Below are positions 1 to 64,000 of a stretch of DNA of 64,000 nt, in pieces. Numbering within the stretch: the stretch's first letter is position 1; every line of letters starts with the position of its first letter. Source of the DNA: Candidatus Sulfopaludibacter sp. SbA3 (lineage in GTDB: Bacteria > Acidobacteriota > Terriglobia > Bryobacterales > Bryobacteraceae); assembly GCA_945890485.1 (NCBI GenBank), contig CAMDCN010000012.1, forward strand, positions 1-64,000, written 5' to 3'. Both the position numbers and the translations under genes were made by a program. The notes under the pieces are model-generated. The model had not been told where the DNA came from. It saw only the letters and a list, made by a program, of their open reading frames with translations, and searched no databases.

Positions 1-692
1 TTGCCGATTTCGACCGAGCCGGTGAAGGAGATGGCCTTGACGGGCTTGGCGTTGACGAGGGCGCCGCCGATGGTGCCGCCGCTGCCGGCGATGAAGTTGA
101 CGACGCCCGGGGGGATGCCGGCTTCATGACAGGCTTCGACGATGCGCCAAGCGCTAAAGGGGGCGACGCTGGCGGGTTTGAGGATCACGGTGTTGCCGCA
201 GACAAGGGCAGGGGCGAGCTTCCAGGCCGGGATGGCGATGGGGAAGTTCCAGGGGGTGATGAGGCCGACGACGCCAATGGGCTTGCGGATGGCAAACATG
301 TGGACGCGGTCGCGTTCGGAGGGGACGAGGTGGCCGGGGAGGCGGGAGCCTTCGCTGCCGAAGTAGCGGAAGATATTGATGGCGCGGCGGACTTCGCCTT
401 TCGCTTCCGGAAGGGTTTTGCCTTCTTCGCGGCACATCTCTTCGCCGAGCTGATCGAACTTCTTCTCAAGAATGTCGGCGACTTTGAAGAGCAGGGCGCC
501 ACGGGCGGGGCCGGGCATGGTGCTCCATTTGGCAAAGGCGGCCTGGGCGGCATCCGCGGCGCGGTCGACATCGGCGGCGGTGCCCTTTACGAAGAGGCCG
601 ACGACTTCGTCGGTGTTGGCGGGATTGCGGCTTTCGAACGTTGGTCCGTCGACCCACTCGCCGTTGATGTAATTACGAAATGTTTCTGGCAT
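1..692 (-). CDS. NAD(P)-dependent aldehyde dehydrogenase, partial (C-terminus off window)
   Basis: Oxidises an aldehyde to a carboxylate in the cytoplasm; the substrate cannot be told from sequence. About 230 N-terminal residues are present, beginning MPETFRNYINGEWVDG, a typical family start. The cofactor-binding stretch TPWNFPIAIPAWKLAPAL is followed by NTVILKPA and ISFTGSVEIG, the standard Rossmann-side signatures. The catalytic Cys and Glu would lie beyond the left edge. The start is the ATG at 690-692. It is the last visible member of a minus-strand run with lemA 9 bp upstream, but shares no obvious function with that group. Family assignment is secure. Confidence 0.9.
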   Translation of the reverse strand, partial: MPETFRNYINGEWVDGPTFESRNPANTDEVVGLFVKGTAADVDRAADAAQAAFAKWSTMPGPARGALLFKVADILEKKFDQLGEEMCREEGKTLPEAKGEVRRAINIFRYFGSEGSRLPGHLVPSERDRVHMFAIRKPIGVVGLITPWNFPIAIPAWKLAPALVCGNTVILKPASVAPFSAWRIVEACHEAGIPPGVVNFIAGSGGTIGGALVNAKPVKAISFTGSVEIG

Positions 693-701
693 GGACTTGA
701 T

Positions 702-1277
702 TTACTTGTTTCCGAAGTTCACTTTAGGGGCGGTACGCGCGTCGGGCTCGGTTTTGAAATAGGCGTCGTTACGCTGGAAGCCGAAGAGGGACGCGGCGAT
801 GTTGTTAGGGAAGAGTTCGATGGTCGTATTGTACTTCTGGACCGTCTCATTATACTTCCGCCGTTCGACGGCGATGCGGTTCTCGGTGCCGGCGAGTTCG
901 TCCTGGAGGCGCATGAAGTTGGCGTCGGACTTGAGCTGGGGGTAGTTTTCGACGACGACGAGGAGGCGGGAGAGGGCGCCATCGAGTTGGCCGTTGGCGC
1001 TGATCTTTTCGGCGGGGGTGCGGGCTCCGCCGAGGGCGGCGCGGGCGTTGGCGACGGAGGCCATGACTTCCTTTTCCTGGGAGGCGAAGCCTTTGACGGT
1101 TTCGACGAGGTTGGGGATGAGGTCAGCGCGGCGCTGGAGGGCGACGTCGACCTGGGCGAAGGCTCCTTCCACAATGTTCTTCTGGGTGACGAGTTCATTG
1201 CGGGTGCCGACGACGGACATGCCGAAGAAGAGGCCGATGGCAACGAGGATTCCGACGATGATCAAAGCAATTTTCAT
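702..1277 (-). CDS. lemA: LemA family protein
   Basis: Small membrane-anchored helical protein of 191 residues. One N-terminal transmembrane segment (residues 3-22) is followed by a long helical bundle with the LemA signatures AFAQVDVALQRRADLIPNLV and YNETVQKYNTTIELFPNNIAA. The biochemical role of the family is unknown. In many bacteria it is encoded beside a TPM-domain protein, as here, with a nucleotidyltransferase-fold gene between them. The gene starts 3 bp after the upstream stop, so co-transcription is likely. Confidence 0.93.
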   Translation of the reverse strand: MKIALIIVGILVAIGLFFGMSVVGTRNELVTQKNIVEGAFAQVDVALQRRADLIPNLVETVKGFASQEKEVMASVANARAALGGARTPAEKISANGQLDGALSRLLVVVENYPQLKSDANFMRLQDELAGTENRIAVERRKYNETVQKYNTTIELFPNNIAASLFGFQRNDAYFKTEPDARTAPKVNFGNK

Positions 1278-1280
1278 GGT

Positions 1281-2000
1281 TTATTTCTCCAGGCGGTCGA
1301 CGGAGGCGACCAGCGTTTCGATTTGTTGCAGGTACAGGGCGAAGGTTGCGTTGGCGTCGACGTTCCGGGCTTTGATTTTTCCTTCTCGGAGGTCCAACAA
1401 AGTATAGAACGTCGTGGGGTCGATTCCTAAAGCTTTCTCCATGGCGGCGGCAATTTCGCGCTTGCAGGCGGGGGCGGATTGGCCGGCGAGGCGGAGGACG
1501 TGGCGGCCGAGGGTGAGGAAGGTGGAGACGCTTTCGGACATGAGCTTGACGAGCAGGTCGGGGTCCGGGAGGACGCCGGCGGCTTTTTGGCGGAGGCGGA
1601 GCTGTTTGCTGCGGACTTCAAACTCGACGCGGCCGCGATAGAAGACGTCGTCGATGGCGAGGGTGGCGACGATGTCGGTTCCGGCGAGAATGCGATGTAC
1701 TTCTTGGATGTCGTGGAACTCGATGGGGAAGCAGTCGGTGGAGGAGTTTACCTCGTCGAGGGTGAGGAGGAGGGGGGCGGGATTATCGAGCGACCGCCAC
1801 CAGCGGAAGATGGGCTCGGCGAGTTCGAGTTCGCGGGGGGAGAGGCGGTTGAGGACGCAGAGGATGTTGAGATCGGAGAACTGGTCTTCGTCGCCGCGGG
1901 CTCCGGAGCCGTAGAGGATGAGGGAGACGAGGCGGTCGCCGAAGGTTTTGGTGGCTCGTTCGGTGAGCTCGGTGCAGCGCTTTTCGAGTTCTTTTCGCAT
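1281..2000 (-). CDS. Nucleotidyltransferase-fold protein with altered catalytic motif
   Basis: Cytoplasmic protein of 239 residues. Near residue 29 it has the Pol-beta-type motif LILYGSGARGDEDQFSDLNI. In active members the end of this motif is D-x-D/E; here it reads D-L-N, so the second metal-binding carboxylate is Asn. The C-terminal half is alpha-helical (residues 125-239), resembling the helical substrate domain of stand-alone nucleotidyltransferases. It sits between TPM and LemA genes (6 and 3 bp gaps). Substrate is unknown and catalysis is doubtful. Confidence 0.75.
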   Translation of the reverse strand: MRKELEKRCTELTERATKTFGDRLVSLILYGSGARGDEDQFSDLNILCVLNRLSPRELELAEPIFRWWRSLDNPAPLLLTLDEVNSSTDCFPIEFHDIQEVHRILAGTDIVATLAIDDVFYRGRVEFEVRSKQLRLRQKAAGVLPDPDLLVKLMSESVSTFLTLGRHVLRLAGQSAPACKREIAAAMEKALGIDPTTFYTLLDLREGKIKARNVDANATFALYLQQIETLVASVDRLEK

Positions 2001-2006
2001 AGGGGG

Positions 2007-2789
2007 TTACCAGTCGGAGGAGGCTCCACCGCCGCCGGAGTCGCCGCCGCCGAAGCCGCCGAAACCGCCACCGCCGGAGTCGTAGCCGCCGAAGCCGCCG
2101 CCTCCGCCGCCGCGATGATGGCCGCCGCGGCCGCCGGAGAAGAGGGAAGAGAGGAGCCAGAGGGCACTGATGTTGCCGGTGGCGAGGAGATAGAGAAAGA
2201 GCAGGCCGCCGCCGATCATGAGCCAAATGGGGATGGGGCGTTCTTCGGCGCGGGGGCGGCTGGGGCGGGGAGCGGTTTCTTCGGCGATGGCGACGCCTTT
2301 GGCTTGGGCGATGCGGTTGCCGAGATAGTGAGCGGCGGTGGAGAGGGCGTCGGCGTAGGCGCCTTCGCGGAGGGCGGGGCGCATTTGGCGGAGGACGTCG
2401 CCGGAGGCTCCGTCGGGGAGGATGGGTTCGAGGCCGTAACCGACTTCGAGGCGGGAGCGGCGGTCGTTAACGGCGAGGAGGAGGAGAAGGCCTTCGTCCT
2501 TACCTTTCTTACCGATGCCCCAGCGGCGGTAGAGGGTGTTGGCTACGTCTTCAATGGGCTCGCCTTCGAGGGTGGGGAGGGTGACGATGGAGAGTTCGGC
2601 GCCGGTTTGCTTTTCGACGGCGGCGGCGTAGCGTTCAAGGGCGAGGCGCTGGGGGCGGGGGATGACGTTGGCGTAGTCGTTGACGTAGCCCTGGGGGACT
2701 AGCTTGCCTAGGTCAATTGCCCAAGCGGAGGGGGCCCAGGCGGAGGAGAGGAAGAGGAGGAGAGTTGCGAGCCGGGAGAGGCTGTTCAT
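2007..2789 (-). CDS. TPM-domain (YgcG-like) secreted/membrane protein with Gly-rich tail
   Basis: Protein of 260 residues with a signal peptide (first about 24 residues, ending SAWA-I), then a TPM domain (about 27-170: GYVNDYANVIP, TGAELSIVTLPTLEG, GLLLLLAVNDRRSRLEVGYGLE). A transmembrane helix follows (about 187-210), then a Gly/Ser-rich tail ending GGASSDW. TPM domains are found in envelope proteins, some linked to photosystem repair or phosphatase-like activity; function here is unknown. It lies 7 bp after the M16 peptidase and upstream of the nucleotidyltransferase and LemA genes, a common TPM-LemA pairing. Confidence 0.9.
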   Translation of the reverse strand: MNSLSRLATLLLFLSSAWAPSAWAIDLGKLVPQGYVNDYANVIPRPQRLALERYAAAVEKQTGAELSIVTLPTLEGEPIEDVANTLYRRWGIGKKGKDEGLLLLLAVNDRRSRLEVGYGLEPILPDGASGDVLRQMRPALREGAYADALSTAAHYLGNRIAQAKGVAIAEETAPRPSRPRAEERPIPIWLMIGGGLLFLYLLATGNISALWLLSSLFSGGRGGHHRGGGGGGFGGYDSGGGGFGGFGGGDSGGGGASSDW

Positions 2790-2796
2790 TGCTGGC

Positions 2797-4068
2797 TCAG
2801 CAGTTCAGGTCCTTTCTCGTGAAGCGTTGGCCGTTGAGGCGGCCCATGATGGTGAGGCCCATTTTGGCGGGGTTGAGGAATTCGTTGGCGACTTCCTGGA
2901 CTTCGGCGGCGGTGACGGACTCGATGCGTTCGAGGATCTCTTCGATTTCGGCGTGGCGGCCGAAGAACATCTCCTGGCGGGCGAGATTGGACATGCGGCT
3001 GGAGGTGGATTCGAGGCCGAGGACGATGGAGCCTTTGAGATTGTCTTTGGAGCGGCGGAGCTCTTCGTCGGTCACGCGATCGTTCTTCATGCGGGAGAGT
3101 TCGACGCGGATGGAATCGACGACGCGGCGGAGGGTTTCCGGGCTGGTGCCGGCGTAGACGGCGAGGCAGCCGGTGTCGCGGTAGGAGGTGAGCTCGCTGA
3201 TGATGGAGTAGCAGAGGCCTTGCTGTTCGCGGATGTTTTGGAAGAGCCGGGAGCTCATGCCGCCGCCGAGGATGTTGTTCAGCGTATAGGCGACGAAGCG
3301 CTTGGGGTGGGGCATGGGGAAGGAGGGGGCGCCGAGGCAGAGGTGGGCCTGTTCGACGGCCTTCTTCTCCTTGAGGGAGATTTGGGGGGAGGTTTGGGCG
3401 ACGGGGAGGACGGGGAGGGCTTTGCGTTTGGGGAGCTTGCCGAGGGTGGCTTCGGTGAGCTTGACGATGTCGGCGTGCTCCATGCGGCCGGCGGCGGTGA
3501 CGAGGAGGTTGGGGGCGATGTAGGTGGACTTGAAGTGGGTTTTGAGGCTGTCCGGGGTGATGGATTTGACGGTTTTGGCGGTGCCGAGGATGGAGCGGCC
3601 GATGGCGTCGCCTTTCCAGAAGTTGCGGCAGAAGAGTTCGTGGGTTTGGTACTCGACGTTGTCGGCGTCCATTTTGATCTCTTCGAGGACGACGCCTTTT
3701 TCCTTTTCGATGTCTTCGGGGCGGAGGACGGGGTTGACTACGAGGTCGGCGAGGATGTCGAAGGCGAGGGGGAGGTGGTCGTCGAGGACTTTGGCGTTGT
3801 AGGAGACCATCTCGCGGCTGGTGAAGGCATCCATGTGGCCGCCGATGGAGTCGAAGGAGCGGGCAATATCTTCGGCGGAGCGGCGTTTGGTGCCTTTGAA
3901 GACCATGTGCTCCATGAAGTGGGAGATGCCGTTGTCGGCTTCGCTTTCGCGGCGGGAGCCGGAGCGGACCCAGATGCCGAGGGCGACGGAGCGGAGGTGG
4001 GCCATGCGTTCGGTGACGATTTTTACCCCGTTGGGGAGGGTGGTGGTTTCGACGTGGGACGGGGGCAT
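2797..4068 (-). CDS. M16 family zinc metallopeptidase (pitrilysin/MPP-like)
   Basis: Protein of 423 residues with the inverted zinc motif H-F-M-E-H near residue 50 (ISHFMEHMVFKGT) and the downstream glutamate in VLEEIKMDADNVEYQTHEL that completes the site. It has the two-lobed layout of processing-peptidase-type M16 enzymes, with the second lobe carrying NILGGGMSSRLFQNIREQQGLCYS. No signal peptide is visible, so it probably cleaves peptides in the cytoplasm. It is the first gene of the minus-strand run leading to TPM, nucleotidyltransferase and LemA. Confidence 0.93.
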   Translation of the reverse strand: MPPSHVETTTLPNGVKIVTERMAHLRSVALGIWVRSGSRRESEADNGISHFMEHMVFKGTKRRSAEDIARSFDSIGGHMDAFTSREMVSYNAKVLDDHLPLAFDILADLVVNPVLRPEDIEKEKGVVLEEIKMDADNVEYQTHELFCRNFWKGDAIGRSILGTAKTVKSITPDSLKTHFKSTYIAPNLLVTAAGRMEHADIVKLTEATLGKLPKRKALPVLPVAQTSPQISLKEKKAVEQAHLCLGAPSFPMPHPKRFVAYTLNNILGGGMSSRLFQNIREQQGLCYSIISELTSYRDTGCLAVYAGTSPETLRRVVDSIRVELSRMKNDRVTDEELRRSKDNLKGSIVLGLESTSSRMSNLARQEMFFGRHAEIEEILERIESVTAAEVQEVANEFLNPAKMGLTIMGRLNGQRFTRKDLNC

Positions 4069-4126
4069 CTAGTACTATGATGCGCTAGATGGGGGTGGGG
4101 TTGCGGAGAGGGGTGTACGCGGCACA

Positions 4127-4402
4127 ATGAAGGGAGCTATGCAGGTGACACTCGAATTGCCGGAGGATCTGGCCGGCTTGTTAGGCACCAGTCCGGATGG
4201 ACTGAGCAGGGTGGCGCTGGAGGCCTTGGCGCTGGAGGGTCTGCGGGCGGGGAAACTGACTGAAGCGCAAGCTCGCCGGCTGCTGGGGATCTCGTCGCGG
4301 TACAAGATGGATGGCTTTCTGAAGGCCCATGGGGTGCTGATGCCTCTGACGCTGGAGGAGATTGAACGGGACGCGGCGACTGCCGCGAGCTACCGTATTT
4401 GA
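4127..4402 (+). CDS. UPF0175 family antitoxin-like protein
   Basis: Small protein of 91 residues (87 if the ATG at 4139 is used; both are plausible and neither has a clearly better ribosome site). The core LTEAQARRLLGISSRYKMDGFL is the UPF0175 helix-turn-helix region. Family members are normally antitoxins for a following DUF3368 PIN RNase. Its stop overlaps the start of just such a gene, which is frameshifted here. Operon regulation by the antitoxin is expected from the family but is not visible in the sequence. Confidence 0.82.
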   Translation: MKGAMQVTLELPEDLAGLLGTSPDGLSRVALEALALEGLRAGKLTEAQARRLLGISSRYKMDGFLKAHGVLMPLTLEEIERDAATAASYRI

Positions 4403-4874
4403 GGAGAGTCGTGGTTGCTGATACGTCTCCGATCAACTACTTGGTTCTGCTTGGTTGTGTGGATATCTTGCGTCAGTTGTATAGCCGTGTGATGATTCCT
4501 TCGGCGGTGTATCGCGAGTTGACGGCCGAAGGTTCTCCTGGTCAAGTGTCTGCCTGGATTCGAACGAGGCCAGACTGGCTGGAAGTTTTGGACGAGGGTG
4601 CTTGTAAGCAATCGGAACTGGGGGAGAGGCTGCGGCAATTCGAATCGCCGTGGGGGAAGCAGACAGTCTACTGTTGATTGACGATGCGGCGGGGAGGGCG
4701 GTAGCTTCGCAGCTTCGTGTGGCGAACACCGGGACTTTGGGCGTACTGGTCGCTGCGGCGCGAGATGGCTTGGTTGACCTTGGGATGATGCTCGATCGGT
4801 TGCAACAAACTAACTTTCGGGTAAGCCGGGCACTGATGGATCGGCTCTTGCTGGAGGCCAGGGCGGGACGTTAG
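4399..4874 (+). pseudogene. DUF3368 PIN-domain toxin, single-base frameshift
   Basis: The first frame (4399-4677) carries the PIN start VVVADTSPINYLVLLG and YRELTAEG, with the first catalytic Asp and a Glu. It runs out of frame at 4620-4624, a run of five G. The second frame from about 4623 gives GEAAAIRIAVGEADSLLLID, then DAAGR and TGTLGVL, exactly the conserved second half of DUF3368. One missing G (six to five) restores a single protein of about 157 residues. Start is TTG 4399 or GTG 4411. Either an inactivated toxin, a slippage-prone tract or a sequencing error. Confidence 0.82.
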
Positions 4875-5096
4875 GGATTTCGGATTGGCTTCATTGAATT
4901 CCGAGCCGGCGAACGGAGGTTCTCTCAATGCTGCAACTAGGCTCTTCGTGTGTTTGGCTGGGAGCTGGGGGTTTGGGGCCGTTTCCAACAGAGCCGCCAA
5001 GGCATGATCCAATACGTCCTCCACGTCGCGGAAATTACCGCGGACGATCTCCCGCTGGATGATACTTTCCTGTTCGGGTGTGACATTGATCGTCAT
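4668..5096 (-). CDS. ParD/CopG-like antitoxin, 3' end running into the antisense of the PIN gene
   Basis: The ATG at 5094-5096 gives MTINVTPEQESIIQREIVRG, then NFRDVEDVLDHALAALLE, a ribbon-helix-helix antitoxin N-terminus. A linker and SLVAALREPPFAGSEF follow, which looks like the toxin-binding C-terminus. Family-like sequence ends near residue 74 (position 4877), but no stop occurs there; the frame continues to 4668 as antisense of the PIN gene. No toxin gene follows. I infer an orphan antitoxin truncated by the neighbouring cassette. The upstream extension to 5192 in the same frame looks non-coding. Confidence 0.6.
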   Translation of the reverse strand: MTINVTPEQESIIQREIVRGNFRDVEDVLDHALAALLETAPNPQLPAKHTKSLVAALREPPFAGSEFNEANPKSLTSRPGLQQEPIHQCPAYPKVSLLQPIEHHPKVNQAISRRSDQYAQSPGVRHTKLRSYRPPRRIVNQQ

Positions 5097-5238
5097 GACG
5101 TCAAAGTACGCTAGGCACTCTGGGCGGTCAAGCCAGTTCTTAAACGAGATCTGCCACAGAGATTGGTGGTTTGTCGCTGCCGCATGGCGCATTGCGGTTG
5201 TCTGTCTCGTTGGGTTAATCCCATGTTAGATTGAGGAA

Positions 5239-5466
5239 ATGAGACGCAAGTACCCAAAGTACGGAGAGGCCGGATACAGGCATCCCTATATGGAGTACGA
5301 GGAAAGCTCTCTATGGCCGCTGGTCGAAAAAGGCATTAGCGATCTGGTAAACAATCAGGACCTGATTGAGAAGGAAGACCGAAATTATATCGTCGGCTAT
5401 CTGTGCAAAGTCGTCTCAGAAGGACAGAAGAAGGCAAGGAGGACTTCGCCCAGTAAGGTCTCTTGA
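5239..5466 (+). CDS. Small conserved-looking hypothetical protein
   Basis: Protein of 75 residues, acidic in the middle and basic at the end, without membrane segments. It includes MEYEESSLWPLVEKGISDL and RNYIVGYLCKVVSE, amphipathic helices typical of a real small cytosolic protein. No family is recognised. It stands alone between the toxin-antitoxin remnants and nusB, divergent from the ParD-like antitoxin and 143 bp upstream of that gene's likely start. A link with the toxin-antitoxin remnants is possible but unsupported. Confidence 0.55.
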   Translation: MRRKYPKYGEAGYRHPYMEYEESSLWPLVEKGISDLVNNQDLIEKEDRNYIVGYLCKVVSEGQKKARRTSPSKVS

Positions 5467-5487
5467 GTCGTTGTCCTTCCTCTTTGG

Positions 5488-5509
5488 TTCAGAACACCAA
5501 AGTTCTGAA
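5488..5509. repeat. Perfect 8-bp inverted repeat between convergent genes
   Basis: TTCAGAAC, a 6-nt loop, then GTTCTGAA, located between the small plus-strand gene and the convergent nusB end. No T-tract follows on either strand, so it is at best a weak or factor-assisted terminator. The rest of 5467-5579 shows nothing clear. Confidence 0.45.
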
Positions 5510-5579
5510 TCGGCCTCGCATCCCGGGTTTCTGCCGCTGCGCGTGAGACGCCTTGCGGTTCGGACGATGGTCCGTAAGG

Positions 5580-6008
5580 CTACTTCGTGGGGATCTGGCG
5601 GCGGAGGGCGTCGAGGACGCCGTTGACGAAGGCGACGCTCTCATCGGACGAGAATCGGCGGGCGAGTTCGAGGGCTTCGTCGATGACTACCGGGCCCGGG
5701 GTGTCGGTGTGGATCATCTCGTAGGCCGCGAGGCGGAGGATGTTGCGGTCCACATACGACATGCGGGCGACGCGCCAGTTTTGGGAGTGGCGGTCGAGGA
5801 GGGCGTCGAGTTCCTCGATGTGTTCGAGGGTGCCGCGGGCGATCTTCTCCATGAACTCGTCCCACGGGGGACGCTCTTCCTGATCCTCGGAATAGAGCGA
5901 CGAATAATAGGCGCGCATGGCGTCGTCGAGAGACAGCAGGGGTTGGCGCATGTCCCACTGATAGAGAACCTGCAGGGCGCGGCGGCGGGACTGGTGGCGT
6001 GCCGGCAC
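5580..6008 (-). CDS. nusB: Transcription antitermination factor NusB
   Basis: RNA-binding antitermination factor of 142 residues, the usual size, which with NusE binds boxA of rRNA leaders. It shows the family start RHQSRRRALQVLYQWD and the C-terminal signatures LRLAAYEMIH, VVIDEALELARRFS and FVNGVLDALRR. The start is GTG at 6006-6008; its G is the last base of the ribH stop (TAGTG), so translation is coupled. A ribH-nusB pair is a standard arrangement in bacteria. Confidence 0.97.
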   Translation of the reverse strand: MPARHQSRRRALQVLYQWDMRQPLLSLDDAMRAYYSSLYSEDQEERPPWDEFMEKIARGTLEHIEELDALLDRHSQNWRVARMSYVDRNILRLAAYEMIHTDTPGPVVIDEALELARRFSSDESVAFVNGVLDALRRQIPTK

Positions 6009-6481
6009 TAAGCGCGCAACTCCCGGAGGAGATTCGCCATTTCAATAACGGTCGCCGCGGCGTCGTAGCCTTTGTTGCCGGACTTGGCGCCGGCGCGGTC
6101 CATGGCCTGTTCTAGTGTATTGGTGGTGAGGACGCCGAAGACGATGGGGATTTCCGCTTTCATCATGGCGCTGCCGATGCCTTTGGCGGCTTCGCCGGCT
6201 ACGTAGTCAAAATGCGGGGTGTCGCCGCGGATGACGGCTCCGAGGGCGATGAGGCCGTCGTACTTCTGGGTGGAAGCCATGGTGGCCAGGGTCAGCGGCA
6301 GTTCCCACGAGCCGGGGACTTTGACGACAGTGATAGCGTCGTCCGCGACACCGTGGCGACGGAGGCCGGAGAGGGCGCCGGCGAGGAGGCTTTCGGTAAC
6401 GAGCGAGTTAAACCGGGCCATGACAATGCCGATGCGGAGTCCTTGGCCGGTGAGAGCGCCTTCAATTTCGGTATGCGGCAT
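6008..6481 (-). CDS. ribH: 6,7-dimethyl-8-ribityllumazine synthase
   Basis: Penultimate enzyme of riboflavin synthesis, condensing the 5-amino-6-ribitylaminouracil intermediate with dihydroxybutanone phosphate. At 157 residues it is full length. Motifs include [15 protein letters not shown] (substrate loop), [28 protein letters not shown] with the catalytic His region, and [15 protein letters not shown]. It overlaps nusB by one base and lies 9 bp from the enoyl-CoA hydratase gene upstream, forming a three-gene run. Confidence 0.98.
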
Positions 6482-6490
6482 AGAGTGTGA

Positions 6491-7276
6491 TTACTTTCCT
6501 TGAAAATGGGCCGGCCGTTTAGCGAGGAAGGCGGCGACGCCCTCCTGCATGTCCGCGGTGGCGGCGGAGAGGCCGAAGGCGGCGGCTTCGAACTGGAGAC
6601 CGTCGTGGAGACTGCCGTTAAGCCCGACGTCGACGGCCTGGATGGTGAGGGCCAGCGCGAGCGGGGCGTTGGCTAGCATTTTGAGAAGAAGCTGTTTGGA
6701 AAAGGCCAGGAGTTCGGGGGCGGGGACGACGTAGTTAACGAGGCCGATCTGGTGGGCCCTTTGGGCTGAGATCGGCTCACCAGTGAGCAGCATTTCGAGG
6801 GCGATTCCCTTCCCCACGATGCGGGGGAGGCGCTGGGAGCCGCCGTAGCCGGCGATGATGCCGAGCTTTACTTCGGGCTGGCCGAGCTTGGCGTTTTCCG
6901 ATGCGACGCGGACGGTGCAGGCCATGGCCATTTCGAGGCCGCCGCCGAGGGTGAAGCCGTTGAGGGCCGCGAGGACCGGTTTGCCGAGGGTTTCGAGCTG
7001 GCGGAAGAGGGATTGCCCCTTTTCAGACTGGCGCTGGGCGGCGATGGCAGTGAATGCGGCGAACTCGCTGATGTCGGCGCCGGCGACAAAGGCGCGGTCG
7101 CCCGAGCCGGTGAGGAGGAGGGCGCGAATGGCCGGGTTATTTCTGACCTCGGCGAGGAGCTGGTCGAATTCCGCTAACGTCCCTGCATTCAAGGCGTTGA
7201 GTTTCGCAGGGCGATTAAAGGTGATCGTGGCAATTCCATGATCATCAATGTCAAACAGAAGGAATTCTAGGGACAT
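6491..7276 (-). CDS. Enoyl-CoA hydratase/isomerase family protein
   Basis: Crotonase-fold enzyme of 261 residues. It contains ITFNRPAKLNALN, the oxyanion-hole segment GAFVAGADISEFA-type (here DRAFVAGADISEF), and NGFTLGGGLEMAMACTVRVA. Glu in GGGLEMA is at the site of one catalytic glutamate of true hydratases, and AGYGGSQRLPRIVG contains the second active-site region. I place the start at the ATG at 7274-7276 (MSLEFLLFDID); an in-frame upstream start at 7312 would overlap the lepA promoter area. Probable role is fatty-acid or related acyl-CoA metabolism. Confidence 0.92.
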   Translation of the reverse strand: MSLEFLLFDIDDHGIATITFNRPAKLNALNAGTLAEFDQLLAEVRNNPAIRALLLTGSGDRAFVAGADISEFAAFTAIAAQRQSEKGQSLFRQLETLGKPVLAALNGFTLGGGLEMAMACTVRVASENAKLGQPEVKLGIIAGYGGSQRLPRIVGKGIALEMLLTGEPISAQRAHQIGLVNYVVPAPELLAFSKQLLLKMLANAPLALALTIQAVDVGLNGSLHDGLQFEAAAFGLSAATADMQEGVAAFLAKRPAHFQGK

Positions 7277-7321
7277 ATGGGATAATCGGATACAAGCTCC
7301 GGCCCATAGCAAGTGTAACGC

Positions 7322-9139
7322 ATGGATCCATCACACATTCGAAACTTCTCCATCATCGCCCATATTGACCACGGCAAGTCGACATTGGCAGACAGACTCC
7401 TTGAGCATACGGGGGCACTGTCGCAACGCGAAATGATGGAGCAGGTCCTGGACTCGATGGACCTCGAACGGGAGCGGGGCATTACGATTAAGGCCCACGC
7501 GGTGCGTTTGCTTCACAAATCGAGCAAAGACGGGCAAATTTATCAGTTGAACCTGATTGATACGCCGGGGCACGTGGATTTTACCTACGAGGTTTCGCGG
7601 TCGTTACAGGCTTGCGAAGGGGCGCTGCTGGTGGTGGACGCGTCGCAGGGCGTGGAGGCGCAGACGCTGGCCAATACGTATCTCGCGCTGGGCCAGAATC
7701 TGGAGATCATCCCTGTAATCAACAAGATCGACCTGCCGGCGGCGGATCCCGAACGGATTCGGGAGCAGATCGAGACGCTGGTGGGCTTGGATGCTTCCGA
7801 GGCCGTGCTTTGTTCCGCCAAGCAAGGCATTGGCATTCCGGAGATTTTGGAGCAGATTGTGGCGCGGGTGCCGCCCCCGGCCGGGGATCCGGAGGCTCCG
7901 TTGCGAGCGCTGATTTTTGACTCGTGGTTCGATCCTTATAAGGGTGTCATCATCCTGATGCGGGTGGTGGATGGGCGGATGAAGCTGGGGCAGAAGATTA
8001 AGCTCTGGTCGAACGGAAAGATCTTTGAAGTTGAGGGGTTGGGGTACCAGTCGCCGAAGCCGATTCCGAATACGGAGTTGAGCGCGGGCGAAGTAGGGTT
8101 TGTCTACGCGAATATCAAGACGATCAGCGATGCGTTGATTGGCGATACGATTACGGACGCCGCGACGCCGGCGGCGGAGATGCTGCCGGGGTTCGAGCCG
8201 ATTAAGCCCATGGTGTTTGCCGGGCTTTATTCAGTGGAGAGTTCCGAGCACGGGTTGCTGCGGGATGCGCTCGAGAAGCTGCGGCTGAACGATTCGGCGT
8301 TTAATTTTGAACCGGAGAACTCGGTGGCGCTGGGATTTGGGTTCCGGTGCGGGTTCCTTGGACTGTTGCATCTGGAGATTGTCCAGGAGCGGCTGGAGCG
8401 CGAGTTCAATATTGACCTGATTACGACGGCGCCGGGCGTGCGGTATGAGATTACGCTGCGCGGCGGGGATGTGATTGAGGTGGATAATCCTTCGCGGTGG
8501 CCGGATCCGGCGGCGATTGAGGTGATCAACGAGCCGATTATCGACGCGACGGTGATTACGCGGGAAGAGTATATCGGCGATATTCTGGCGTTGCTTGAAG
8601 AGAAGCGGGGCAAGCAGAAGAAATTCGATTACATTGGCGGTTCGCGGGTGTTGTTGGGATATGAGCTGCCGCTGAACGAGATTGTGCTGGACTTTTATGA
8701 CCGGCTGAAGTCGGCTTCGCGGGGCTATGCTTCGCTCGACTATCACTTGGCGGGTCATCGGGCTTCGCCGATGGTGAAGCTGGACGTGCTGGTGGCGGGC
8801 GAGCCGGTGGATGCGTTGTCGATTATTGTGCACCGGGATGTGGCGTTTGAGCGCGGTAAGGCGCTGATTGAGCGGCTGCGGAAGCTGATTCCGCGGCAGA
8901 TGTTCGAAGTGGCGTTGCAGGCGGCAATTGGGAGCAAAATTATTGCCCGGGAGACGATTGCGGCGATCCGGAAGAACGTTTTGGCCAAGTGCTACGGGGG
9001 CGACATCAGCCGGAAGCGGAAGTTGCTCGAGAAGCAGAAAGAGGGTAAGCGCCGGATGAAGCGGGTGGGCCGGGTGGAGATTCCCCAGGAAGCGTTCCTG
9101 GCGGTGCTGAAAGTGAACCAAAGCTCGGACGACGACTAG
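7322..9139 (+). CDS. lepA: Elongation factor 4 (LepA GTPase)
   Basis: Ribosome-associated translational GTPase of 605 residues, the normal length. The G1 motif AHIDHGKST is at residues 13-21, with [20 protein letters not shown] (G3) and [13 protein letters not shown] (G4). The LepA-specific C-terminal domain contains [20 protein letters not shown], which separates it from EF-G. It is transcribed divergently from the enoyl-CoA hydratase gene across a 45-bp gap. Confidence 0.98.
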
Positions 9140-9165
9140 AATCTACCCTAGTTTCGGTACAGATC

Positions 9166-9190
9166 ACCCTAAAGGAATTTCGCTTAGGGT
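9166..9190. repeat. 7-bp inverted repeat between lepA and the histidine kinase gene
   Basis: ACCCTAA and TTAGGGT are separated by 11 nt in the 66-bp gap. There is no T-tract, so a regulatory site for the following kinase gene is as likely as a terminator. It is short enough to be chance. Confidence 0.3.
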
Positions 9191-9205
9191 TCGATAAGTA
9201 CTCTA

Positions 9206-10861
9206 GTGCCGAGACTACGACAATCTGCCTTGTTGGCCGATGCCGCCGATGTGCTGAGCGATCAGTTGCATGCGCAATTGGCGGAGTCGGCGCGGGAGTT
9301 GGGGCCTCGGATTGCGGAGGCCGACCGGCGGTTTTTGAAGGGCCGGAAGGGCGATGCAAGGATTGGGGTAGCACTGCTGGCGACGACGGCAGGCGCCGCG
9401 TTTCGACTGCTGCAGCAGGGCGCTACGATTTCAGCATTCTTTGAGCAGGTGGAGTACAACGGGCGCCGATTGGCGAAGTTGAACATTCCGCCGGCGACGA
9501 TTATTACAGCGCTCGATGAATATGCCCGGCTTTTGGGGCCTGAATCGAATTTGCACTGGGTAGTGCAGCAGCTAAATTTCTGCGTCATTCTGACGCTGAA
9601 TAATGCGTTTTATCAGGTGCGCGAGGCCGAGACCAAGGCGTTTTACGATCTTTTCCGGATTGAGCTGGAATCGCGTTCGCTGGACGAGTTGCTATCGCGG
9701 ATATTGGTGAGTCTGGCGGAGTTCTGCGGGGCGGATAAGGCGCGGATCTTTCTTCTCGAAGAGGGAGAGGGAGCGCAGGGGGCGGCGTGGCAGTTACGGG
9801 CGGAAGCCCGGGCGACGGGTCTGATCAAGGCTCGGGGTCTGCGGATACCGAGCACTCCGGCATTGCGGCGAAAATTGTCGCGTCCGGCCATGGTGAGTGC
9901 GCTGGATGGAGACTGGCCGAAGAAGGGTGGCTCGGTTTGGTCGGTGCCGTTGGGGGAGAAGCTTGCCTCCGGAGTGATCCAGTTTGCGTTTGCGCGGGAG
10001 TACGAATGGCTACCGCGGGAGCAAGAGTTGCTGACAGCGGCGGCAGAGCGCTGCTGGATGGGGATTGAGAAGGCGAAGTTGGTGGAAGGCTTGGCGGCGC
10101 GGGAGGAGCAGATTCGGCAGTTGGCCGAGCATATGCTTCACGTCGAAGAGGCCGAGCGGCGCCGGATCAGCCGGGAGTTGCATGATGAAGCCGGCCAGAG
10201 CCTGCTTTGTGTGCGGCTGCAAATGGAGATGCTGGAAGGGCGGTTGCCCGATTCGCTAGCGGCCGAACGGGCGACCCTGCGCGAGACGCGGGAAGCTGTA
10301 GAGCACACGATCATTGAGACGCGACGCTTAATCAGCGCGCTGAGCCCGGCGGTGTTAGAGCAACTGGGACTTGGCGCGGCGATCCGCCAACTCATCCAGC
10401 GATTCCGGCAGGTCCACGAGATCAAGGTGAAATTGCAGGCCCACCGGCTCGAGCATTTGCCGAAGCGTACGGAGAGCATTGTGTACCGACTGGTACAAGA
10501 GTGTTTTCACAACATTGCGAAGCATTCTTTCGCTAACACTGTAAATATTTCGATCGGAACCGCCGATGGATATTTAAAGCTGGTGGTTGTGGACAACGGC
10601 ATTGGCTTTGACGTTGAGGCGGCGTTCCGCAAGCAGGATTCCTTTGGGTTATCTGGAATCCGGGAGCGAGTAACCTTACTCGGCGGTAAGTTTCAGATTG
10701 AGAGTAATCGGTCCGAGGCTAAGCGGGTAAACTCCCGCAAGGTATTGGGCACCAGGATTGTGGTCGAATTGCCGATTCCTAGAGAGGCTAATGAAGCAGG
10801 GGCGAAGAGTTCCCGGACGAAAGCGCAGGATGCGCCCCCGGTATTCGTTGCCAGCCGCTAG
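9206..10861 (+). CDS. NarL-type sensor histidine kinase (HisKA_3)
   Basis: Cytosolic two-component kinase of 551 residues without transmembrane segments. The N-terminus (about 1-150) is an all-helical sensor region I cannot name with confidence. A GAF-like region follows (about 160-290: LDELLSRILVSLAEFCGADKA). The H-box of the HisKA_3 type is EAERRRISRELHDEAGQSLL, with phospho-accepting His about residue 326. The ATP-binding domain follows with VVDNGIGF and FGLSGIRERVTLLGG. Start is GTG 9206. The cognate regulator lies 112 bp downstream. Confidence 0.93.
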   Translation: MPRLRQSALLADAADVLSDQLHAQLAESARELGPRIAEADRRFLKGRKGDARIGVALLATTAGAAFRLLQQGATISAFFEQVEYNGRRLAKLNIPPATIITALDEYARLLGPESNLHWVVQQLNFCVILTLNNAFYQVREAETKAFYDLFRIELESRSLDELLSRILVSLAEFCGADKARIFLLEEGEGAQGAAWQLRAEARATGLIKARGLRIPSTPALRRKLSRPAMVSALDGDWPKKGGSVWSVPLGEKLASGVIQFAFAREYEWLPREQELLTAAAERCWMGIEKAKLVEGLAAREEQIRQLAEHMLHVEEAERRRISRELHDEAGQSLLCVRLQMEMLEGRLPDSLAAERATLRETREAVEHTIIETRRLISALSPAVLEQLGLGAAIRQLIQRFRQVHEIKVKLQAHRLEHLPKRTESIVYRLVQECFHNIAKHSFANTVNISIGTADGYLKLVVVDNGIGFDVEAAFRKQDSFGLSGIRERVTLLGGKFQIESNRSEAKRVNSRKVLGTRIVVELPIPREANEAGAKSSRTKAQDAPPVFVASR

Positions 10862-10973
10862 CCGGGAGCAGGAACCGACCGTCGTTGAGAGATGTTGGTG
10901 GGCCTCGTTGCGCCATCAACAGTCCGAAAAATCGCTCGTTTGGTAAAAATTTAGAACAACAACGGTAAGCACT

Positions 10974-11639
10974 ATGGCCAAGATTCGCATCATGTTAGCG
11001 GACGATCACACGCTGTTCCGCCAGGGAATTCGCACACTAATCGCAGCAGAAACCGATATGGAAGTCATCGGGGAGGCGGCGAACGGCGGCGACGCGGTGG
11101 AACGCGCCAATGAAATCCGGCCCGATGTCGTGCTGATGGATATCGGCATGCCAGGTCTCAGCAGTTTCGAGGCGACGCGGCAGATCAAGAAGAATCGCCC
11201 CGAAACTAAGATTCTATTTCTCACGATGTACGACGACGAAGACTATCTCGTCGAAGGCATGGAAGTGGGCGCCGGTGGCTATGTTCTAAAAGATAGCCCA
11301 GCGCAGCAGTTAGTGGCGGCTATCCGTGATGTTATTCGCGGCGGCAGTTACCTCAGCCCCCGGATGCTATCTCAGTTAGTGGACGACTTCCGCTCTCGCA
11401 TCAAGTCTGCGAATCGGCTTCCCCGTTTCGCAACTTTAACGACACGGGAGCGCGAGGTCTTGAAAATGCTGGCGGAAGGTCAATCGGTGAAAGAGATCGC
11501 CTGTGATCTGAACCTAAGCGTCAAGACGGTAGAGGCGCACAAGTTTAACCTGATGCGGAAACTGGACATCCATAACAAAGCTCAACTGGTCCAGTACGCC
11601 ATCCAGAAAAAGATTATCAAGATTCCGAATCTCGTTTAG
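10974..11639 (+). CDS. NarL/FixJ-family response regulator
   Basis: Transcription factor of 221 residues. The receiver domain (1-125) has acidic pair Asp10-Asp11, phospho-acceptor Asp56 (VVLMDIGMPG) and the Lys of YVLKDSPAQQL. The LuxR-type HTH (about 150-215) reads LTTREREVLKMLAEGQSVKE, then IACDLNLSVKTVEAHKFNLM. It is the partner of the preceding NarL-type kinase by position. Targets cannot be inferred. A strong terminator follows the gene. Confidence 0.97.
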   Translation: MAKIRIMLADDHTLFRQGIRTLIAAETDMEVIGEAANGGDAVERANEIRPDVVLMDIGMPGLSSFEATRQIKKNRPETKILFLTMYDDEDYLVEGMEVGAGGYVLKDSPAQQLVAAIRDVIRGGSYLSPRMLSQLVDDFRSRIKSANRLPRFATLTTREREVLKMLAEGQSVKEIACDLNLSVKTVEAHKFNLMRKLDIHNKAQLVQYAIQKKIIKIPNLV

Positions 11640-11682
11640 CGCGAGGTCCGAACCAGTTCTTCTGACGCCCATTTGGGTCTTC

Positions 11683-11735
11683 TTGGCCGGGCTGGTCCGC
11701 AACAGGGATGTTGCGGGCTGGGCCGGTCTTTTTTT
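11683..11735 (+). terminator. Intrinsic terminator after the response regulator
   Basis: A 20-nt arm starting GGCCGGGCTGG and ending CCGCAACA pairs with TGTTGCGGGCTGGGCCGGTC across a GGGATG-type loop, with one mismatch when G-U pairs are allowed. Seven T follow directly. This ends the kinase-regulator unit before the dehydrogenase gene. Confidence 0.88.
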
Positions 11736-11830
11736 GTTTGCCAGGCGATTGTGCGGAAGGGTAGTCGAAGCTGGCGGGATTCGGGAGGAGCTGTCGGGGC
11801 CGGTCGAGGTTGCTATTATGAACCAGACTT

Positions 11831-12877
11831 ATGCCGAATTTTGCAATAGCGGTGCTGCCGGGTGATGGAATTGGTCCGGACGTGGTGGCGGAGGGGCTCA
11901 AGGTCCTTCGGGCGGTGGAACAGAAGTTGGACGGGATAACGTTCTCGACCGCCGAGTTCGCGGTGGGCGCAGGGGAATACCTTCGCAGTGGGGACCCGCT
12001 GCCGGAGGCGACGTTTTCTGCGATCGCTCAATACTCGACGATTCTGCTCGGGGCCATGGGGATTCCGAATGTCCGCTGGGCAGACGGGCGGGAGATGGCT
12101 CCTCAAATTGATATTCGTGAGAAGCTGGGCCTTTATTGCGGCCTCAGGCCGATCGTTCTCTATCACCCGAACGATACCCCGTTGAAGGGGAAGACGACGA
12201 TCGATTTCGCGCTGGTGCGTGAGTCGACCGAGGGGCTGTTCGTGTCCCGGCTGGAGCCGTATTCACTCGAAGCCGACCAAGTGACCGATCAATTGCGGAT
12301 TACGCGGGCGGGCGCCGAGCGCGTGATTCGCTCGGCGTTTCAGATCGCCGGAGGGCGCCGAAAGAAGGTGACGTTGGTGGACAAGGCGAACGTGCTTCCC
12401 TCGATGGCCTACTTCCGGAGCATTTTTGACCAAATCGCACTGGAGTTCCCCGAGATTGCCACTGAGCGCGTCTATGTGGACGCGTGCGCTTTGTATCTGG
12501 TGCAACGGCCGGAGAGTTTCGACGTACTGGTTACGGAGAACATGTTCGGCGATATTCTGTCGGACCTCGCGGCGGCATTGGTCGGCGGCATGGGAATGGC
12601 GCCTTCCGCTGACATCGGCGATACGCATGCCGTGTTTCAGCCGTCGCATGGCTCGGCGCCGGACATTGCCGGCAAGGGGATTGCGAATCCTGTGGCGACC
12701 ATCCTTTCGGTCGCACTGATGCTCGATTGGCTGAACCATCCCGAGACACGGCGGGGGGCGGAGATGATCCGAGCCGCGGTGAGTGCGGTTTTTGCCGATC
12801 CAGCGGCGCGAACGGTGGACATGGGCGGCCAGCTCACCACAACCGAGATGGGTGACCGTGTAGCATCTGCAGTGTAG
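11831..12877 (+). CDS. Isocitrate/isopropylmalate dehydrogenase family enzyme
   Basis: Metal-dependent beta-decarboxylating dehydrogenase of 348 residues. It shows IAVLPGDGIGPDVVAEGLKV at the N-terminus, substrate loop residues FALVRESTEGLFV, and the signature TENMFGDILSDLAAALVGGM followed by GMAPSADIG. NAD-binding FQPSHGSAPDIAGKGIANP is present. 3-Isopropylmalate dehydrogenase is the closest named activity, but RESTEG with no leuC/leuD neighbours means a tartrate- or homoisocitrate-type substrate cannot be excluded. Monocistronic. Confidence 0.9.
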   Translation: MPNFAIAVLPGDGIGPDVVAEGLKVLRAVEQKLDGITFSTAEFAVGAGEYLRSGDPLPEATFSAIAQYSTILLGAMGIPNVRWADGREMAPQIDIREKLGLYCGLRPIVLYHPNDTPLKGKTTIDFALVRESTEGLFVSRLEPYSLEADQVTDQLRITRAGAERVIRSAFQIAGGRRKKVTLVDKANVLPSMAYFRSIFDQIALEFPEIATERVYVDACALYLVQRPESFDVLVTENMFGDILSDLAAALVGGMGMAPSADIGDTHAVFQPSHGSAPDIAGKGIANPVATILSVALMLDWLNHPETRRGAEMIRAAVSAVFADPAARTVDMGGQLTTTEMGDRVASAV

Positions 12878-12888
12878 ACTTCGAGCGA

Positions 12889-12932
12889 GGCCACCGTCCT
12901 GCAGGCGCAAATCCGCTAGTAGGACGGTGGCC
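12889..12932. terminator. Perfect 12-bp inverted repeat between convergent genes
   Basis: GGCCACCGTCCT and AGGACGGTGGCC flank a 20-nt loop just after the dehydrogenase stop. The ferredoxin gene converges from the other side. There is no T-tract, so it is a possible bidirectional, factor-assisted terminator or an mRNA-stabilising hairpin. Confidence 0.55.
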
Positions 12933-13007
12933 GTAGAAGCTGGACCCCGTTCAATTCGGACCGAGAGTGAAATCTAAGCCCGCGGTTCCGGGCCGACGCG
13001 CGAAAGA

Positions 13008-13268
13008 TTAGCGGGCGAAGTAATCCGCGTTCTTCTTGGTGAAGTCGTTCCACTTTTCTGGCAGATCGTCGAGAGCGAAGATCGCAGAGACCGGGCATAC
13101 GGGAACGCAGGCGCCGCAATCGATACACTCGACAGGGTCGATATTCAAAATCTCGACCTCTTCAAACCGTGCATCGTCCTTTTTGGGGTGAATGCAGTCC
13201 ACTGGGCAAGCATCAACACAAGCGGTATCCTTGGTGCCCACACAGGGTTCAGCGATTACATATGCCAT
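13008..13268 (-). CDS. 7Fe ferredoxin ([3Fe-4S][4Fe-4S]), FdxA-like
   Basis: Electron carrier of 86 residues starting MAYVIAEPC, the usual FdxA start. Cysteines follow C-x7-C-x3-CPVDC in the first half and CIDCGACVPVCPVSA in the second. The missing Cys between the first two positions matches family members that bind one [3Fe-4S] and one [4Fe-4S] cluster. It stands alone; redox partners cannot be inferred. It is divergent from the hydroxyacid dehydrogenase gene. Confidence 0.95.
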   Translation of the reverse strand: MAYVIAEPCVGTKDTACVDACPVDCIHPKKDDARFEEVEILNIDPVECIDCGACVPVCPVSAIFALDDLPEKWNDFTKKNADYFAR

Positions 13269-13275
13269 GTTTGAT

Positions 13276-13305
13276 TTGTACCACAGGGAATTGGCCTCCT
13301 ACAAT
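13276..13305 (+). promoter_or_regulatory. Possible overlapping divergent promoters
   Basis: On the plus strand TTGTAC, 18 bp, TACAAT resembles a sigma-70 promoter for the dehydrogenase gene. On the minus strand the same bases read TTGTAG, 18 bp, TACAAA, so each -35 box overlaps the other's -10. The minus-strand start point would fall at or next to the ferredoxin ATG. This is pattern matching only. Confidence 0.35.
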
Positions 13306-13360
13306 TTGGGAACGGCAGAGTGGGAGAAAATCAGGATGAAGAGTGAATAGGAGCGATCGA

Positions 13361-14287
13361 ATGAGGATTGTCGTGCTGGATGGATACTGTCTGAACCCAG
13401 GAGACCTTTCGTGGCAAGCGCTGAAAGGCCTAGGCGAATTGACGATCTACGACCGGACGCCAGGGGACTTGATTCTGGAACGGGCGAGCGGGGCGGAGGC
13501 GATCCTGACGAACAAGACGCCGCTAAGCCGGGAGACCCTGGCGGCGCTACCGGACCTCCGCTACATCGGCGTTCTCGCGACTGGCTACAACGTGATCGAT
13601 GTCGGAGCGGCGCGGGAGAAAGGGATTGTGGTGACGAACGTGCCGACGTACGGGACCGATTCGGTAGCGCAGTTGACCATCGCGTTGTTGCTTGAGCTCT
13701 GCCACCATTTGGGCGCGCATGGCGAGGCCGTGCGGGCCGGCGAATGGACGGCGAACAGAGACTGGAGTTTTTGGAAAACGCCGCAGGTGGAGTTGGCCGG
13801 GAAGACATTCGGTTGTATTGGGTACGGCCGGATTGGAGCCCAGACCGCCCGGATTGCGGAGGCGCTGGGAATGCGAGTGCTGATACACAGCCGGTCGGAG
13901 GGTATCCCTCTTGACGAGATCCTCGAACAGTCCGACGTCGTGAGTTTGCACTGCCCGCTGTTTCCGGAAACTCGTGGGATGATCGGCGCATCCCAACTAC
14001 AGCGTATGAAGCCTTCAGCCTTTCTTCTCAACACATCACGCGGACCGCTGGTTGTGGAGCAGGATCTTGCGGACGCGCTGAACGCTGGGACGATCGCCGG
14101 TGCAGGCGTGGATGTTCTGAGCGTTGAGCCGCCGACTGAAGGCTCACCGCTATTTTCCGCCCGGAATTGCATCGTGACGCCCCATATCGCCTGGGCAACA
14201 CGGGAGGCACGGGGACGGTTGATGGAGATTGCAGCAGGGAATGTCGCGGCGTTTGCCGCCGGCGTTCCGGAGAACGTGGTGAATTGA
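13361..14287 (+). CDS. D-isomer-specific 2-hydroxyacid dehydrogenase
   Basis: NAD(P)-dependent enzyme of 308 residues that reduces a 2-oxoacid, closest in style to glycerate dehydrogenase/hydroxypyruvate reductase. It has the Rossmann motif FGCIGYGRIGAQTARIAEAL, LLNTSRGPLVVEQDLADAL with the catalytic Arg region, and the catalytic His in VTPHIAWATREARGRL. AGGAG at 13349-13353 supports the ATG at 13361 over a GTG at 13343. Its stop overlaps the next start by one base (TGATG). Confidence 0.94.
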   Translation: MRIVVLDGYCLNPGDLSWQALKGLGELTIYDRTPGDLILERASGAEAILTNKTPLSRETLAALPDLRYIGVLATGYNVIDVGAAREKGIVVTNVPTYGTDSVAQLTIALLLELCHHLGAHGEAVRAGEWTANRDWSFWKTPQVELAGKTFGCIGYGRIGAQTARIAEALGMRVLIHSRSEGIPLDEILEQSDVVSLHCPLFPETRGMIGASQLQRMKPSAFLLNTSRGPLVVEQDLADALNAGTIAGAGVDVLSVEPPTEGSPLFSARNCIVTPHIAWATREARGRLMEIAAGNVAAFAAGVPENVVN

Positions 14288-14901
14288 TGCTCGCATTGTT
14301 GCTGTTCTTTTCGATGCCGTGGTCGGCGGCAAATGAATTTGACGCCTACGTCAAAAAGGCCGAGGCGCAGGCAACGATGACGGCGGGAACCACGCATGAG
14401 GTAAAAGGCGGGTTGATCCACGACTGGTCGGCGGAGGCGTTTGTCAAAGACCGTACGCCAGAGCAGGTGATTGCCGTATTGCAGAGCTATGAGCGGTACC
14501 AGGAGATCTATCCGGAGGTGACCGCCTCCCGGCTCTTGTCGAAGGAAGGCAACCACTTCCGGGCGGCTTTGCAGTTAAAGCGGAAGAAGATTCTGACGGT
14601 AATCCTGAACACGGAGTACGACGTCGAATACAAAAAAGTCGGGGAGGGCCGATGGCGGGTAGCCTCTCGCAGCACAAAGGTAGAGGAGGTCGACGGTGGA
14701 GACAACGGTTTCCTGTGGCGGCTCAACGCCTATTGGACGATCACTGCGGAACCCGGGGGGGTGCGACTGCAGTGCCGTTCTATTTCCCTTTCGCGGGAAG
14801 TTCCCTTGGGGTTGGCCTGGGCGGTGAAACCACTGCTGCGAGAGATGCCGCAGGAGTCCTTGGCAGGAATGCTTTCGGCGACGGTGAAGGCGCTAAAGTA
14901 G
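14287..14901 (+). CDS. Secreted START/SRPBCC-like protein
   Basis: Protein of 204 residues with a short hydrophobic leader (MLALLLFFSMPWSAAN) and a single alpha/beta domain. Features such as RTPEQVIAVLQSYERYQEIY and RWRVASRSTKVEEV recall START-like lipid-binding folds used on the periplasmic side. The start is ATG 14287, overlapping the previous stop; an in-frame upstream extension is antisense-like noise. It is translationally coupled to the dehydrogenase and 4 bp from galT. Ligand unknown. Confidence 0.72.
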   Translation: MLALLLFFSMPWSAANEFDAYVKKAEAQATMTAGTTHEVKGGLIHDWSAEAFVKDRTPEQVIAVLQSYERYQEIYPEVTASRLLSKEGNHFRAALQLKRKKILTVILNTEYDVEYKKVGEGRWRVASRSTKVEEVDGGDNGFLWRLNAYWTITAEPGGVRLQCRSISLSREVPLGLAWAVKPLLREMPQESLAGMLSATVKALK

Positions 14902-14905
14902 GGGT

Positions 14906-15931
14906 TTGGAGCTACTTAGCCACCCCCATCGACGGTACAACCCGCTAACCGGGGAGTGGGTTCTGGTTTCACCGCAACGAATGAAGAGACCTTGGCAGGG
15001 TCAGGTGGAACCCGTTGGGGCTCCTGCGGGGGCGGCCTACGTGCCCGGCTGCTACTTGTGTCCGGGAAATGAGCGAGCTGGTGGCCAGCGCAATCCGGAG
15101 TACACCGGAGTCTTCGTTTTTGACAACGATTTTGCGGCACTGCGCCCAGATACGCCAACGGCGGAGTTTGACGATGGCGGACTACTCGTCGCGAAATCCG
15201 AAAGCGGCCGGTGCCGGGTGGTCTGCTTTTCGCCCGACCACAGTCAGGCGCTGGCGCGGATGGAGATATCGGCGATTGACGCGGTCGTGATGGCGTGGTG
15301 CCGGGAGTTCGCGGCGCTGGCGGCGGAGCCCGGAATTGCCACGGTCCAGATCTTTGAGAACCGAGGCGAGATGATGGGTTGCAGCAACCCGCATCCACAC
15401 GGGCAAATCTGGTGCACTTCCAGCATTCCGAACCAGCTGGCCAAGGAGGTCGGGGCGCTGGAGCGGCCGCTGTTAGTCGACTACTTGAAAATCGAGCTCC
15501 GCGAGCAGGTTCGCGTCGTCTGCGCGAACGATCATTTTGTGGCGCTGGTTCCATTCTGGGCTGTCTGGCCGTTCGAACTCCTGCTGCTCCCCCGTCGGCA
15601 CTTCACTGGATTTGACGAGATGCGTCCAGCCGAACACTCCTCGCTGGCAGGAATATTGAAAGAAATCGGCCAAAGATACGACCTCCTTTTTGGGGTTCCA
15701 TTTCCTTATTCCATGGGCTTCCATCAGCGTCCTGTCGACGGTGGCAGCTATCCCAATTTTACCTGGCATGCTCACTACCATCCGCCCTTACTCCGGTCAG
15801 CTACAGTCCGTAAGTTTATGGTGGGATTCGAGATGTTTGGCGGTCCGCAGCGAGATACGACTCCGGAATCGGCCGCGGAACAGCTTCGAAATGCGGGACA
15901 GGGGGGTACTGTGGGCTCTGCCCAACTTTAG
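14906..15931 (+). CDS. galT: Galactose-1-phosphate uridylyltransferase
   Basis: Leloir-pathway enzyme of 341 residues, exchanging UMP between UDP-glucose and galactose-1-phosphate. The catalytic histidine motif NPHPHGQIWCTSS is present, as are zinc-type cysteines CYLCPGNERA and the second His-rich segment FTWHAHYHPP. The start appears to be TTG at 14906 (ELLSHPHRRYNPLTGEWVLV), preceded by a G-rich ribosome site. No galE or galK is adjacent. Confidence 0.95.
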   Translation: MELLSHPHRRYNPLTGEWVLVSPQRMKRPWQGQVEPVGAPAGAAYVPGCYLCPGNERAGGQRNPEYTGVFVFDNDFAALRPDTPTAEFDDGGLLVAKSESGRCRVVCFSPDHSQALARMEISAIDAVVMAWCREFAALAAEPGIATVQIFENRGEMMGCSNPHPHGQIWCTSSIPNQLAKEVGALERPLLVDYLKIELREQVRVVCANDHFVALVPFWAVWPFELLLLPRRHFTGFDEMRPAEHSSLAGILKEIGQRYDLLFGVPFPYSMGFHQRPVDGGSYPNFTWHAHYHPPLLRSATVRKFMVGFEMFGGPQRDTTPESAAEQLRNAGQGGTVGSAQL

Positions 15932-15969
15932 TACTGCGATATCAGTGGAACACCGCATGATATCCTAAG

Positions 15970-15995
15970 GTCCCAAGGATTGGGGAGTTTTTTTT
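15970..15995 (+). terminator. Weak intrinsic terminator upstream of the SBBP gene
   Basis: CCCAA-GGA-TTGGG hairpin followed by eight T (15988-15995). It ends only 15 bp before the next ATG, overlapping that gene's leader, so it could terminate galT or attenuate the next gene. The ribosome site GGAGG lies at 15997-16001. Confidence 0.5.
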
Positions 15996-16010
15996 CGGAG
16001 GAACGAGAGC

Positions 16011-19000
16011 ATGCCGGCTTCGGTCAGACTTTCGATAGGCGCGTTGGCGCTTACATTTATCGCGACTGCGAATGCAGCGCCGACCAGTAGGAACCTACGC
16101 AGTGGGAGTTTGGATGGCAAGGCTATCCTTTCGCCGGAAGCGGTTCGGGCGGCGCAAACGAGCGTGGGAGATTTGCCCCATCGTTTTGAGGAAAACCGCG
16201 GCCAGTTCGCCCCGGAAGTGCGGTACGCCGCACGGGCCAATGGTTACGAGATGTACCTGACCGACACGGAAACGGTGATGGTGCTTTACAAGGCGCGCGG
16301 ACGCGAGCCTAAAGACGGTATGGACTACACCACTTTGCGTATGTCCATTCGGGGAGCGCGGCCGGCGAAGGGTTGGGAGCAAGGCAAGCAGGTGGCCGGT
16401 GTCTCCAATTACTTCCTGGGCAAGGATCCTTCGAGTTGGCGGCGGAACGTTCCTGCGTACGAGTCTGTCACGGCGAAGCAGGTTCAGCCGGGGGTGGACT
16501 TGGTTTGGTACGGGAAAGACCGGAAGCTGGAATATGACCTGGTGGTGGCGCCGGGAGTGGACCCTTCAATGTTGGAAGTGGCCTGGAATGGCGCACGTTC
16601 TATGAAAGTGGACGACGCGGGAAACCTGGTACTCGATACCGCGTTCGGGCAGGTGGTGCAGCAGCGACCCTTCGTATACCAGATGGTGAACGGTAAGCAG
16701 GTGAAGATCGAGGCAAGATACTCGCTGCAGCCCAATGCCGGCGCGCGATTTGAACTCGCCCGGTATGACCGCACCAAGCCCCTGGTAATTGACCCCGCGG
16801 TGATGGTGTACTCGACATTTCTGGGGACCCAGCCGACTTCGGGCCGGTCGGTGTTTGCTGACGCAGCCGGAAACGTCTACCTGTTGGGCCAGAGCTTCTC
16901 GCCGACGTTTCCCTTTGTGACGCCGTTCCGTTCCAGCCAGGCGTTGGGCGAAATCTACTTGGCGAAGTTCAACCCGGCAGGAACGGCGTTGATCTACGCG
17001 ACATATTTGGGCGGAAGCGCCGACGATGCGCCCTATGCCTTGGCGGTGGATGGCGCGGGCTCGGCTTATGTACTCGGAAGCAGCCGTTCGACTGACTTCC
17101 CATTGAAAACGCCGATCCAGAGCACGTTGAACTCGACGAATCCCCTTTCCGGCGACACGACGATCACGAAATTCACGCCGGCCGGAAATGACATCACCTA
17201 CTCGACCTACTTTGGCGGTACCAATGGCACGCTGCCCGGATCTTTGAGTTTGGCCCCGGATGGCGGTGTGTACTTCGCGACCTATCTGAGCGGCACGCTC
17301 ACGGTGACGCCTTCTCCCCTGGTGCTGAACCCTTCGTCCGCCCGCGCCATCGTCGCTAAGATCCGGCCGGCTGGCAACTCCTTCGAATGGCTCACGGCGC
17401 TTGGCGATATCGTGGTGGCGGACCTGACTTCCGACGCGACGGGCGTCTACTTTGGCGGCGACAACCGTTCTGGCCGCCCGGCCTATCCGTCAGTCAGCGC
17501 CCCACCCGGCTTGGTGCAGGGCCGCAGCGATGACGGCGTCGTTGGTAAGTTGAACCCAACCGGAACGGCCTTACTGTACTACACCCATTTTGGGGGCAAC
17601 CAGTATGATCAGATTGACGCGATCACGGTAGACAGCACCGGAGCCCTCTATGTCGGAGGAACGACGAAATCGCCGGATCTCCCATTGCAGAATCCTCTGC
17701 GGTCGTATGTAGCTCCCATCGGCGGGGCCAACTTCCAGGACGGTTTCGTGGCGAAGCTTGCGCCAGCCGGCAATAGCATCACCTACTCGACCTATATCGG
17801 CGGTTCCGGAGACGATTTCATTTTCGACATAGCCATCGATAGTGCGGGCGGAGTGGCCCTGGTTGGCAACACGTATTCCACTGACATTCCGCAGGTGGAG
17901 TCCTTGCAAACCACATCGCTTGGCCAACAGGAGGCTTTTATTATGAAGTTGAAGCCTGCCGGCAACGGCCTGGATTTCTCCACCTATCTGGGCGGCACCG
18001 GCGCCGACCTCGGCTACAGCATTTTCTCTGGAACGGGAGGAGCCCTTTACGTCACGGGTGTGACTGCCGGCACCGCGTTCCCGACCGTGAATGCGTTCCA
18101 ATCGGCGCAGCCCGGCGGATTTATCGCGTTCCTCACGAAATACACCGTCACGGCACCGTCGCAGACGCCCACCGTAACGGCCCTTAGCCCGATTGCGACG
18201 TCCGGCACGCAGCAGACGTTTACCTTCTCGTTTGCCGACCCGGACGGCGCCGCCGATCTAGGGGTGGTGAACGTGTTGATCAACAACTTCCTGAACGGCG
18301 CAGGCGCCTGCTACATAGCCTACGACCGTCCGAGCAATTTCCTCTTCCTCGTAAACGATGCGGGCAATGATCTGACGGCGTTGGCGTTGAACGGTTCGGG
18401 AACGACGTCGAACAGCCAGTGCACGATTGTGGGTGCGGGCTCCTCGGCGACGGTGAGCGGGAACACGTTGACGCTGACCCTGGTTGTTCAGTTCAACACG
18501 ACCACGTTTTCCGGCCGCAAGGTGGTTTACATGGCGGCTCGCGACACGCTGCAGAACAACTCCGGCTGGCAGCCGATGGGCACGTATTCGGTAGGCTCGA
18601 CACCGGCGGCGAACCCGATGGTGGTCAGCCTCACGCCGAATTCGGGCAGCGGCAACAGTGCAACGCTGAGCATTACGTATCGGGACGCGACGGCCGGGGG
18701 CAATATCCAGGCCAGTCAGGTTCTGATTAACAGTGCGCTCGACGGCGCGAATGGCTGCTACATGGGCTTCGACAACGCCAGCAATGTGCTGTATCTGTTA
18801 ACCAATGCCGGCAATGACCTGCTGGTTCCGGGTATCGTCCCTGGAGGCGCCTCCGGATTTACAGAGAACAGCCAGTGCCGGGTGGATGCCGTGGGCTCGT
18901 CGCGGACCATCTCCGGCAACACCATGACGCTCACCGTGAAGTTGACGTTCAAGACCCCGTTCAACGGGCGCAAGATCGTCTACGGCGGTGTGCAAACCAC

Positions 19001-19052
19001 GACCGGCGGCAACAGCGGCTGGCATGCCATGGGGGCGTGGGTAGTCCAGTAG
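16011..19052 (+). CDS. Large secreted SBBP-repeat beta-propeller protein with duplicated C-terminal domain
   Basis: Protein of 1013 residues with a signal peptide (first about 23 residues, ending ATANA-A). The N-terminal domain starts FEENRGQFAPEVRYAARANG and is typical of SBBP proteins. Repeats of the form YLGGSADD / ITYSTYIGG / AVDGAGSAYVLGSS follow (about 260-710), building a propeller. The C-terminus has two copies of a domain of about 145 residues (about 718-865 and 868-1013), both with GCY or ACY and a final SGW-MG motif. Probably extracellular; ligand unknown. Abundant in Solibacter-like genomes. Confidence 0.9.
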   Translation: MPASVRLSIGALALTFIATANAAPTSRNLRSGSLDGKAILSPEAVRAAQTSVGDLPHRFEENRGQFAPEVRYAARANGYEMYLTDTETVMVLYKARGREPKDGMDYTTLRMSIRGARPAKGWEQGKQVAGVSNYFLGKDPSSWRRNVPAYESVTAKQVQPGVDLVWYGKDRKLEYDLVVAPGVDPSMLEVAWNGARSMKVDDAGNLVLDTAFGQVVQQRPFVYQMVNGKQVKIEARYSLQPNAGARFELARYDRTKPLVIDPAVMVYSTFLGTQPTSGRSVFADAAGNVYLLGQSFSPTFPFVTPFRSSQALGEIYLAKFNPAGTALIYATYLGGSADDAPYALAVDGAGSAYVLGSSRSTDFPLKTPIQSTLNSTNPLSGDTTITKFTPAGNDITYSTYFGGTNGTLPGSLSLAPDGGVYFATYLSGTLTVTPSPLVLNPSSARAIVAKIRPAGNSFEWLTALGDIVVADLTSDATGVYFGGDNRSGRPAYPSVSAPPGLVQGRSDDGVVGKLNPTGTALLYYTHFGGNQYDQIDAITVDSTGALYVGGTTKSPDLPLQNPLRSYVAPIGGANFQDGFVAKLAPAGNSITYSTYIGGSGDDFIFDIAIDSAGGVALVGNTYSTDIPQVESLQTTSLGQQEAFIMKLKPAGNGLDFSTYLGGTGADLGYSIFSGTGGALYVTGVTAGTAFPTVNAFQSAQPGGFIAFLTKYTVTAPSQTPTVTALSPIATSGTQQTFTFSFADPDGAADLGVVNVLINNFLNGAGACYIAYDRPSNFLFLVNDAGNDLTALALNGSGTTSNSQCTIVGAGSSATVSGNTLTLTLVVQFNTTTFSGRKVVYMAARDTLQNNSGWQPMGTYSVGSTPAANPMVVSLTPNSGSGNSATLSITYRDATAGGNIQASQVLINSALDGANGCYMGFDNASNVLYLLTNAGNDLLVPGIVPGGASGFTENSQCRVDAVGSSRTISGNTMTLTVKLTFKTPFNGRKIVYGGVQTTTGGNSGWHAMGAWVVQ

Positions 19053-19062
19053 GACTACCCAC
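19037..19062. terminator. Perfect 11-bp hairpin over the SBBP stop codon
   Basis: GTGGGTAGTCC and GGACTACCCAC pair across AGTA. The TAG stop (19050-19052) lies in the loop and first arm base. No T-tract follows; it separates two convergent genes. Confidence 0.55.
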
Positions 19063-19068
19063 CCACCT

Positions 19069-20736
19069 CTAACTCAACCGTTCAAAGTCGATCACCTGAT
19101 CGACCGGCGTAATCGCCGTGATGAACAGACAAGGACCGGCCAACTTCGGCAGCGCCCCGCGAACTTCGAGATAAGTATGCGGGGCGCTGCCGGGTCCGAT
19201 CCGGATCTTGTCCTGGCCAAGCGAATAGGTCGCGTGGCCTTGGCGCAGCACCCACGAATCGGCGAAGGTGGGATGCTTTTCAGCTCCGGCAATTGTGCCG
19301 CCTTCGCGGAGATTGATCTCCACGGTCAGCGGGACTTCGGCCGTGCCGGCAGAGCGGATGCGGAGCCGGAAGCCCTTGGGCGTTTCGGTCAGTTCGGCGA
19401 CGGACTCCAGTTCGCAGATTTCGGTTAGCCGCCGCTGCTCGCGAGTGTCGTCGTAGGTCTCGGTGGTGACCACGCGGGGCGGATCGAAGGGCTGGTAGTA
19501 TCCGGCCTTCAGGCGCTGCGTCAGCACGTAGGCGTTGCCCTTCTTTTCCATCGTCTCGCCGATAAATTGTCCCTTGCCGAAGAAGGCCGAGGAGAACCGG
19601 ACAGCAGTGACGACCGCGCTGCCGTAGCGGAACGCGAAGAAGCGGTCGCGACCGCGTAGGATGGACGCCGACATCTTGCCGCGGCGGACCCGCGCAATGC
19701 CGGTGATGGGCATGACCTTTTCGTAGTTGTCCGGCAACGGCTTGGATGGCGGCAGTTCGCTATCGAGAAGCTGCGGATAGTTGAGATACGAGGCGACCCC
19801 GGCACCCTGGGCTTCGACGGAACGGGCGAGGGTGGCCATTTGCCCGTCGCGATCCTTCCAGGCGAGGTAGGCGATGCCGAGCCAGGAGTTGAACATGGTG
19901 CCGCGCTGGTTGAGATCCTGGCGGCGGGAGATCTCGGTGACCACCTCGCCATCGGCGTGGAGGAGGTAGAGCATCGCCTGCAGGTTCTGGCGCACGGGGT
20001 TCAGCAGTTCGGGCCGATTCAGGTAGTGAGCGCAGATGGTCAACGCGCGGTTGCAGATGCCGTTGTAGCCGATGGAACTACGTTCCGTGTATTGTCCCTC
20101 GGCGTCGATATCGATGGACTCGGCGAGCCATTGGTCGATGCGCTTGAGGTAGCGAGGATCCGGATAGAGCTGGTTGAGCAGTGCAAGGGCGGAACAGACG
20201 ACCCAGCGATGGTTGGGCGTATGGACACCGCCGCGCAGCAGGGCTTCGCCGGCTTTCTTCACCGCGGGCATAACGAGAGGCTCCAACTCCGGAAAGCCAT
20301 ACTGGCGGGCGTTCAGGAGAGTCTGGCCCATGCCCTGGATGATGAAGGACGTGTCGGGAGGCGAATTGAAATTCGTAATGGGCAGAACCCAATTGCCGTC
20401 GGGGGTCTGGATGCGGGCGAAGCATTCGGCCGCGAGCTTGATCCGTTCGAGCACGAGCGGTTTACGGTAGTGTCTCGATTGCGGTAGAAGGTAGGCCGTC
20501 GAGAGGGTACTAATGATGCCCCCCGGGGTGCCACCCCAGAAAAGGCTGTCGGTGTTGCGAATGTTCCCTCGATGGCGATGGCCGGGTGTTAGTTCCTGTT
20601 TGGCGATCAGATCGTCGACGCCCTTATCGTGGGCGTCGACCTTCGCTTGGGGCAGGCGCGGCGGCGTGGCAGCGGCGGACAGACGGGTGGTGGCTGCCGC
20701 AAGTGCGACAGTCTTTAGAGCTTCACGGCGGTACAT
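19069..20736 (-). CDS. Exported protein of alpha/alpha-toroid type (lyase/hydrolase-like), function unknown
   Basis: Protein of 555 residues with a Tat-like leader (YRREALKTVALAAAT, Ala-rich). The middle is a long all-helical region (about 60-330) with FARIQTPDGNWVLPI and GQYTERSSIGYNGICNRALT, which resembles the (alpha/alpha) toroid of heparinase- and polysaccharide-lyase-type enzymes. A C-terminal beta-rich region follows. No catalytic residues can be assigned. It lies 2 bp downstream of the old-yellow-enzyme gene, so it probably shares that unit's substrate. Assignment is fold-level inference. Confidence 0.6.
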   Translation of the reverse strand: MYRREALKTVALAAATTRLSAAATPPRLPQAKVDAHDKGVDDLIAKQELTPGHRHRGNIRNTDSLFWGGTPGGIISTLSTAYLLPQSRHYRKPLVLERIKLAAECFARIQTPDGNWVLPITNFNSPPDTSFIIQGMGQTLLNARQYGFPELEPLVMPAVKKAGEALLRGGVHTPNHRWVVCSALALLNQLYPDPRYLKRIDQWLAESIDIDAEGQYTERSSIGYNGICNRALTICAHYLNRPELLNPVRQNLQAMLYLLHADGEVVTEISRRQDLNQRGTMFNSWLGIAYLAWKDRDGQMATLARSVEAQGAGVASYLNYPQLLDSELPPSKPLPDNYEKVMPITGIARVRRGKMSASILRGRDRFFAFRYGSAVVTAVRFSSAFFGKGQFIGETMEKKGNAYVLTQRLKAGYYQPFDPPRVVTTETYDDTREQRRLTEICELESVAELTETPKGFRLRIRSAGTAEVPLTVEINLREGGTIAGAEKHPTFADSWVLRQGHATYSLGQDKIRIGPGSAPHTYLEVRGALPKLAGPCLFITAITPVDQVIDFERLS

Positions 20737-20738
20737 GG

Positions 20739-22163
20739 TTATCCTTTGCGAACGCTGGCTCGGGCTTCTTTCATAATGGGCCCATAGACGAGCTTGTCGA
20801 ATGGCGGACAGCCGCTGGGGAACTGGCCCAGCGGGTGGTTTTTCTGACGCATGAGGAACGTGCAGTAGGTGAGCGTCTTGCAGACGCGGATCTCCTCCAG
20901 TTCTCCCTTGGCCAACGCGTCCACGGCGAAATCAGGGTAGGCGAGCGCGTTGCGGCCCATCCCGAAAATTTGGATATTGCCTGCGGCCAGGTTGTGCGCC
21001 GCAGCATTGAGCGCATAAATCTGCAGCCAGCTATAGCCGGTGCCGACCATGGGCAGATCGGGGTGGGCCCGCTGCAGTTCTCCGGCGATGCGGAAGTGGC
21101 GATCGACGCCGTCGAGCGGATGCTCCGGCTCCTCGTAGTTGCCATCGTCGGCCTTTTCAAACGGCCGGCCGATGTGCGGGTTGTAGTAGGGGCAGCCGAT
21201 GGAGACGTTGAGGAGTTGAACGCCCCATTCCTTGAACCAACCGATGGCGGTCTTCACCTCGTTGAGCTCTTCGGTAAGCGGATCCGCTTCGCTGACACCC
21301 CAGCCCCACGGGTACGGGGTGGGATAGGGCAAGGGCTCGCCGAGGCCGGTCTCGGCGTTACGAACGTACGGAACGCTGTCGAAGCAGCCCAGGCGCATGC
21401 AGATGGTCAGTTCGGGGCCGAACTCCGCCCGTAGCTTGGCGAGAACATTGCGGATGAACCGGGTGCGGTTTTCGAGGGAACCGGCGTAGCGGCCATCGCG
21501 GCCGGCACGGGCGCCGAGCATCTCAGCGAGCAAATAGCCGTGGGTGACCTTGAGATCGACGGCGCGGAAGCCAGCTCGCCAAGCCAGCCTGGCGCCGGCG
21601 ATGTACTGATCTTCGAGCGCTTCCATCTCTTCGTCGGAAAAGACAGGGTAGTCCGCCGGCGTGGCGGTCTTCTGGTCAATCAGAGGATTGTGATAGAAGA
21701 TAATCCGCTTCGGATAGGAGTAGCGGCCGGAGTGGGTGAGCTGAATAGGGATCAGCAGGTCGTCCGTCGTGCCAAACTTTTCCTGATGGAGCTGCATCAT
21801 CCGGGCGTAGAGCCGGGCGTACTCGTCGACGTTGCCTTCATGGATCCAGAGTTGGCGCGCGTTGGCGCGGCCGTCCTCGCGGATGGCCGTCGCCTCGAAC
21901 CAGATGAGCTTGGCGCCACCGAGAGCGAAGCGCTCATACCGGCGCCACGTCAGCTCGTCGGGATTGCCATCGAGGGTGGAGTCGCAGCCCTCCATCGGAT
22001 GGATGGCCATGGCATTACCCAGGGTCACAGCATCGCTAATCCGGACCTTTCGGCCGAGAATTGATTTTACGGCGTCTTTATCGGTCTCGAACCGGACGAA
22101 CTGGGTGCGGGTCTCAGCGTCCTGCTGGAGCTGACTTAGGTTCTTGTAGTGAAACTGTCGCAT
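20739..22163 (-). CDS. NADH:flavin oxidoreductase, old yellow enzyme family
   Basis: FMN-dependent oxidoreductase of 474 residues. The signature KVTHGYLLAEMLGARAGRDG followed by RYAGSLENRTRFI is clear, and PIQLTHSGRYSYP contributes the FMN site. Near the C-terminus, cysteines in RVCKTLTYCTF and FPSGC are spaced unlike the Fe-S site of 2,4-dienoyl-CoA reductase, so a cluster is doubtful. The start overlaps the MFS gene by 50 bp. Acts in the cytoplasm on an unknown enone or aromatic substrate imported by the neighbour. Confidence 0.88.
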   Translation of the reverse strand: MRQFHYKNLSQLQQDAETRTQFVRFETDKDAVKSILGRKVRISDAVTLGNAMAIHPMEGCDSTLDGNPDELTWRRYERFALGGAKLIWFEATAIREDGRANARQLWIHEGNVDEYARLYARMMQLHQEKFGTTDDLLIPIQLTHSGRYSYPKRIIFYHNPLIDQKTATPADYPVFSDEEMEALEDQYIAGARLAWRAGFRAVDLKVTHGYLLAEMLGARAGRDGRYAGSLENRTRFIRNVLAKLRAEFGPELTICMRLGCFDSVPYVRNAETGLGEPLPYPTPYPWGWGVSEADPLTEELNEVKTAIGWFKEWGVQLLNVSIGCPYYNPHIGRPFEKADDGNYEEPEHPLDGVDRHFRIAGELQRAHPDLPMVGTGYSWLQIYALNAAAHNLAAGNIQIFGMGRNALAYPDFAVDALAKGELEEIRVCKTLTYCTFLMRQKNHPLGQFPSGCPPFDKLVYGPIMKEARASVRKG

Positions 22164-23397
22164 CGGTAAAAGCGTGCTTAGGGAGCAGGATAATGGCTAC
22201 CGCGCCAACGAAGGCGAGCACAAAAACGGTGTTGAGGGCCGGGCCGTAGCTGGTATCTCCCGCGCGAATCTGAGAGACCAAAGCGGGGAACCAAGTCTGG
22301 CCGATTGTGTCGGCCGGAAGGATGATGGCCATCGCTCGGGCCAAGGTGTTGACGCCGAATTGCTCGGCGGCCATCAGCGGAATCAGCATGTAGTCCGCGC
22401 CCATGCCAAAGCCGAAGAGGATGGCGAAAAGATAGACGTACATCGGGTTGTCCGGAGTGGCCAAAAGCAGCAGCGGAATGGTGGCGGCCACGAGCAGGTA
22501 GGTGGCGACCATCACCCATTTTTTCGAGAACTTATCCGCCAGGATGCCCATGACGATCCGGCCGGCGGTGGACGAGATCATGATGTAGAACAAGGCATCC
22601 GCGAAGAGCGTGTCGAGGGTGGCTTGGTCGGCGAAGCCCTGCTCCTTGAAAACGAACTTCATATGTTGGTTGATGGATCCGATCGACCCGATGGAGCACA
22701 AACTGCCGATCATCAGGAGCCAGAAAGAGCGGGAGCGGAGGAGTTCGCCGAATCCGCGCGAAGGTACGGGCACCTCGTTCGCGGCCACAGGCTCGCCGTC
22801 GGGCGTCTGGCCGATGTCGGACGGCTTGTCCTTCATGACGAAGCCGGCGATAGGCCAAACCAGCAACAGGATGAAGCCGGTGATGATGAGCGCCGTCTGG
22901 AATCCAAAGGCTGTGACTAGCGGCTTAGCGATAAACTTCGCTGAAATCGCGCCAAAGATGCCGACGCCGAGATACGTGGCGGCCATCGCCTTGCCGCGAT
23001 TCTTCTTAAACCACTGCGAGATGATCACTTGGTGCGGAATGGGGCCGGAGAAGAGATAGCCGACCATATACAGCAGCCAATAGGCCCAATACAGGTAAAC
23101 ATTGCCGCCCATAGTGCCAAAGCCAATAAAAGCGAGAGCGGTTAATCCGGTGCCGACGATCATCAATTTGCGCGGGCTGAACCGGTGCATGAAAACGGGG
23201 CCGACCCACAAGGTCAGCGTCGCGGCGATCGGGAAGCCGAGGGTGATGTCCGTGCGCGCCCATCCGAAGGTCTTCTCGTAGTAGTCGTAATAGAACGGCA
23301 TTCCGTAGTACGGGATGCCCACCGCCAGACCGAACGTGAAGAAGGCAGCGATGGAGATCCACCAGCCGTAAAAGCTTGAACTCGCGCGCGTTTCCAT
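22114..23397 (-). CDS. MFS transporter, oxalate/formate antiporter-like
   Basis: Inner-membrane carrier of 427 residues with 12 predicted helices. The N-terminus SSSFYGWWISIAAFFTFGLA is followed by GWARTDITLGFPIA and SQWFKKNRGKAMAATYLGVG, which resemble the OFA/monocarboxylate branch. It heads a three-gene minus-strand unit with the OYE oxidoreductase and exported toroid protein, which suggests uptake of a small organic acid produced outside the cell. Substrate is inferred, not seen. Confidence 0.9.
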   Translation of the reverse strand: METRASSSFYGWWISIAAFFTFGLAVGIPYYGMPFYYDYYEKTFGWARTDITLGFPIAATLTLWVGPVFMHRFSPRKLMIVGTGLTALAFIGFGTMGGNVYLYWAYWLLYMVGYLFSGPIPHQVIISQWFKKNRGKAMAATYLGVGIFGAISAKFIAKPLVTAFGFQTALIITGFILLLVWPIAGFVMKDKPSDIGQTPDGEPVAANEVPVPSRGFGELLRSRSFWLLMIGSLCSIGSIGSINQHMKFVFKEQGFADQATLDTLFADALFYIMISSTAGRIVMGILADKFSKKWVMVATYLLVAATIPLLLLATPDNPMYVYLFAILFGFGMGADYMLIPLMAAEQFGVNTLARAMAIILPADTIGQTWFPALVSQIRAGDTSYGPALNTVFVLAFVGAVAIILLPKHAFTDATVSLQEPKSAPAGR

Positions 23398-23433
23398 GAA
23401 CGACTTTTATACCATATAGCCTACTGGTTCCTT

Positions 23434-24246
23434 ATGCGCCTCGCCCTTCTCTCTCTCCTCGCCGTCGCTTTGCTGCCGGCCCAGAACTCCGATTGGAGCG
23501 CGCCCTTCCCCGCGCACACGATTGCCGGGAACCTCCATTACATTGGCACGAAGGACTTGGCGTGCTATCTCATCACGACTCCGAAGGGGCACATCCTGAT
23601 CAATACGGGCTTGGCGGATTCGGTTCCGCTGATGCAGGCGAGCGCCAAAACGCTGGGCTTCGACCTGAAGGACGTCAAGATCCTGCTCACCATGCAAGCT
23701 CACTATGACCACGTCGCTGCATTCTCCGAGATCCGCAAACTGTCAAACGCCAAGGTCTACGCGACAGTTGGCGACGCGCCCTATCTCGAAGACGGCGGCA
23801 AGAGCGATCCGCTCGTGATTGCCTTCGCCACCCAGGACATCAGCTTCAAGCCCGTGAAAGTAGACCGGCGACTGAAGGACGGCGACACCGTGTCGTTGGG
23901 AGGGACGGAGCTCAAGGTGATCTCGATGCCGGGCCACACTCGCGGCGCGGCAGGCTATTCGGTGAATGGCGTCCTCATCGTCAACGTGCCGTCGGTGGTG
24001 GTGCCGCTGATCGGCAACAAGGCCTATCCGAACATCGTCGCGGATTACGAAGCCACCTTCGTGAAGCTCAAGCAACTGCAGCCGAAGATCTGGGTGGCTG
24101 GACACGGGTCCCAATACGGATTGGCGGCGAAGCATGCCAAGGGATCGTTCGAAGACCCGGCTGGCTATACGACAGCCATCGCGCTGGCGGAAAAAACCTT
24201 CCGCGAAAAGCTGGCGCGGGAGAAGGCGGCCAAAAACCTGCGCTAA
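23434..24246 (+). CDS. B3-type metallo-beta-lactamase-like hydrolase (Gln at the first His position)
   Basis: Secreted protein of 270 residues with a leader ending LLPAQ. The metal motif at residues 88-93 is QAHYDH: Gln replaces the first His of H-x-H-x-D-H, as in GOB-type B3 enzymes. His168 (MPGHTRG) and His224 (AGHGSQYG) complete the expected ligands. N-terminal [15 protein letters not shown] is typical of B3. Environmental B3-like proteins may be lactamases or other hydrolases such as lactonases, so resistance is not established. The gene ends 4 bp inside the convergent SDR gene. Confidence 0.85.
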
Positions 24247-24980
24247 AGGCTGCGCAGGTGAAAGCCGCCATCGACATTCAGCACTTGGCCCGTCGAATAG
24301 TCGAGCAATCCATCGGCGATGCCGCGCACGGCTTTCGCGATATCTGACGTTTCGCCCATCCGGCGCTGCGGCAGCAAGCCGTTGGCGATCTTTTCTTCGT
24401 ACACCGACTCGACGGCCGAGATCATGTCGGTGCGGATGATGCCCGGACGGATTTCGAACACCTTGATTCCCTTCTCCGCCAGACGAGTCGCATAGAGCGA
24501 AACGGACATCGCCAAGCCGGCTTTCGAAATGCAGTAGTCCGCGCGATTCACGGAAGCGGTATAGGCCGAAATCGAAGTGACAAACACGATGCGGCCATCG
24601 CCCTGCTCCGCCATCCAGTTCGCGGCGGCCTGAGTGAGAAAGTGGGGGCCCTTCAAGTTGGTATTGATGAGTTCGTCGAAGCTCTCCTCGGAAGCCGCCA
24701 GCATGTCCTGGCGAACGCGGGGAGCCATGCCGGCGTTGTTGACGAGCAGGTCGAGCCGGCCGAACTTCTCGCGCGTGAAGGCAAGAAGCCGGGCGCGGTC
24801 TTCGCCGTTGCCGATGTCGGTTTGAATGATCTCGGCGCCGGTTTCCGCGCGGAGGCTTTCGGCGGCGTCCAAGCGACCGCGGTAAGTAGCCACCAGGGAA
24901 TGGGTCTTGGCCAGTTCGAGGGCGATGCCCCGGCCAATGCCGCGGCTGGCGCCAGTGATGAGGGCGACGGGTTTGCTCAT
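24243..24980 (-). CDS. Short-chain dehydrogenase/reductase (FabG-like)
   Basis: NAD(P)H-dependent SDR of 245 residues. It has the cofactor motif [14 protein letters not shown], catalytic Ser in VTSISAY, and the [10 protein letters not shown] Tyr-x3-Lys pair. The C-terminus [11 protein letters not shown] is typical of 3-oxoacyl-ACP-reductase-like members. It is last in a minus run whose start overlaps the DsbA-like stop by 4 bp (ATGA). Substrate unknown. Confidence 0.93.
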
Positions 24981-25387
24981 TGCGAATCCTGGATCGCGGC
25001 GATCAACTCGTCGGCGGTGAAGTGCTCGACGAGGACGTGATTGCCTACGAAAACGGTGGGTGTTTTGGCGACGCCGCGCGCGTGGGCGTCCGCAAGGTCG
25101 GCATCGACGCCGCCATGGTCCCGCCCAGCCACGGGGGCGTGAACCCTACCCAGCGAAAGCAAGCACCTCTTGCGCCACTCCCACTCGGCGGTCCGGCCCT
25201 CGGTCGCACGGAGATGTTGGGCTTCGGCGGCCAGACTCATCGCCTCGGGATGCTTGACGAGGGGAAAGTCCCGACGGACAAACTCCACCTCATCGCCGAG
25301 CACCGGGATGAGCTTCTCTTCAAGCATGTGCTGCAACCGGGTGCAGTCGGGACACTGGAGGTCCTCAAAGATCTCGACGGTAACCAC
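24977..25387 (-). CDS. DsbA-like thioredoxin-fold protein, compact
   Basis: Protein of 136 residues with the redox motif CPDC near the start ([15 protein letters not shown]), then [13 protein letters not shown] and the cis-Pro loop [10 protein letters not shown]. No signal peptide is present from the chosen GTG (25385-25387), 7 bp after the previous stop. Compared with related DsbA-type proteins, about 25-40 residues of the helical insert between WEWRKRCLL and VDADLADAH seem to be missing, without frame loss. An upstream in-frame extension to 25588 overlaps the DUF697-like gene and looks spurious. Confidence 0.78.
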
Positions 25388-25394
25388 TCGACTA

Positions 25395-26288
25395 TTATGC
25401 GGTTTTCTTGAAACGCTGGAGTAGATTGGTGACCACGGTCTTGCCTTTCGAAATGCCTTCGTCGTAGAGATGCTCCCGTTCGTCACGGGAAAGCTGCCCG
25501 CCAAAGCTGTACAGCTTCTGCAGGCCACGGCCAACGATCCACGTGCCCGCGTAGGCCACCGTGGCCTTGCTGACGACCCCGGCGCCAAATGGCACCTTGC
25601 TGATCAGTTGCCGCGCGAGCGAGCGCCAGCCGAAGGCTCCCGCGATCACGGAGGCTACCTGTGTTTTCTGCTCCCGATAGCCGATTGGCCGGTCATTCGC
25701 GCCCGCCAACAGGAAGGCCATGCGGAGCTGATTGGCCGTGATGAAGGCCGTGTCGCTAGCGAACTCGCCCACGGCAAATGGGAGCGAGAGGATGTTCGGC
25801 ACGATGTTCGGCAGCGATGTCGCGACAGAGAAAAGCGCATTTTCCTGGCTGACGGTGTTGATGATCTTTTCCGTAACCGGCTTCCGAAACACTACGAAGT
25901 GCCTTGAAAGCGGCAAGCCCAGTTCCTCGCGCTTGTCGATGATTTCCTGCACGGTACGTTCTGGATCTCGCTTGTAGAACGTGAACGCCTGCGGAGGCTT
26001 CGATAGCCCCTCTTCCCAGAGCTCAATATCGAGATGCGCCGGCGGCTCGGGCATGCCCGGCAGGCGCGGGCCCATGGGATGGACGAACCGCACCAATTCG
26101 TTTTTCTTGCTCTCGGAGAGCCGCTGCGGGGCCAGGAAATCCCACATGCGGTTCAGCCCATCCTCGGTCATCGCGGTCAAGCCGATATTCACTTCCCGCT
26201 CGGCCATTTCCCGCACATCACTCGGATTCAGGCTGCGGATGGACTTTGCGACGGTGGTCAAAAAAGAAGTGATCATTAGGTTGCTCAT
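25395..26288 (-). CDS. DUF697-like membrane-associated protein
   Basis: Protein of 297 residues. The C-terminal part (about 195-297) holds hydrophobic helices SVIAGAFGWRSLARQLISKV and SKATVAYAGTWIVGRGLQKL, resembling the DUF697 module found in YcjF-like and GTPase-linked proteins. The N-terminal half is helical (LNPSDVREMAEREVNIGL). The ATG at 26286-26288 overlaps the preceding stop (ATGA), strongly supporting this start. Function unknown. Confidence 0.7.
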   Translation of the reverse strand: MSNLMITSFLTTVAKSIRSLNPSDVREMAEREVNIGLTAMTEDGLNRMWDFLAPQRLSESKKNELVRFVHPMGPRLPGMPEPPAHLDIELWEEGLSKPPQAFTFYKRDPERTVQEIIDKREELGLPLSRHFVVFRKPVTEKIINTVSQENALFSVATSLPNIVPNILSLPFAVGEFASDTAFITANQLRMAFLLAGANDRPIGYREQKTQVASVIAGAFGWRSLARQLISKVPFGAGVVSKATVAYAGTWIVGRGLQKLYSFGGQLSRDEREHLYDEGISKGKTVVTNLLQRFKKTA

Positions 26289-27775
26289 GCGGGACGTTCG
26301 GCGCCGTGGAGCCGGAAGAGTAACCGGAGTTCCTCGCGCCATTCTAACCCGACACCCAGGCGCTCCACTGCTATTACAGATGAGAAGAAACCCAGAATGG
26401 TTTCCGTAGTCGGGTGGAATTCGAGCGCCGGGGCGATGAGCAGCAGGCGCGGACGATCGGCCGAAACGGCGTGGCCCGGGAAATAACCGCACGGGGTAAA
26501 GTCACCTGCTTCGGCATGCCAGGCCACCCGCATCCAGTAGTCGAGCGCCTGCAGCGGTAGATGGATGTCTTCCGTGGCCTTGATCTCCAGCACCGCCAGC
26601 CTGCCGGATCGTTCAATGGCCAACAGATCGACGATGCCGCGGTCGACGCCTGCCATGGCCGGCACTTGGCCGTAGACCGGCTCCGGACACAAACGCGCGT
26701 CCAGCGTCGTCAACGACTCGCGGACCCGCATTTCGAGCCACGCTTCCGGAGACCGCCGCTGGAGCAGGCTACCAGGCTCCTGTCGCAGATTCGCCAGTTC
26801 AGCGGCGACGGCGCGCAGCTCCGGCAGGTCTCGGGGATGGAGCAAGCGCCGGTCTTCAAAACCGCCCCGCAGCTCGCCATCACGCCAGCGGGCGAACTCC
26901 AGACCGAAGATTCGGAAGCTGGCGGCGCCGCCGGCGAGCGAGACCCTTTCCACCTGCGGCCACCCGGCGAGTTGCGCCACCCAGTCTGGCAGCGCGAGGA
27001 TCGAGTGCTGGCAGCGGTCGATCGTAGTGTGCAGGTTGCCGCAATCGGCGAGATCGAGCGGCGCGGCCTCGCCATTCGGCGAGTAAGCGAAGATCTGAAA
27101 AGCCGCTTTGGCGGGGTCGAGCCAGCGGAGGCGGAGCGCAATGGCTTGGGTTTCTTTCGCGGGCAGGAAGAGCGCGAGGCCCTCCACCGCGATTTTAGGC
27201 TGCCGGCGACGGCGGACGTAATCGAGCCAGATCAGCCCGAACGAGAGCGCATGGGGCGCTTCGGGAGGTGCGAGGATTGCTGCCCATGCGCGCTTGCCTT
27301 GCCGGACAACAGCGCGCGGGTAGTTGGCGGAAAGTGTATGTTCGAGGTCCCGTTCCGTGGTCAGGTCGTCCAGTTCCCAGCCGGTGAAGCTCCGCCGCAG
27401 CATGCGCCGGAACTGCTCCCGAACGATCATACGATCGCCCTGCCGGTCCCACTGCAAGGCCTCCGGCCGGTCGCCATCGAATATCCAAGCTTCGGCTTGA
27501 CGGCCGCCGAACTTTTCGATGACGAGCGTCAACCGTCCGGTTTGGTGGTGCGCGACGTTGACGACGCGCCGGTTCCAGTTGCGCACATCATCCCAAGCGG
27601 AGAGCAGCAGTTTGCCCGCGCTGCGGCCAAACTCGTGCCGATCCGGAAGCAAGGGGAACGCCTCTTCACCTGGCTCCTGCACCAACGGGCGGCGGCAGCG
27701 GCCGGCGAAGGCGCGGATCGCCTCCTCCAAAAATTCAGCGGCGACCGGTGCGACCGGACGCCTGGACTTGGGCAT
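26285..27775 (-). CDS. Unknown protein with PD-(D/E)XK nuclease-like C-terminal motif
   Basis: Protein of 496 residues, basic, no signal peptide or membrane segment. Most of it (1-360) is unfamiliar. Near residue 385 it reads GIVDLLAIERSGRLAVLEIK, an Asp followed 14 residues later by Glu-x-Lys, the arrangement of PD-(D/E)XK nuclease cores; LPLQALDYWMRV fits the following helix with a conserved Gln-x3-Tyr. It is first in a 4-gene run with DUF697-like, DsbA-like and SDR genes. A DNA-processing role is inference from the motif. Confidence 0.65.
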   Translation of the reverse strand: MPKSRRPVAPVAAEFLEEAIRAFAGRCRRPLVQEPGEEAFPLLPDRHEFGRSAGKLLLSAWDDVRNWNRRVVNVAHHQTGRLTLVIEKFGGRQAEAWIFDGDRPEALQWDRQGDRMIVREQFRRMLRRSFTGWELDDLTTERDLEHTLSANYPRAVVRQGKRAWAAILAPPEAPHALSFGLIWLDYVRRRRQPKIAVEGLALFLPAKETQAIALRLRWLDPAKAAFQIFAYSPNGEAAPLDLADCGNLHTTIDRCQHSILALPDWVAQLAGWPQVERVSLAGGAASFRIFGLEFARWRDGELRGGFEDRRLLHPRDLPELRAVAAELANLRQEPGSLLQRRSPEAWLEMRVRESLTTLDARLCPEPVYGQVPAMAGVDRGIVDLLAIERSGRLAVLEIKATEDIHLPLQALDYWMRVAWHAEAGDFTPCGYFPGHAVSADRPRLLLIAPALEFHPTTETILGFFSSVIAVERLGVGLEWREELRLLFRLHGAERPA

Positions 27776-27835
27776 ATCTACGTAGGTTCCGGGAAGTCGC
27801 GTAAACTCTCAGATATAGGCGGATTTTTGGTGCTG

Positions 27836-28504
27836 ATGACGGATACGCTGCGGGATCGATGGGATGCGGTGCAGACGCGAATTGCCGCGGCCTGCGCCAA
27901 AGCGGGCCGGAGCGAAAGCGAAGTGCTGCTCCTGGCTGTAACGAAGGTCTTCCCCGCGCAGGTGATTGAGGATGCGTATGCGCTGGGCATGCGGGAATTC
28001 GGCGAGAACTACGTGCAGGAGTTCGAAGGCAAGCGGCCCCAGCTTCCAGAGCTGCCGGGGGCGCGATTTCATTTGATCGGGCACCTGCAATCGAATAAGG
28101 CGAAGAAGGCCGGCGAGTTGTTCGATGTCGTGCAGACGGTGGATTCAGCAAAATTGGCCCGGCGGCTGGACGAAATCGGCAAACCGATGGAAGTGATGAT
28201 CGAAGTGAAGCTCTCCGAGGAGGACGCTAAGCACGGCTGCGACCCGGCGGATCTACCGGCGCTGGTGGAAGCGATCCGCGCCTGCTCGAACTTGAAACTG
28301 ACCGGCCTGATGACGATGCCCCCGTGGGACGAGGACGCCGAGAAGTCACGGCCATACTTTGGGCGGCTGCGGGAGTTGGCCGCCGTTCACGATCTGCCGC
28401 GGCTTTCAATGGGTATGTCGAACGATCTCGAAGTGGCGATCCAGGAAGGGTCGACGATCGTGCGGGTGGGCACGGCGTTGTTTGGTCGCCGGAAGAAGCC
28501 GTGA
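27836..28504 (+). CDS. YggS/PROSC family PLP-binding protein
   Basis: PLP-homeostasis protein of 222 residues. The PLP lysine is in LLLAVTKVFPAQVIEDA, followed by GENYVQEFEGKR, FHLIGHLQSNKAKKA and the C-terminal phosphate site SMGMSNDLEVAIQEGSTIVR. It lacks the second domain of alanine racemase, as expected. The ATG at 27836 is the family start; the long upstream open frame is antisense to the PD-(D/E)XK gene. Its stop overlaps the next gene's GTG (GTGA). Confidence 0.95.
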   Translation: MTDTLRDRWDAVQTRIAAACAKAGRSESEVLLLAVTKVFPAQVIEDAYALGMREFGENYVQEFEGKRPQLPELPGARFHLIGHLQSNKAKKAGELFDVVQTVDSAKLARRLDEIGKPMEVMIEVKLSEEDAKHGCDPADLPALVEAIRACSNLKLTGLMTMPPWDEDAEKSRPYFGRLRELAAVHDLPRLSMGMSNDLEVAIQEGSTIVRVGTALFGRRKKP

Positions 28505-29529
28505 TTGTCGGCTACTTTGCGCCGCTGCCGCCGGCGAAATCCGGCGTGGCGGACTATGCCGCGGATTTGTTGCCGCTGCTGCCCGCGCGGGTGAATGCGC
28601 CGGGCGATGTGAACCTGTATCACATTGGGAACAACCAACTGCATCGGGAGATTTACGCACGGGCGCTGCGAGAGCCGGGGGTGGTGGTTTTGCATGATGC
28701 GGTGCTGCATCATTTCTTCCTGGGGTCGCTGGGAGAAGCCGAGTATGTGGAGGAGTTCGTCTACAACTATGGCGAGTGGGCGCGGGAGCTGGCGAAGGAG
28801 CTGTGGCGGGACCGGTCGCGTTCGGCGACGGATCCGCGCTATTTCCGCTATGGGATGCTGCGGCGGCTGGTGGAGCGTTCGCGGGCGGTGATTGTGCACA
28901 ATGCGGAAGCGGCACGGCGCGTGGGGGAGAAGGCGCGGGTGATTCCGCATTATTTTAAGCAGCCGGTGTTGCCGGATGGTTGGCAGGTGGAGCGTTGGCG
29001 GGCGGAGCGGGGGCTGAAGCCGTCGACGATGTTGTTTGGGGTGTTGGGGTATTTGCGGGAGTCGAAGCGGGTGATGGCGGTGGTGCGGACGTTCCGGTGG
29101 CTGCGGGCGGAGGGGATGGACGTCGCGTTGGTGTTGGCAGGGGAGATCGGGTCGACGGATTTGGCGCGGGCGTTGGATTGGGAGGGGGTGATCCGGGTGG
29201 GGCATATGACGGAGGGGGAATTCTGGCTGGTGGGTTCGGCGGTGGATGTGGTGGTGAATCTGCGGTATCCGGCGAGTGGGGAGACGTCGGGGATTGCGTT
29301 GCGGATGATGGGGATTGGCAAGCCGGTGCTGACGAGCGACGGGGATGGGTTGCCGGTTCCAACCGGGGCGGGCGAGGAGGAGGCGCTGGGGGCCGCAATG
29401 CGGCTGCTGGCGGAGCGGCCGGCGTGGGCGCGGGATTATGGGCTGGTGTTGCGGGAACGGGTGCGGAGGGAGCACGGCTTGGACCGGGCGGCGGAAGACT
29501 ACTTGGGGGTGCTTCGCGGTTGCGTCTGA
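28501..29529 (+). CDS. Glycosyltransferase, GT4-like
   Basis: Protein of 342 residues starting at GTG 28501 with VGYFAPLPPAKSGVADYAAD, the typical beginning of GT4 enzymes of this kind. The C-terminal Rossmann domain has FGVLGYLRESKRVMAVVRTF and NLRYPASGETSGIALRMMGI, where the Glu region binds the donor nucleotide. Translationally coupled to yggS. Codon use is strikingly G-ending and unlike genes from 30.2 kb on, which favour C-ending codons. Confidence 0.88.
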   Translation: MIVGYFAPLPPAKSGVADYAADLLPLLPARVNAPGDVNLYHIGNNQLHREIYARALREPGVVVLHDAVLHHFFLGSLGEAEYVEEFVYNYGEWARELAKELWRDRSRSATDPRYFRYGMLRRLVERSRAVIVHNAEAARRVGEKARVIPHYFKQPVLPDGWQVERWRAERGLKPSTMLFGVLGYLRESKRVMAVVRTFRWLRAEGMDVALVLAGEIGSTDLARALDWEGVIRVGHMTEGEFWLVGSAVDVVVNLRYPASGETSGIALRMMGIGKPVLTSDGDGLPVPTGAGEEEALGAAMRLLAERPAWARDYGLVLRERVRREHGLDRAAEDYLGVLRGCV

Positions 29530-30067
29530 CTTCGCGGCCTTCCGAGTCGTTGCAAGAGCAACCCGGAGTCCTCCATTTTACCGTTAGGTGCGCAGATCGA
29601 GGGAGTGATGATCTTCCGCCCTACCGGAACTTGATCGGACCAGTCTGGAAGATAACGACCGACCTCGGACTCGCGAGACATGACAGTCTCGTACGATGCA
29701 AAAAAAATATGTCCAGCCCGATCTCAGTCCAGAAACCATAACAGTCTCCGCCAGACCCAGTGCTTTCTCGGTGCTAGAGCGAGATAGTCCTGCCAGGACT
29801 CCCTTTCCACGTGCTGCCTACGCGCAGCGTGATAACGAACCGCCGCGGCCGATTCACGTTTCGGCGATCGCCGGGGGAAACAGGCACGAGCGCCACTGGA
29901 TCGAGATACCGAACGGACTCAATCTTGCCTCGAAAGACTAGATCGGCCTGTTCCAGATCCGACCCAACTGCCTCGAAATCGCAGGTGCAAGCCCAAAGCC
30001 CATCGTGCGCCAAAGCGCAGAATGCGATAACGACTATGCCTAAGTTCCGAGCGGACATCACCATCAT
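29499..30067 (-). pseudogene. Remnant of an NTR/TIMP-like secreted protein gene
   Basis: From ATG codons near 30058-30067 the frame encodes a signal peptide (MSARNLGIVVIAFCALAH, ending WACTC) and QADLVFRGKIESVR, the pattern of bacterial NTR-like secreted proteins with an N-terminal Cys-x-Cys. A TAG at 29774-29776 interrupts after WKGSPGRTISL. The same frame then gives STGSGGDCYGFWTEIGLDI, again family-like. At a T8 tract (minus strand, about 29700-29707) the match moves to another frame reading ASYETVMSRE and TPSICAPNGKMEDSG to 29499. At least one stop and one frameshift disable it. This fills the 29530-30076 gap. Confidence 0.62.
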
Positions 30068-30076
30068 TATAAATGC

Positions 30077-30152
30077 TGGTGGACCTGAAGGGATTCGAAC
30101 CCTTGACCTCTTCCATGCCATGGAAGCGCGCTCCCAACTGCGCCACAGGCCC
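30077..30152 (-). tRNA. tRNA-Ala (GGC anticodon)
   Basis: 76-nt cloverleaf with acceptor arms GGGCCTG and CAGGTCC, anticodon stem CTTCC/GGAAG around loop ATGGCAT (anticodon GGC), T-loop TTCGAAT and an encoded 3' CCA. All stems pair with only one G-U pair in the acceptor. Confidence 0.96.
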
Positions 30153-30193
30153 GCTCTCGGACAACCCCTTTAGAATACCATCAGAGGAGACCT

Positions 30194-30757
30194 GTGACAA
30201 GAGACGAAGCTTGGAAGATCGTTTGTGAATTTGTGCAGTCCGACGGATTGCGGAAACATATGCTCGCCGTCGAGGCCTGCATGGTGGCCTACGCCCGCCA
30301 ACAGGGCGGCGACGAGGAGGCCTACGCCGTCACTGGCCTGCTCCATGATTTCGACTGGGAGATTCATCCGAACCTGCCGGACCACCCCACCAAAGGCGAA
30401 GCCATCCTCGAAGCCCGTGGCGTTTCCGCCGAAATCCGCCGGGCGATCCTGTCGCACGCCGACTTCACCGGCGTCCCCCGCGAATCGCAGATGGAGAAGA
30501 CCCTCTTCGCCTGCGACGAACTCGCCGGCTTTCTCACCGCCTGCTCCTACGTCCGACCCAGCCGCAGCATCCACGAGGTCGACGTGAAGTCCGTGCGCAA
30601 AAAGCTGAAAGACAAAGCCTTCGCCCGCGCCGTCAACCGGGATGACGTCCTCAACGGCGCAGCCGAACTCGGCGTGGACCTCGATGCCCACATCGAATTC
30701 TGCATCCGCGCCATGCGCGACCGGGCGGAGTTGCTAGGATTGCAAGGAACGGTTTAA
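30194..30757 (+). CDS. HD-domain phosphohydrolase
   Basis: Cytosolic metal-dependent phosphohydrolase-fold protein of 187 residues. It has the opening helix SDGLRKHMLAVEACM with the first His, LLHDFDWEIHPN with the His-Asp pair, and ILSHADFTGVPRES, then CDELAGFLTACSYVRPS, all typical of this HD subgroup. Start is GTG 30194 with GAGGAG upstream. It sits between two tRNA genes; substrate unknown. Confidence 0.9.
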   Translation: MTRDEAWKIVCEFVQSDGLRKHMLAVEACMVAYARQQGGDEEAYAVTGLLHDFDWEIHPNLPDHPTKGEAILEARGVSAEIRRAILSHADFTGVPRESQMEKTLFACDELAGFLTACSYVRPSRSIHEVDVKSVRKKLKDKAFARAVNRDDVLNGAAELGVDLDAHIEFCIRAMRDRAELLGLQGTV

Positions 30758-30761
30758 TCGC

Positions 30762-30856
30762 GGAAGCCACGCTTGGCCGGTGCTGGGCCTGGTCTTCAAA
30801 ACCAGTGTGCGTCGCGTAAGCGGCGCGGTGGGTTCGACTCCCACTGGCTTCCGCCA
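30762..30856 (+). tRNA. selC: Selenocysteine tRNA (UCA anticodon)
   Basis: 95-nt tRNA. The acceptor stem has 8 bp (GGAAGCCA with TGGCTTCC), the D stem 6 bp (GCTTGG with CTGGGC), and the anticodon loop CTTCAAA carries TCA inside CTGGT/ACCAG. A long variable arm pairs TGCGTCGC with GCGGCGCG around GTAA. The T arm GTGGG-TTCGACT-CCCAC is followed by G-CCA. The 8+5 bp acceptor/T extension, 6-bp D stem and GGAAG...CTTCCGCCA ends match bacterial tRNA-Sec rather than a suppressor tRNA-Ser. It implies UGA decoding as Sec; no selA, selB, selD or obvious selenoprotein is in the window. Confidence 0.95.
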
Positions 30857-30870
30857 TCCTCTCCCCCTCT

Positions 30871-31617
30871 GTGCCCGACCTCCCTCTTTGGAAATGGCTC
30901 CTTGGCGCCGCCTGCGCCTTCTCAATCGGCGTCGCCAAGACCGGCGTTCCCGGATTGGGCATTCTCGCCGTGCCCCTATTCGTGTTTACGGTTGACGATG
31001 CGCGCCTCTCGGCCGCGTGGCTGCTGCCGCTGCTGATCGTCGCCGACTGCTACGCCGTCATCACCTACCGCAAGCAAGCCGCCGCCAACGCCCTCTTTTC
31101 GCTGCTGCCCTGGGTGATGGCCGGCATGGCCGCGGGCGCCGCCGTCCTCGTCTATCCCGACGCGGTCATCCGGCCGTTGGTCGGCGCTATCACGCTTTCG
31201 ATGCTGTTGCTCTTCCTCTGGCGGCTACGCTACGCCAGCGGGCCGCCGCCCACCGGGTGGTGGTTTTCCGGCTTTTTCGGCACCTCGGCGGGCTTCGCGA
31301 CGATGGTTGCCAACGCCGCCGGCCCCATCATGAACATCTACCTGCTCTCGCGGAAACTACCGCGCGAAGAGTTCGTCGCCACCGGCGCCTGGTTCTTCTT
31401 CTTCGTGAACCTCAGCAAAGTGCCGGTCTATTCGATGCACGGGCTCTTCAGCCAGCAGGGCCTGCTCTACGATGCCGTGCTGGTCATCCCCACGCTCGCC
31501 GGCGCGATGGTGGGGCGCAAACTGATCTCCCGCATTCCGGAAAAGGCCTTCCTGACCGCGGTCATCGTGCTCGCGTTCGTGGCGACGATTCTATTGTTCC
31601 TCCCCCCGCGGCATTAA
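30871..31617 (+). CDS. TauE/SafE family membrane exporter
   Basis: Inner-membrane protein of 248 residues with about seven to eight helices. The repeat motif GVAKTGVPGLGILAVPLF opens it, with its inverted counterpart near GFFGTSAGFATMVANAAGPI. Family members export sulfite or organosulfur anions or move thiosulfate. The GTG start at 30871 gives the expected N-terminus (MPDLPLWKWLLGAAC) but lies just 15 nt after the tRNA-Sec CCA, leaving no room for a usual leader. Its 3' end overlaps the convergent sulfatase by 4 bp. Confidence 0.9.
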   Translation: MPDLPLWKWLLGAACAFSIGVAKTGVPGLGILAVPLFVFTVDDARLSAAWLLPLLIVADCYAVITYRKQAAANALFSLLPWVMAGMAAGAAVLVYPDAVIRPLVGAITLSMLLLFLWRLRYASGPPPTGWWFSGFFGTSAGFATMVANAAGPIMNIYLLSRKLPREEFVATGAWFFFFVNLSKVPVYSMHGLFSQQGLLYDAVLVIPTLAGAMVGRKLISRIPEKAFLTAVIVLAFVATILLFLPPRH

Positions 31618-33029
31618 ACCGGCGGGGTTGGCGCTTCGACGCCGGTCAAACCTTGATCCGCCTGCGCCGGGACATAGCCGGGATTCGGCTTTGGCATCGT
31701 CGCTTTCACCTGCTTCCGCCATTTGCCGAGCGCCTGTTTCAGCTTCTCCGCCACGTCGCCATGCTGATTCAGCAAATTCCGCTTTTCGCCGGGATCCCGC
31801 GCGAGGTTGTACAACTCCAGCCGGTTGTCTTCGTAAAATTCGATCAGCTTCCAATCGCCCTCGCGAACCGCGCCACCCGGAGCGCCACCTTGATTTGAGT
31901 AGTGCGGATAGTGCCAGAACAAAGGCCGGGGCTTCAGCGCCTGTTGCTGCAGCGCGGGAGCTAGGCTGACTCCGTCGATGCCCTTCGGCGCCGGCAGCCC
32001 AGCCAGTTCGCAGATGGTCGGCAGGAAGTCGACGCTCGAGATAGGGGTCGCGTTGACGCCCTTCTCCACCCCCGGCCCAGCAGCCAGGAACGGCACGCGG
32101 ATGCCGCCTTCGTACAGATGCCCCTTGCCGTTACGAGCCGGCGAATTGTCCGTCACCGGATTCTTCGCCTTGCCTTCAAACCGCAGACCGCCGTTGTCGC
32201 CGGTAAGCAGGAAGACCGTGTCTTCCGCCCGGCCCAACTCCTGCAATTTCTTCCGCAAGCGGCCGACCGAGTCGTCGAGGGTTTCCATCATCGCGGCATA
32301 GATCGGGTTGCCGGACAGCCCCATGAACTCGATCTTTTTCTTGTATTTTTCGATGAGCGCCGCGGGCGCCTGCAGCGGCGTATGCACCGCGAAGTGGGGG
32401 AAATAAAGGAAGAACGGGCTGCCCTTGGCGGATTCGAGGAACTTCTCTGCCGCGGTGGTCAACGCGGCCGTCAGTAGATCGTCCTTCGTCCCACCCTGCA
32501 GATTCGGCAGGGAAAACGGCCCGAAGTATCCCGGCGGCGAGCCCTTATCGGTTCCGGCAACGTTCAACTCGAAGCCCTGCTGTTCGGGGCCGAAACCGGC
32601 ACCACCGATGTGCCACTTCCCGATGCTGGCCGTCTTGTACCCAACTGGCTTCAACAACTCCGCGATGGTCGTTTCCGCCAGGGGCAGTTGCTGCTCGAAC
32701 GCCGGTGTTATGACCTTTGCCGTGGGCCACTGTTTTCGGCCTGGGATCCAGTCGGTCAGTTGCAGGCGGGCAGGATACTTTCCAGTCAGCAGCGCCGCCC
32801 GCGAGGGAGAGCAGACCGGGCAGGCGGCGTAAGCCTGCGTAAACTTCAGCCCATCCTTCGCCAGCGCGTCGATGTTCGGCGTCTCATGATAGGGGTGCCC
32901 CGTGCAGCCGAAGTCGCGCCAGCCGATATCGTCGACATACACCAGTACGACACTGCGCTTGGCAGGAGCGGCCACCAGTTTGGCGGCTAAAATGCTTGAA
33001 AGGAACGTGCGGCGAGAAACATTCGTCAT
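31614..33029 (-). CDS. Cys-type sulfatase, Tat-exported
   Basis: Hydrolyses a sulfate ester, probably in the periplasm. Protein of 471 residues with a Tat motif SRRTFLSSILAAKL at residues 5-18. The sulfatase signature CSPSRAALLTGKYP has Cys73, which must be converted to formylglycine, and metal ligands appear in VYVDDIGWRDFG and LLTGDNGGLRFEG. IGKWHIGGAGFG supplies the Lys-His pair. It is arylsulfatase A-like. Release of sulfate beside a TauE/SafE exporter gene is suggestive but the genes are convergent. Confidence 0.93.
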   Translation of the reverse strand: MTNVSRRTFLSSILAAKLVAAPAKRSVVLVYVDDIGWRDFGCTGHPYHETPNIDALAKDGLKFTQAYAACPVCSPSRAALLTGKYPARLQLTDWIPGRKQWPTAKVITPAFEQQLPLAETTIAELLKPVGYKTASIGKWHIGGAGFGPEQQGFELNVAGTDKGSPPGYFGPFSLPNLQGGTKDDLLTAALTTAAEKFLESAKGSPFFLYFPHFAVHTPLQAPAALIEKYKKKIEFMGLSGNPIYAAMMETLDDSVGRLRKKLQELGRAEDTVFLLTGDNGGLRFEGKAKNPVTDNSPARNGKGHLYEGGIRVPFLAAGPGVEKGVNATPISSVDFLPTICELAGLPAPKGIDGVSLAPALQQQALKPRPLFWHYPHYSNQGGAPGGAVREGDWKLIEFYEDNRLELYNLARDPGEKRNLLNQHGDVAEKLKQALGKWRKQVKATMPKPNPGYVPAQADQGLTGVEAPTPPV

Positions 33030-33071
33030 TTACGGCACCAGAAAGCCTTGATCATACGTCAGAATCATTAC

Positions 33072-34421
33072 ATGAGTCGTTGGCTGACCAAATTTTGGCC
33101 CAGTTTACGAAAGGGCACGGCAAGAATTTGGCGGCGCTTCTTTCTTCCGTGGATGCGGCCAATTCACGGCGCGTTTCCCTTAACGCGCACCGGCGTGGCC
33201 TTTCTTATTTTGTTCGCACTGGCGGTTTGGTTTCAAGGGGTTCTGCATCTCGATCTGGTTCTGCTCGTAGCTGGGCTGGCGGGGATCCTGGTGGTCGCCT
33301 CCCTGCTCCTCTGTACCTTTATTGGCGCGGCCTATCTGACTTGGAGCTCTAAACGGGCACGGACGCCCGGATTGCTCGACCTCGAAACGAAAACGCCCCA
33401 ACCGACCGGTTACCGAGTTCGCTACCCGCGGTGGATCCCGTTCACGCTCGCCCAATGGCAGTGGGTCGACGATGGGAACGGCGAGACGGCCGCGAACATC
33501 ACTATTGAACGCCAAGGCGGGGAGTTCATCGAAATGGCCGCGCCGCAGCGGCGCTGTATTGTTCAGCGTGTCGTTCGGCGCTTCGCCGTCCGCGATCTTT
33601 TTGGCCTTTCCGAAATCGCGTGGCGCCGCGCGGAAACAGTCAGCCTGCGCGTGCTGCCCGAGCGCGGCATGCTGGCACAGATGCCACCACCTGCCGGCAT
33701 GGCCGACGGCGATGACCTCTCCGATGTTTATGCTGAGCCGCGCGGAGACAGGGTGGAGATGCGGCAGTATGCCCCCGGCGACCCGTTGCGAATGGTGCTT
33801 TGGAAGGTATACGCCCGGACAAACCGGATGATGGTGCGGACGCCGGAACGCAGCGTCGCCGAGCGGCGCAAGGGTTGCGCGTATCTGGTGGCGAGCGCCA
33901 ACGATGACGCCACCGCTGCAGTAGCGCGCATCGCGATCGAGCGCGGACTGCTGGGCGACGACTGGTGTTTCGCCGCTGACGGCGTCGACCGGCATGCCAC
34001 CGAAAGAGAAGAGGCGCTCGAAATTCTCGCCCGCAGCGGCGAGGCCGACACCGCCGAGCGGGATGGCAATTTGGGAGCATTCCTTTCCAAGATGGAAAAC
34101 GAAGGGTACCAATTCTGCATTTTGCTCCTCCCCCCGGAAGCAGACGCCTGGGCGCACGCCGCAACGCAGGTGACGGGTACCGGCATTATGCGGATGCAGA
34201 TCCTCACCGGGGTCGAAGCGGTGCAGCCAGAAGAGGAAGCGAGCCCCGCATGGAAGGACCGCCTTACCAAATGGTTTCTCCGTCCGGCTGTTGACGACGA
34301 ATATACGCTCGAAGAACTGCGGCAATTTGCCATCGGTTCGGCTGGGCTGGCCACATCGGCTGGCGTGGCCGAGCGGCGAACCGGCCACCTGTTCCAGGAT
34401 ATCCTCGGAGGTAGGGGCTAA
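33072..34421 (+). CDS. DUF58 family protein
   Basis: Protein of 449 residues from the ATG at 33072. Two transmembrane segments occur near residues 38-80, then a cytoplasmic or periplasmic domain with the DUF58 hallmark EMRQYAPGDPLRMVLWKVYA around residue 230. DUF58 proteins accompany MoxR ATPases and transglutaminase proteins in a widespread, poorly understood unit. The stop is directly followed by the transglutaminase gene ATG, indicating one transcript. Confidence 0.92.
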   Translation: MSRWLTKFWPSLRKGTARIWRRFFLPWMRPIHGAFPLTRTGVAFLILFALAVWFQGVLHLDLVLLVAGLAGILVVASLLLCTFIGAAYLTWSSKRARTPGLLDLETKTPQPTGYRVRYPRWIPFTLAQWQWVDDGNGETAANITIERQGGEFIEMAAPQRRCIVQRVVRRFAVRDLFGLSEIAWRRAETVSLRVLPERGMLAQMPPPAGMADGDDLSDVYAEPRGDRVEMRQYAPGDPLRMVLWKVYARTNRMMVRTPERSVAERRKGCAYLVASANDDATAAVARIAIERGLLGDDWCFAADGVDRHATEREEALEILARSGEADTAERDGNLGAFLSKMENEGYQFCILLLPPEADAWAHAATQVTGTGIMRMQILTGVEAVQPEEEASPAWKDRLTKWFLRPAVDDEYTLEELRQFAIGSAGLATSAGVAERRTGHLFQDILGGRG

Positions 34422-36626
34422 ATGACGTCGCGCAATTCGATCTGGTGGAAGCTGCCCGGCGTGGTGATATGGATGACCGCGGTGGGGCTGCTCGCGGCCG
34501 GCTATACGTCCGGTTTCGGCCTGTTCTTCGCTTTGCTTGGGGTCGTCGCGGCGTTCGCTCTGGCTGGCAGCCTAGAGGCGCTGCCCATCCGGCTAAGCCG
34601 GGTCTGGCTGGTAGCGGCTGGGGCGATGGGGATAACGATTGGCATCAGTTGGTTCCTTCGCGGCAATAGCAGCGTCGTGAGCCTGCTGGGGAGCGAGGTG
34701 GTCTACGCCATCACGGAAGCCGAGAACTGGTTCATGGGCGTGCTCTGCTGGCTCGCCCCCGTACTGCTGTCCGCCCGGCGCTACTCGATGTTTCTGACTC
34801 TCGAGGCCGCATCGCTCGTTGGCATCTTTTCCAGTGTTCTCGCCGCCCACCGCGACGGTTCTATTCATCGACCCTTCTTCCTGACCGATTGGCTGCTCGA
34901 GCGAAACTATGATCCCATGCCGTTCTTCCTTGGCGCGGGAGCCCTGCTTGGCATTCTCCTGGTTGTCTGGATGCTCAGCCGGAGTTCGGCCAAGCGGACC
35001 CTGCTTGATCCCGCGCTGCTCATCGCCATGATTGTGGCGCTCTTCCTGTTCCTCCCGGACGGAAAACTGCGCCAGCTTTCGGCGTTCGCAGGCGGCGCCG
35101 GCGGCAGCGAGAAAGATAAGAAGGAACAACAGCACCACGGCGGCCAAGGCGGCAAAGGCGAAGAGAAACAGGATCAAGGCCAGAATCAGGACCCGAATCC
35201 GTCGAGCGGCGAGGGGCGCAAGAGCTTCCCGGTCGCTGTGGTCAGTCTTCATGACGACTATCAGCCGCCCTATGGCACCTTCTATTTCCGCCAGGACACG
35301 CTCAGCAATTACAACGGCCGCCGCCTGGTCCGTGACGCCTCCGGCAAGCTGGATACCGACGTCGGCATGCCCTTCCCCGCCGAGCCGATTGAAGTTCCGT
35401 TGCGCGACCGCGCCGATGTCGCCAAGGGCGGCAAGGAGCGCCTCGCCCATCGCCTCCGCACCACGGTCGCGTTGATGACGCCCCATTCCAAGCCCTTCGG
35501 CCTGATCGATGTCGCCAAGTTGGAACCGGCTCCGAACCCGGACGCGAAGCGTTTTGAACGCGCCTACAAAGTGGAATCCATCGTCCTCGATGCCGACTTC
35601 GGTACCCTGCTCAACCGCTCCCTCGGCTCCGAAAATTGGACCCCCGAGATGTGGCATCACTATACCGACGTGCCCGAAGATGGACGTTACCGCGAGATCG
35701 CCGAACAGGCCAAGCTACTTCTCCCGGCCCACCTGCGCGGCATTCCCATTGCGCAAGCGCTGGCGATCAAGTTCTGGATGGACAAGAACACCACCTACAA
35801 CCTGAACGTGCCGCAGGTGGACGAAGATGCCGACCCCGTCGCCAGCTTCCTGTTCGGCGACCGCAACGGCTACTGTGTCCATCTGGCGCATTCCGCCGTC
35901 TACCTCTTCCGTACTCTCGGCGTGCCGGCACGGGTCAGCGTGGGTTACGCAGTCGGTTCTCGCCAGCGCGGCGACGGCTCCACGATTCTGATCCGCAATG
36001 GCGACGCGCACGCATGGCCCGAAGTCTATGTCCGTGACCTCGGTTGGGTGGTGCTCGACATCACTCCGGAGAAGGTCATCACCCCGCCGCAGGAAGAAAA
36101 GGTGGATCAGGATCTGCAGCGGATGCTGGGCGAAATGGCCCGCCAGACTCCGGGATCGCCCAAGGAAGAGAATCCGCCGGCCGGCGACGGCGACCTGCGC
36201 AAAGCGCTCGCCGAAGCGTTGCAGGGCCTGAGCAAGGCGATGGTTCCGGTGATCCTCTTTACTTTGCTCGCGCTTTATCTCATGAAGTTCTGGCGCCGCA
36301 TGGAACCGCGTTTCTGCAGCCCGTCCAGGCTGCCGGTCGCCTCCTACCGAGCCACGCTCGATTCGCTCGCCGATCTCGGCTTTTACCGCGACTACGGCAC
36401 CTCCCGCGAAGCATTCGCCAAGCGGCTTGCCCCGCAAGCGCCCGAAATGGTCGACCTGACGAACCTGCATATGCAGGCGGCGCTGGGCGCGGCCGTGCCC
36501 AAGGTGGGCCGCGAAAAGTATCTGGCCCTCTCGGCGGCAGTTGCCCGCCAGGCCGGCCAAGGCATTCAATGGTGGCGCCGTGTGCTCGGCGTCCTGCATC
36601 CGCTCTCCTGGTGGAAAGTCTCGTAG
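34422..36626 (+). CDS. Membrane transglutaminase-like protein (TgpA-like)
   Basis: Protein of 734 residues. N-terminal part has about six transmembrane helices (to about residue 215), then a Lys/Gln/Gly-rich linker and a periplasmic transglutaminase-like domain. The catalytic triad is visible: Cys485 (GYCVHLAHSAVYLFR), His530 (DAHAWPEVYV) and Asp546 (VVLDITPE). Another transmembrane helix lies near residue 608, followed by a C-terminal cytosolic tail. Expected to act on envelope peptides or proteins. Between DUF58 and MoxR genes. Confidence 0.93.
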   Translation: MTSRNSIWWKLPGVVIWMTAVGLLAAGYTSGFGLFFALLGVVAAFALAGSLEALPIRLSRVWLVAAGAMGITIGISWFLRGNSSVVSLLGSEVVYAITEAENWFMGVLCWLAPVLLSARRYSMFLTLEAASLVGIFSSVLAAHRDGSIHRPFFLTDWLLERNYDPMPFFLGAGALLGILLVVWMLSRSSAKRTLLDPALLIAMIVALFLFLPDGKLRQLSAFAGGAGGSEKDKKEQQHHGGQGGKGEEKQDQGQNQDPNPSSGEGRKSFPVAVVSLHDDYQPPYGTFYFRQDTLSNYNGRRLVRDASGKLDTDVGMPFPAEPIEVPLRDRADVAKGGKERLAHRLRTTVALMTPHSKPFGLIDVAKLEPAPNPDAKRFERAYKVESIVLDADFGTLLNRSLGSENWTPEMWHHYTDVPEDGRYREIAEQAKLLLPAHLRGIPIAQALAIKFWMDKNTTYNLNVPQVDEDADPVASFLFGDRNGYCVHLAHSAVYLFRTLGVPARVSVGYAVGSRQRGDGSTILIRNGDAHAWPEVYVRDLGWVVLDITPEKVITPPQEEKVDQDLQRMLGEMARQTPGSPKEENPPAGDGDLRKALAEALQGLSKAMVPVILFTLLALYLMKFWRRMEPRFCSPSRLPVASYRATLDSLADLGFYRDYGTSREAFAKRLAPQAPEMVDLTNLHMQAALGAAVPKVGREKYLALSAAVARQAGQGIQWWRRVLGVLHPLSWWKVS

Positions 36627-36645
36627 CGCTGAAAGTCTCGTAAAC

Positions 36646-37698
36646 ATGGATCCCTCAACCACTCCCGCCCCTCATCCCTTAACCCCGGCCGCCGAAGTCG
36701 CTCGTGTTCTCGGCAGCCGTTTGCGCGCCGCGATCAAGGGCCGCGACGAGGTCATCAACCTCATCCTGACGGCGCTCTTTGCCGACGGCCATGTCCTGCT
36801 CGAGGATTATCCCGGCTCCGGCAAGACGACTCTTGCCAAGGCTCTTGGCGAGTCAATCACAGACCCTAACGGCAACCACATCGCCGCCTTCCGGCGCGTC
36901 CAGTTCACGCCCGATCTGCTGCCCAGCGACATCACCGGCGTCAGCATCTTCGATCCCCCTACCGGCCGCTTCGAGTTCCGCCCGGGCCCCATCTTCGCCC
37001 ACGTCCTGCTCGCCGACGAGATCAACCGCACCTCACCCAAGGTGCAATCCGCGATGCTCGAATCGATGGCCGAAAAGCAGGTGACGGTCGACAACGTCAC
37101 TTACCCGCTCGATCAGCTCTTCTTCGTCATCGCCACCCAGAACCCGCGCGACCTGGCCGGCACCTATCCGCTCCCCGTCGCGCAGCTCGACCGGTTTCTG
37201 TTCAAAATCAACATGGACTACATTGATCGCGAGTCCGAGGTCGAGGTGCTCAACACCCGCCGCGAACGCCGGTCCGCTCCGTCCGGTCGGCTGGTCAGCC
37301 GCGATGAGGTCATCGTCGCCCGGCAGTTGATCGAGCAGTATGTCTACGTCCACCCGCTCATCAACCACTGTCTGGTCGACACCGCGCGTAACCTGCGTTC
37401 CCACAAGAAAGTCCTTCAGGGGCTCAGCACCCGCAGCCTCGTCCTGATGATCCCGGCTCTGCAGTCGATGGCGATGCTGGCGGGCCGCGACTACGTATCT
37501 CCTCAGGACATCCACTACCTGGCCCCTTACGTCTTCGGCCATCGGCTCGTCATCGCACCCGGCGCCGGCGACATGAAGAAGGTCGTGCACGAATGTCTGG
37601 CCGAGCCGCTCGAGCACCTCACGCGGATGACGCTGGCCGGCCAATCGCCGGTTCCCGCGCCGCCCGCCGATAATTTCCCCGCCGGTCCCGTTAACTAA
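36646..37698 (+). CDS. MoxR-type AAA+ ATPase
   Basis: ATPase of 350 residues from ATG 36646. Walker A is [15 protein letters not shown] with Lys60; Walker B and flanks read [20 protein letters not shown]; sensor region [20 protein letters not shown] is typical of MoxR. It is the chaperone-like member of the DUF58/transglutaminase unit. The stop overlaps the next ATG (TAATG). A longer in-frame start at 36541 would overlap the transglutaminase gene by 86 bp and is less likely. Confidence 0.95.
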
Positions 37699-39602
37699 TG
37701 CGCCTCCTGGTCCTGCTCCTCCTCACTTTCGCCACCCTCCTGGCCGAGGATCTCGACCTCGCCTCGGCGCGCAATCTCATCGACCGGGGCCGCTTTGTCC
37801 GTATCCGCGAGATCGCCGAACAGACTCTCCGCGAGAACAAGACCTCTGTCATGGGCAACTACCTGATGGGGGTGGCCATGCACCGCGGCGAAGCGAACCT
37901 GCCGCTGGCCCGCTACTATCTCGGCCGCGCCCAGACGCTCGTCGAAAAGGCCGAACTCACCGGCTTTGACGCCAATCGATCCGAGCTTCATTCGAACGTG
38001 CTGTTCGAATTACTCCTCGTCGCCGGTCTCACCGAAAAGCACGACGAGCAGCTCAAGATCGTCGCGGAGTTCAACGAACTCTTCCGCATCGATATGGGCG
38101 AGCGCACCGGCTGGGCGCTCATGAAAATGGGCCGGCACGAAGAGGCGTTAAAACTGATGCGCCACTATGTTCAGTCGAAAGATCCCGACGTCCGCCGCGG
38201 CGCGCTCAACACTATCGGCTCTATTGAAATGACGCTCGGTAACTACGAAGAGGCCTTCCGCTGGTTCACCATCCTAAAGAGCGAACTCACCGAACGCGAC
38301 CGCGTGAACATCGCGACGCTGGTCCGCAATCGCGCCGAGGTCGCTACCGTTCTCCTTCGCTTTCAGGAAGCCGAGGCCGACACTCTCTACGCCACCAAAC
38401 ATTTTCACCCATCCAGCAATTCGAACCCGTGGATGTCGCTCGCCATCCTTTATGTCGGCCAGGGCCGCCTCGCGGAATCGCTCGGCGCCCTCCGTAACAT
38501 GCACACCTGGGACAAGCGGAGCGACCCCACCCTCGAACAGCAGCGTTGGAACGATGGCCAGCAGGCAACCGCCATCATCCTGATGGCTGCCGGCTACAAT
38601 ACGGAAGCCCTCAACATCCTTCGCAAGATCCGGAACAAGCCGGACCGTCGCGGCGTCACCAGCGGCAGTGCGGAACAGGCTGAAATCGGGCTGCTCTATC
38701 TCTACCGCGAAGCCCTGCAACTCCAGCGCGAGCAGATTCGCGAGGAGATGAGCTGGAATACCGTTCCCGAGTGGGCCCTGGCCCTCTGGGAACGCCTCAA
38801 GGTGGAGCGCGAACTCTGGGAAGCCAACAGCCGGCTCAACTCTCTGCTCGTACCCCAAAGCCGCCTGAGCTGGATCCTCCGCCCCTACGCCCCGGATTCG
38901 CCGATTGTCGAATGGATGCGTCCCGGACTTCACATTCCAGTCGGGGACGGTCTCGCTGAAGTGGAACTGCAAAAACTACTGCAGCGCACCGGCAAGAATG
39001 CCGTTCGTGAAAAGCCGTATCTCCAGGCCGCGCTCGGCGAAACGTTGGTCTCGCAGGGCGCCTACGCCAAAGGCCTCACAGCGCTCGCCGCCGCCCGCAA
39101 CGCCCTGCCGCAGGAAGAAGTCCTCCTCCGCACCCGCGCCGAAGTCCTGATCGGTTACGCCAACGAGCGTCTCGGCCAAAGCGATGCCTCCGTGACGGCA
39201 TATCGTAACGCGCTCGAACGGAACCCGGGCCTCTTCCGCACCCTTGATCTGACCGTTCCCGTCACGTTCTCGCCGGATGGCAGCGAAGTAGCCAAACAGA
39301 CCGTCAGCTTCCTCGAAAAGAGCCCCCGCTTCCATCGCGGGCGAGGGTTCAATCTCTCGGTCTTTACGGCCGGCAACCGGGTCGGCGCGCGACTCTCCGG
39401 GCGCGACGGCACAGTCTTCATGCAAGCCTCGGTCGTCCAACTGCCGGACACCAAGCTCACGGCCCGCTTGCTCTCCAAAGAGATCCACCGCAAGGCTTTT
39501 GCGGCCAAGGTAGACCTCTCCCAGGCCGACATCAACTCGCTCGATGGCTCCACCACCGCGGGCGACGCGATGCAACTCAAGGAAATGTTCGGCATTCAGT
39601 AA
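37698..39602 (+). CDS. TPR-type exported protein of the MoxR unit
   Basis: Protein of 634 residues with a signal peptide ([19 protein letters not shown]). The rest is largely helical repeats with TPR-like spacing, such as GNYEEAFRWFTILKSEL and AYAKGLTALAAARNALPQEE near the C-terminus, ending in a small mixed domain. It is translationally coupled to moxR and probably completes the DUF58-transglutaminase-MoxR envelope module. No catalytic motif is visible. Confidence 0.78.
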   Translation: MRLLVLLLLTFATLLAEDLDLASARNLIDRGRFVRIREIAEQTLRENKTSVMGNYLMGVAMHRGEANLPLARYYLGRAQTLVEKAELTGFDANRSELHSNVLFELLLVAGLTEKHDEQLKIVAEFNELFRIDMGERTGWALMKMGRHEEALKLMRHYVQSKDPDVRRGALNTIGSIEMTLGNYEEAFRWFTILKSELTERDRVNIATLVRNRAEVATVLLRFQEAEADTLYATKHFHPSSNSNPWMSLAILYVGQGRLAESLGALRNMHTWDKRSDPTLEQQRWNDGQQATAIILMAAGYNTEALNILRKIRNKPDRRGVTSGSAEQAEIGLLYLYREALQLQREQIREEMSWNTVPEWALALWERLKVERELWEANSRLNSLLVPQSRLSWILRPYAPDSPIVEWMRPGLHIPVGDGLAEVELQKLLQRTGKNAVREKPYLQAALGETLVSQGAYAKGLTALAAARNALPQEEVLLRTRAEVLIGYANERLGQSDASVTAYRNALERNPGLFRTLDLTVPVTFSPDGSEVAKQTVSFLEKSPRFHRGRGFNLSVFTAGNRVGARLSGRDGTVFMQASVVQLPDTKLTARLLSKEIHRKAFAAKVDLSQADINSLDGSTTAGDAMQLKEMFGIQ

Positions 39603-39631
39603 GCGAAGCGGCCAGCGCCTCGCTTACTGAA
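39595..39631. terminator. Perfect 12-bp inverted repeat over the TPR gene stop
   Basis: TTCAGTAAGCGA and TCGCTTACTGAA flank a 13-nt loop. The TAA stop of the plus-strand gene is inside the first arm. It lies between convergent genes and lacks an immediate T-tract, so a factor-assisted terminator or mRNA 3'-end stabiliser is likely. Confidence 0.6.
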
Positions 39632-39642
39632 CCCCGTTTCGC

Positions 39643-42600
39643 TTAGCCCTTTTTCCGCGCTACCAGACGAGTGCGGGGCTGGGGCTTCGAGGAAGCATCC
39701 ATGGCTTCTTCCACCAAGTCGGCCTGTTCGAAGTTATGCCGCTTCAACGAACCGGGAGCCGGGCTCGCCGACTCGTCCCGCCCGATGTAGCGCATGGCCC
39801 GGCGGCTGGTATCGAGCAGCGGTTGCACCTGCTCCCGCACAAACCGCCAAGCGCCCATGTTTCGCGGCTCTTCCTGAACCCAGCAGACTTCCGCCGTTAC
39901 CGGATACCGCGCCAACACATCCTGCAACTCCGCGGTTGGGAACGGGTAGAGCTGCTCAATCCGAATCAAAGCGATGTTATTGATGCCTTGCTTCTCCCGC
40001 GCATCAACCAAGTCGTAGTGCACCTTGCCGGTCGTCAGGATCACCCGCTTCACGCGCGTGGCTTCCGTCAGCGCCGTATCGCCAATGATTTCGCAGAAGC
40101 CGCCTGTCGTCAAGTCGGCCAGTGTCGAACTCGCCCGCGGCAGCCGCAGCATGCCCTTCGGCGTGAACACCACGAGAGGTTTCCGCATTCCGCGCCGGTC
40201 ATCGCCGCCGTGCATCTGCCGGCGCAGCACATGGAAGTACTGTTCGGCCGTAGTCGGATAGACCACCTGGATGTTGTCTTCAGCACACAACGTCAGGAAG
40301 CGCTCAATGCGCGCCGACGAGTGCTCCGGACCCTGCCCTTCCTGCCCGTGCGGCAGCAGCAGCACCAAGCCGCTCGGCTGGCCCCACTTTTGCTGCGAGC
40401 AGGTGATGAACTGGTCGATCATGATCTGCGCGCCGTTGGCGAAGTCGCCAAACTGCGCTTCCCACAGAACCAGGCACAGCGGATCGGCCACCGAGTAGCC
40501 GAACTCGAAACCCATCACGGCGTATTCGCTCAAGCACGAATCCCACACTTCAATCCGCGCCTGGTTCGGGGCCAGATGCTGCATCGGGATGTACCGTTCG
40601 CCGGTCTCGGCGTCAGAAAACACGAGGTGCCGCTGCGAGAAGGTACCGCGTCCGGAGTCCTGACCGCTTAACCGGACCGGCGTCCCTTCCATCACCAGCG
40701 TTCCGAACGCCAGCGCTTCCGCCGCCGCCCAATCCACCGGCCCACCTTCGAGAATCTGCAGGCGCTTGTCGATAAAGCTCTTCAGCTTCGGGTGCAACTG
40801 GAAGTCCTCAGGGAAGGTGGTCGATCCGTAGATCACTCGCTCGAGGATCGAACGGTCCACGCAAGTCTGGGGAATTTCGCGCCGCACGTCGGAATCGTCG
40901 ACGACCGCCAATTCCTGGAACTCGTACTGCTGCGCGTTGGCTTGGCTACGGGCTTGGGCTTCGGAAAGGCGCTGCGTAATCGCCTTTTTCATGCGGTCTA
41001 CTTCGTCCGCCGAAATCACCTTCTCGCGCACCAACCGCTCCGCGAACAACGTCGCCACCGACGGTTGCTGCCGGATCTTCCGGTACATGATCGGCTGCGT
41101 GTAGCTCGGTTCGTCGCCCTCGTTGTGGCCATGCCGCCGATAGCAGATCATGTCGATCACAACGTCTTTCTTAAACTGCTGACGGAAGTCGAAAGCCAAC
41201 TGCGCCACCCGGATGCAAGCCTCCGGATCGTCGCCGTTCACATGGAAAATCGGGGCGTCCACAATCCGTGCCACGTCAGTGGCATACAGAGAACTCCGGT
41301 ACGATTCCGGCTGCGCCGTAAACCCAATCTGGTTGTTGATCACCAGATGAATCGTGCCGCCGGTCTTGTAGCCTTCGAGCTGCGACATGTTCAGCGTTTC
41401 CGCCACCACGCCCTGACCGATAAACGCCGCGTCCCCGTGGATCAACAGCGGAATCACCCGCTCCCGTTTCACGTCGCCCAGACGGTCCTGCTTCGGCCGC
41501 ACAATGCCTTCGACCACCGGATTCACCGCTTCGAGGTGCGACGGATTCGGCGCCACGCTCACCACGATCTCCCGGCCGGACGGCGCCCGCCGGACGCCGC
41601 TCGCGCCCAAGTGGTACTTCACATCGCCCGAACCCTGCATCGAACCCTCATACGGGTTGCCGTCGAATTCGCTGAAGATCATCTCCGGCTTCTTGCCGAT
41701 GATGTTCGTCAAAATGTTCAACCGGCCGCGATGCGCCATGCCGATCACGATCTCGTGCACCGCATGGTCCGCCGCGCGCACCACAATCTCATCGAGAATC
41801 GCCACGGTCGATTCGCCGCCTTCGAGCGAAAACCGCTTGTGGCCCACGAACCGATTACCAAGAAACTGCTCAAACCCTTCCGATTCCAACACGCGTTCGA
41901 GCGCGCGCACCCGTTCGCCTTCGCCCAAAGGCCAGTTGTTCGCCTTGGGTTCCATCCGCTGCTGCAGCCAGTTCTTCTGCTCCGGCGACTGGATGTACAT
42001 GTACTCGCAGCCGATCTTGCCGCAGTAGGTCTGCCGCATCTTTTCAAGCAGTTCGCGGAGCGTCGCCACCATGTGCGCCGCGCCTTCGCCCACGGCCGTG
42101 CCCAGCGACCCGGTCACGAACTCGCGGTCCAGGTCCCAAATGGTCAGGCCATAATGGGCCGGGTCGAGTTCCGGATGATACTGAATTTCCGAACCAAGCG
42201 GATCCAAATCGGCAATCAGATGCCCACGCATCCGGTACGCATTGATCAACTGGAGAACCGAGCTCTCCTTACCGATTTCCACCTGCCGGAAGCCGCCGGC
42301 CGGACGCGACATCGCCGTCCGATCCGGTTCCCACTTCACCGGCTGATGCGGCATCCGCAGATCGTGGAAGATCTCGCCGTAAAAATTGTCGTCACCCTGC
42401 AGCAGGCCCTGCAGCTTACCCAGGAATGCGCCGCTCTCAGCGCCTTGGATAATGCGGTGATCGTACGTGCAGGTGACCATCATCACCTTACCGATGCCCA
42501 GCATCGCCCGCATCTCTTCGGTCACGCCCTGATATTCAGCCGGAAAGTCGATGGCGCCCGTCGCAATGATGCAGCCCTGGCCCGGCATCAGCCGCGGGAT

Positions 42601-43389
42601 CGAACCCACGGTGCCCACCGTACCCGGGTTGGTTAGCGAGATTGACGTGCCTGCGAAATCGGCCACCGTCAACTTGCCCTTGCGGCCCTTCTGCACGAGT
42701 TCGTCAAAGGCTTTCAGGTACTGCGAGAACGTCATCGCACCGGCGTTCTTGATGTTCGGCACTACGAGCGCACGACCGCCATCGCGAGACGGCAAATCGA
42801 TCGCCAAGCCCATGTTGATGTGGCTGCGGACAATTTTGAAAAGGTCTTTGCCCTGCTCGGCGTACGCGCAGTTCAATGCCGGATTCGTCTGCAGCGCCTT
42901 GACGATTGCCCATCCGATGATGTGCGTGTATGAAATCTTGGAATGGCCCAGTAGCGACCGGTGCTGGTTGATGATGCGCCGGTTCTCGTCGATCACCTTC
43001 ACCGGGATCGACCGCTGGCTCGTCGCCGTCGGCATCGACAGCGACAGCGTCATGTTCTCAGCCAACCGCGCCGGCGCGCCACGCAGCGGAACCAGTTGCT
43101 CAGAGGAATCCACCTCTTTGCTGGGCGTTGGCTTCGTTTCGACGGCCTTCGTTTGGGTCGTGGTGACGCCCGCTTCCGCCGCGGCAACTGGCGGCGGAGT
43201 AGGCGGAGGTGGTGGTGGCGGGGGAGGAGGCGGCGGCGGGGGCGCTGCGGCAGCTACCGTCCCGTTCCCCTTCTCCGCGGCAAACTGGCTCTGCCAGCTT
43301 TCATCCACGAACGTATGGTTGTTCTTGTACTGCTGAAATAGCTCTTCTTCGAGCCAACTATTCACATCGATCTTTGTACTTTCCGGCAT
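39643..43389 (-). CDS. kgd: Fused 2-oxoglutarate dehydrogenase E1 / decarboxylase with N-terminal E2 acyltransferase domain
   Basis: TCA-cycle enzyme of 1248 residues. Order: E1 N-terminal helix (WLEEELFQQYKNNHTFVDES), Pro-rich linker (about 50-66), an E2 catalytic domain (about 105-345) with CTYDHRIIQGAESGAFLGKL, then the ThDP-binding E1 body with FSLEGGESTVAILDEIV, AHRGRLNILTNI and YRRHGHNEGDEPSYTQP. This is the architecture of actinobacterial Kgd/OdhA, which lack their own lipoyl domain and borrow lipoate from another E2. Monocistronic here. Confidence 0.95.
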   Translation of the reverse strand: MPESTKIDVNSWLEEELFQQYKNNHTFVDESWQSQFAAEKGNGTVAAAAPPPPPPPPPPPPPPTPPPVAAAEAGVTTTQTKAVETKPTPSKEVDSSEQLVPLRGAPARLAENMTLSLSMPTATSQRSIPVKVIDENRRIINQHRSLLGHSKISYTHIIGWAIVKALQTNPALNCAYAEQGKDLFKIVRSHINMGLAIDLPSRDGGRALVVPNIKNAGAMTFSQYLKAFDELVQKGRKGKLTVADFAGTSISLTNPGTVGTVGSIPRLMPGQGCIIATGAIDFPAEYQGVTEEMRAMLGIGKVMMVTCTYDHRIIQGAESGAFLGKLQGLLQGDDNFYGEIFHDLRMPHQPVKWEPDRTAMSRPAGGFRQVEIGKESSVLQLINAYRMRGHLIADLDPLGSEIQYHPELDPAHYGLTIWDLDREFVTGSLGTAVGEGAAHMVATLRELLEKMRQTYCGKIGCEYMYIQSPEQKNWLQQRMEPKANNWPLGEGERVRALERVLESEGFEQFLGNRFVGHKRFSLEGGESTVAILDEIVVRAADHAVHEIVIGMAHRGRLNILTNIIGKKPEMIFSEFDGNPYEGSMQGSGDVKYHLGASGVRRAPSGREIVVSVAPNPSHLEAVNPVVEGIVRPKQDRLGDVKRERVIPLLIHGDAAFIGQGVVAETLNMSQLEGYKTGGTIHLVINNQIGFTAQPESYRSSLYATDVARIVDAPIFHVNGDDPEACIRVAQLAFDFRQQFKKDVVIDMICYRRHGHNEGDEPSYTQPIMYRKIRQQPSVATLFAERLVREKVISADEVDRMKKAITQRLSEAQARSQANAQQYEFQELAVVDDSDVRREIPQTCVDRSILERVIYGSTTFPEDFQLHPKLKSFIDKRLQILEGGPVDWAAAEALAFGTLVMEGTPVRLSGQDSGRGTFSQRHLVFSDAETGERYIPMQHLAPNQARIEVWDSCLSEYAVMGFEFGYSVADPLCLVLWEAQFGDFANGAQIMIDQFITCSQQKWGQPSGLVLLLPHGQEGQGPEHSSARIERFLTLCAEDNIQVVYPTTAEQYFHVLRRQMHGGDDRRGMRKPLVVFTPKGMLRLPRASSTLADLTTGGFCEIIGDTALTEATRVKRVILTTGKVHYDLVDAREKQGINNIALIRIEQLYPFPTAELQDVLARYPVTAEVCWVQEEPRNMGAWRFVREQVQPLLDTSRRAMRYIGRDESASPAPGSLKRHNFEQADLVEEAMDASSKPQPRTRLVARKKG

Positions 43390-43429
43390 GGAGAGGCTGA
43401 CGCGGCGCAGATGCGGCGATTAACTTTCA

Positions 43430-44371
43430 TCATAACCGGATTGCAACCTTCCCCGTCACCCAGTCCGTCCACATCGCCGTCTCTCCCGTCGAAATCAATG
43501 GGGATCCGTCCAGCACTGCGTTCGCAAAATGTTCAATCAACGGGTAGTGCAGGTTCGCATGGGGCGGCAAGTCCTCCGACCCGCCCGGCCACACCACGCG
43601 GCCACTGTTCAGCGGCGTCATCTCAATCGCGCCCTCGGTTCCCACTATCCGGAACTCGTCCCGATCCACCTTGCTGTGCCACCGCGCGTCCACCACGCCG
43701 CGCACGCCTTGCGGATACTCTACGAGCACCGTCGCGTTATCTTCCACCGCATAGCGATGCACCGAGTTCGAAGTGTAGCCGGTCGCCTTCGCGGGATTGC
43801 CAAATAGAAAGTTCATCGCATCGATCCGGTGCGAGGCGATGTCATAGAGAGGCCCGCCCCCCGCGAGTTCCGGATCAAATCTCCAGTAGTCCGGCTCAAT
43901 GCCCGGAGGCACCCAGCTATGGCAAGTCGCCTGGCACAGTACGGGCTGCCCAATCGCTCCCGCCTCCACCAGCGCCTTCGCACGCTGCAGGTTCGGATAG
44001 AGCCGCCGGTAGTAAGCAACCCCGAATAGTTTCCCCGTATCCCGCGCCGCCGTTACCATGTCCCGCGCCTCGGGATAGTTCATCGCCATCGGCTTTTCGC
44101 AGAGCACATGCCGGCCCGCGTGCAGCGCCGTCACCGTCTGGGGCGCGTGCAGCGCCACGGGGGTGCCTACATAAACTGCGTTGATCTCCCTGTCGCGCAG
44201 CGCCACCTCCAGCGAAGGATAGACGTTGCATCCATAGGGCGAAGCCTTCTCCGGATGGCGCGTCACAATACCGCGCAGGGCGCTCCGCTCATGTGCCTGA
44301 ATTGCGGGCAGTACGCGCTTCGTGGTGATATCTCCCACACCAATTACCAGCCAGTTGACGGTTTTGCTCAT
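43430..44371 (-). CDS. Gfo/Idh/MocA family oxidoreductase
   Basis: NAD(P)-dependent sugar-type oxidoreductase of 313 residues. It has a Rossmann start WLVIGVGDITTKRVLPAI, the EKPMAMN motif with catalytic Lys, and DIASHRIDAMNFLFG with the conserved Asp and His. Substrate unknown; neighbours (an unknown small protein and an M24-like protein, divergently transcribed) give no pathway. Confidence 0.93.
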   Translation of the reverse strand: MSKTVNWLVIGVGDITTKRVLPAIQAHERSALRGIVTRHPEKASPYGCNVYPSLEVALRDREINAVYVGTPVALHAPQTVTALHAGRHVLCEKPMAMNYPEARDMVTAARDTGKLFGVAYYRRLYPNLQRAKALVEAGAIGQPVLCQATCHSWVPPGIEPDYWRFDPELAGGGPLYDIASHRIDAMNFLFGNPAKATGYTSNSVHRYAVEDNATVLVEYPQGVRGVVDARWHSKVDRDEFRIVGTEGAIEMTPLNSGRVVWPGGSEDLPPHANLHYPLIEHFANAVLDGSPLISTGETAMWTDWVTGKVAIRL

Positions 44372-44388
44372 GGTGCTATTGTCTCCTC

Positions 44389-44814
44389 ATGGCATCGCAT
44401 TTAGGAGTGAGCCCCAGCGACCACGTTGTGCTCGAGTGGGTCCGCACCAACGAACCCACCGGCGCGTGGCAACGCATCCTGCCCGACGCCACCGTGCAAT
44501 TCCCGTTTGAGATCCCTAAGGGCCGTTACCTGATCATCACGGACCTCGATTGGCGCTTCCAATCTGCCGACCAACTCACCCCCCAGTGTGTGACTTTGCG
44601 CCTCTACCTGACGCCCCTCAACCAATCGTCCAATCCCCTGCAAGTACACGAATCCACCACCCAGCTCGACTTCCTGGGTTGCGGCGGATCCTCGGAAGCG
44701 ATGACCACCGGCTTCGTCGTCGACGAAAGCGCGAAAGTCATCTGGGATAGCTGGCCGATAAACCGCTTCGTTACGCGCATCCTCCTCCGCGGCTACCTCA
44801 TCGATCGTTCATGA
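44389..44814 (+). CDS. Hypothetical beta-rich protein
   Basis: Protein of 141 residues, no signal peptide or membrane segment. Alternating hydrophobic strands such as TVQFPFEIPKGRYLIITDLD and VTRILLRGYLIDRS suggest a beta-sandwich. No family is recognised. Its stop overlaps the start of the M24-like gene (ATGA, 4 bp), so the two are co-translated and may work together. Confidence 0.7.
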   Translation: MASHLGVSPSDHVVLEWVRTNEPTGAWQRILPDATVQFPFEIPKGRYLIITDLDWRFQSADQLTPQCVTLRLYLTPLNQSSNPLQVHESTTQLDFLGCGGSSEAMTTGFVVDESAKVIWDSWPINRFVTRILLRGYLIDRS

Positions 44815-46151
44815 ACTGGACCCATACCCTCATCGAAACCGACTGGCCGGACACCGGCCCAGTCGAACCCCTTCCCTGGGCCGACGCCGCGGAACTCACC
44901 CCCCGACTGGCCCGCGCCCGCGCCCTCGGCTATTCGCATCTACTCGTCTACGGCGACCGCGAACACTACGCCAACCTTCTCTGGGCCACCGGCTTCGACC
45001 CTCGCTTTGAAGAAGCTCTGCTCATTCTGGGCGCCGAAGGCCCTCCCCTTCTCCTCGTTGGCAACGAGTGCATCGGGTATCTCCGCATCAGCGGGCTATA
45101 TACGGCAGGCCTCCTCCGCGGCGAAGTCTATCCGCCGTTTTCTCTGATGGATCAGCCCCGCGCTCACGGTCGCACGCTCCGCGAAATTCTCATGGCCGAA
45201 GGCCTCGCCGGTGGCGCCAAGATCGGCGTGGTCGGGTGGAAGGACTACGACGAGCCCACGCAGTCCGACCTCCCGTCCTACCTCATCGACCTCCTGCGCG
45301 AGTTCGCCCCCATCGAAAATGCAACCCGCGCTTTTACGCGCCTCCGCGCCCAAGCCTCCCCCTGGGAGATCGCCTACTTCGAAGGTTCCAACGTCGCCGC
45401 GGCCGATGCCATGCGCCGGATTCTCTTCGGCCTGCGCGAAGGCCTCACCGACCATCAAGTCGCCACCCAGGCCGGCTACAACGGCCTCCCCATGGCCTGC
45501 CACTGGACGGTGAAGACCGGCCCCACCCGCGTCAGTCTGGCCAGCGCCAGCGGGAACGTTATCCGGCAAGGTGAGTACTTTTCCGCCAACGTCAGCTACT
45601 GGGGCAGCAACTGCTGCCGCTGCGGCTGGCTCGCTTTCGATTCGAACGACGCCCCGGCCGGCTATGTCGACGAGTTCGCGGGACCCTACGTCGCCGCCAT
45701 GGCCGCCTGGTTCGAACACCTCACGCTGGGCCGCCCCGGCGGCGAGCTCTTTGACCTTATCCAAAGTCTGCTGCCGTTCGACCAATTCGGTATCTTCTTG
45801 AACCCCGGCCACCTCATCCACTTCGATGAATGGCCCGGCTCACCGATCTACGCGAGGTCGACGGAGCCCTTGACGAGCGGAATGATTATCCAATCCGACA
45901 TCATCCCCAGCTCGAAGCGCTTTTCCTCGACCCGCATGGAAGATAGCTACGCGCTCGCTGACGCGAACCTCCGCGCCGCGCTCGCTGTTCAGTACCCCGG
46001 GGTCTGGGCCCGCATCGAGCAGCGCCGCGAGTTCATGACCGGTTCGCTCGGGTTCGTTTTGCCGCCGGAGGTGCTGCCGCTCGGCGACCTCTGCGGCCTC
46101 GTACCGCCGTACCTGTTCGAACCCAACGTGTTGATCGGCGTCCGCCGTTAG
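44811..46151 (+). CDS. M24 peptidase-fold protein with degraded metal site
   Basis: Protein of 446 residues with the two-domain creatinase/prolidase layout: N-terminal domain to about 185, then pita-bread domain. Where active M24 enzymes have two Asp ligands (V-D-x-G and G-x-x-x-D), this reads SANVSYWGSNCCRCGWLAF, with Asn and no second Asp. The His region NPGHLIHFDEWP remains. The first Glu is Asp (GMIIQSDIIP) and the last Glu remains (RMEDSYAL). Aminopeptidase activity is therefore unlikely; a metal-free creatinase-like or binding role is possible. Confidence 0.8.
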   Translation: MNWTHTLIETDWPDTGPVEPLPWADAAELTPRLARARALGYSHLLVYGDREHYANLLWATGFDPRFEEALLILGAEGPPLLLVGNECIGYLRISGLYTAGLLRGEVYPPFSLMDQPRAHGRTLREILMAEGLAGGAKIGVVGWKDYDEPTQSDLPSYLIDLLREFAPIENATRAFTRLRAQASPWEIAYFEGSNVAAADAMRRILFGLREGLTDHQVATQAGYNGLPMACHWTVKTGPTRVSLASASGNVIRQGEYFSANVSYWGSNCCRCGWLAFDSNDAPAGYVDEFAGPYVAAMAAWFEHLTLGRPGGELFDLIQSLLPFDQFGIFLNPGHLIHFDEWPGSPIYARSTEPLTSGMIIQSDIIPSSKRFSSTRMEDSYALADANLRAALAVQYPGVWARIEQRREFMTGSLGFVLPPEVLPLGDLCGLVPPYLFEPNVLIGVRR

Positions 46152-47248
46152 TCGACAAACATCCGGGCCACGCGGGAGCTGATGCCACACAAAACGGCAT
46201 ACGAGATGGTTCCCGCCGTCCGGGCGATCTGCTGCGCGTCGATCTCGCCGCCCAGTAGCGTCACGGCGTCGCCCGGCTTCACACCCTCGATGCCGGTGAC
46301 GTCGATCGTTGTCACGTCCATCGAAACGGCCCCGATCACCGGGCAGACCCGGCCATTGACCAGAACCTTGCCCTTGTTCGAGAGCCGATGCGGATACCCG
46401 TCAGCATAGCCTGCCGCCAGCACGGCGATTCGTATGGGCTTGGCCGCGCGGTGGATGGCCCCATAGCCCACCGCCGCCCCGGCAGGAATATCTTTCACTT
46501 CCAGCACGCAGGTCTTCCAGGTTAACGCCGGCGTCACGTCGAGTTCCCGGTCCGGCGCCGGACCCTTGGCTGGGGAGATGTAGCCGTAGATGGCGTGTCC
46601 CGGCCGCACCATATTGCCCCAGGCTTCCCGCCGTCCGTAGGCGATCGGGATCGTACTCGACAAATGGACATAAGCCGGCCGTAGTCCACTCGCCGATAAC
46701 AGATCGAAGAAGTATTTTGTCTGCTCCTCCGTCTGGGTGGATCCATAGTCGGAAGACGAGGCGAAGTGCGTCATCAACCCCTCAAATTGCGCCGTCTTGC
46801 AGCCGCTCACGGCCTCCGCCACGGCGCCCGCTTCCGCCCGCGCACCGAGCCGCCCCATGCCGCTATCGATTTTTAAATGGAACGCCGCCGCCTGTCCGCG
46901 CCGTACCGCCAAACGCTCCAACTCGGCGATCTCACCCAGATCATGCAGCGCCGGTGTCAGCCGGTAGTCGAAGAACGCCTCGCGGCTCCCCGGCAGAAAA
47001 TCGGCCATCACCAGAATCCGGGTTTGAATTCCGGCGTCGCGCAGCGCCGCACCTTCCTGCACATTGCTGACCGCCAGCCACCGCGCCCCGGCCCGCTCAA
47101 GAGACCTCGCCACCGCCACGGCCCCATGCCGGTAGGCATCCGCCTTCACCACCGGCATTACCGAGACCTCTTGCCCTACCACCGCCCGCACCGCCCGGAA
47201 GTTCCCGGCGATGCATCCGAGCGACACTTCTAACCACGATCGGTGCAT
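46148..47248 (-). CDS. alr: Alanine racemase
   Basis: PLP enzyme of 366 residues making D-alanine for peptidoglycan. The PLP Lys is in VVKADAYRHGAVAVA (Arg replaces the usual Gly after Tyr). The catalytic Tyr is in VGYGAIHRA and MVRPGHAIYGY is present; the C-terminal domain has GRVCPVIGAVSMDVTTIDVT. It is last in the glycosyltransferase operon, overlapping the preceding gene by 19 bp, which ties it to envelope synthesis. Confidence 0.95.
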   Translation of the reverse strand: MHRSWLEVSLGCIAGNFRAVRAVVGQEVSVMPVVKADAYRHGAVAVARSLERAGARWLAVSNVQEGAALRDAGIQTRILVMADFLPGSREAFFDYRLTPALHDLGEIAELERLAVRRGQAAAFHLKIDSGMGRLGARAEAGAVAEAVSGCKTAQFEGLMTHFASSSDYGSTQTEEQTKYFFDLLSASGLRPAYVHLSSTIPIAYGRREAWGNMVRPGHAIYGYISPAKGPAPDRELDVTPALTWKTCVLEVKDIPAGAAVGYGAIHRAAKPIRIAVLAAGYADGYPHRLSNKGKVLVNGRVCPVIGAVSMDVTTIDVTGIEGVKPGDAVTLLGGEIDAQQIARTAGTISYAVLCGISSRVARMFVD

Positions 47249-48318
47249 AACTCCTCAAATAGCGCCACATAGGCGTCGGTCACAGCGTCCCAACTATACC
47301 GCTCCTGCACCCGGCTCACGGCCGCCGCACGCAGCCGCTCCCGCTCCGCTTCCGGTAGGGACAGTACTTGACGCAGCACCTCCGGCAGGTTCGCCGCCGT
47401 GAATGGCAGCCCCACTCCGCCGGCGACTTCACGGTTCTCTTCAGTATCGAGGTACAGCACCAGCGCGCCCCGGCCCATGGCTTCGATCAGCGCCGGATGG
47501 GTCCCGCCCACCTCCGTTGCATGGATGTAGGCGTAGCAAAACGAACCCAATTCTTTGTATCCCTGTCCGTAGATCGCTCCCGGAATCACGATGCGCGGGT
47601 CGCGCGTCTCCCGCACCCGGGCGATGTAGTCGTCCGAGTACGGCGCATCACCAATCAACGCCAACCGCCGGTCGGTCGCCACCTGCTCAAACGCCTCCCG
47701 CACGAGCAGAGCGTTGTTCTCCGGCTCCATCCGGCTGACGTAGAGAAAGTATCCCTCCGGTTCCAGGCCCAACTCATCCAGGGCCACCCGTGTCGTCAGC
47801 TTGCCCATCTCGGCGCCGTAGGCGATGAAGGTCGTCTCGGAGTTGTACTCCTGGCGATAGTATTCGCGGATCGCGAGCGCATCGGAAACCGCGCGGTTTG
47901 GGCAGAACGTCGCCAGCCACTCCGACAGGCGGTACCACGCCTTCGCCAGCCGGTTCCACTTCTTCCGCTTCCGTTCTAGGCCGTCAACATTCAAGGCCAC
48001 CCGCGTGCCAACTACCCGCGGCATCCAGCAGAACACCGCGTTGGCCGCATTGCAGTACAACGCGACATCCTGCCGTTGGCCCAACAAATGAAATGTCGAT
48101 AGCGCCGTATGCACTATCGTTTCCAGATACTTATGCCGGATGGTAGGGAGTGTGCACAGGCGCATTCCCAAAAAGTGGGTGCCCGAGTGCCGATCCCGGC
48201 AGTAGACGAGCACTTCGTGCCCCCGCTCCACCAGACGCTGCCCCAACTCCTCCGCAAACGTCTCAAACCCTCCGTAGTTGGCCGGAACGCCGCGCGTGCC
48301 AACAATCGCAATGCGCAT
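47230..48318 (-). CDS. DUF1972 / GT4 glycosyltransferase
   Basis: Protein of 362 residues. The N-terminal DUF1972 region begins IAIVGTRGVPANYGGFETFA, the hallmark of this rhamnosyltransferase-like group. The C-terminal GT4 domain contains YFLYVSRMEPENNALLVREA and THPALIEAMGRGALVLYLDT with the donor-binding Glu. Likely adds a sugar to a surface polysaccharide precursor at the inner membrane. It is the fifth glycosyltransferase of the operon. Confidence 0.93.
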   Translation of the reverse strand: MRIAIVGTRGVPANYGGFETFAEELGQRLVERGHEVLVYCRDRHSGTHFLGMRLCTLPTIRHKYLETIVHTALSTFHLLGQRQDVALYCNAANAVFCWMPRVVGTRVALNVDGLERKRKKWNRLAKAWYRLSEWLATFCPNRAVSDALAIREYYRQEYNSETTFIAYGAEMGKLTTRVALDELGLEPEGYFLYVSRMEPENNALLVREAFEQVATDRRLALIGDAPYSDDYIARVRETRDPRIVIPGAIYGQGYKELGSFCYAYIHATEVGGTHPALIEAMGRGALVLYLDTEENREVAGGVGLPFTAANLPEVLRQVLSLPEAERERLRAAAVSRVQERYSWDAVTDAYVALFEELCTDRG

Positions 48319-48321
48319 CGG

Positions 48322-49374
48322 CTATCCGCGGGCTGTTTTTAACCGGGACTGCACTCGAGCCGCCGTCGGCTTCGGCGCCGGGCGGGAAGTGGGTTCCTTT
48401 TGGAACCAGCTTGCCATGTACTCATCGGTCACCCGGCGACGGCGCATGATCACTTCCCGCTTCGCCCAGACGCGCTTCCAGGTCTTCACAATTGCGGGGA
48501 AGGCCTTCAGGGACGAGGTTTCGCGGGTGAAACAACAGGCGATCACTACGGCGTCGCGAACGGTGATCCAGAACCAGTGCCGTTTGTACAAATCAGCGGT
48601 CATGTTCTTGATTCGCATCAGGAACCGATTCTTTACCGAATGCATGTTGATCTCGGCCGGCAGAGCCCGCCGGTTACCCGGCAGCACGTTGCGAACGTGA
48701 TAGGCTTTCGGATTCGGCGTGTAGAGGCAGCGCCATCCTAACAACTGGGCGCGCCAGGCAACGTCAGCGTCTTCGCGGTAGACGAAAAAGTCGGAATCGA
48801 AGAATTCGCCGTCAATCGAGATGTCGTCGATCATCTCCCGGCGATAGAGTGCGGCGGCGGCCGTGGCTCCAAAAACGTACTCAAAATTTGAGTACTCGCC
48901 GTTGTCCACTTCCTGGCTGCCCCGGTCCAAATGCCGCAACATCGGGGTGAAATAGATGCCGGTGGAATCGACGCGAGGTTTGTCGGGCAGGTCGAAACTG
49001 GCGCTGATGGTCAGCAACTTTCCGCAAACGGCGCCAATCCGAGGATGCAGATAGCCAGCCTCCACCAACTGCGAAATAAAGTTCGTCAGCAGCAGCACAT
49101 CGGGATTCAGGGTTAAAACCCACTCGCCCCGGCTCGCCTGGATGGCCTGGTTCTGGGCGGCGGCAAAGCCTGTATTTTCATCGTTATAGAAAACACGGCA
49201 ACGGCCGTCGAACTGTTCGAGAATGTCGATGGTCCCGTCGGTGGAGTTGTTGTCCACGACAATCACTTCCAGGCTCGGGTACTTCTGTGTCAACACAGAC
49301 TCCAGGCAACGCTTGATAAATCGGCCGCTGTTGTAGGTGACGATGGTGACGGAGACCAGTTCGGGTTGAGCCAT
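48322..49374 (-). CDS. GT2 glycosyltransferase
   Basis: Protein of 350 residues with GT-A fold motifs: VTIVTYNSGRFIKRCLESVL at the start, VIVVDNNSTDGT, the DxD-like LTLNPDVLLL, and the acceptor-side DSDFFVYREDADVAWRAQLL. The C-terminus is basic and may touch the membrane. It belongs to the polysaccharide operon, 9 bp after the preceding gene. Confidence 0.92.
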   Translation of the reverse strand: MAQPELVSVTIVTYNSGRFIKRCLESVLTQKYPSLEVIVVDNNSTDGTIDILEQFDGRCRVFYNDENTGFAAAQNQAIQASRGEWVLTLNPDVLLLTNFISQLVEAGYLHPRIGAVCGKLLTISASFDLPDKPRVDSTGIYFTPMLRHLDRGSQEVDNGEYSNFEYVFGATAAAALYRREMIDDISIDGEFFDSDFFVYREDADVAWRAQLLGWRCLYTPNPKAYHVRNVLPGNRRALPAEINMHSVKNRFLMRIKNMTADLYKRHWFWITVRDAVVIACCFTRETSSLKAFPAIVKTWKRVWAKREVIMRRRRVTDEYMASWFQKEPTSRPAPKPTAARVQSRLKTARG

Positions 49375-49383
49375 GTAGGTTGT

Positions 49384-50295
49384 CTAGTGGTTCTTTAAAT
49401 TCCCAAAAACTACACAACGGGCGGAGAGTCGTATGGAATCAAGGTGTGCGCCGCATACCGGCCAGCCCCGCAGCAGGAAAATCCCCAAGATACATCTTGC
49501 TGCCAGGCCAAGTAGTACGCATCCCGCGACGAGCCGCCTGGTAACCGGCCCGAAATGCTGAACAACGTACCTAAGCAGGCTACCATACCAGAATCGAATC
49601 CGGGACGAGTCAGCCAGCTTTTGAACCGAGTGGCCCCCCGTGTGAGCGGCCCGGACAGCCGGTTCCAGGACGATAGTTCCGCCCAGAGCGAGCAAGCGCT
49701 TGGCAAAGTCGACATCTTCAAACCAGACTGGAAAAAATCGCTCATCGAAACCGCCTAATTCCTCCCAATCATCCCGCCGGAACAGAAACAACGCCCCGGC
49801 CGGTTGCTCCACGGATTGCCGTTTGTTTAGTTCGACATCCACGCACCGATAAGCCCGGTTTACGGGGTTGTTCGGCCATAGGTGATTTATTCCCAGCACT
49901 TCGAATGCCAAGGCCGCAGCGGTCGGTAAACGCCTGATACTAAAACCCTTCTGGGGAAGTCCGTCGGCCTCCACCAGCAGTCCGGCGGCGGCAGTGTGTC
50001 GGTTAGCAACACTGATGTCACAGAGCGGTTCTACGCCGGTCAGCAGCCGGGCGTCCGGATTCAGCAACAGCGTCAACGGCGCCGTATGCGCCCGCACCCC
50101 CTGATTCACTGCCGCAGCGAACCCCCGATTGGCTTCGTTTCGTAATATCGTCACCCCGGCCGGGAAGATTGTCCCGTCGGTGGAAGCGTTGTCTACAATC
50201 ACTACCGGCACGCCAAACTGCTGGCAGGAGGCCACGGCCTCGGCTAGATGCGCCCCGGAGTTGTACGTAACGATTACGGCGGTAACACGGCTCAT
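49384..50295 (-). CDS. GT2 glycosyltransferase
   Basis: Protein of 303 residues from the ATG at 50293-50295, which overlaps the upstream stop by 4 bp (an 8-residue longer start is possible). Motifs: AVIVTYNSGAHLAEAVASC, VVIVDNASTDGTI, LTLLLNPDARLL and FPVWFEDVDFAKRLLALG. A hydrophobic segment near residue 265 may anchor it. Part of the polysaccharide operon. Confidence 0.9.
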   Translation of the reverse strand: MSRVTAVIVTYNSGAHLAEAVASCQQFGVPVVIVDNASTDGTIFPAGVTILRNEANRGFAAAVNQGVRAHTAPLTLLLNPDARLLTGVEPLCDISVANRHTAAAGLLVEADGLPQKGFSIRRLPTAAALAFEVLGINHLWPNNPVNRAYRCVDVELNKRQSVEQPAGALFLFRRDDWEELGGFDERFFPVWFEDVDFAKRLLALGGTIVLEPAVRAAHTGGHSVQKLADSSRIRFWYGSLLRYVVQHFGPVTRRLVAGCVLLGLAARCILGIFLLRGWPVCGAHLDSIRLSARCVVFGNLKNH

Positions 50296-51176
50296 GGCCG
50301 CACCAGCCGGAAGTACCACTGCCAGAACGTATCAAAGCCGGTCTCCCGCTGCAGTGCTTCGATCAGTTCGTCATCAAGTGGCAAAGGCCCGGCATGTTCC
50401 ACGGGGAACACGGGGAACATCGCACGTTGCCCGTGGCGGCGCGCCAGATGCTTCCACAAAAACTGGGCCACTGCCACCGCCCACCTGTGTCTTTTCCCCC
50501 AATGCTTGGCGACCAAACGCGCGTGGTTGGTCGAAAGCTGGCGGACTGAAAACTCGCTCCAGGCTCCGGACGTCGCGCTCCCTTCGTGGACCCCGGTGGC
50601 GGCAGGTACGTAACGGCCGCTCAGGCCGGCAAGCCGGCACCGTACGCCAAACTCGACGTCTTCGTAATAGGTCCCAAAGGATTCATCCAGGTAGCCGACC
50701 TTCTCCCGCAACTCGGTCCGTAGCAGGACCGCGGTGAACGAGGCCATCGAAATTTCCCGCGGCACGTCCCAAGGTCCCCCATCCGGCCGTCCATTCCCCG
50801 CCCGCCAAGCGAACCCGCCCCGGCTCAACAGATCGAATGTTCCATCAATTCGACCATTCGGCATGTACAGTTTGCCGGTCGCAAACCACCCTCCGGCCGT
50901 CAGCAACTGCTCCAACCACGCCGGATCCAGCCGAACGTCGTTATTGATGACGGCGACATGCGTCGTCTTTGCCGCCCGCCACCCGGCGTTTACCGCCGCG
51001 GCAAAGCCGCGATTCTCTGGGAACCGGATGACGTCTTCCCCTGCGTATGGCTCCGCGGATCCGTCGTCCACCACTAAAATCCGGTCGAAGGGCACCGTCT
51101 GCGCCCGCAACCCCGCCACGCATTGCCGGGTCAACTCCGCCCGGTTCCACATGGGAATGATGGCGGTCACGCTCAC
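50292..51176 (-). CDS. GT2 glycosyltransferase
   Basis: Protein of 294 residues with SVTAIIPMWNRAELTRQCVA, ILVVDDGSAEP, the nucleotide-sugar segment HVAVINNDVRLDPAWLEQLL and GTYYEDVEFGVRCRLAGLSG. It overlaps both neighbours by 4 bp. Specificity is not predictable. Confidence 0.92.
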   Translation of the reverse strand: MSVTAIIPMWNRAELTRQCVAGLRAQTVPFDRILVVDDGSAEPYAGEDVIRFPENRGFAAAVNAGWRAAKTTHVAVINNDVRLDPAWLEQLLTAGGWFATGKLYMPNGRIDGTFDLLSRGGFAWRAGNGRPDGGPWDVPREISMASFTAVLLRTELREKVGYLDESFGTYYEDVEFGVRCRLAGLSGRYVPAATGVHEGSATSGAWSEFSVRQLSTNHARLVAKHWGKRHRWAVAVAQFLWKHLARRHGQRAMFPVFPVEHAGPLPLDDELIEALQRETGFDTFWQWYFRLVRP

Positions 51177-51844
51177 GAGAATCGTTTCTTTACCAGGAAC
51201 CAGAGGTTGTAGAAGCCATCGCGCCAGGGGTTCAGCTTGATCTCGCCCAGCCGCGATGAGTACTGAATGGAGATCTCGTTGAACCGAACGTCCGACCGCT
51301 TCAACGCCTCGATCTTGATCTCTTCACTGAACGCCATGCCGTCCGAGGTCAGCTTCATGCCGTCCAGAATCGACCGGCGGAACACCCACATGCCGCTCTG
51401 CGAATCCCGCACCCAGCGGAAGTAGAGCAGACTCATCGCCACGGAAAGCACGAAGTTCCCGAACTTGTGTTTGAAGCTCATCGCCTGGCGGTCCCGGACG
51501 GGGAACCGGCTCGCGTTCAGGAAGTCGGCCTCCAGGTGCAAGAAAGCTTCAAGAAGATAGGAGATCGCGTCCGGCGGGTAGCTGTGGTCGCCATCGAGGG
51601 TGATGATGACATCGCCGGTCGCGACCGAGAAGCCCTTTTTATAGGCGCGTCCGTAGCCGCGAACATGCTCCCGGATCACCCGCGCGCCGAGCGATTCGGC
51701 GACGTCGGCGGTGCGGTCGGTCGAATTGTTATCGACGACGATCACCTCATCCACAAATTCCGGCATGCGCCGCAACACTTTTTCGATTCCCTGCTCTTCA
51801 TTGAGACAAGGGATGATAACCGTGATCCGAAGTCCTTTGTACAA
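51173..51844 (-). CDS. GT2 glycosyltransferase, dolichol-phosphate-mannose-synthase-like
   Basis: Protein of 223 residues and first gene of the operon. Motifs are ITVIIPCLNEEQGIEKVLRR, DEVIVVDNNSTDRTADVAES, the DxD segment IITLDGDHSYPPDAISYLLE and SQSGMWVFRRSIL. This is the class that loads a sugar on a polyprenyl phosphate, so it may start chain assembly or supply a lipid-linked donor. The gene is divergent from the secreted hypothetical at 51867. Confidence 0.92.
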   Translation of the reverse strand: MYKGLRITVIIPCLNEEQGIEKVLRRMPEFVDEVIVVDNNSTDRTADVAESLGARVIREHVRGYGRAYKKGFSVATGDVIITLDGDHSYPPDAISYLLEAFLHLEADFLNASRFPVRDRQAMSFKHKFGNFVLSVAMSLLYFRWVRDSQSGMWVFRRSILDGMKLTSDGMAFSEEIKIEALKRSDVRFNEISIQYSSRLGEIKLNPWRDGFYNLWFLVKKRFS

Positions 51845-51866
51845 ACTCTGAAGGTATCATGAAGGC

Positions 51867-52400
51867 ATGAAGTTCCTCCTGGTGTTGTTCTCCGCGTTGA
51901 GCCTGTGGGCGGCCGATCCGGCTGTCCGGGAGGTGAAGGCCGTCTACCTGCTCCCGATGACCAACGGCCTCGACCAGTACCTGGCCAGCCACCTCACGAA
52001 GGCCGGTGTCGTCCAAGTCGTCACCGATCCGTTGAAGGCCGACGCTGTTTTTACCGACCGTGTGGGCGAAGCCTTTGAACGCAAGCTCGCCGATCTTTAC
52101 GCCCCGAAGCCGGTGCCGAAGGTGGAGGCGCCTGAAGTAGACGAGAAGGACAAGAAGAAGAAGGCCAAGCCGGCTTCGCCCGCCGATATGAAAGAGAACG
52201 AGTCGGTGCTCGCGGCCCGCGTCGGCAGTAGCTCCTGGGGCCGGGGCCGCGGCAATATCTTCTTGGTACAACGCTCCACCGGCAATGTGATCTGGTCGAC
52301 CATGGGCAGGCCGAAAGACTCCTCGGCCCCCAATGTAGCTAAGGTCGCCGGCAAGATTGCGGACGAACTGAAGCGCGATCGGACCGATCCGAAGCCTTAA
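51867..52400 (+). CDS. Secreted hypothetical protein
   Basis: Protein of 177 residues with a signal peptide (MKFLLVLFSALSLWAAD). A folded part (YLLPMTNGLDQYLASHLTKA, DAVFTDRVGEAFERKLADLY) is followed by a Lys-rich linker and a second part with GNIFLVQRSTGNVIWSTMG. The look is of a periplasmic protein that compares or stores state, but no family is recognised. It converges on the S9 peptidase with no gap: the two stops are adjacent. Confidence 0.75.
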   Translation: MKFLLVLFSALSLWAADPAVREVKAVYLLPMTNGLDQYLASHLTKAGVVQVVTDPLKADAVFTDRVGEAFERKLADLYAPKPVPKVEAPEVDEKDKKKKAKPASPADMKENESVLAARVGSSSWGRGRGNIFLVQRSTGNVIWSTMGRPKDSSAPNVAKVAGKIADELKRDRTDPKP

Positions 52401-54358
52401 CTACTTCACGTATTTCTCAAACCAGCCGAGGATGTGTTCGACCTTGGCGATGCGATGGCTCGGGAATGCGCCGCGGATGCCGTGCGGTTCGCGCGGGATC
52501 CGCACCATAACCGTGTCGATCTTCCGGGCCTTCAGCGCGAAGTAGAACTCCTCGGTTTGGCCGATCGGCGTCCGCCAGTCCTCTTCGCCGGTGATCAGCA
52601 TCGTCGGCGTCTTCACTTTGTCGGCGAAGAAGAGCGGCGAGTGGTCGATGTACTGCTTCGGGTTCTCCCACGGCATCGCCTTCATCCAGCGGGTCATCAG
52701 CAGGCCGATATCGGCCGAACCGGCCTGGGTGAACCAGTTGATAACCGGATACTGCGACACCGCGGCCGCGAAGCGATCGGTCCGGGTGACGATCCACGCG
52801 GTCAGAATGCCGCCGCCGCTGCCGCCCGTGACGCAGAGCTTCTTCGGGTCGATGTAGCCTTTGGCGACTACGGCATCAACGCCGGCCATCAGGTCCTGAT
52901 AGTCGTCGCCGGGATAGCTGCCGTGGATGACGTTGGCGAACTCTTCGCCGTAGCCGGTGGAGCCGCGCGGATTCGTGTAGAGCACGACGAAGCCCCGGGC
53001 CGCGTAGATCTGCATCTGATGGTTGAACTCGATGCCGTACATGGCGTGCGGGCCGCCATGGATATCGAGAATCAGCGGGTACTTCTTCGATGCGTCGAAG
53101 CCGGGCGGCTTAATGATCCAGCCCTGCATCATTTTGCCGTCGAAGCTCTTGTAGCGAATCTCTTCCACGGCGCCGATAGGATTGGCCGCCAGCAGACTGC
53201 CATTGGTGTCGGTCAACTTTCTCGGCGCGCCGCCGGAGGCCGGGAAGGTGAACACTTCCTTGGGTTGATTCGGGCTGGATCCGGTGATGGCCACCTGGCC
53301 GTTGCGCGCGATGGTCATCTGCTCGGCCGAGGCATACGCCGTCGCCAGGCGGAGTTTCCCGTCGGTCAGCGCCTTGTAGTTTCCATCGAGACCAAACGAA
53401 TACACGGACGAGGTACCCGCGTCTTCAACCACAGCATAGATCGTCTTGCCGTCGGCACCCCAAGCGGGCGTGCTGACATTGCGGTCAAGACCCTGCGCCA
53501 AGCGGCGCGCGTTCGTTCCATCCTGATTCGCGAGCCAGAGCGAAGTGGTATGCGCCGCGTTTCCTTTGTCGGGATAGCCCAACCAGGCGATCAGCTTGCC
53601 GTCCGGCGAGACCAGGGGATTCTGCTCCGGCCCATTGCCCTTCGTGATCTGCGACGCCTTGCCTGTCGCGACATCAAACGCCCACACATCGTCCGGGTAG
53701 AGCTCGTGATCCGCATTGCCGCTGCGCGCCCCGTGCAGATAGATGATCTTTCCGTCCGGAGTCCATGAAGGCTCGCCGCCATGGTTGAAATCGCCTGAGG
53801 AGATCCGCCTCGGTGCGCCGCCAGTAACCGGCACGACGAACAGATGCGTGAACCCGTTCGGAATCAAACCCGCCCCGCCGATGCCATCCGCCCGCCAGCG
53901 TAACCGCGTCACCACCGAGGGTGGCTCCGCCCACCTGGCGCCTTCCGGCGCCTTCGGCATCTTGATCGACCACTCCGGCGTCCCGGCCACCCGCCGCAAG
54001 AACGCCAACTGCGTCCCGTCCGGCGACCAGCTCATCGCCGTGGGAGGGGTATCGAGATCGGTGATCCGCGCTTCCACGCCCGTGTCCATCCAGCGAACCC
54101 AAAGCTGCGACTGCTTCAAATACGCGAGCTTTGTCCCGTCGGGCGACCATCGCGCTAAGCGCCCCGCCCCAATCGGCCGGTGGTCCTTGCCGTCCACGGA
54201 GACCATCCAGAGCGTGTTCTCGAACCGGTCGTTGAACCGGTCCGCTGTCTCCAACGTGTAGACGATTCGTTGACCATCCGGCGAGATCTGCGGCAGATTG
54301 GGATTGCGCCAATCGAGGAGGGTCTCCGAAGAGAGGGCGAGGGCCAGCAGCGGAAGAA

Positions 54359-54362
<4 letters not shown>
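52401..54362 (-). CDS. S9 family serine peptidase (acylaminoacyl-peptidase/DPP-like)
   Basis: Protein of 653 residues, exported (leader MILPLLALALSSETLL). N-terminal TolB/WD-like propeller (about 20-390: PDGQRIVYTLE, RWSPDGTKLAYLKQ, SWSPDGTQLAFLRR) is followed by an alpha/beta-hydrolase domain. Catalytic Ser lies in CVTGGSGGGILTAW, Asp in TGEEDWRTPIGQTE and His in REPHGIRG. It overlaps the aldehyde dehydrogenase gene by 4 bp, the last member of that unit. Cleaves short peptides; specificity unknown. Confidence 0.95.
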
Positions 54363-55650
<1,288 letters not shown>

Positions 55651-55654
<4 letters not shown>

Positions 55655-56403
55655 AACGGTGTCGTGTAGGCCGCGGTGATGCCACCGTCAACGAGGAACT
55701 CGGTGCCGGTGACGAAGGACGAATCGTCCGAAGCGAGGTAAAGGACCGCCTTGGCGATCTCCCTGGCCTGACCGAAACGGCCCATGGGAATGTGGACGAG
55801 ACGGCGCTGCTTCTTCTCTTCGGTATTGAGGTATTTCATCAGCAGCTCGGTCTGGAGCGGCCCAGGGCAGAGTGCGTTGACGCGGATGTTCTCCCGCGCA
55901 TGAATGGCGGAGAGTTCACGGGACATCGAGAGGACCGCGCCCTTGCTCGCGGTGTACGCCAACTGCGGAGTGGCCGCTCCGAGCAGAGCCACGAACGAGG
56001 CCGTGTTGATGATGGACCCGCCGCCGGCGCGGCGCAGCGCCGGAATCCCATACTTGCAGCCGAGAAACACCCCTTTCACGTTCACGGCGAAGGTGAGATC
56101 CCATACATCTTCGGTGGTTGTGATGGCGTCGTCATCGTCGGCGTGTGAGATGCCGGCGTTATTGAAGAGGATGGTGAGTTTGCCGTAGGTCTCTTCGGCC
56201 TCGCGCACCATGCGCTCGCAGTCGGCGGCTTTCGACACGTCGGCCTGCACGGCGTGAACGCCTGGAATTTGCGCGCACGCATCGGCATTCAGGTCGACGG
56301 CCACTACTTTGGCGCCTTCAGCCAGAAACAGCAGAGCCGTCTCTTTGCCAATGCCACTACCCGCGCCGGTAATCAGCGCCACTTGGTCTTTCAATCGGTC
56401 CAT
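55651..56403 (-). CDS. Short-chain dehydrogenase/reductase
   Basis: Protein of 250 residues from the ATG at 56401-56403 (MDRLKDQVALITGAGSGIGK). Further motifs: NNAGISHADDDD, catalytic Ser in IINTASFVAL, YTASKGAVLSMSRELS and GTEFLVDGGITAAY. It starts 5 bp after the GS-like stop and overlaps the aldehyde dehydrogenase start by 4 bp. Substrate unknown. Confidence 0.94.
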
Positions 56404-56407
56404 AGAA

Positions 56408-57721
56408 TTAGATCTTCTCAAAGTAGCGACGGCGTTCCCAATCGGTCACGGCCATGTCGTAGGCTTTTTGTTCCGTGCGGAAGAAATGGGCATAGTGTTC
56501 GACAACATCGGCGCCGAGCGCCCGTTTGGTGAAGTCGCTGGCGGCGAACAGGTCGGTCGCCTGACCGAGGGTATAGGGCACGCGCGGCAGCGTCTGCGAA
56601 GAGTACATGTCGCCCAGGAAGACGGCCGGCGGTTCGATCTTGTTGACGATGCCGTCGATGCCCGAGGCCAGCGAAGCGGCGAAAGCCAAATAAGGATTGG
56701 CATCGGCGCCGGGGATGCGGTTTTCGATGCGGAGGCTCTTGCCCTCTCCCACAACCCGGAAGCCGGCTGTGCGATTGTCTTTGCTCCAGGCCAGGCGCGT
56801 GGGCGCCCAGGACATGTCTTCATAGCGCTTGTACGAATTTACGGTCGGCGCATAGAAGACCATGAACTCCGGCGCGTGGGCAATCCAGCCGCCGAGGAAG
56901 TGGCGGAACGTGTCGGAGTGGATGTCGCCGAACTGGCTGAGGCTCAGATGGAGGTGGCAACTGGATCCGGCTTGCCCATGGTGCGGCTTTGCCATAAAGG
57001 TGACGCTGATGCCGCTTTGTTCGGCAATCTCTTTCAGGCACTGTTTGAATAGCACATGGTTGTCGGACATCGTAAGGATGTCTGTATAGCGCACGTTGAC
57101 TTCGTGTTGGCCGAGGCCCCACTCTCCCTTTGAGTTCTCGACGGGGATACCAGATTGGCGGAGGTGACGGCGGACGGCGGCGGTGAAGAACTCTTCTCGG
57201 CTGCCTTGGAGCAGGTTGTAGTCTTCGAGGTACCAGCTCAACGGGTCGAGTTTCTGATAGTCCTGCTCGTGGGCCGCGCGGTAGGTTTGGCGGTAGGCGT
57301 AATATTCGAGTTCGGAGGCGGCCATCGCGTTATAGCCGAGCGAGGCTGCGGCGGCGATCTGCTTTTTGAGAATGGAGCGGGGCGCCACGGCCACATGATC
57401 GATGTCGCAGTGAACGAAGGCCGTCTTGGGCTGCCAGGTGGTCAGGCGCAGAGTCGCCAGATCAGGGATCAGATGAAAGTCGCCGTAGCCGAGCTCCCAG
57501 TTGGCGAAACGGTAGCCGGGGACGGGCTGCATTTCGGCGTCGGTGGTGAGCAGGTAGTTGCAGGCGTGGGTGCCTTGGGTAGCGACGCTATCGAGGAAGT
57601 AAGAAGCGTCGAATCGTTTGCCCATCAGGCGGCCGTAGTGATCGGTGAAGCCGGCGACGACGGTTTCAACGGTTCCGGTGTCGACGTGCTGCCGCAGAGA
57701 GCTGAGATCGAGATGGGCCAT
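56408..57721 (-). CDS. Glutamine-synthetase-family ligase (gamma-glutamylamine synthetase-like)
   Basis: ATP-dependent ligase of 437 residues. The GS fold is clear: SELEYYAYRQTYRAA, GEWGLGQHEVNVRYTDILT, TFMAKPHHGQAGSSCHLHLS, SYKRYEDMSWAPTRLAWSKD, and the C-terminal RIENRIPGADANPYLAFAAS. GlnA-type regulatory adenylylation features are absent. With a downstream aldehyde dehydrogenase it may glutamylate an amine such as putrescine or ethanolamine; this is inferred. First gene of a four-gene unit. Confidence 0.9.
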   Translation of the reverse strand: MAHLDLSSLRQHVDTGTVETVVAGFTDHYGRLMGKRFDASYFLDSVATQGTHACNYLLTTDAEMQPVPGYRFANWELGYGDFHLIPDLATLRLTTWQPKTAFVHCDIDHVAVAPRSILKKQIAAAASLGYNAMAASELEYYAYRQTYRAAHEQDYQKLDPLSWYLEDYNLLQGSREEFFTAAVRRHLRQSGIPVENSKGEWGLGQHEVNVRYTDILTMSDNHVLFKQCLKEIAEQSGISVTFMAKPHHGQAGSSCHLHLSLSQFGDIHSDTFRHFLGGWIAHAPEFMVFYAPTVNSYKRYEDMSWAPTRLAWSKDNRTAGFRVVGEGKSLRIENRIPGADANPYLAFAASLASGIDGIVNKIEPPAVFLGDMYSSQTLPRVPYTLGQATDLFAASDFTKRALGADVVEHYAHFFRTEQKAYDMAVTDWERRRYFEKI

Positions 57722-57858
57722 GGTGAACGCTAGGCTATCACTCTATGACAATAAAGTAAATCTGAGTGTCGCAATGTCATCATGACGCCGCACACCCGTG
57801 ATGTCTGTTTTTTAATTTATATATTTCTCTCGTGTTTTCAATAGGATAAACAAAAGTC

Positions 57859-57888
57859 TTGTCACTCCTGCCTCGAGTGTGCTAATAA
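57859..57888 (+). promoter_or_regulatory. groESL promoter with overlapping degenerate CIRCE operator
   Basis: TTGTCACTC, 9 bp, GTGTGCTAA (57859-57885) matches the CIRCE consensus TTAGCACTC-N9-GAGTGCTAA at 7 of 9 and 8 of 9 positions. It overlies TTGTCA (-35) and TAATAA (-10, 57883-57888) with an 18-bp spacer. HrcA would therefore block the promoter directly. The region 57722-57858 upstream is AT-rich but shows no other clear signal. Confidence 0.75.
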
Positions 57889-57927
57889 TTGTCATTGTAG
57901 TACTCGGTAGTATTGGAGGACATAAAC

Positions 57928-59881
<1,954 letters not shown>

Positions 59882-59908
59882 ACCAGTCCTGCTACCCAGC
59901 AGAGCAAA

Positions 59909-59938
59909 GGGCCCTGGGCGAAAGCTCAGGGCCTTTTT
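59909..59938 (+). terminator. Intrinsic terminator after groEL
   Basis: GGCCCTGGGC, loop GAAA, GCTCAGGGCC (one mismatch), then five T. It ends the groESL unit and lies against the convergent mtnA gene. Confidence 0.93.
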
Positions 59939-59942
59939 GCGT

Positions 59943-60956
59943 TTAGCTATTGGCTAGGCGGTGGAGCGATTCGGTGAAGGGCGGATAGGCCACGCCCTTC
60001 TCGGTGATGATACCGGCGACGTAGCGGTTCGGCGTGACGTCGAAGGCGGGGTTCTGGACGGCGATCCCTTCGGGGGCGACAGGGACGCCGTAGACCTCGG
60101 TCACCTCTTTCGACGACCGCTCTTCGATGGGGATCTGGTCGCCGCTGGTCAGGGTCAGGTCGAGCGTCGAAATCGGCGCCGCGACGTAGAACGGTACGCC
60201 GTTCTCTTTCGCGAGCACGGCCACGCTATAGGTGCCGATCTTGTTCGCCACGTCGCCATTGCCGGCGATACGGTCCGCACCCACGACCACGCAGCCAATG
60301 CGGCCCGACTTCAGGAAGTGGCCGGCCATGTTGTCGGTGATGAGCGTTGTGGGGATGCCGTCTTCCTGGAGCTCCCAGGCGGTCAGCCGGGCGCCCTGTA
60401 GGAACGGGCGGGTCTCGTCAGCGAAGACGTCGATCTTCTTGCCGGCGGCGACCGCGGCGCGGATGACGCCGAGTGCCGTGCCGTAGCCCGCAGTGGCGAG
60501 CGCACCCGCGTTGCAATGGGTCAAGACGGTCTTGCCGTCCGGCACCAAGTCCGCTCCGTGCGCACCGATCGCCTTGCAGATGGCGACGTCTTCGTCCTTC
60601 ACGCGTTTGGCTTCCGTGACGAGCGCGTCGATGATCGCTTCGCGGCTCTGTCCGGCGAGCGTTGCATGCAGCCGCCGCATCCGTTCAATGCCCCAGAACA
60701 GGTTCACCGCGGTGGGGCGAGTGGCGGCTAACGTGGAGCAGATCAACTCGAAATCGTCATCGCTCCGCTCAACGCCAATCGCGACGCCCATGGCCGCCGC
60801 CACGCCGATGGCCGGCGCCCCGCGGATGATCATCGTCTTGATGGCGTCCGCCACCTCGCCATAGCTCCGGCAGGTGACAAACACCGTTTCGCGCGGGAGG
60901 CGGGTCTGGTCGATCATTACGACCCCGTCCGCCGTCCATTCAATAGTTTCGACCAT
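59943..60956 (-). CDS. mtnA: S-methyl-5-thioribose-1-phosphate isomerase
   Basis: Methionine-salvage enzyme of 337 residues converting methylthioribose-1-phosphate to methylthioribulose-1-phosphate. Motifs: [40 protein letters not shown] with the catalytic Cys, and [20 protein letters not shown] with the catalytic Asp. It overlaps the CPBP protease gene by 17 bp. No other salvage gene is adjacent. Confidence 0.97.
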
Positions 60957-61652
60957 TCAGGATGAAGCCTCCGAACATTGCAAGATTATAGGTGCAGTGC
61001 GTTAACGTAGCCGCTGCCGTGCCGTACTGCAATCGCAGCCAGCCGAACACCAAGCCTGCCACCGTCAACAGCAGCAGATGCTGCCAGCTCCACGAGTACT
61101 GCGGCCCGTGGATAAGGGCGAAGGGGACGCTGGTCAATACCAACGCCGCCACTTGGCCAAAACTCCTTACTGCCAATGGGAGCACCAGGCCGCGGAAGAA
61201 GAGCTCTTCGCAGACAGGGCCGAAGGTCACGGCGAACAGGAAGAACAGAACCCGTTGAACGGGATCGGCCAGGAGTTCGTCGATGAGCGGCATTTTCACT
61301 TCTTTCGCCTGCAGCGCCCAGCCGGCGAAGCCGACGAAGATCGTCAGCGCGGGACCGTAGGCGAGGAAGCGCCAATACTGCGGCGGCAGCCCGAAGCCCA
61401 GGCTCTCCCAGAACGGCTGTTTGTGGCGCACGCGGAAACTGAACCACGCCGCGGCGACCCAAAACGCGTAGCCCAACAACTGCGAGGGCATCGCGATGTC
61501 TTTTGCTTCCGGCTTGACGCCGCTCAGGCTCAGCACCAGCAACACGATGCCGCCGGAAACCACAAGCGCCGGCAGAATTGCGCCCAGCGTGAGGAAAACG
61601 TCGAACCATCCCCAGAACGGGGAGCGGGGAGCGGCGGTGTCAGGGACGGCAA

Positions 61653-61656
<4 letters not shown>
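60940..61656 (-). CDS. CPBP family intramembrane glutamic/metalloprotease
   Basis: Membrane protein of 238 residues with about six to seven helices. The conserved core is [20 protein letters not shown] (Glu-Glu-x3-Arg), followed by [14 protein letters not shown] with the catalytic-site His, and [13 protein letters not shown]. Members cut within membranes (CAAX-type or bacteriocin-immunity-type). Sits between uvrA and mtnA with 4- and 17-bp overlaps, so it is co-transcribed; a functional link is not evident. Confidence 0.93.

Positions 61657-64000
<2,344 letters not shown>

Follow-up and report, generated by a model that had tools for sequence, protein, structure and literature searches.

A bacterial-type selenocysteine tRNA gene in an acidobacterium carrying the rest of the selenocysteine machinery

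In bacteria, the selenocysteine (Sec) pathway begins with the charging of tRNA-Sec with serine by SerRS, after which SelA, with selenophosphate supplied by SelD, turns the serine into Sec, and SelB brings the Sec-tRNA to UGA codons followed by a SECIS hairpin. The tRNA itself is distinctive: the available text of one account of the bacterial form (PMC5330540) gives it an 8/5 fold, a 6-bp D-stem, a 4-nt D-loop, a UCA anticodon, a long variable arm, G73 and a length of 90-101 nt. All of these are shared by the tRNA gene described here, which lies in a 64-kb stretch of acidobacterial DNA (the window); relative to the form in those parts of PMC5330540 and in the Rfam family RF01852 it differs in sequence alone, three of its six D-stem pairs being wobble pairs.

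The use of Sec in this phylum has been in print since 2006: the portion of PMC1794560 available to us lists Acidobacteria with three selenoprotein families and four selenoproteins, and that of PMC12013277 credits the acidobacterium Occallatibacter riparius with three known selenoprotein genes. The genome studied here has the same Sec trait in the same phylum and is another genome, which makes the finding sound but ordinary. Among the selenoprotein families named in the accessible sections of PMC9312934 and PMC13188914 are SelD, FdhA, the Prx-like thiol:disulfide oxidoreductases (UxxC) and DUF3179 (UxxC/T).

The tRNA gene and its fold

The gene occupies 30762-30856 on the plus strand (95 nt with its encoded CCA), a span that ARAGORN calls exactly, as tRNA-SeC with anticodon tca, and to which RF01852 (tRNA-Sec) and covariation across 26 distinct sequences also point. 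An Rfam cmscan places RF01852 at 30762-30852 (70.6 bits, E 2.1e-12), over the gathering score of 47. In a whole-genome search in which 150 of 1376 first-look candidates were scored, the window copy was the one match above the gathering score; nine further matches listed in the same genome reach at most 45.4 bits, and other anticodons could be read from the letters of seven of these nine.

Read from the sequence, the 8-bp acceptor stem pairs 30762-30769 with 30845-30852 (GGAAGCCA/UGGCUUCC). The D arm (30772-30787) has a 6-bp stem, CUUGGC/GCUGGG, joining 30772-30777 to 30782-30787 around a 4-nt loop; its three wobble pairs are largely common to the relatives. The anticodon arm (30789-30805) combines a 5-bp stem with the loop CUUCAAA, in which UCA lies at 30796-30798. 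It is followed by a variable arm at 30808-30827, with 7 bp and an outer U-G pair (8 bp if the latter is counted), and by a T arm at 30828-30844, whose 5-bp stem GUGGG/CCCAC gives, together with the acceptor stem, the bacterial 8/5 fold. The discriminator G73 (30853) and the encoded CCA, both invariant in the 27 aligned sequences, complete the gene at 30853-30856. The full bacterial set is therefore present, namely the RF01852 score, the 13-bp acceptor-T (8/5) stem, the 6-bp D-stem with 4-nt loop, UCA and G73. The initial annotation had described this pattern (8-bp acceptor, 6-bp D stem, UCA, 8-bp variable arm) and proposed scoring the segment with a tRNA-Sec covariance model: ARAGORN, RF01852 and the sequence itself bear out the description, and the model score is high.

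The fold was also assessed in a MAFFT alignment of 27 sequences: our own and 26 of the 30 best-scoring RF01852 loci of the family, which were taken by score with no random draw. The other four (L071, L073, L075 and L079), which have longer variable arms, were excluded before alignment, so that 27 of 31 sequences were used. Across the 26 distinct rows, own included, 96.8% of the 805 stem cells are paired, and structures slid along the alignment pair just 30-48% against this figure in register; changes on both sides are seen in 16 of 31 pairs, a number reached by 0 of 500 shuffles (mean 6.5). Pairing is 100% in the acceptor (helix 1), anticodon (helix 3) and T (helix 5) stems and 99.4% in the D-stem (helix 2). 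The weakest helix is the variable arm (helix 4) at 86.2%, partly because our own sequence is shifted there by one column in the MAFFT alignment. In the acceptor stem both sides have changed in three of eight pairs, the eighth included (AU in 22 of the 26 distinct rows, CG in 3, UA in 1). The Rfam model has a ninth acceptor pair, which is a non-standard pair in the window copy. Folded singly, the window tRNA has a minimum free energy (MFE) of -48.9 kcal/mol (z -3.2; equalled or bettered by 3 of 200 shuffles). This MFE fold departs from 8/5, with seven pairs in the acceptor stem and six in the T stem; it also has a seventh D pair, and the inner 7 pairs of the variable arm are present. The covariation supports the eighth acceptor pair and favours 8/5 over the 7/6 of the MFE fold.

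Sec machinery and selenoprotein genes in the genome

The genome (G000; 7.13 Mb in 35 contigs, 97.43% complete) has one match each above cut-off for selA (TIGR00474; G000:C6:120733-121944; 455.9 bits, cut-off 267.9), selB (TIGR00475; G000:C2:554157-555968; 378.8 bits, cut-off 242.25) and selD (TIGR00476; G000:C9:111412-112320; 354.9 bits, cut-off 125), on three contigs other than that of the tRNA. The selA and selB matches are free of stops, and the only stop in selD is one in-frame UGA. SelU/YbbB (TIGR03167), which belongs to the 2-selenouridine trait, was not found in this genome (best score 21.7 bits, cut-off 219.75), so that SelD most likely serves Sec.

Four likely selenoprotein genes were recognized through family searches and de novo scans. 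The TGA of SelD lies in the context GUASKLSPKVL, presumably where the E. coli enzyme has its catalytic Cys. Formate dehydrogenase-N alpha, a molybdopterin oxidoreductase (C6:76899-79736), contains a single TGA (context RLUHGPTV) and, read through the UGA, scores 1299.6 bits with TIGR01553 (cut-off 814.2). The third is a Prx-like UxxC protein on the minus strand (G000:C1:617421-619010; 17421-19010 of tile L166), with the context SADWUPYCKTQ and 75.8 bits with PF00578, and the fourth a DUF3179 UxxC protein, with the context ATYUTLCHTG and 209.6 bits with PF11376. In NCBIfam the Prx-like protein has sub-cut-off matches alone, and the DUF3179 protein none. All four belong to families named in the accessible sections of PMC9312934 and PMC13188914, with the UxxC motif in the Prx-like and DUF3179 proteins, and in those sections of PMC13188914 the N-terminal loop of SelD has Sec as its catalytic residue. 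The Prx-like protein differs from the family as presented there in its extra domains: its frame runs from PF06439 (3-keto-disaccharide hydrolase) through a Sec-containing AhpC/TSA domain (UxxC) to DsbD_N. That this fusion is an undescribed selenoprotein architecture, one that would couple redox chemistry at the cell envelope to the breakdown of sugars, is a speculative and rather doubtful proposal; we found no literature joining selenoproteins to DUF1080, in a search whose coverage misses most subscription journals.

DUF3179 was found in 20 of the 61 family genomes searched, in 23 rows, of which 13 have one TGA, one has a TAA and nine have no stop, the place of the TGA having been read for our own copy alone. 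In the relative G009, the UGA site is occupied by Cys (YCTLC vs YUTLC). A TAA inside the G009 match suggested that UAA might encode Sec; this was rejected, given the Cys at the UGA site and an ordinary tRNA-Sec with UCA anticodon called by ARAGORN.

Three de novo scans for in-frame TGA codons covered 2.84 Mb (39.8% of the genome), the window included, and yielded 33, 9 and 27 candidates, which were sorted on the residues flanking each TGA. The formate dehydrogenase, Prx-like and DUF3179 genes were retained from all three lists, and SelD appears in the list of 27 only: its Sec lies near the N-terminus and the other two scans missed it, so that similar genes may have been missed too. From their residue context, the remaining candidates were judged to be noise or adjacent genes that share a frame. 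Within the 64-kb window no convincing selenoprotein was found; two of the scans gave no candidates there, and the sole candidate of the third, a TGA at 13337, was read as lying just before the start of another gene.

All four UGAs are followed by a SECIS-like hairpin with a stem of 7-8 bp; the loop begins 15-21 nt downstream, and G occurs among the first two loop bases. The hairpin criterion (6 bp or more, 14-24 nt) was set after the four UGAs had been seen and holds for 3894 of 69639 TGA triplets in the scanned DNA (5.6%); being chosen post hoc, it provides supporting rather than independent evidence. The genome thus has SelA, SelB, SelD and at least one in-frame UGA gene with a predicted SECIS-like hairpin, that is, the complete bacterial Sec-decoding trait. 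From the tRNA the initial annotation had deduced such an apparatus, and it had proposed a search of the genome for selA, selB, selD and a Sec-containing formate dehydrogenase or other selenoproteins: the three sel genes are present, together with a likely Sec-type formate dehydrogenase gene. Its statement that no gene in the window is broken by TGA agrees with the three scans, and the selenoproteins that it placed elsewhere in the genome have likely counterparts in the four genes above.

Distribution across the family

In a sample of 150 genomes of the family, our own included, a match of at least 60 bits was taken as tRNA-Sec and a match above cut-off as SelD; the 60-bit line was drawn after a 53.8-bit match in G096 had been read from its letters as a tRNA-Leu. 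By these measures tRNA-Sec is present in 117 genomes and SelD in 131, with both in 110, the tRNA only in 7, SelD only in 21 and neither in 12 (Fisher p 3.5e-5, with genomes counted as independent and kinship ignored). One TGA is present in 108 of the 131 SelD rows and none in 23, at least two of the latter being matches that do not include the N-terminal part. SelA is above cut-off in 15 of the 33 genomes with no tRNA-Sec at 60 bits, and 10 of the 150 have no tRNA-Sec (60 bits or more), SelD or SelA above cut-off, nine of these ten being at least 91% complete.

A re-search with laxer filters of 32 genomes below 60 bits (12 of them with no SelD above cut-off), in which 94 first-look candidates per genome were scored vs 26 in the first family search, gave scores that stayed below the tRNA-Sec level; 20 of the 21 SelD-only genomes were included, without gain. 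A pattern of UCA anticodon and T-loop matched 4 of 26 genomes: the controls G000 and G148, plus G104 and G147, where the sequence picked out is unlike a tRNA. In G148, the twenty-first SelD-only genome, the pattern match is truncated by the start of a contig; the RF01852 match in this genome has 58.5 bits. Gaps in the MAGs and the partial scoring of candidates likely explain the SelD-only genomes, and a variant tRNA-Sec in SelD-bearing genomes below the 60-bit line is a lead.

Several further observations concern individual genomes. In 8 of the 16 SelA-bearing genomes with no 60-bit tRNA-Sec (the 15 above cut-off and G006, where selA is in two pieces), selA lies at most about 1 kb from a contig start (G057, G077, G053, G114, G010, G062, G147 and G006), and the tRNA-Sec may lie beyond the contig break. 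Two RF01852 matches above 60 bits were seen in each of G133 (C93 and C99; 73.9 and 64.3 bits) and G140 (C223 and C96; 71.5 and 62.6 bits), the second being either a second tRNA-Sec, another tRNA or assembly contamination. In genus g24, three genomes (G024, G089 and G119) have no tRNA-Sec at 60 bits and no SelA or SelD above cut-off; a fourth, G139, likewise has no 60-bit tRNA-Sec but carries SelA and a SelD with a TGA.

Neighbouring genes, rival readings and significance

The tRNA gene is flanked on the same strand by a gene for an HD/HDIG-domain protein (30194-30757; TIGR00277, PF01966), which ends 4 nt before it and is probably co-transcribed with it, and by a TauE/SafE permease gene (30871-31617; PF01925, 90.3 bits), which follows after a gap of 14 nt. 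Among the matches listed, the HD gene has its nearest named relatives in MAGs of Acidobacteria, several of which bear a Bryobacterales or Bryobacteraceae label, with which the earlier guess of a Solibacter-like lineage is compatible. The same orientation and tight spacing might suggest that the three genes form a selenium-uptake operon. Gene order in the relatives lends this little support: an HD homologue adjoins tRNA-Sec in 6 of the 30 relatives' loci and a TauE homologue in 0 of 30 (flanks of up to 1.5 kb), and in the best 80 of 562 confirmed HD-homologue loci tRNA-Sec is in the flank of just 11 (within 55 nt in seven) and a TauE homologue in two, both from the nearest kin, with HD proteins 93-94% identical. 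With the neighbourhood so poorly conserved, the operon is rejected as very unlikely, and we regard the permease as a neighbour with at most a putative link to the Sec system.

Elsewhere in the window, genes for DUF58, transglutaminase-core and AAA ATPase proteins stand in a row at 33048-37698 (plus strand), presumably a common cluster type. On the minus strand, 24977-25588 encodes a Thioredoxin_4/DsbA-like protein of Cys type (CPDC), with the match covering residues 69-123 of 203; a frameshift possibly lies behind the uncovered later part.

Two other readings concern the tRNA itself. Long-armed tRNAs other than tRNA-Sec do reach about 54 bits with RF01852, as the tRNA-Leu of G096 illustrates, and a serine or leucine tRNA of type 2, or a suppressor tRNA that reads UGA, might be miscalled in this way. 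Such an error is hardly credible for a gene that has 70.6 bits, far above the other nine matches listed in its genome, along with the 8-bp acceptor, the 6-bp D-stem with 4-nt loop, UCA and G73, in a genome with selA, selB and selD. That the gene is a decayed or unused tRNA-Sec, remaining after loss of the trait, has a parallel in the ten family genomes from which the trait looks lost; it is extremely unlikely in view of selA and selB being free of stops, the single UGA of selD, the four Sec-type UGAs with their hairpins and the paired stems of the tRNA. The points that count against a functional tRNA-Sec are the 21 of 131 SelD-bearing genomes below the 60-bit line, the 7/6 MFE fold and the three D-stem wobbles.

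We therefore regard the window gene as almost certainly selC, encoding the tRNA by which selenocysteine is incorporated at particular UGA codons. The basis for this comprises the tRNA, the three sel genes, in-frame UGAs within family homology, the hairpins and the co-occurrence of tRNA-Sec and SelD. From these we infer how the Sec system would be expressed and operate: SerRS would charge the tRNA with serine, SelA would convert the Ser to Sec with selenophosphate from SelD, and SelB would deliver the Sec-tRNA to the UGAs preceding SECIS-like hairpins. The likely products, if expressed as predicted, are SelD itself, formate dehydrogenase-N alpha, the Prx-like UxxC redox protein and the DUF3179 protein.

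The gene is thus a normal bacterial tRNA-Sec gene in an acidobacterium that carries the rest of the Sec machinery, and it leaves the general picture of Sec use unchanged. It indicates that this genome decodes some UGA as Sec, so that an annotation treating every UGA as a stop would truncate the formate dehydrogenase-N alpha, SelD, DUF3179 and Prx-like genes. In the sampled family the Sec trait is widespread (110 of 150 genomes) and seemingly missing from some lineages, and this patchiness makes the family usable for studying the gain and loss of the trait.
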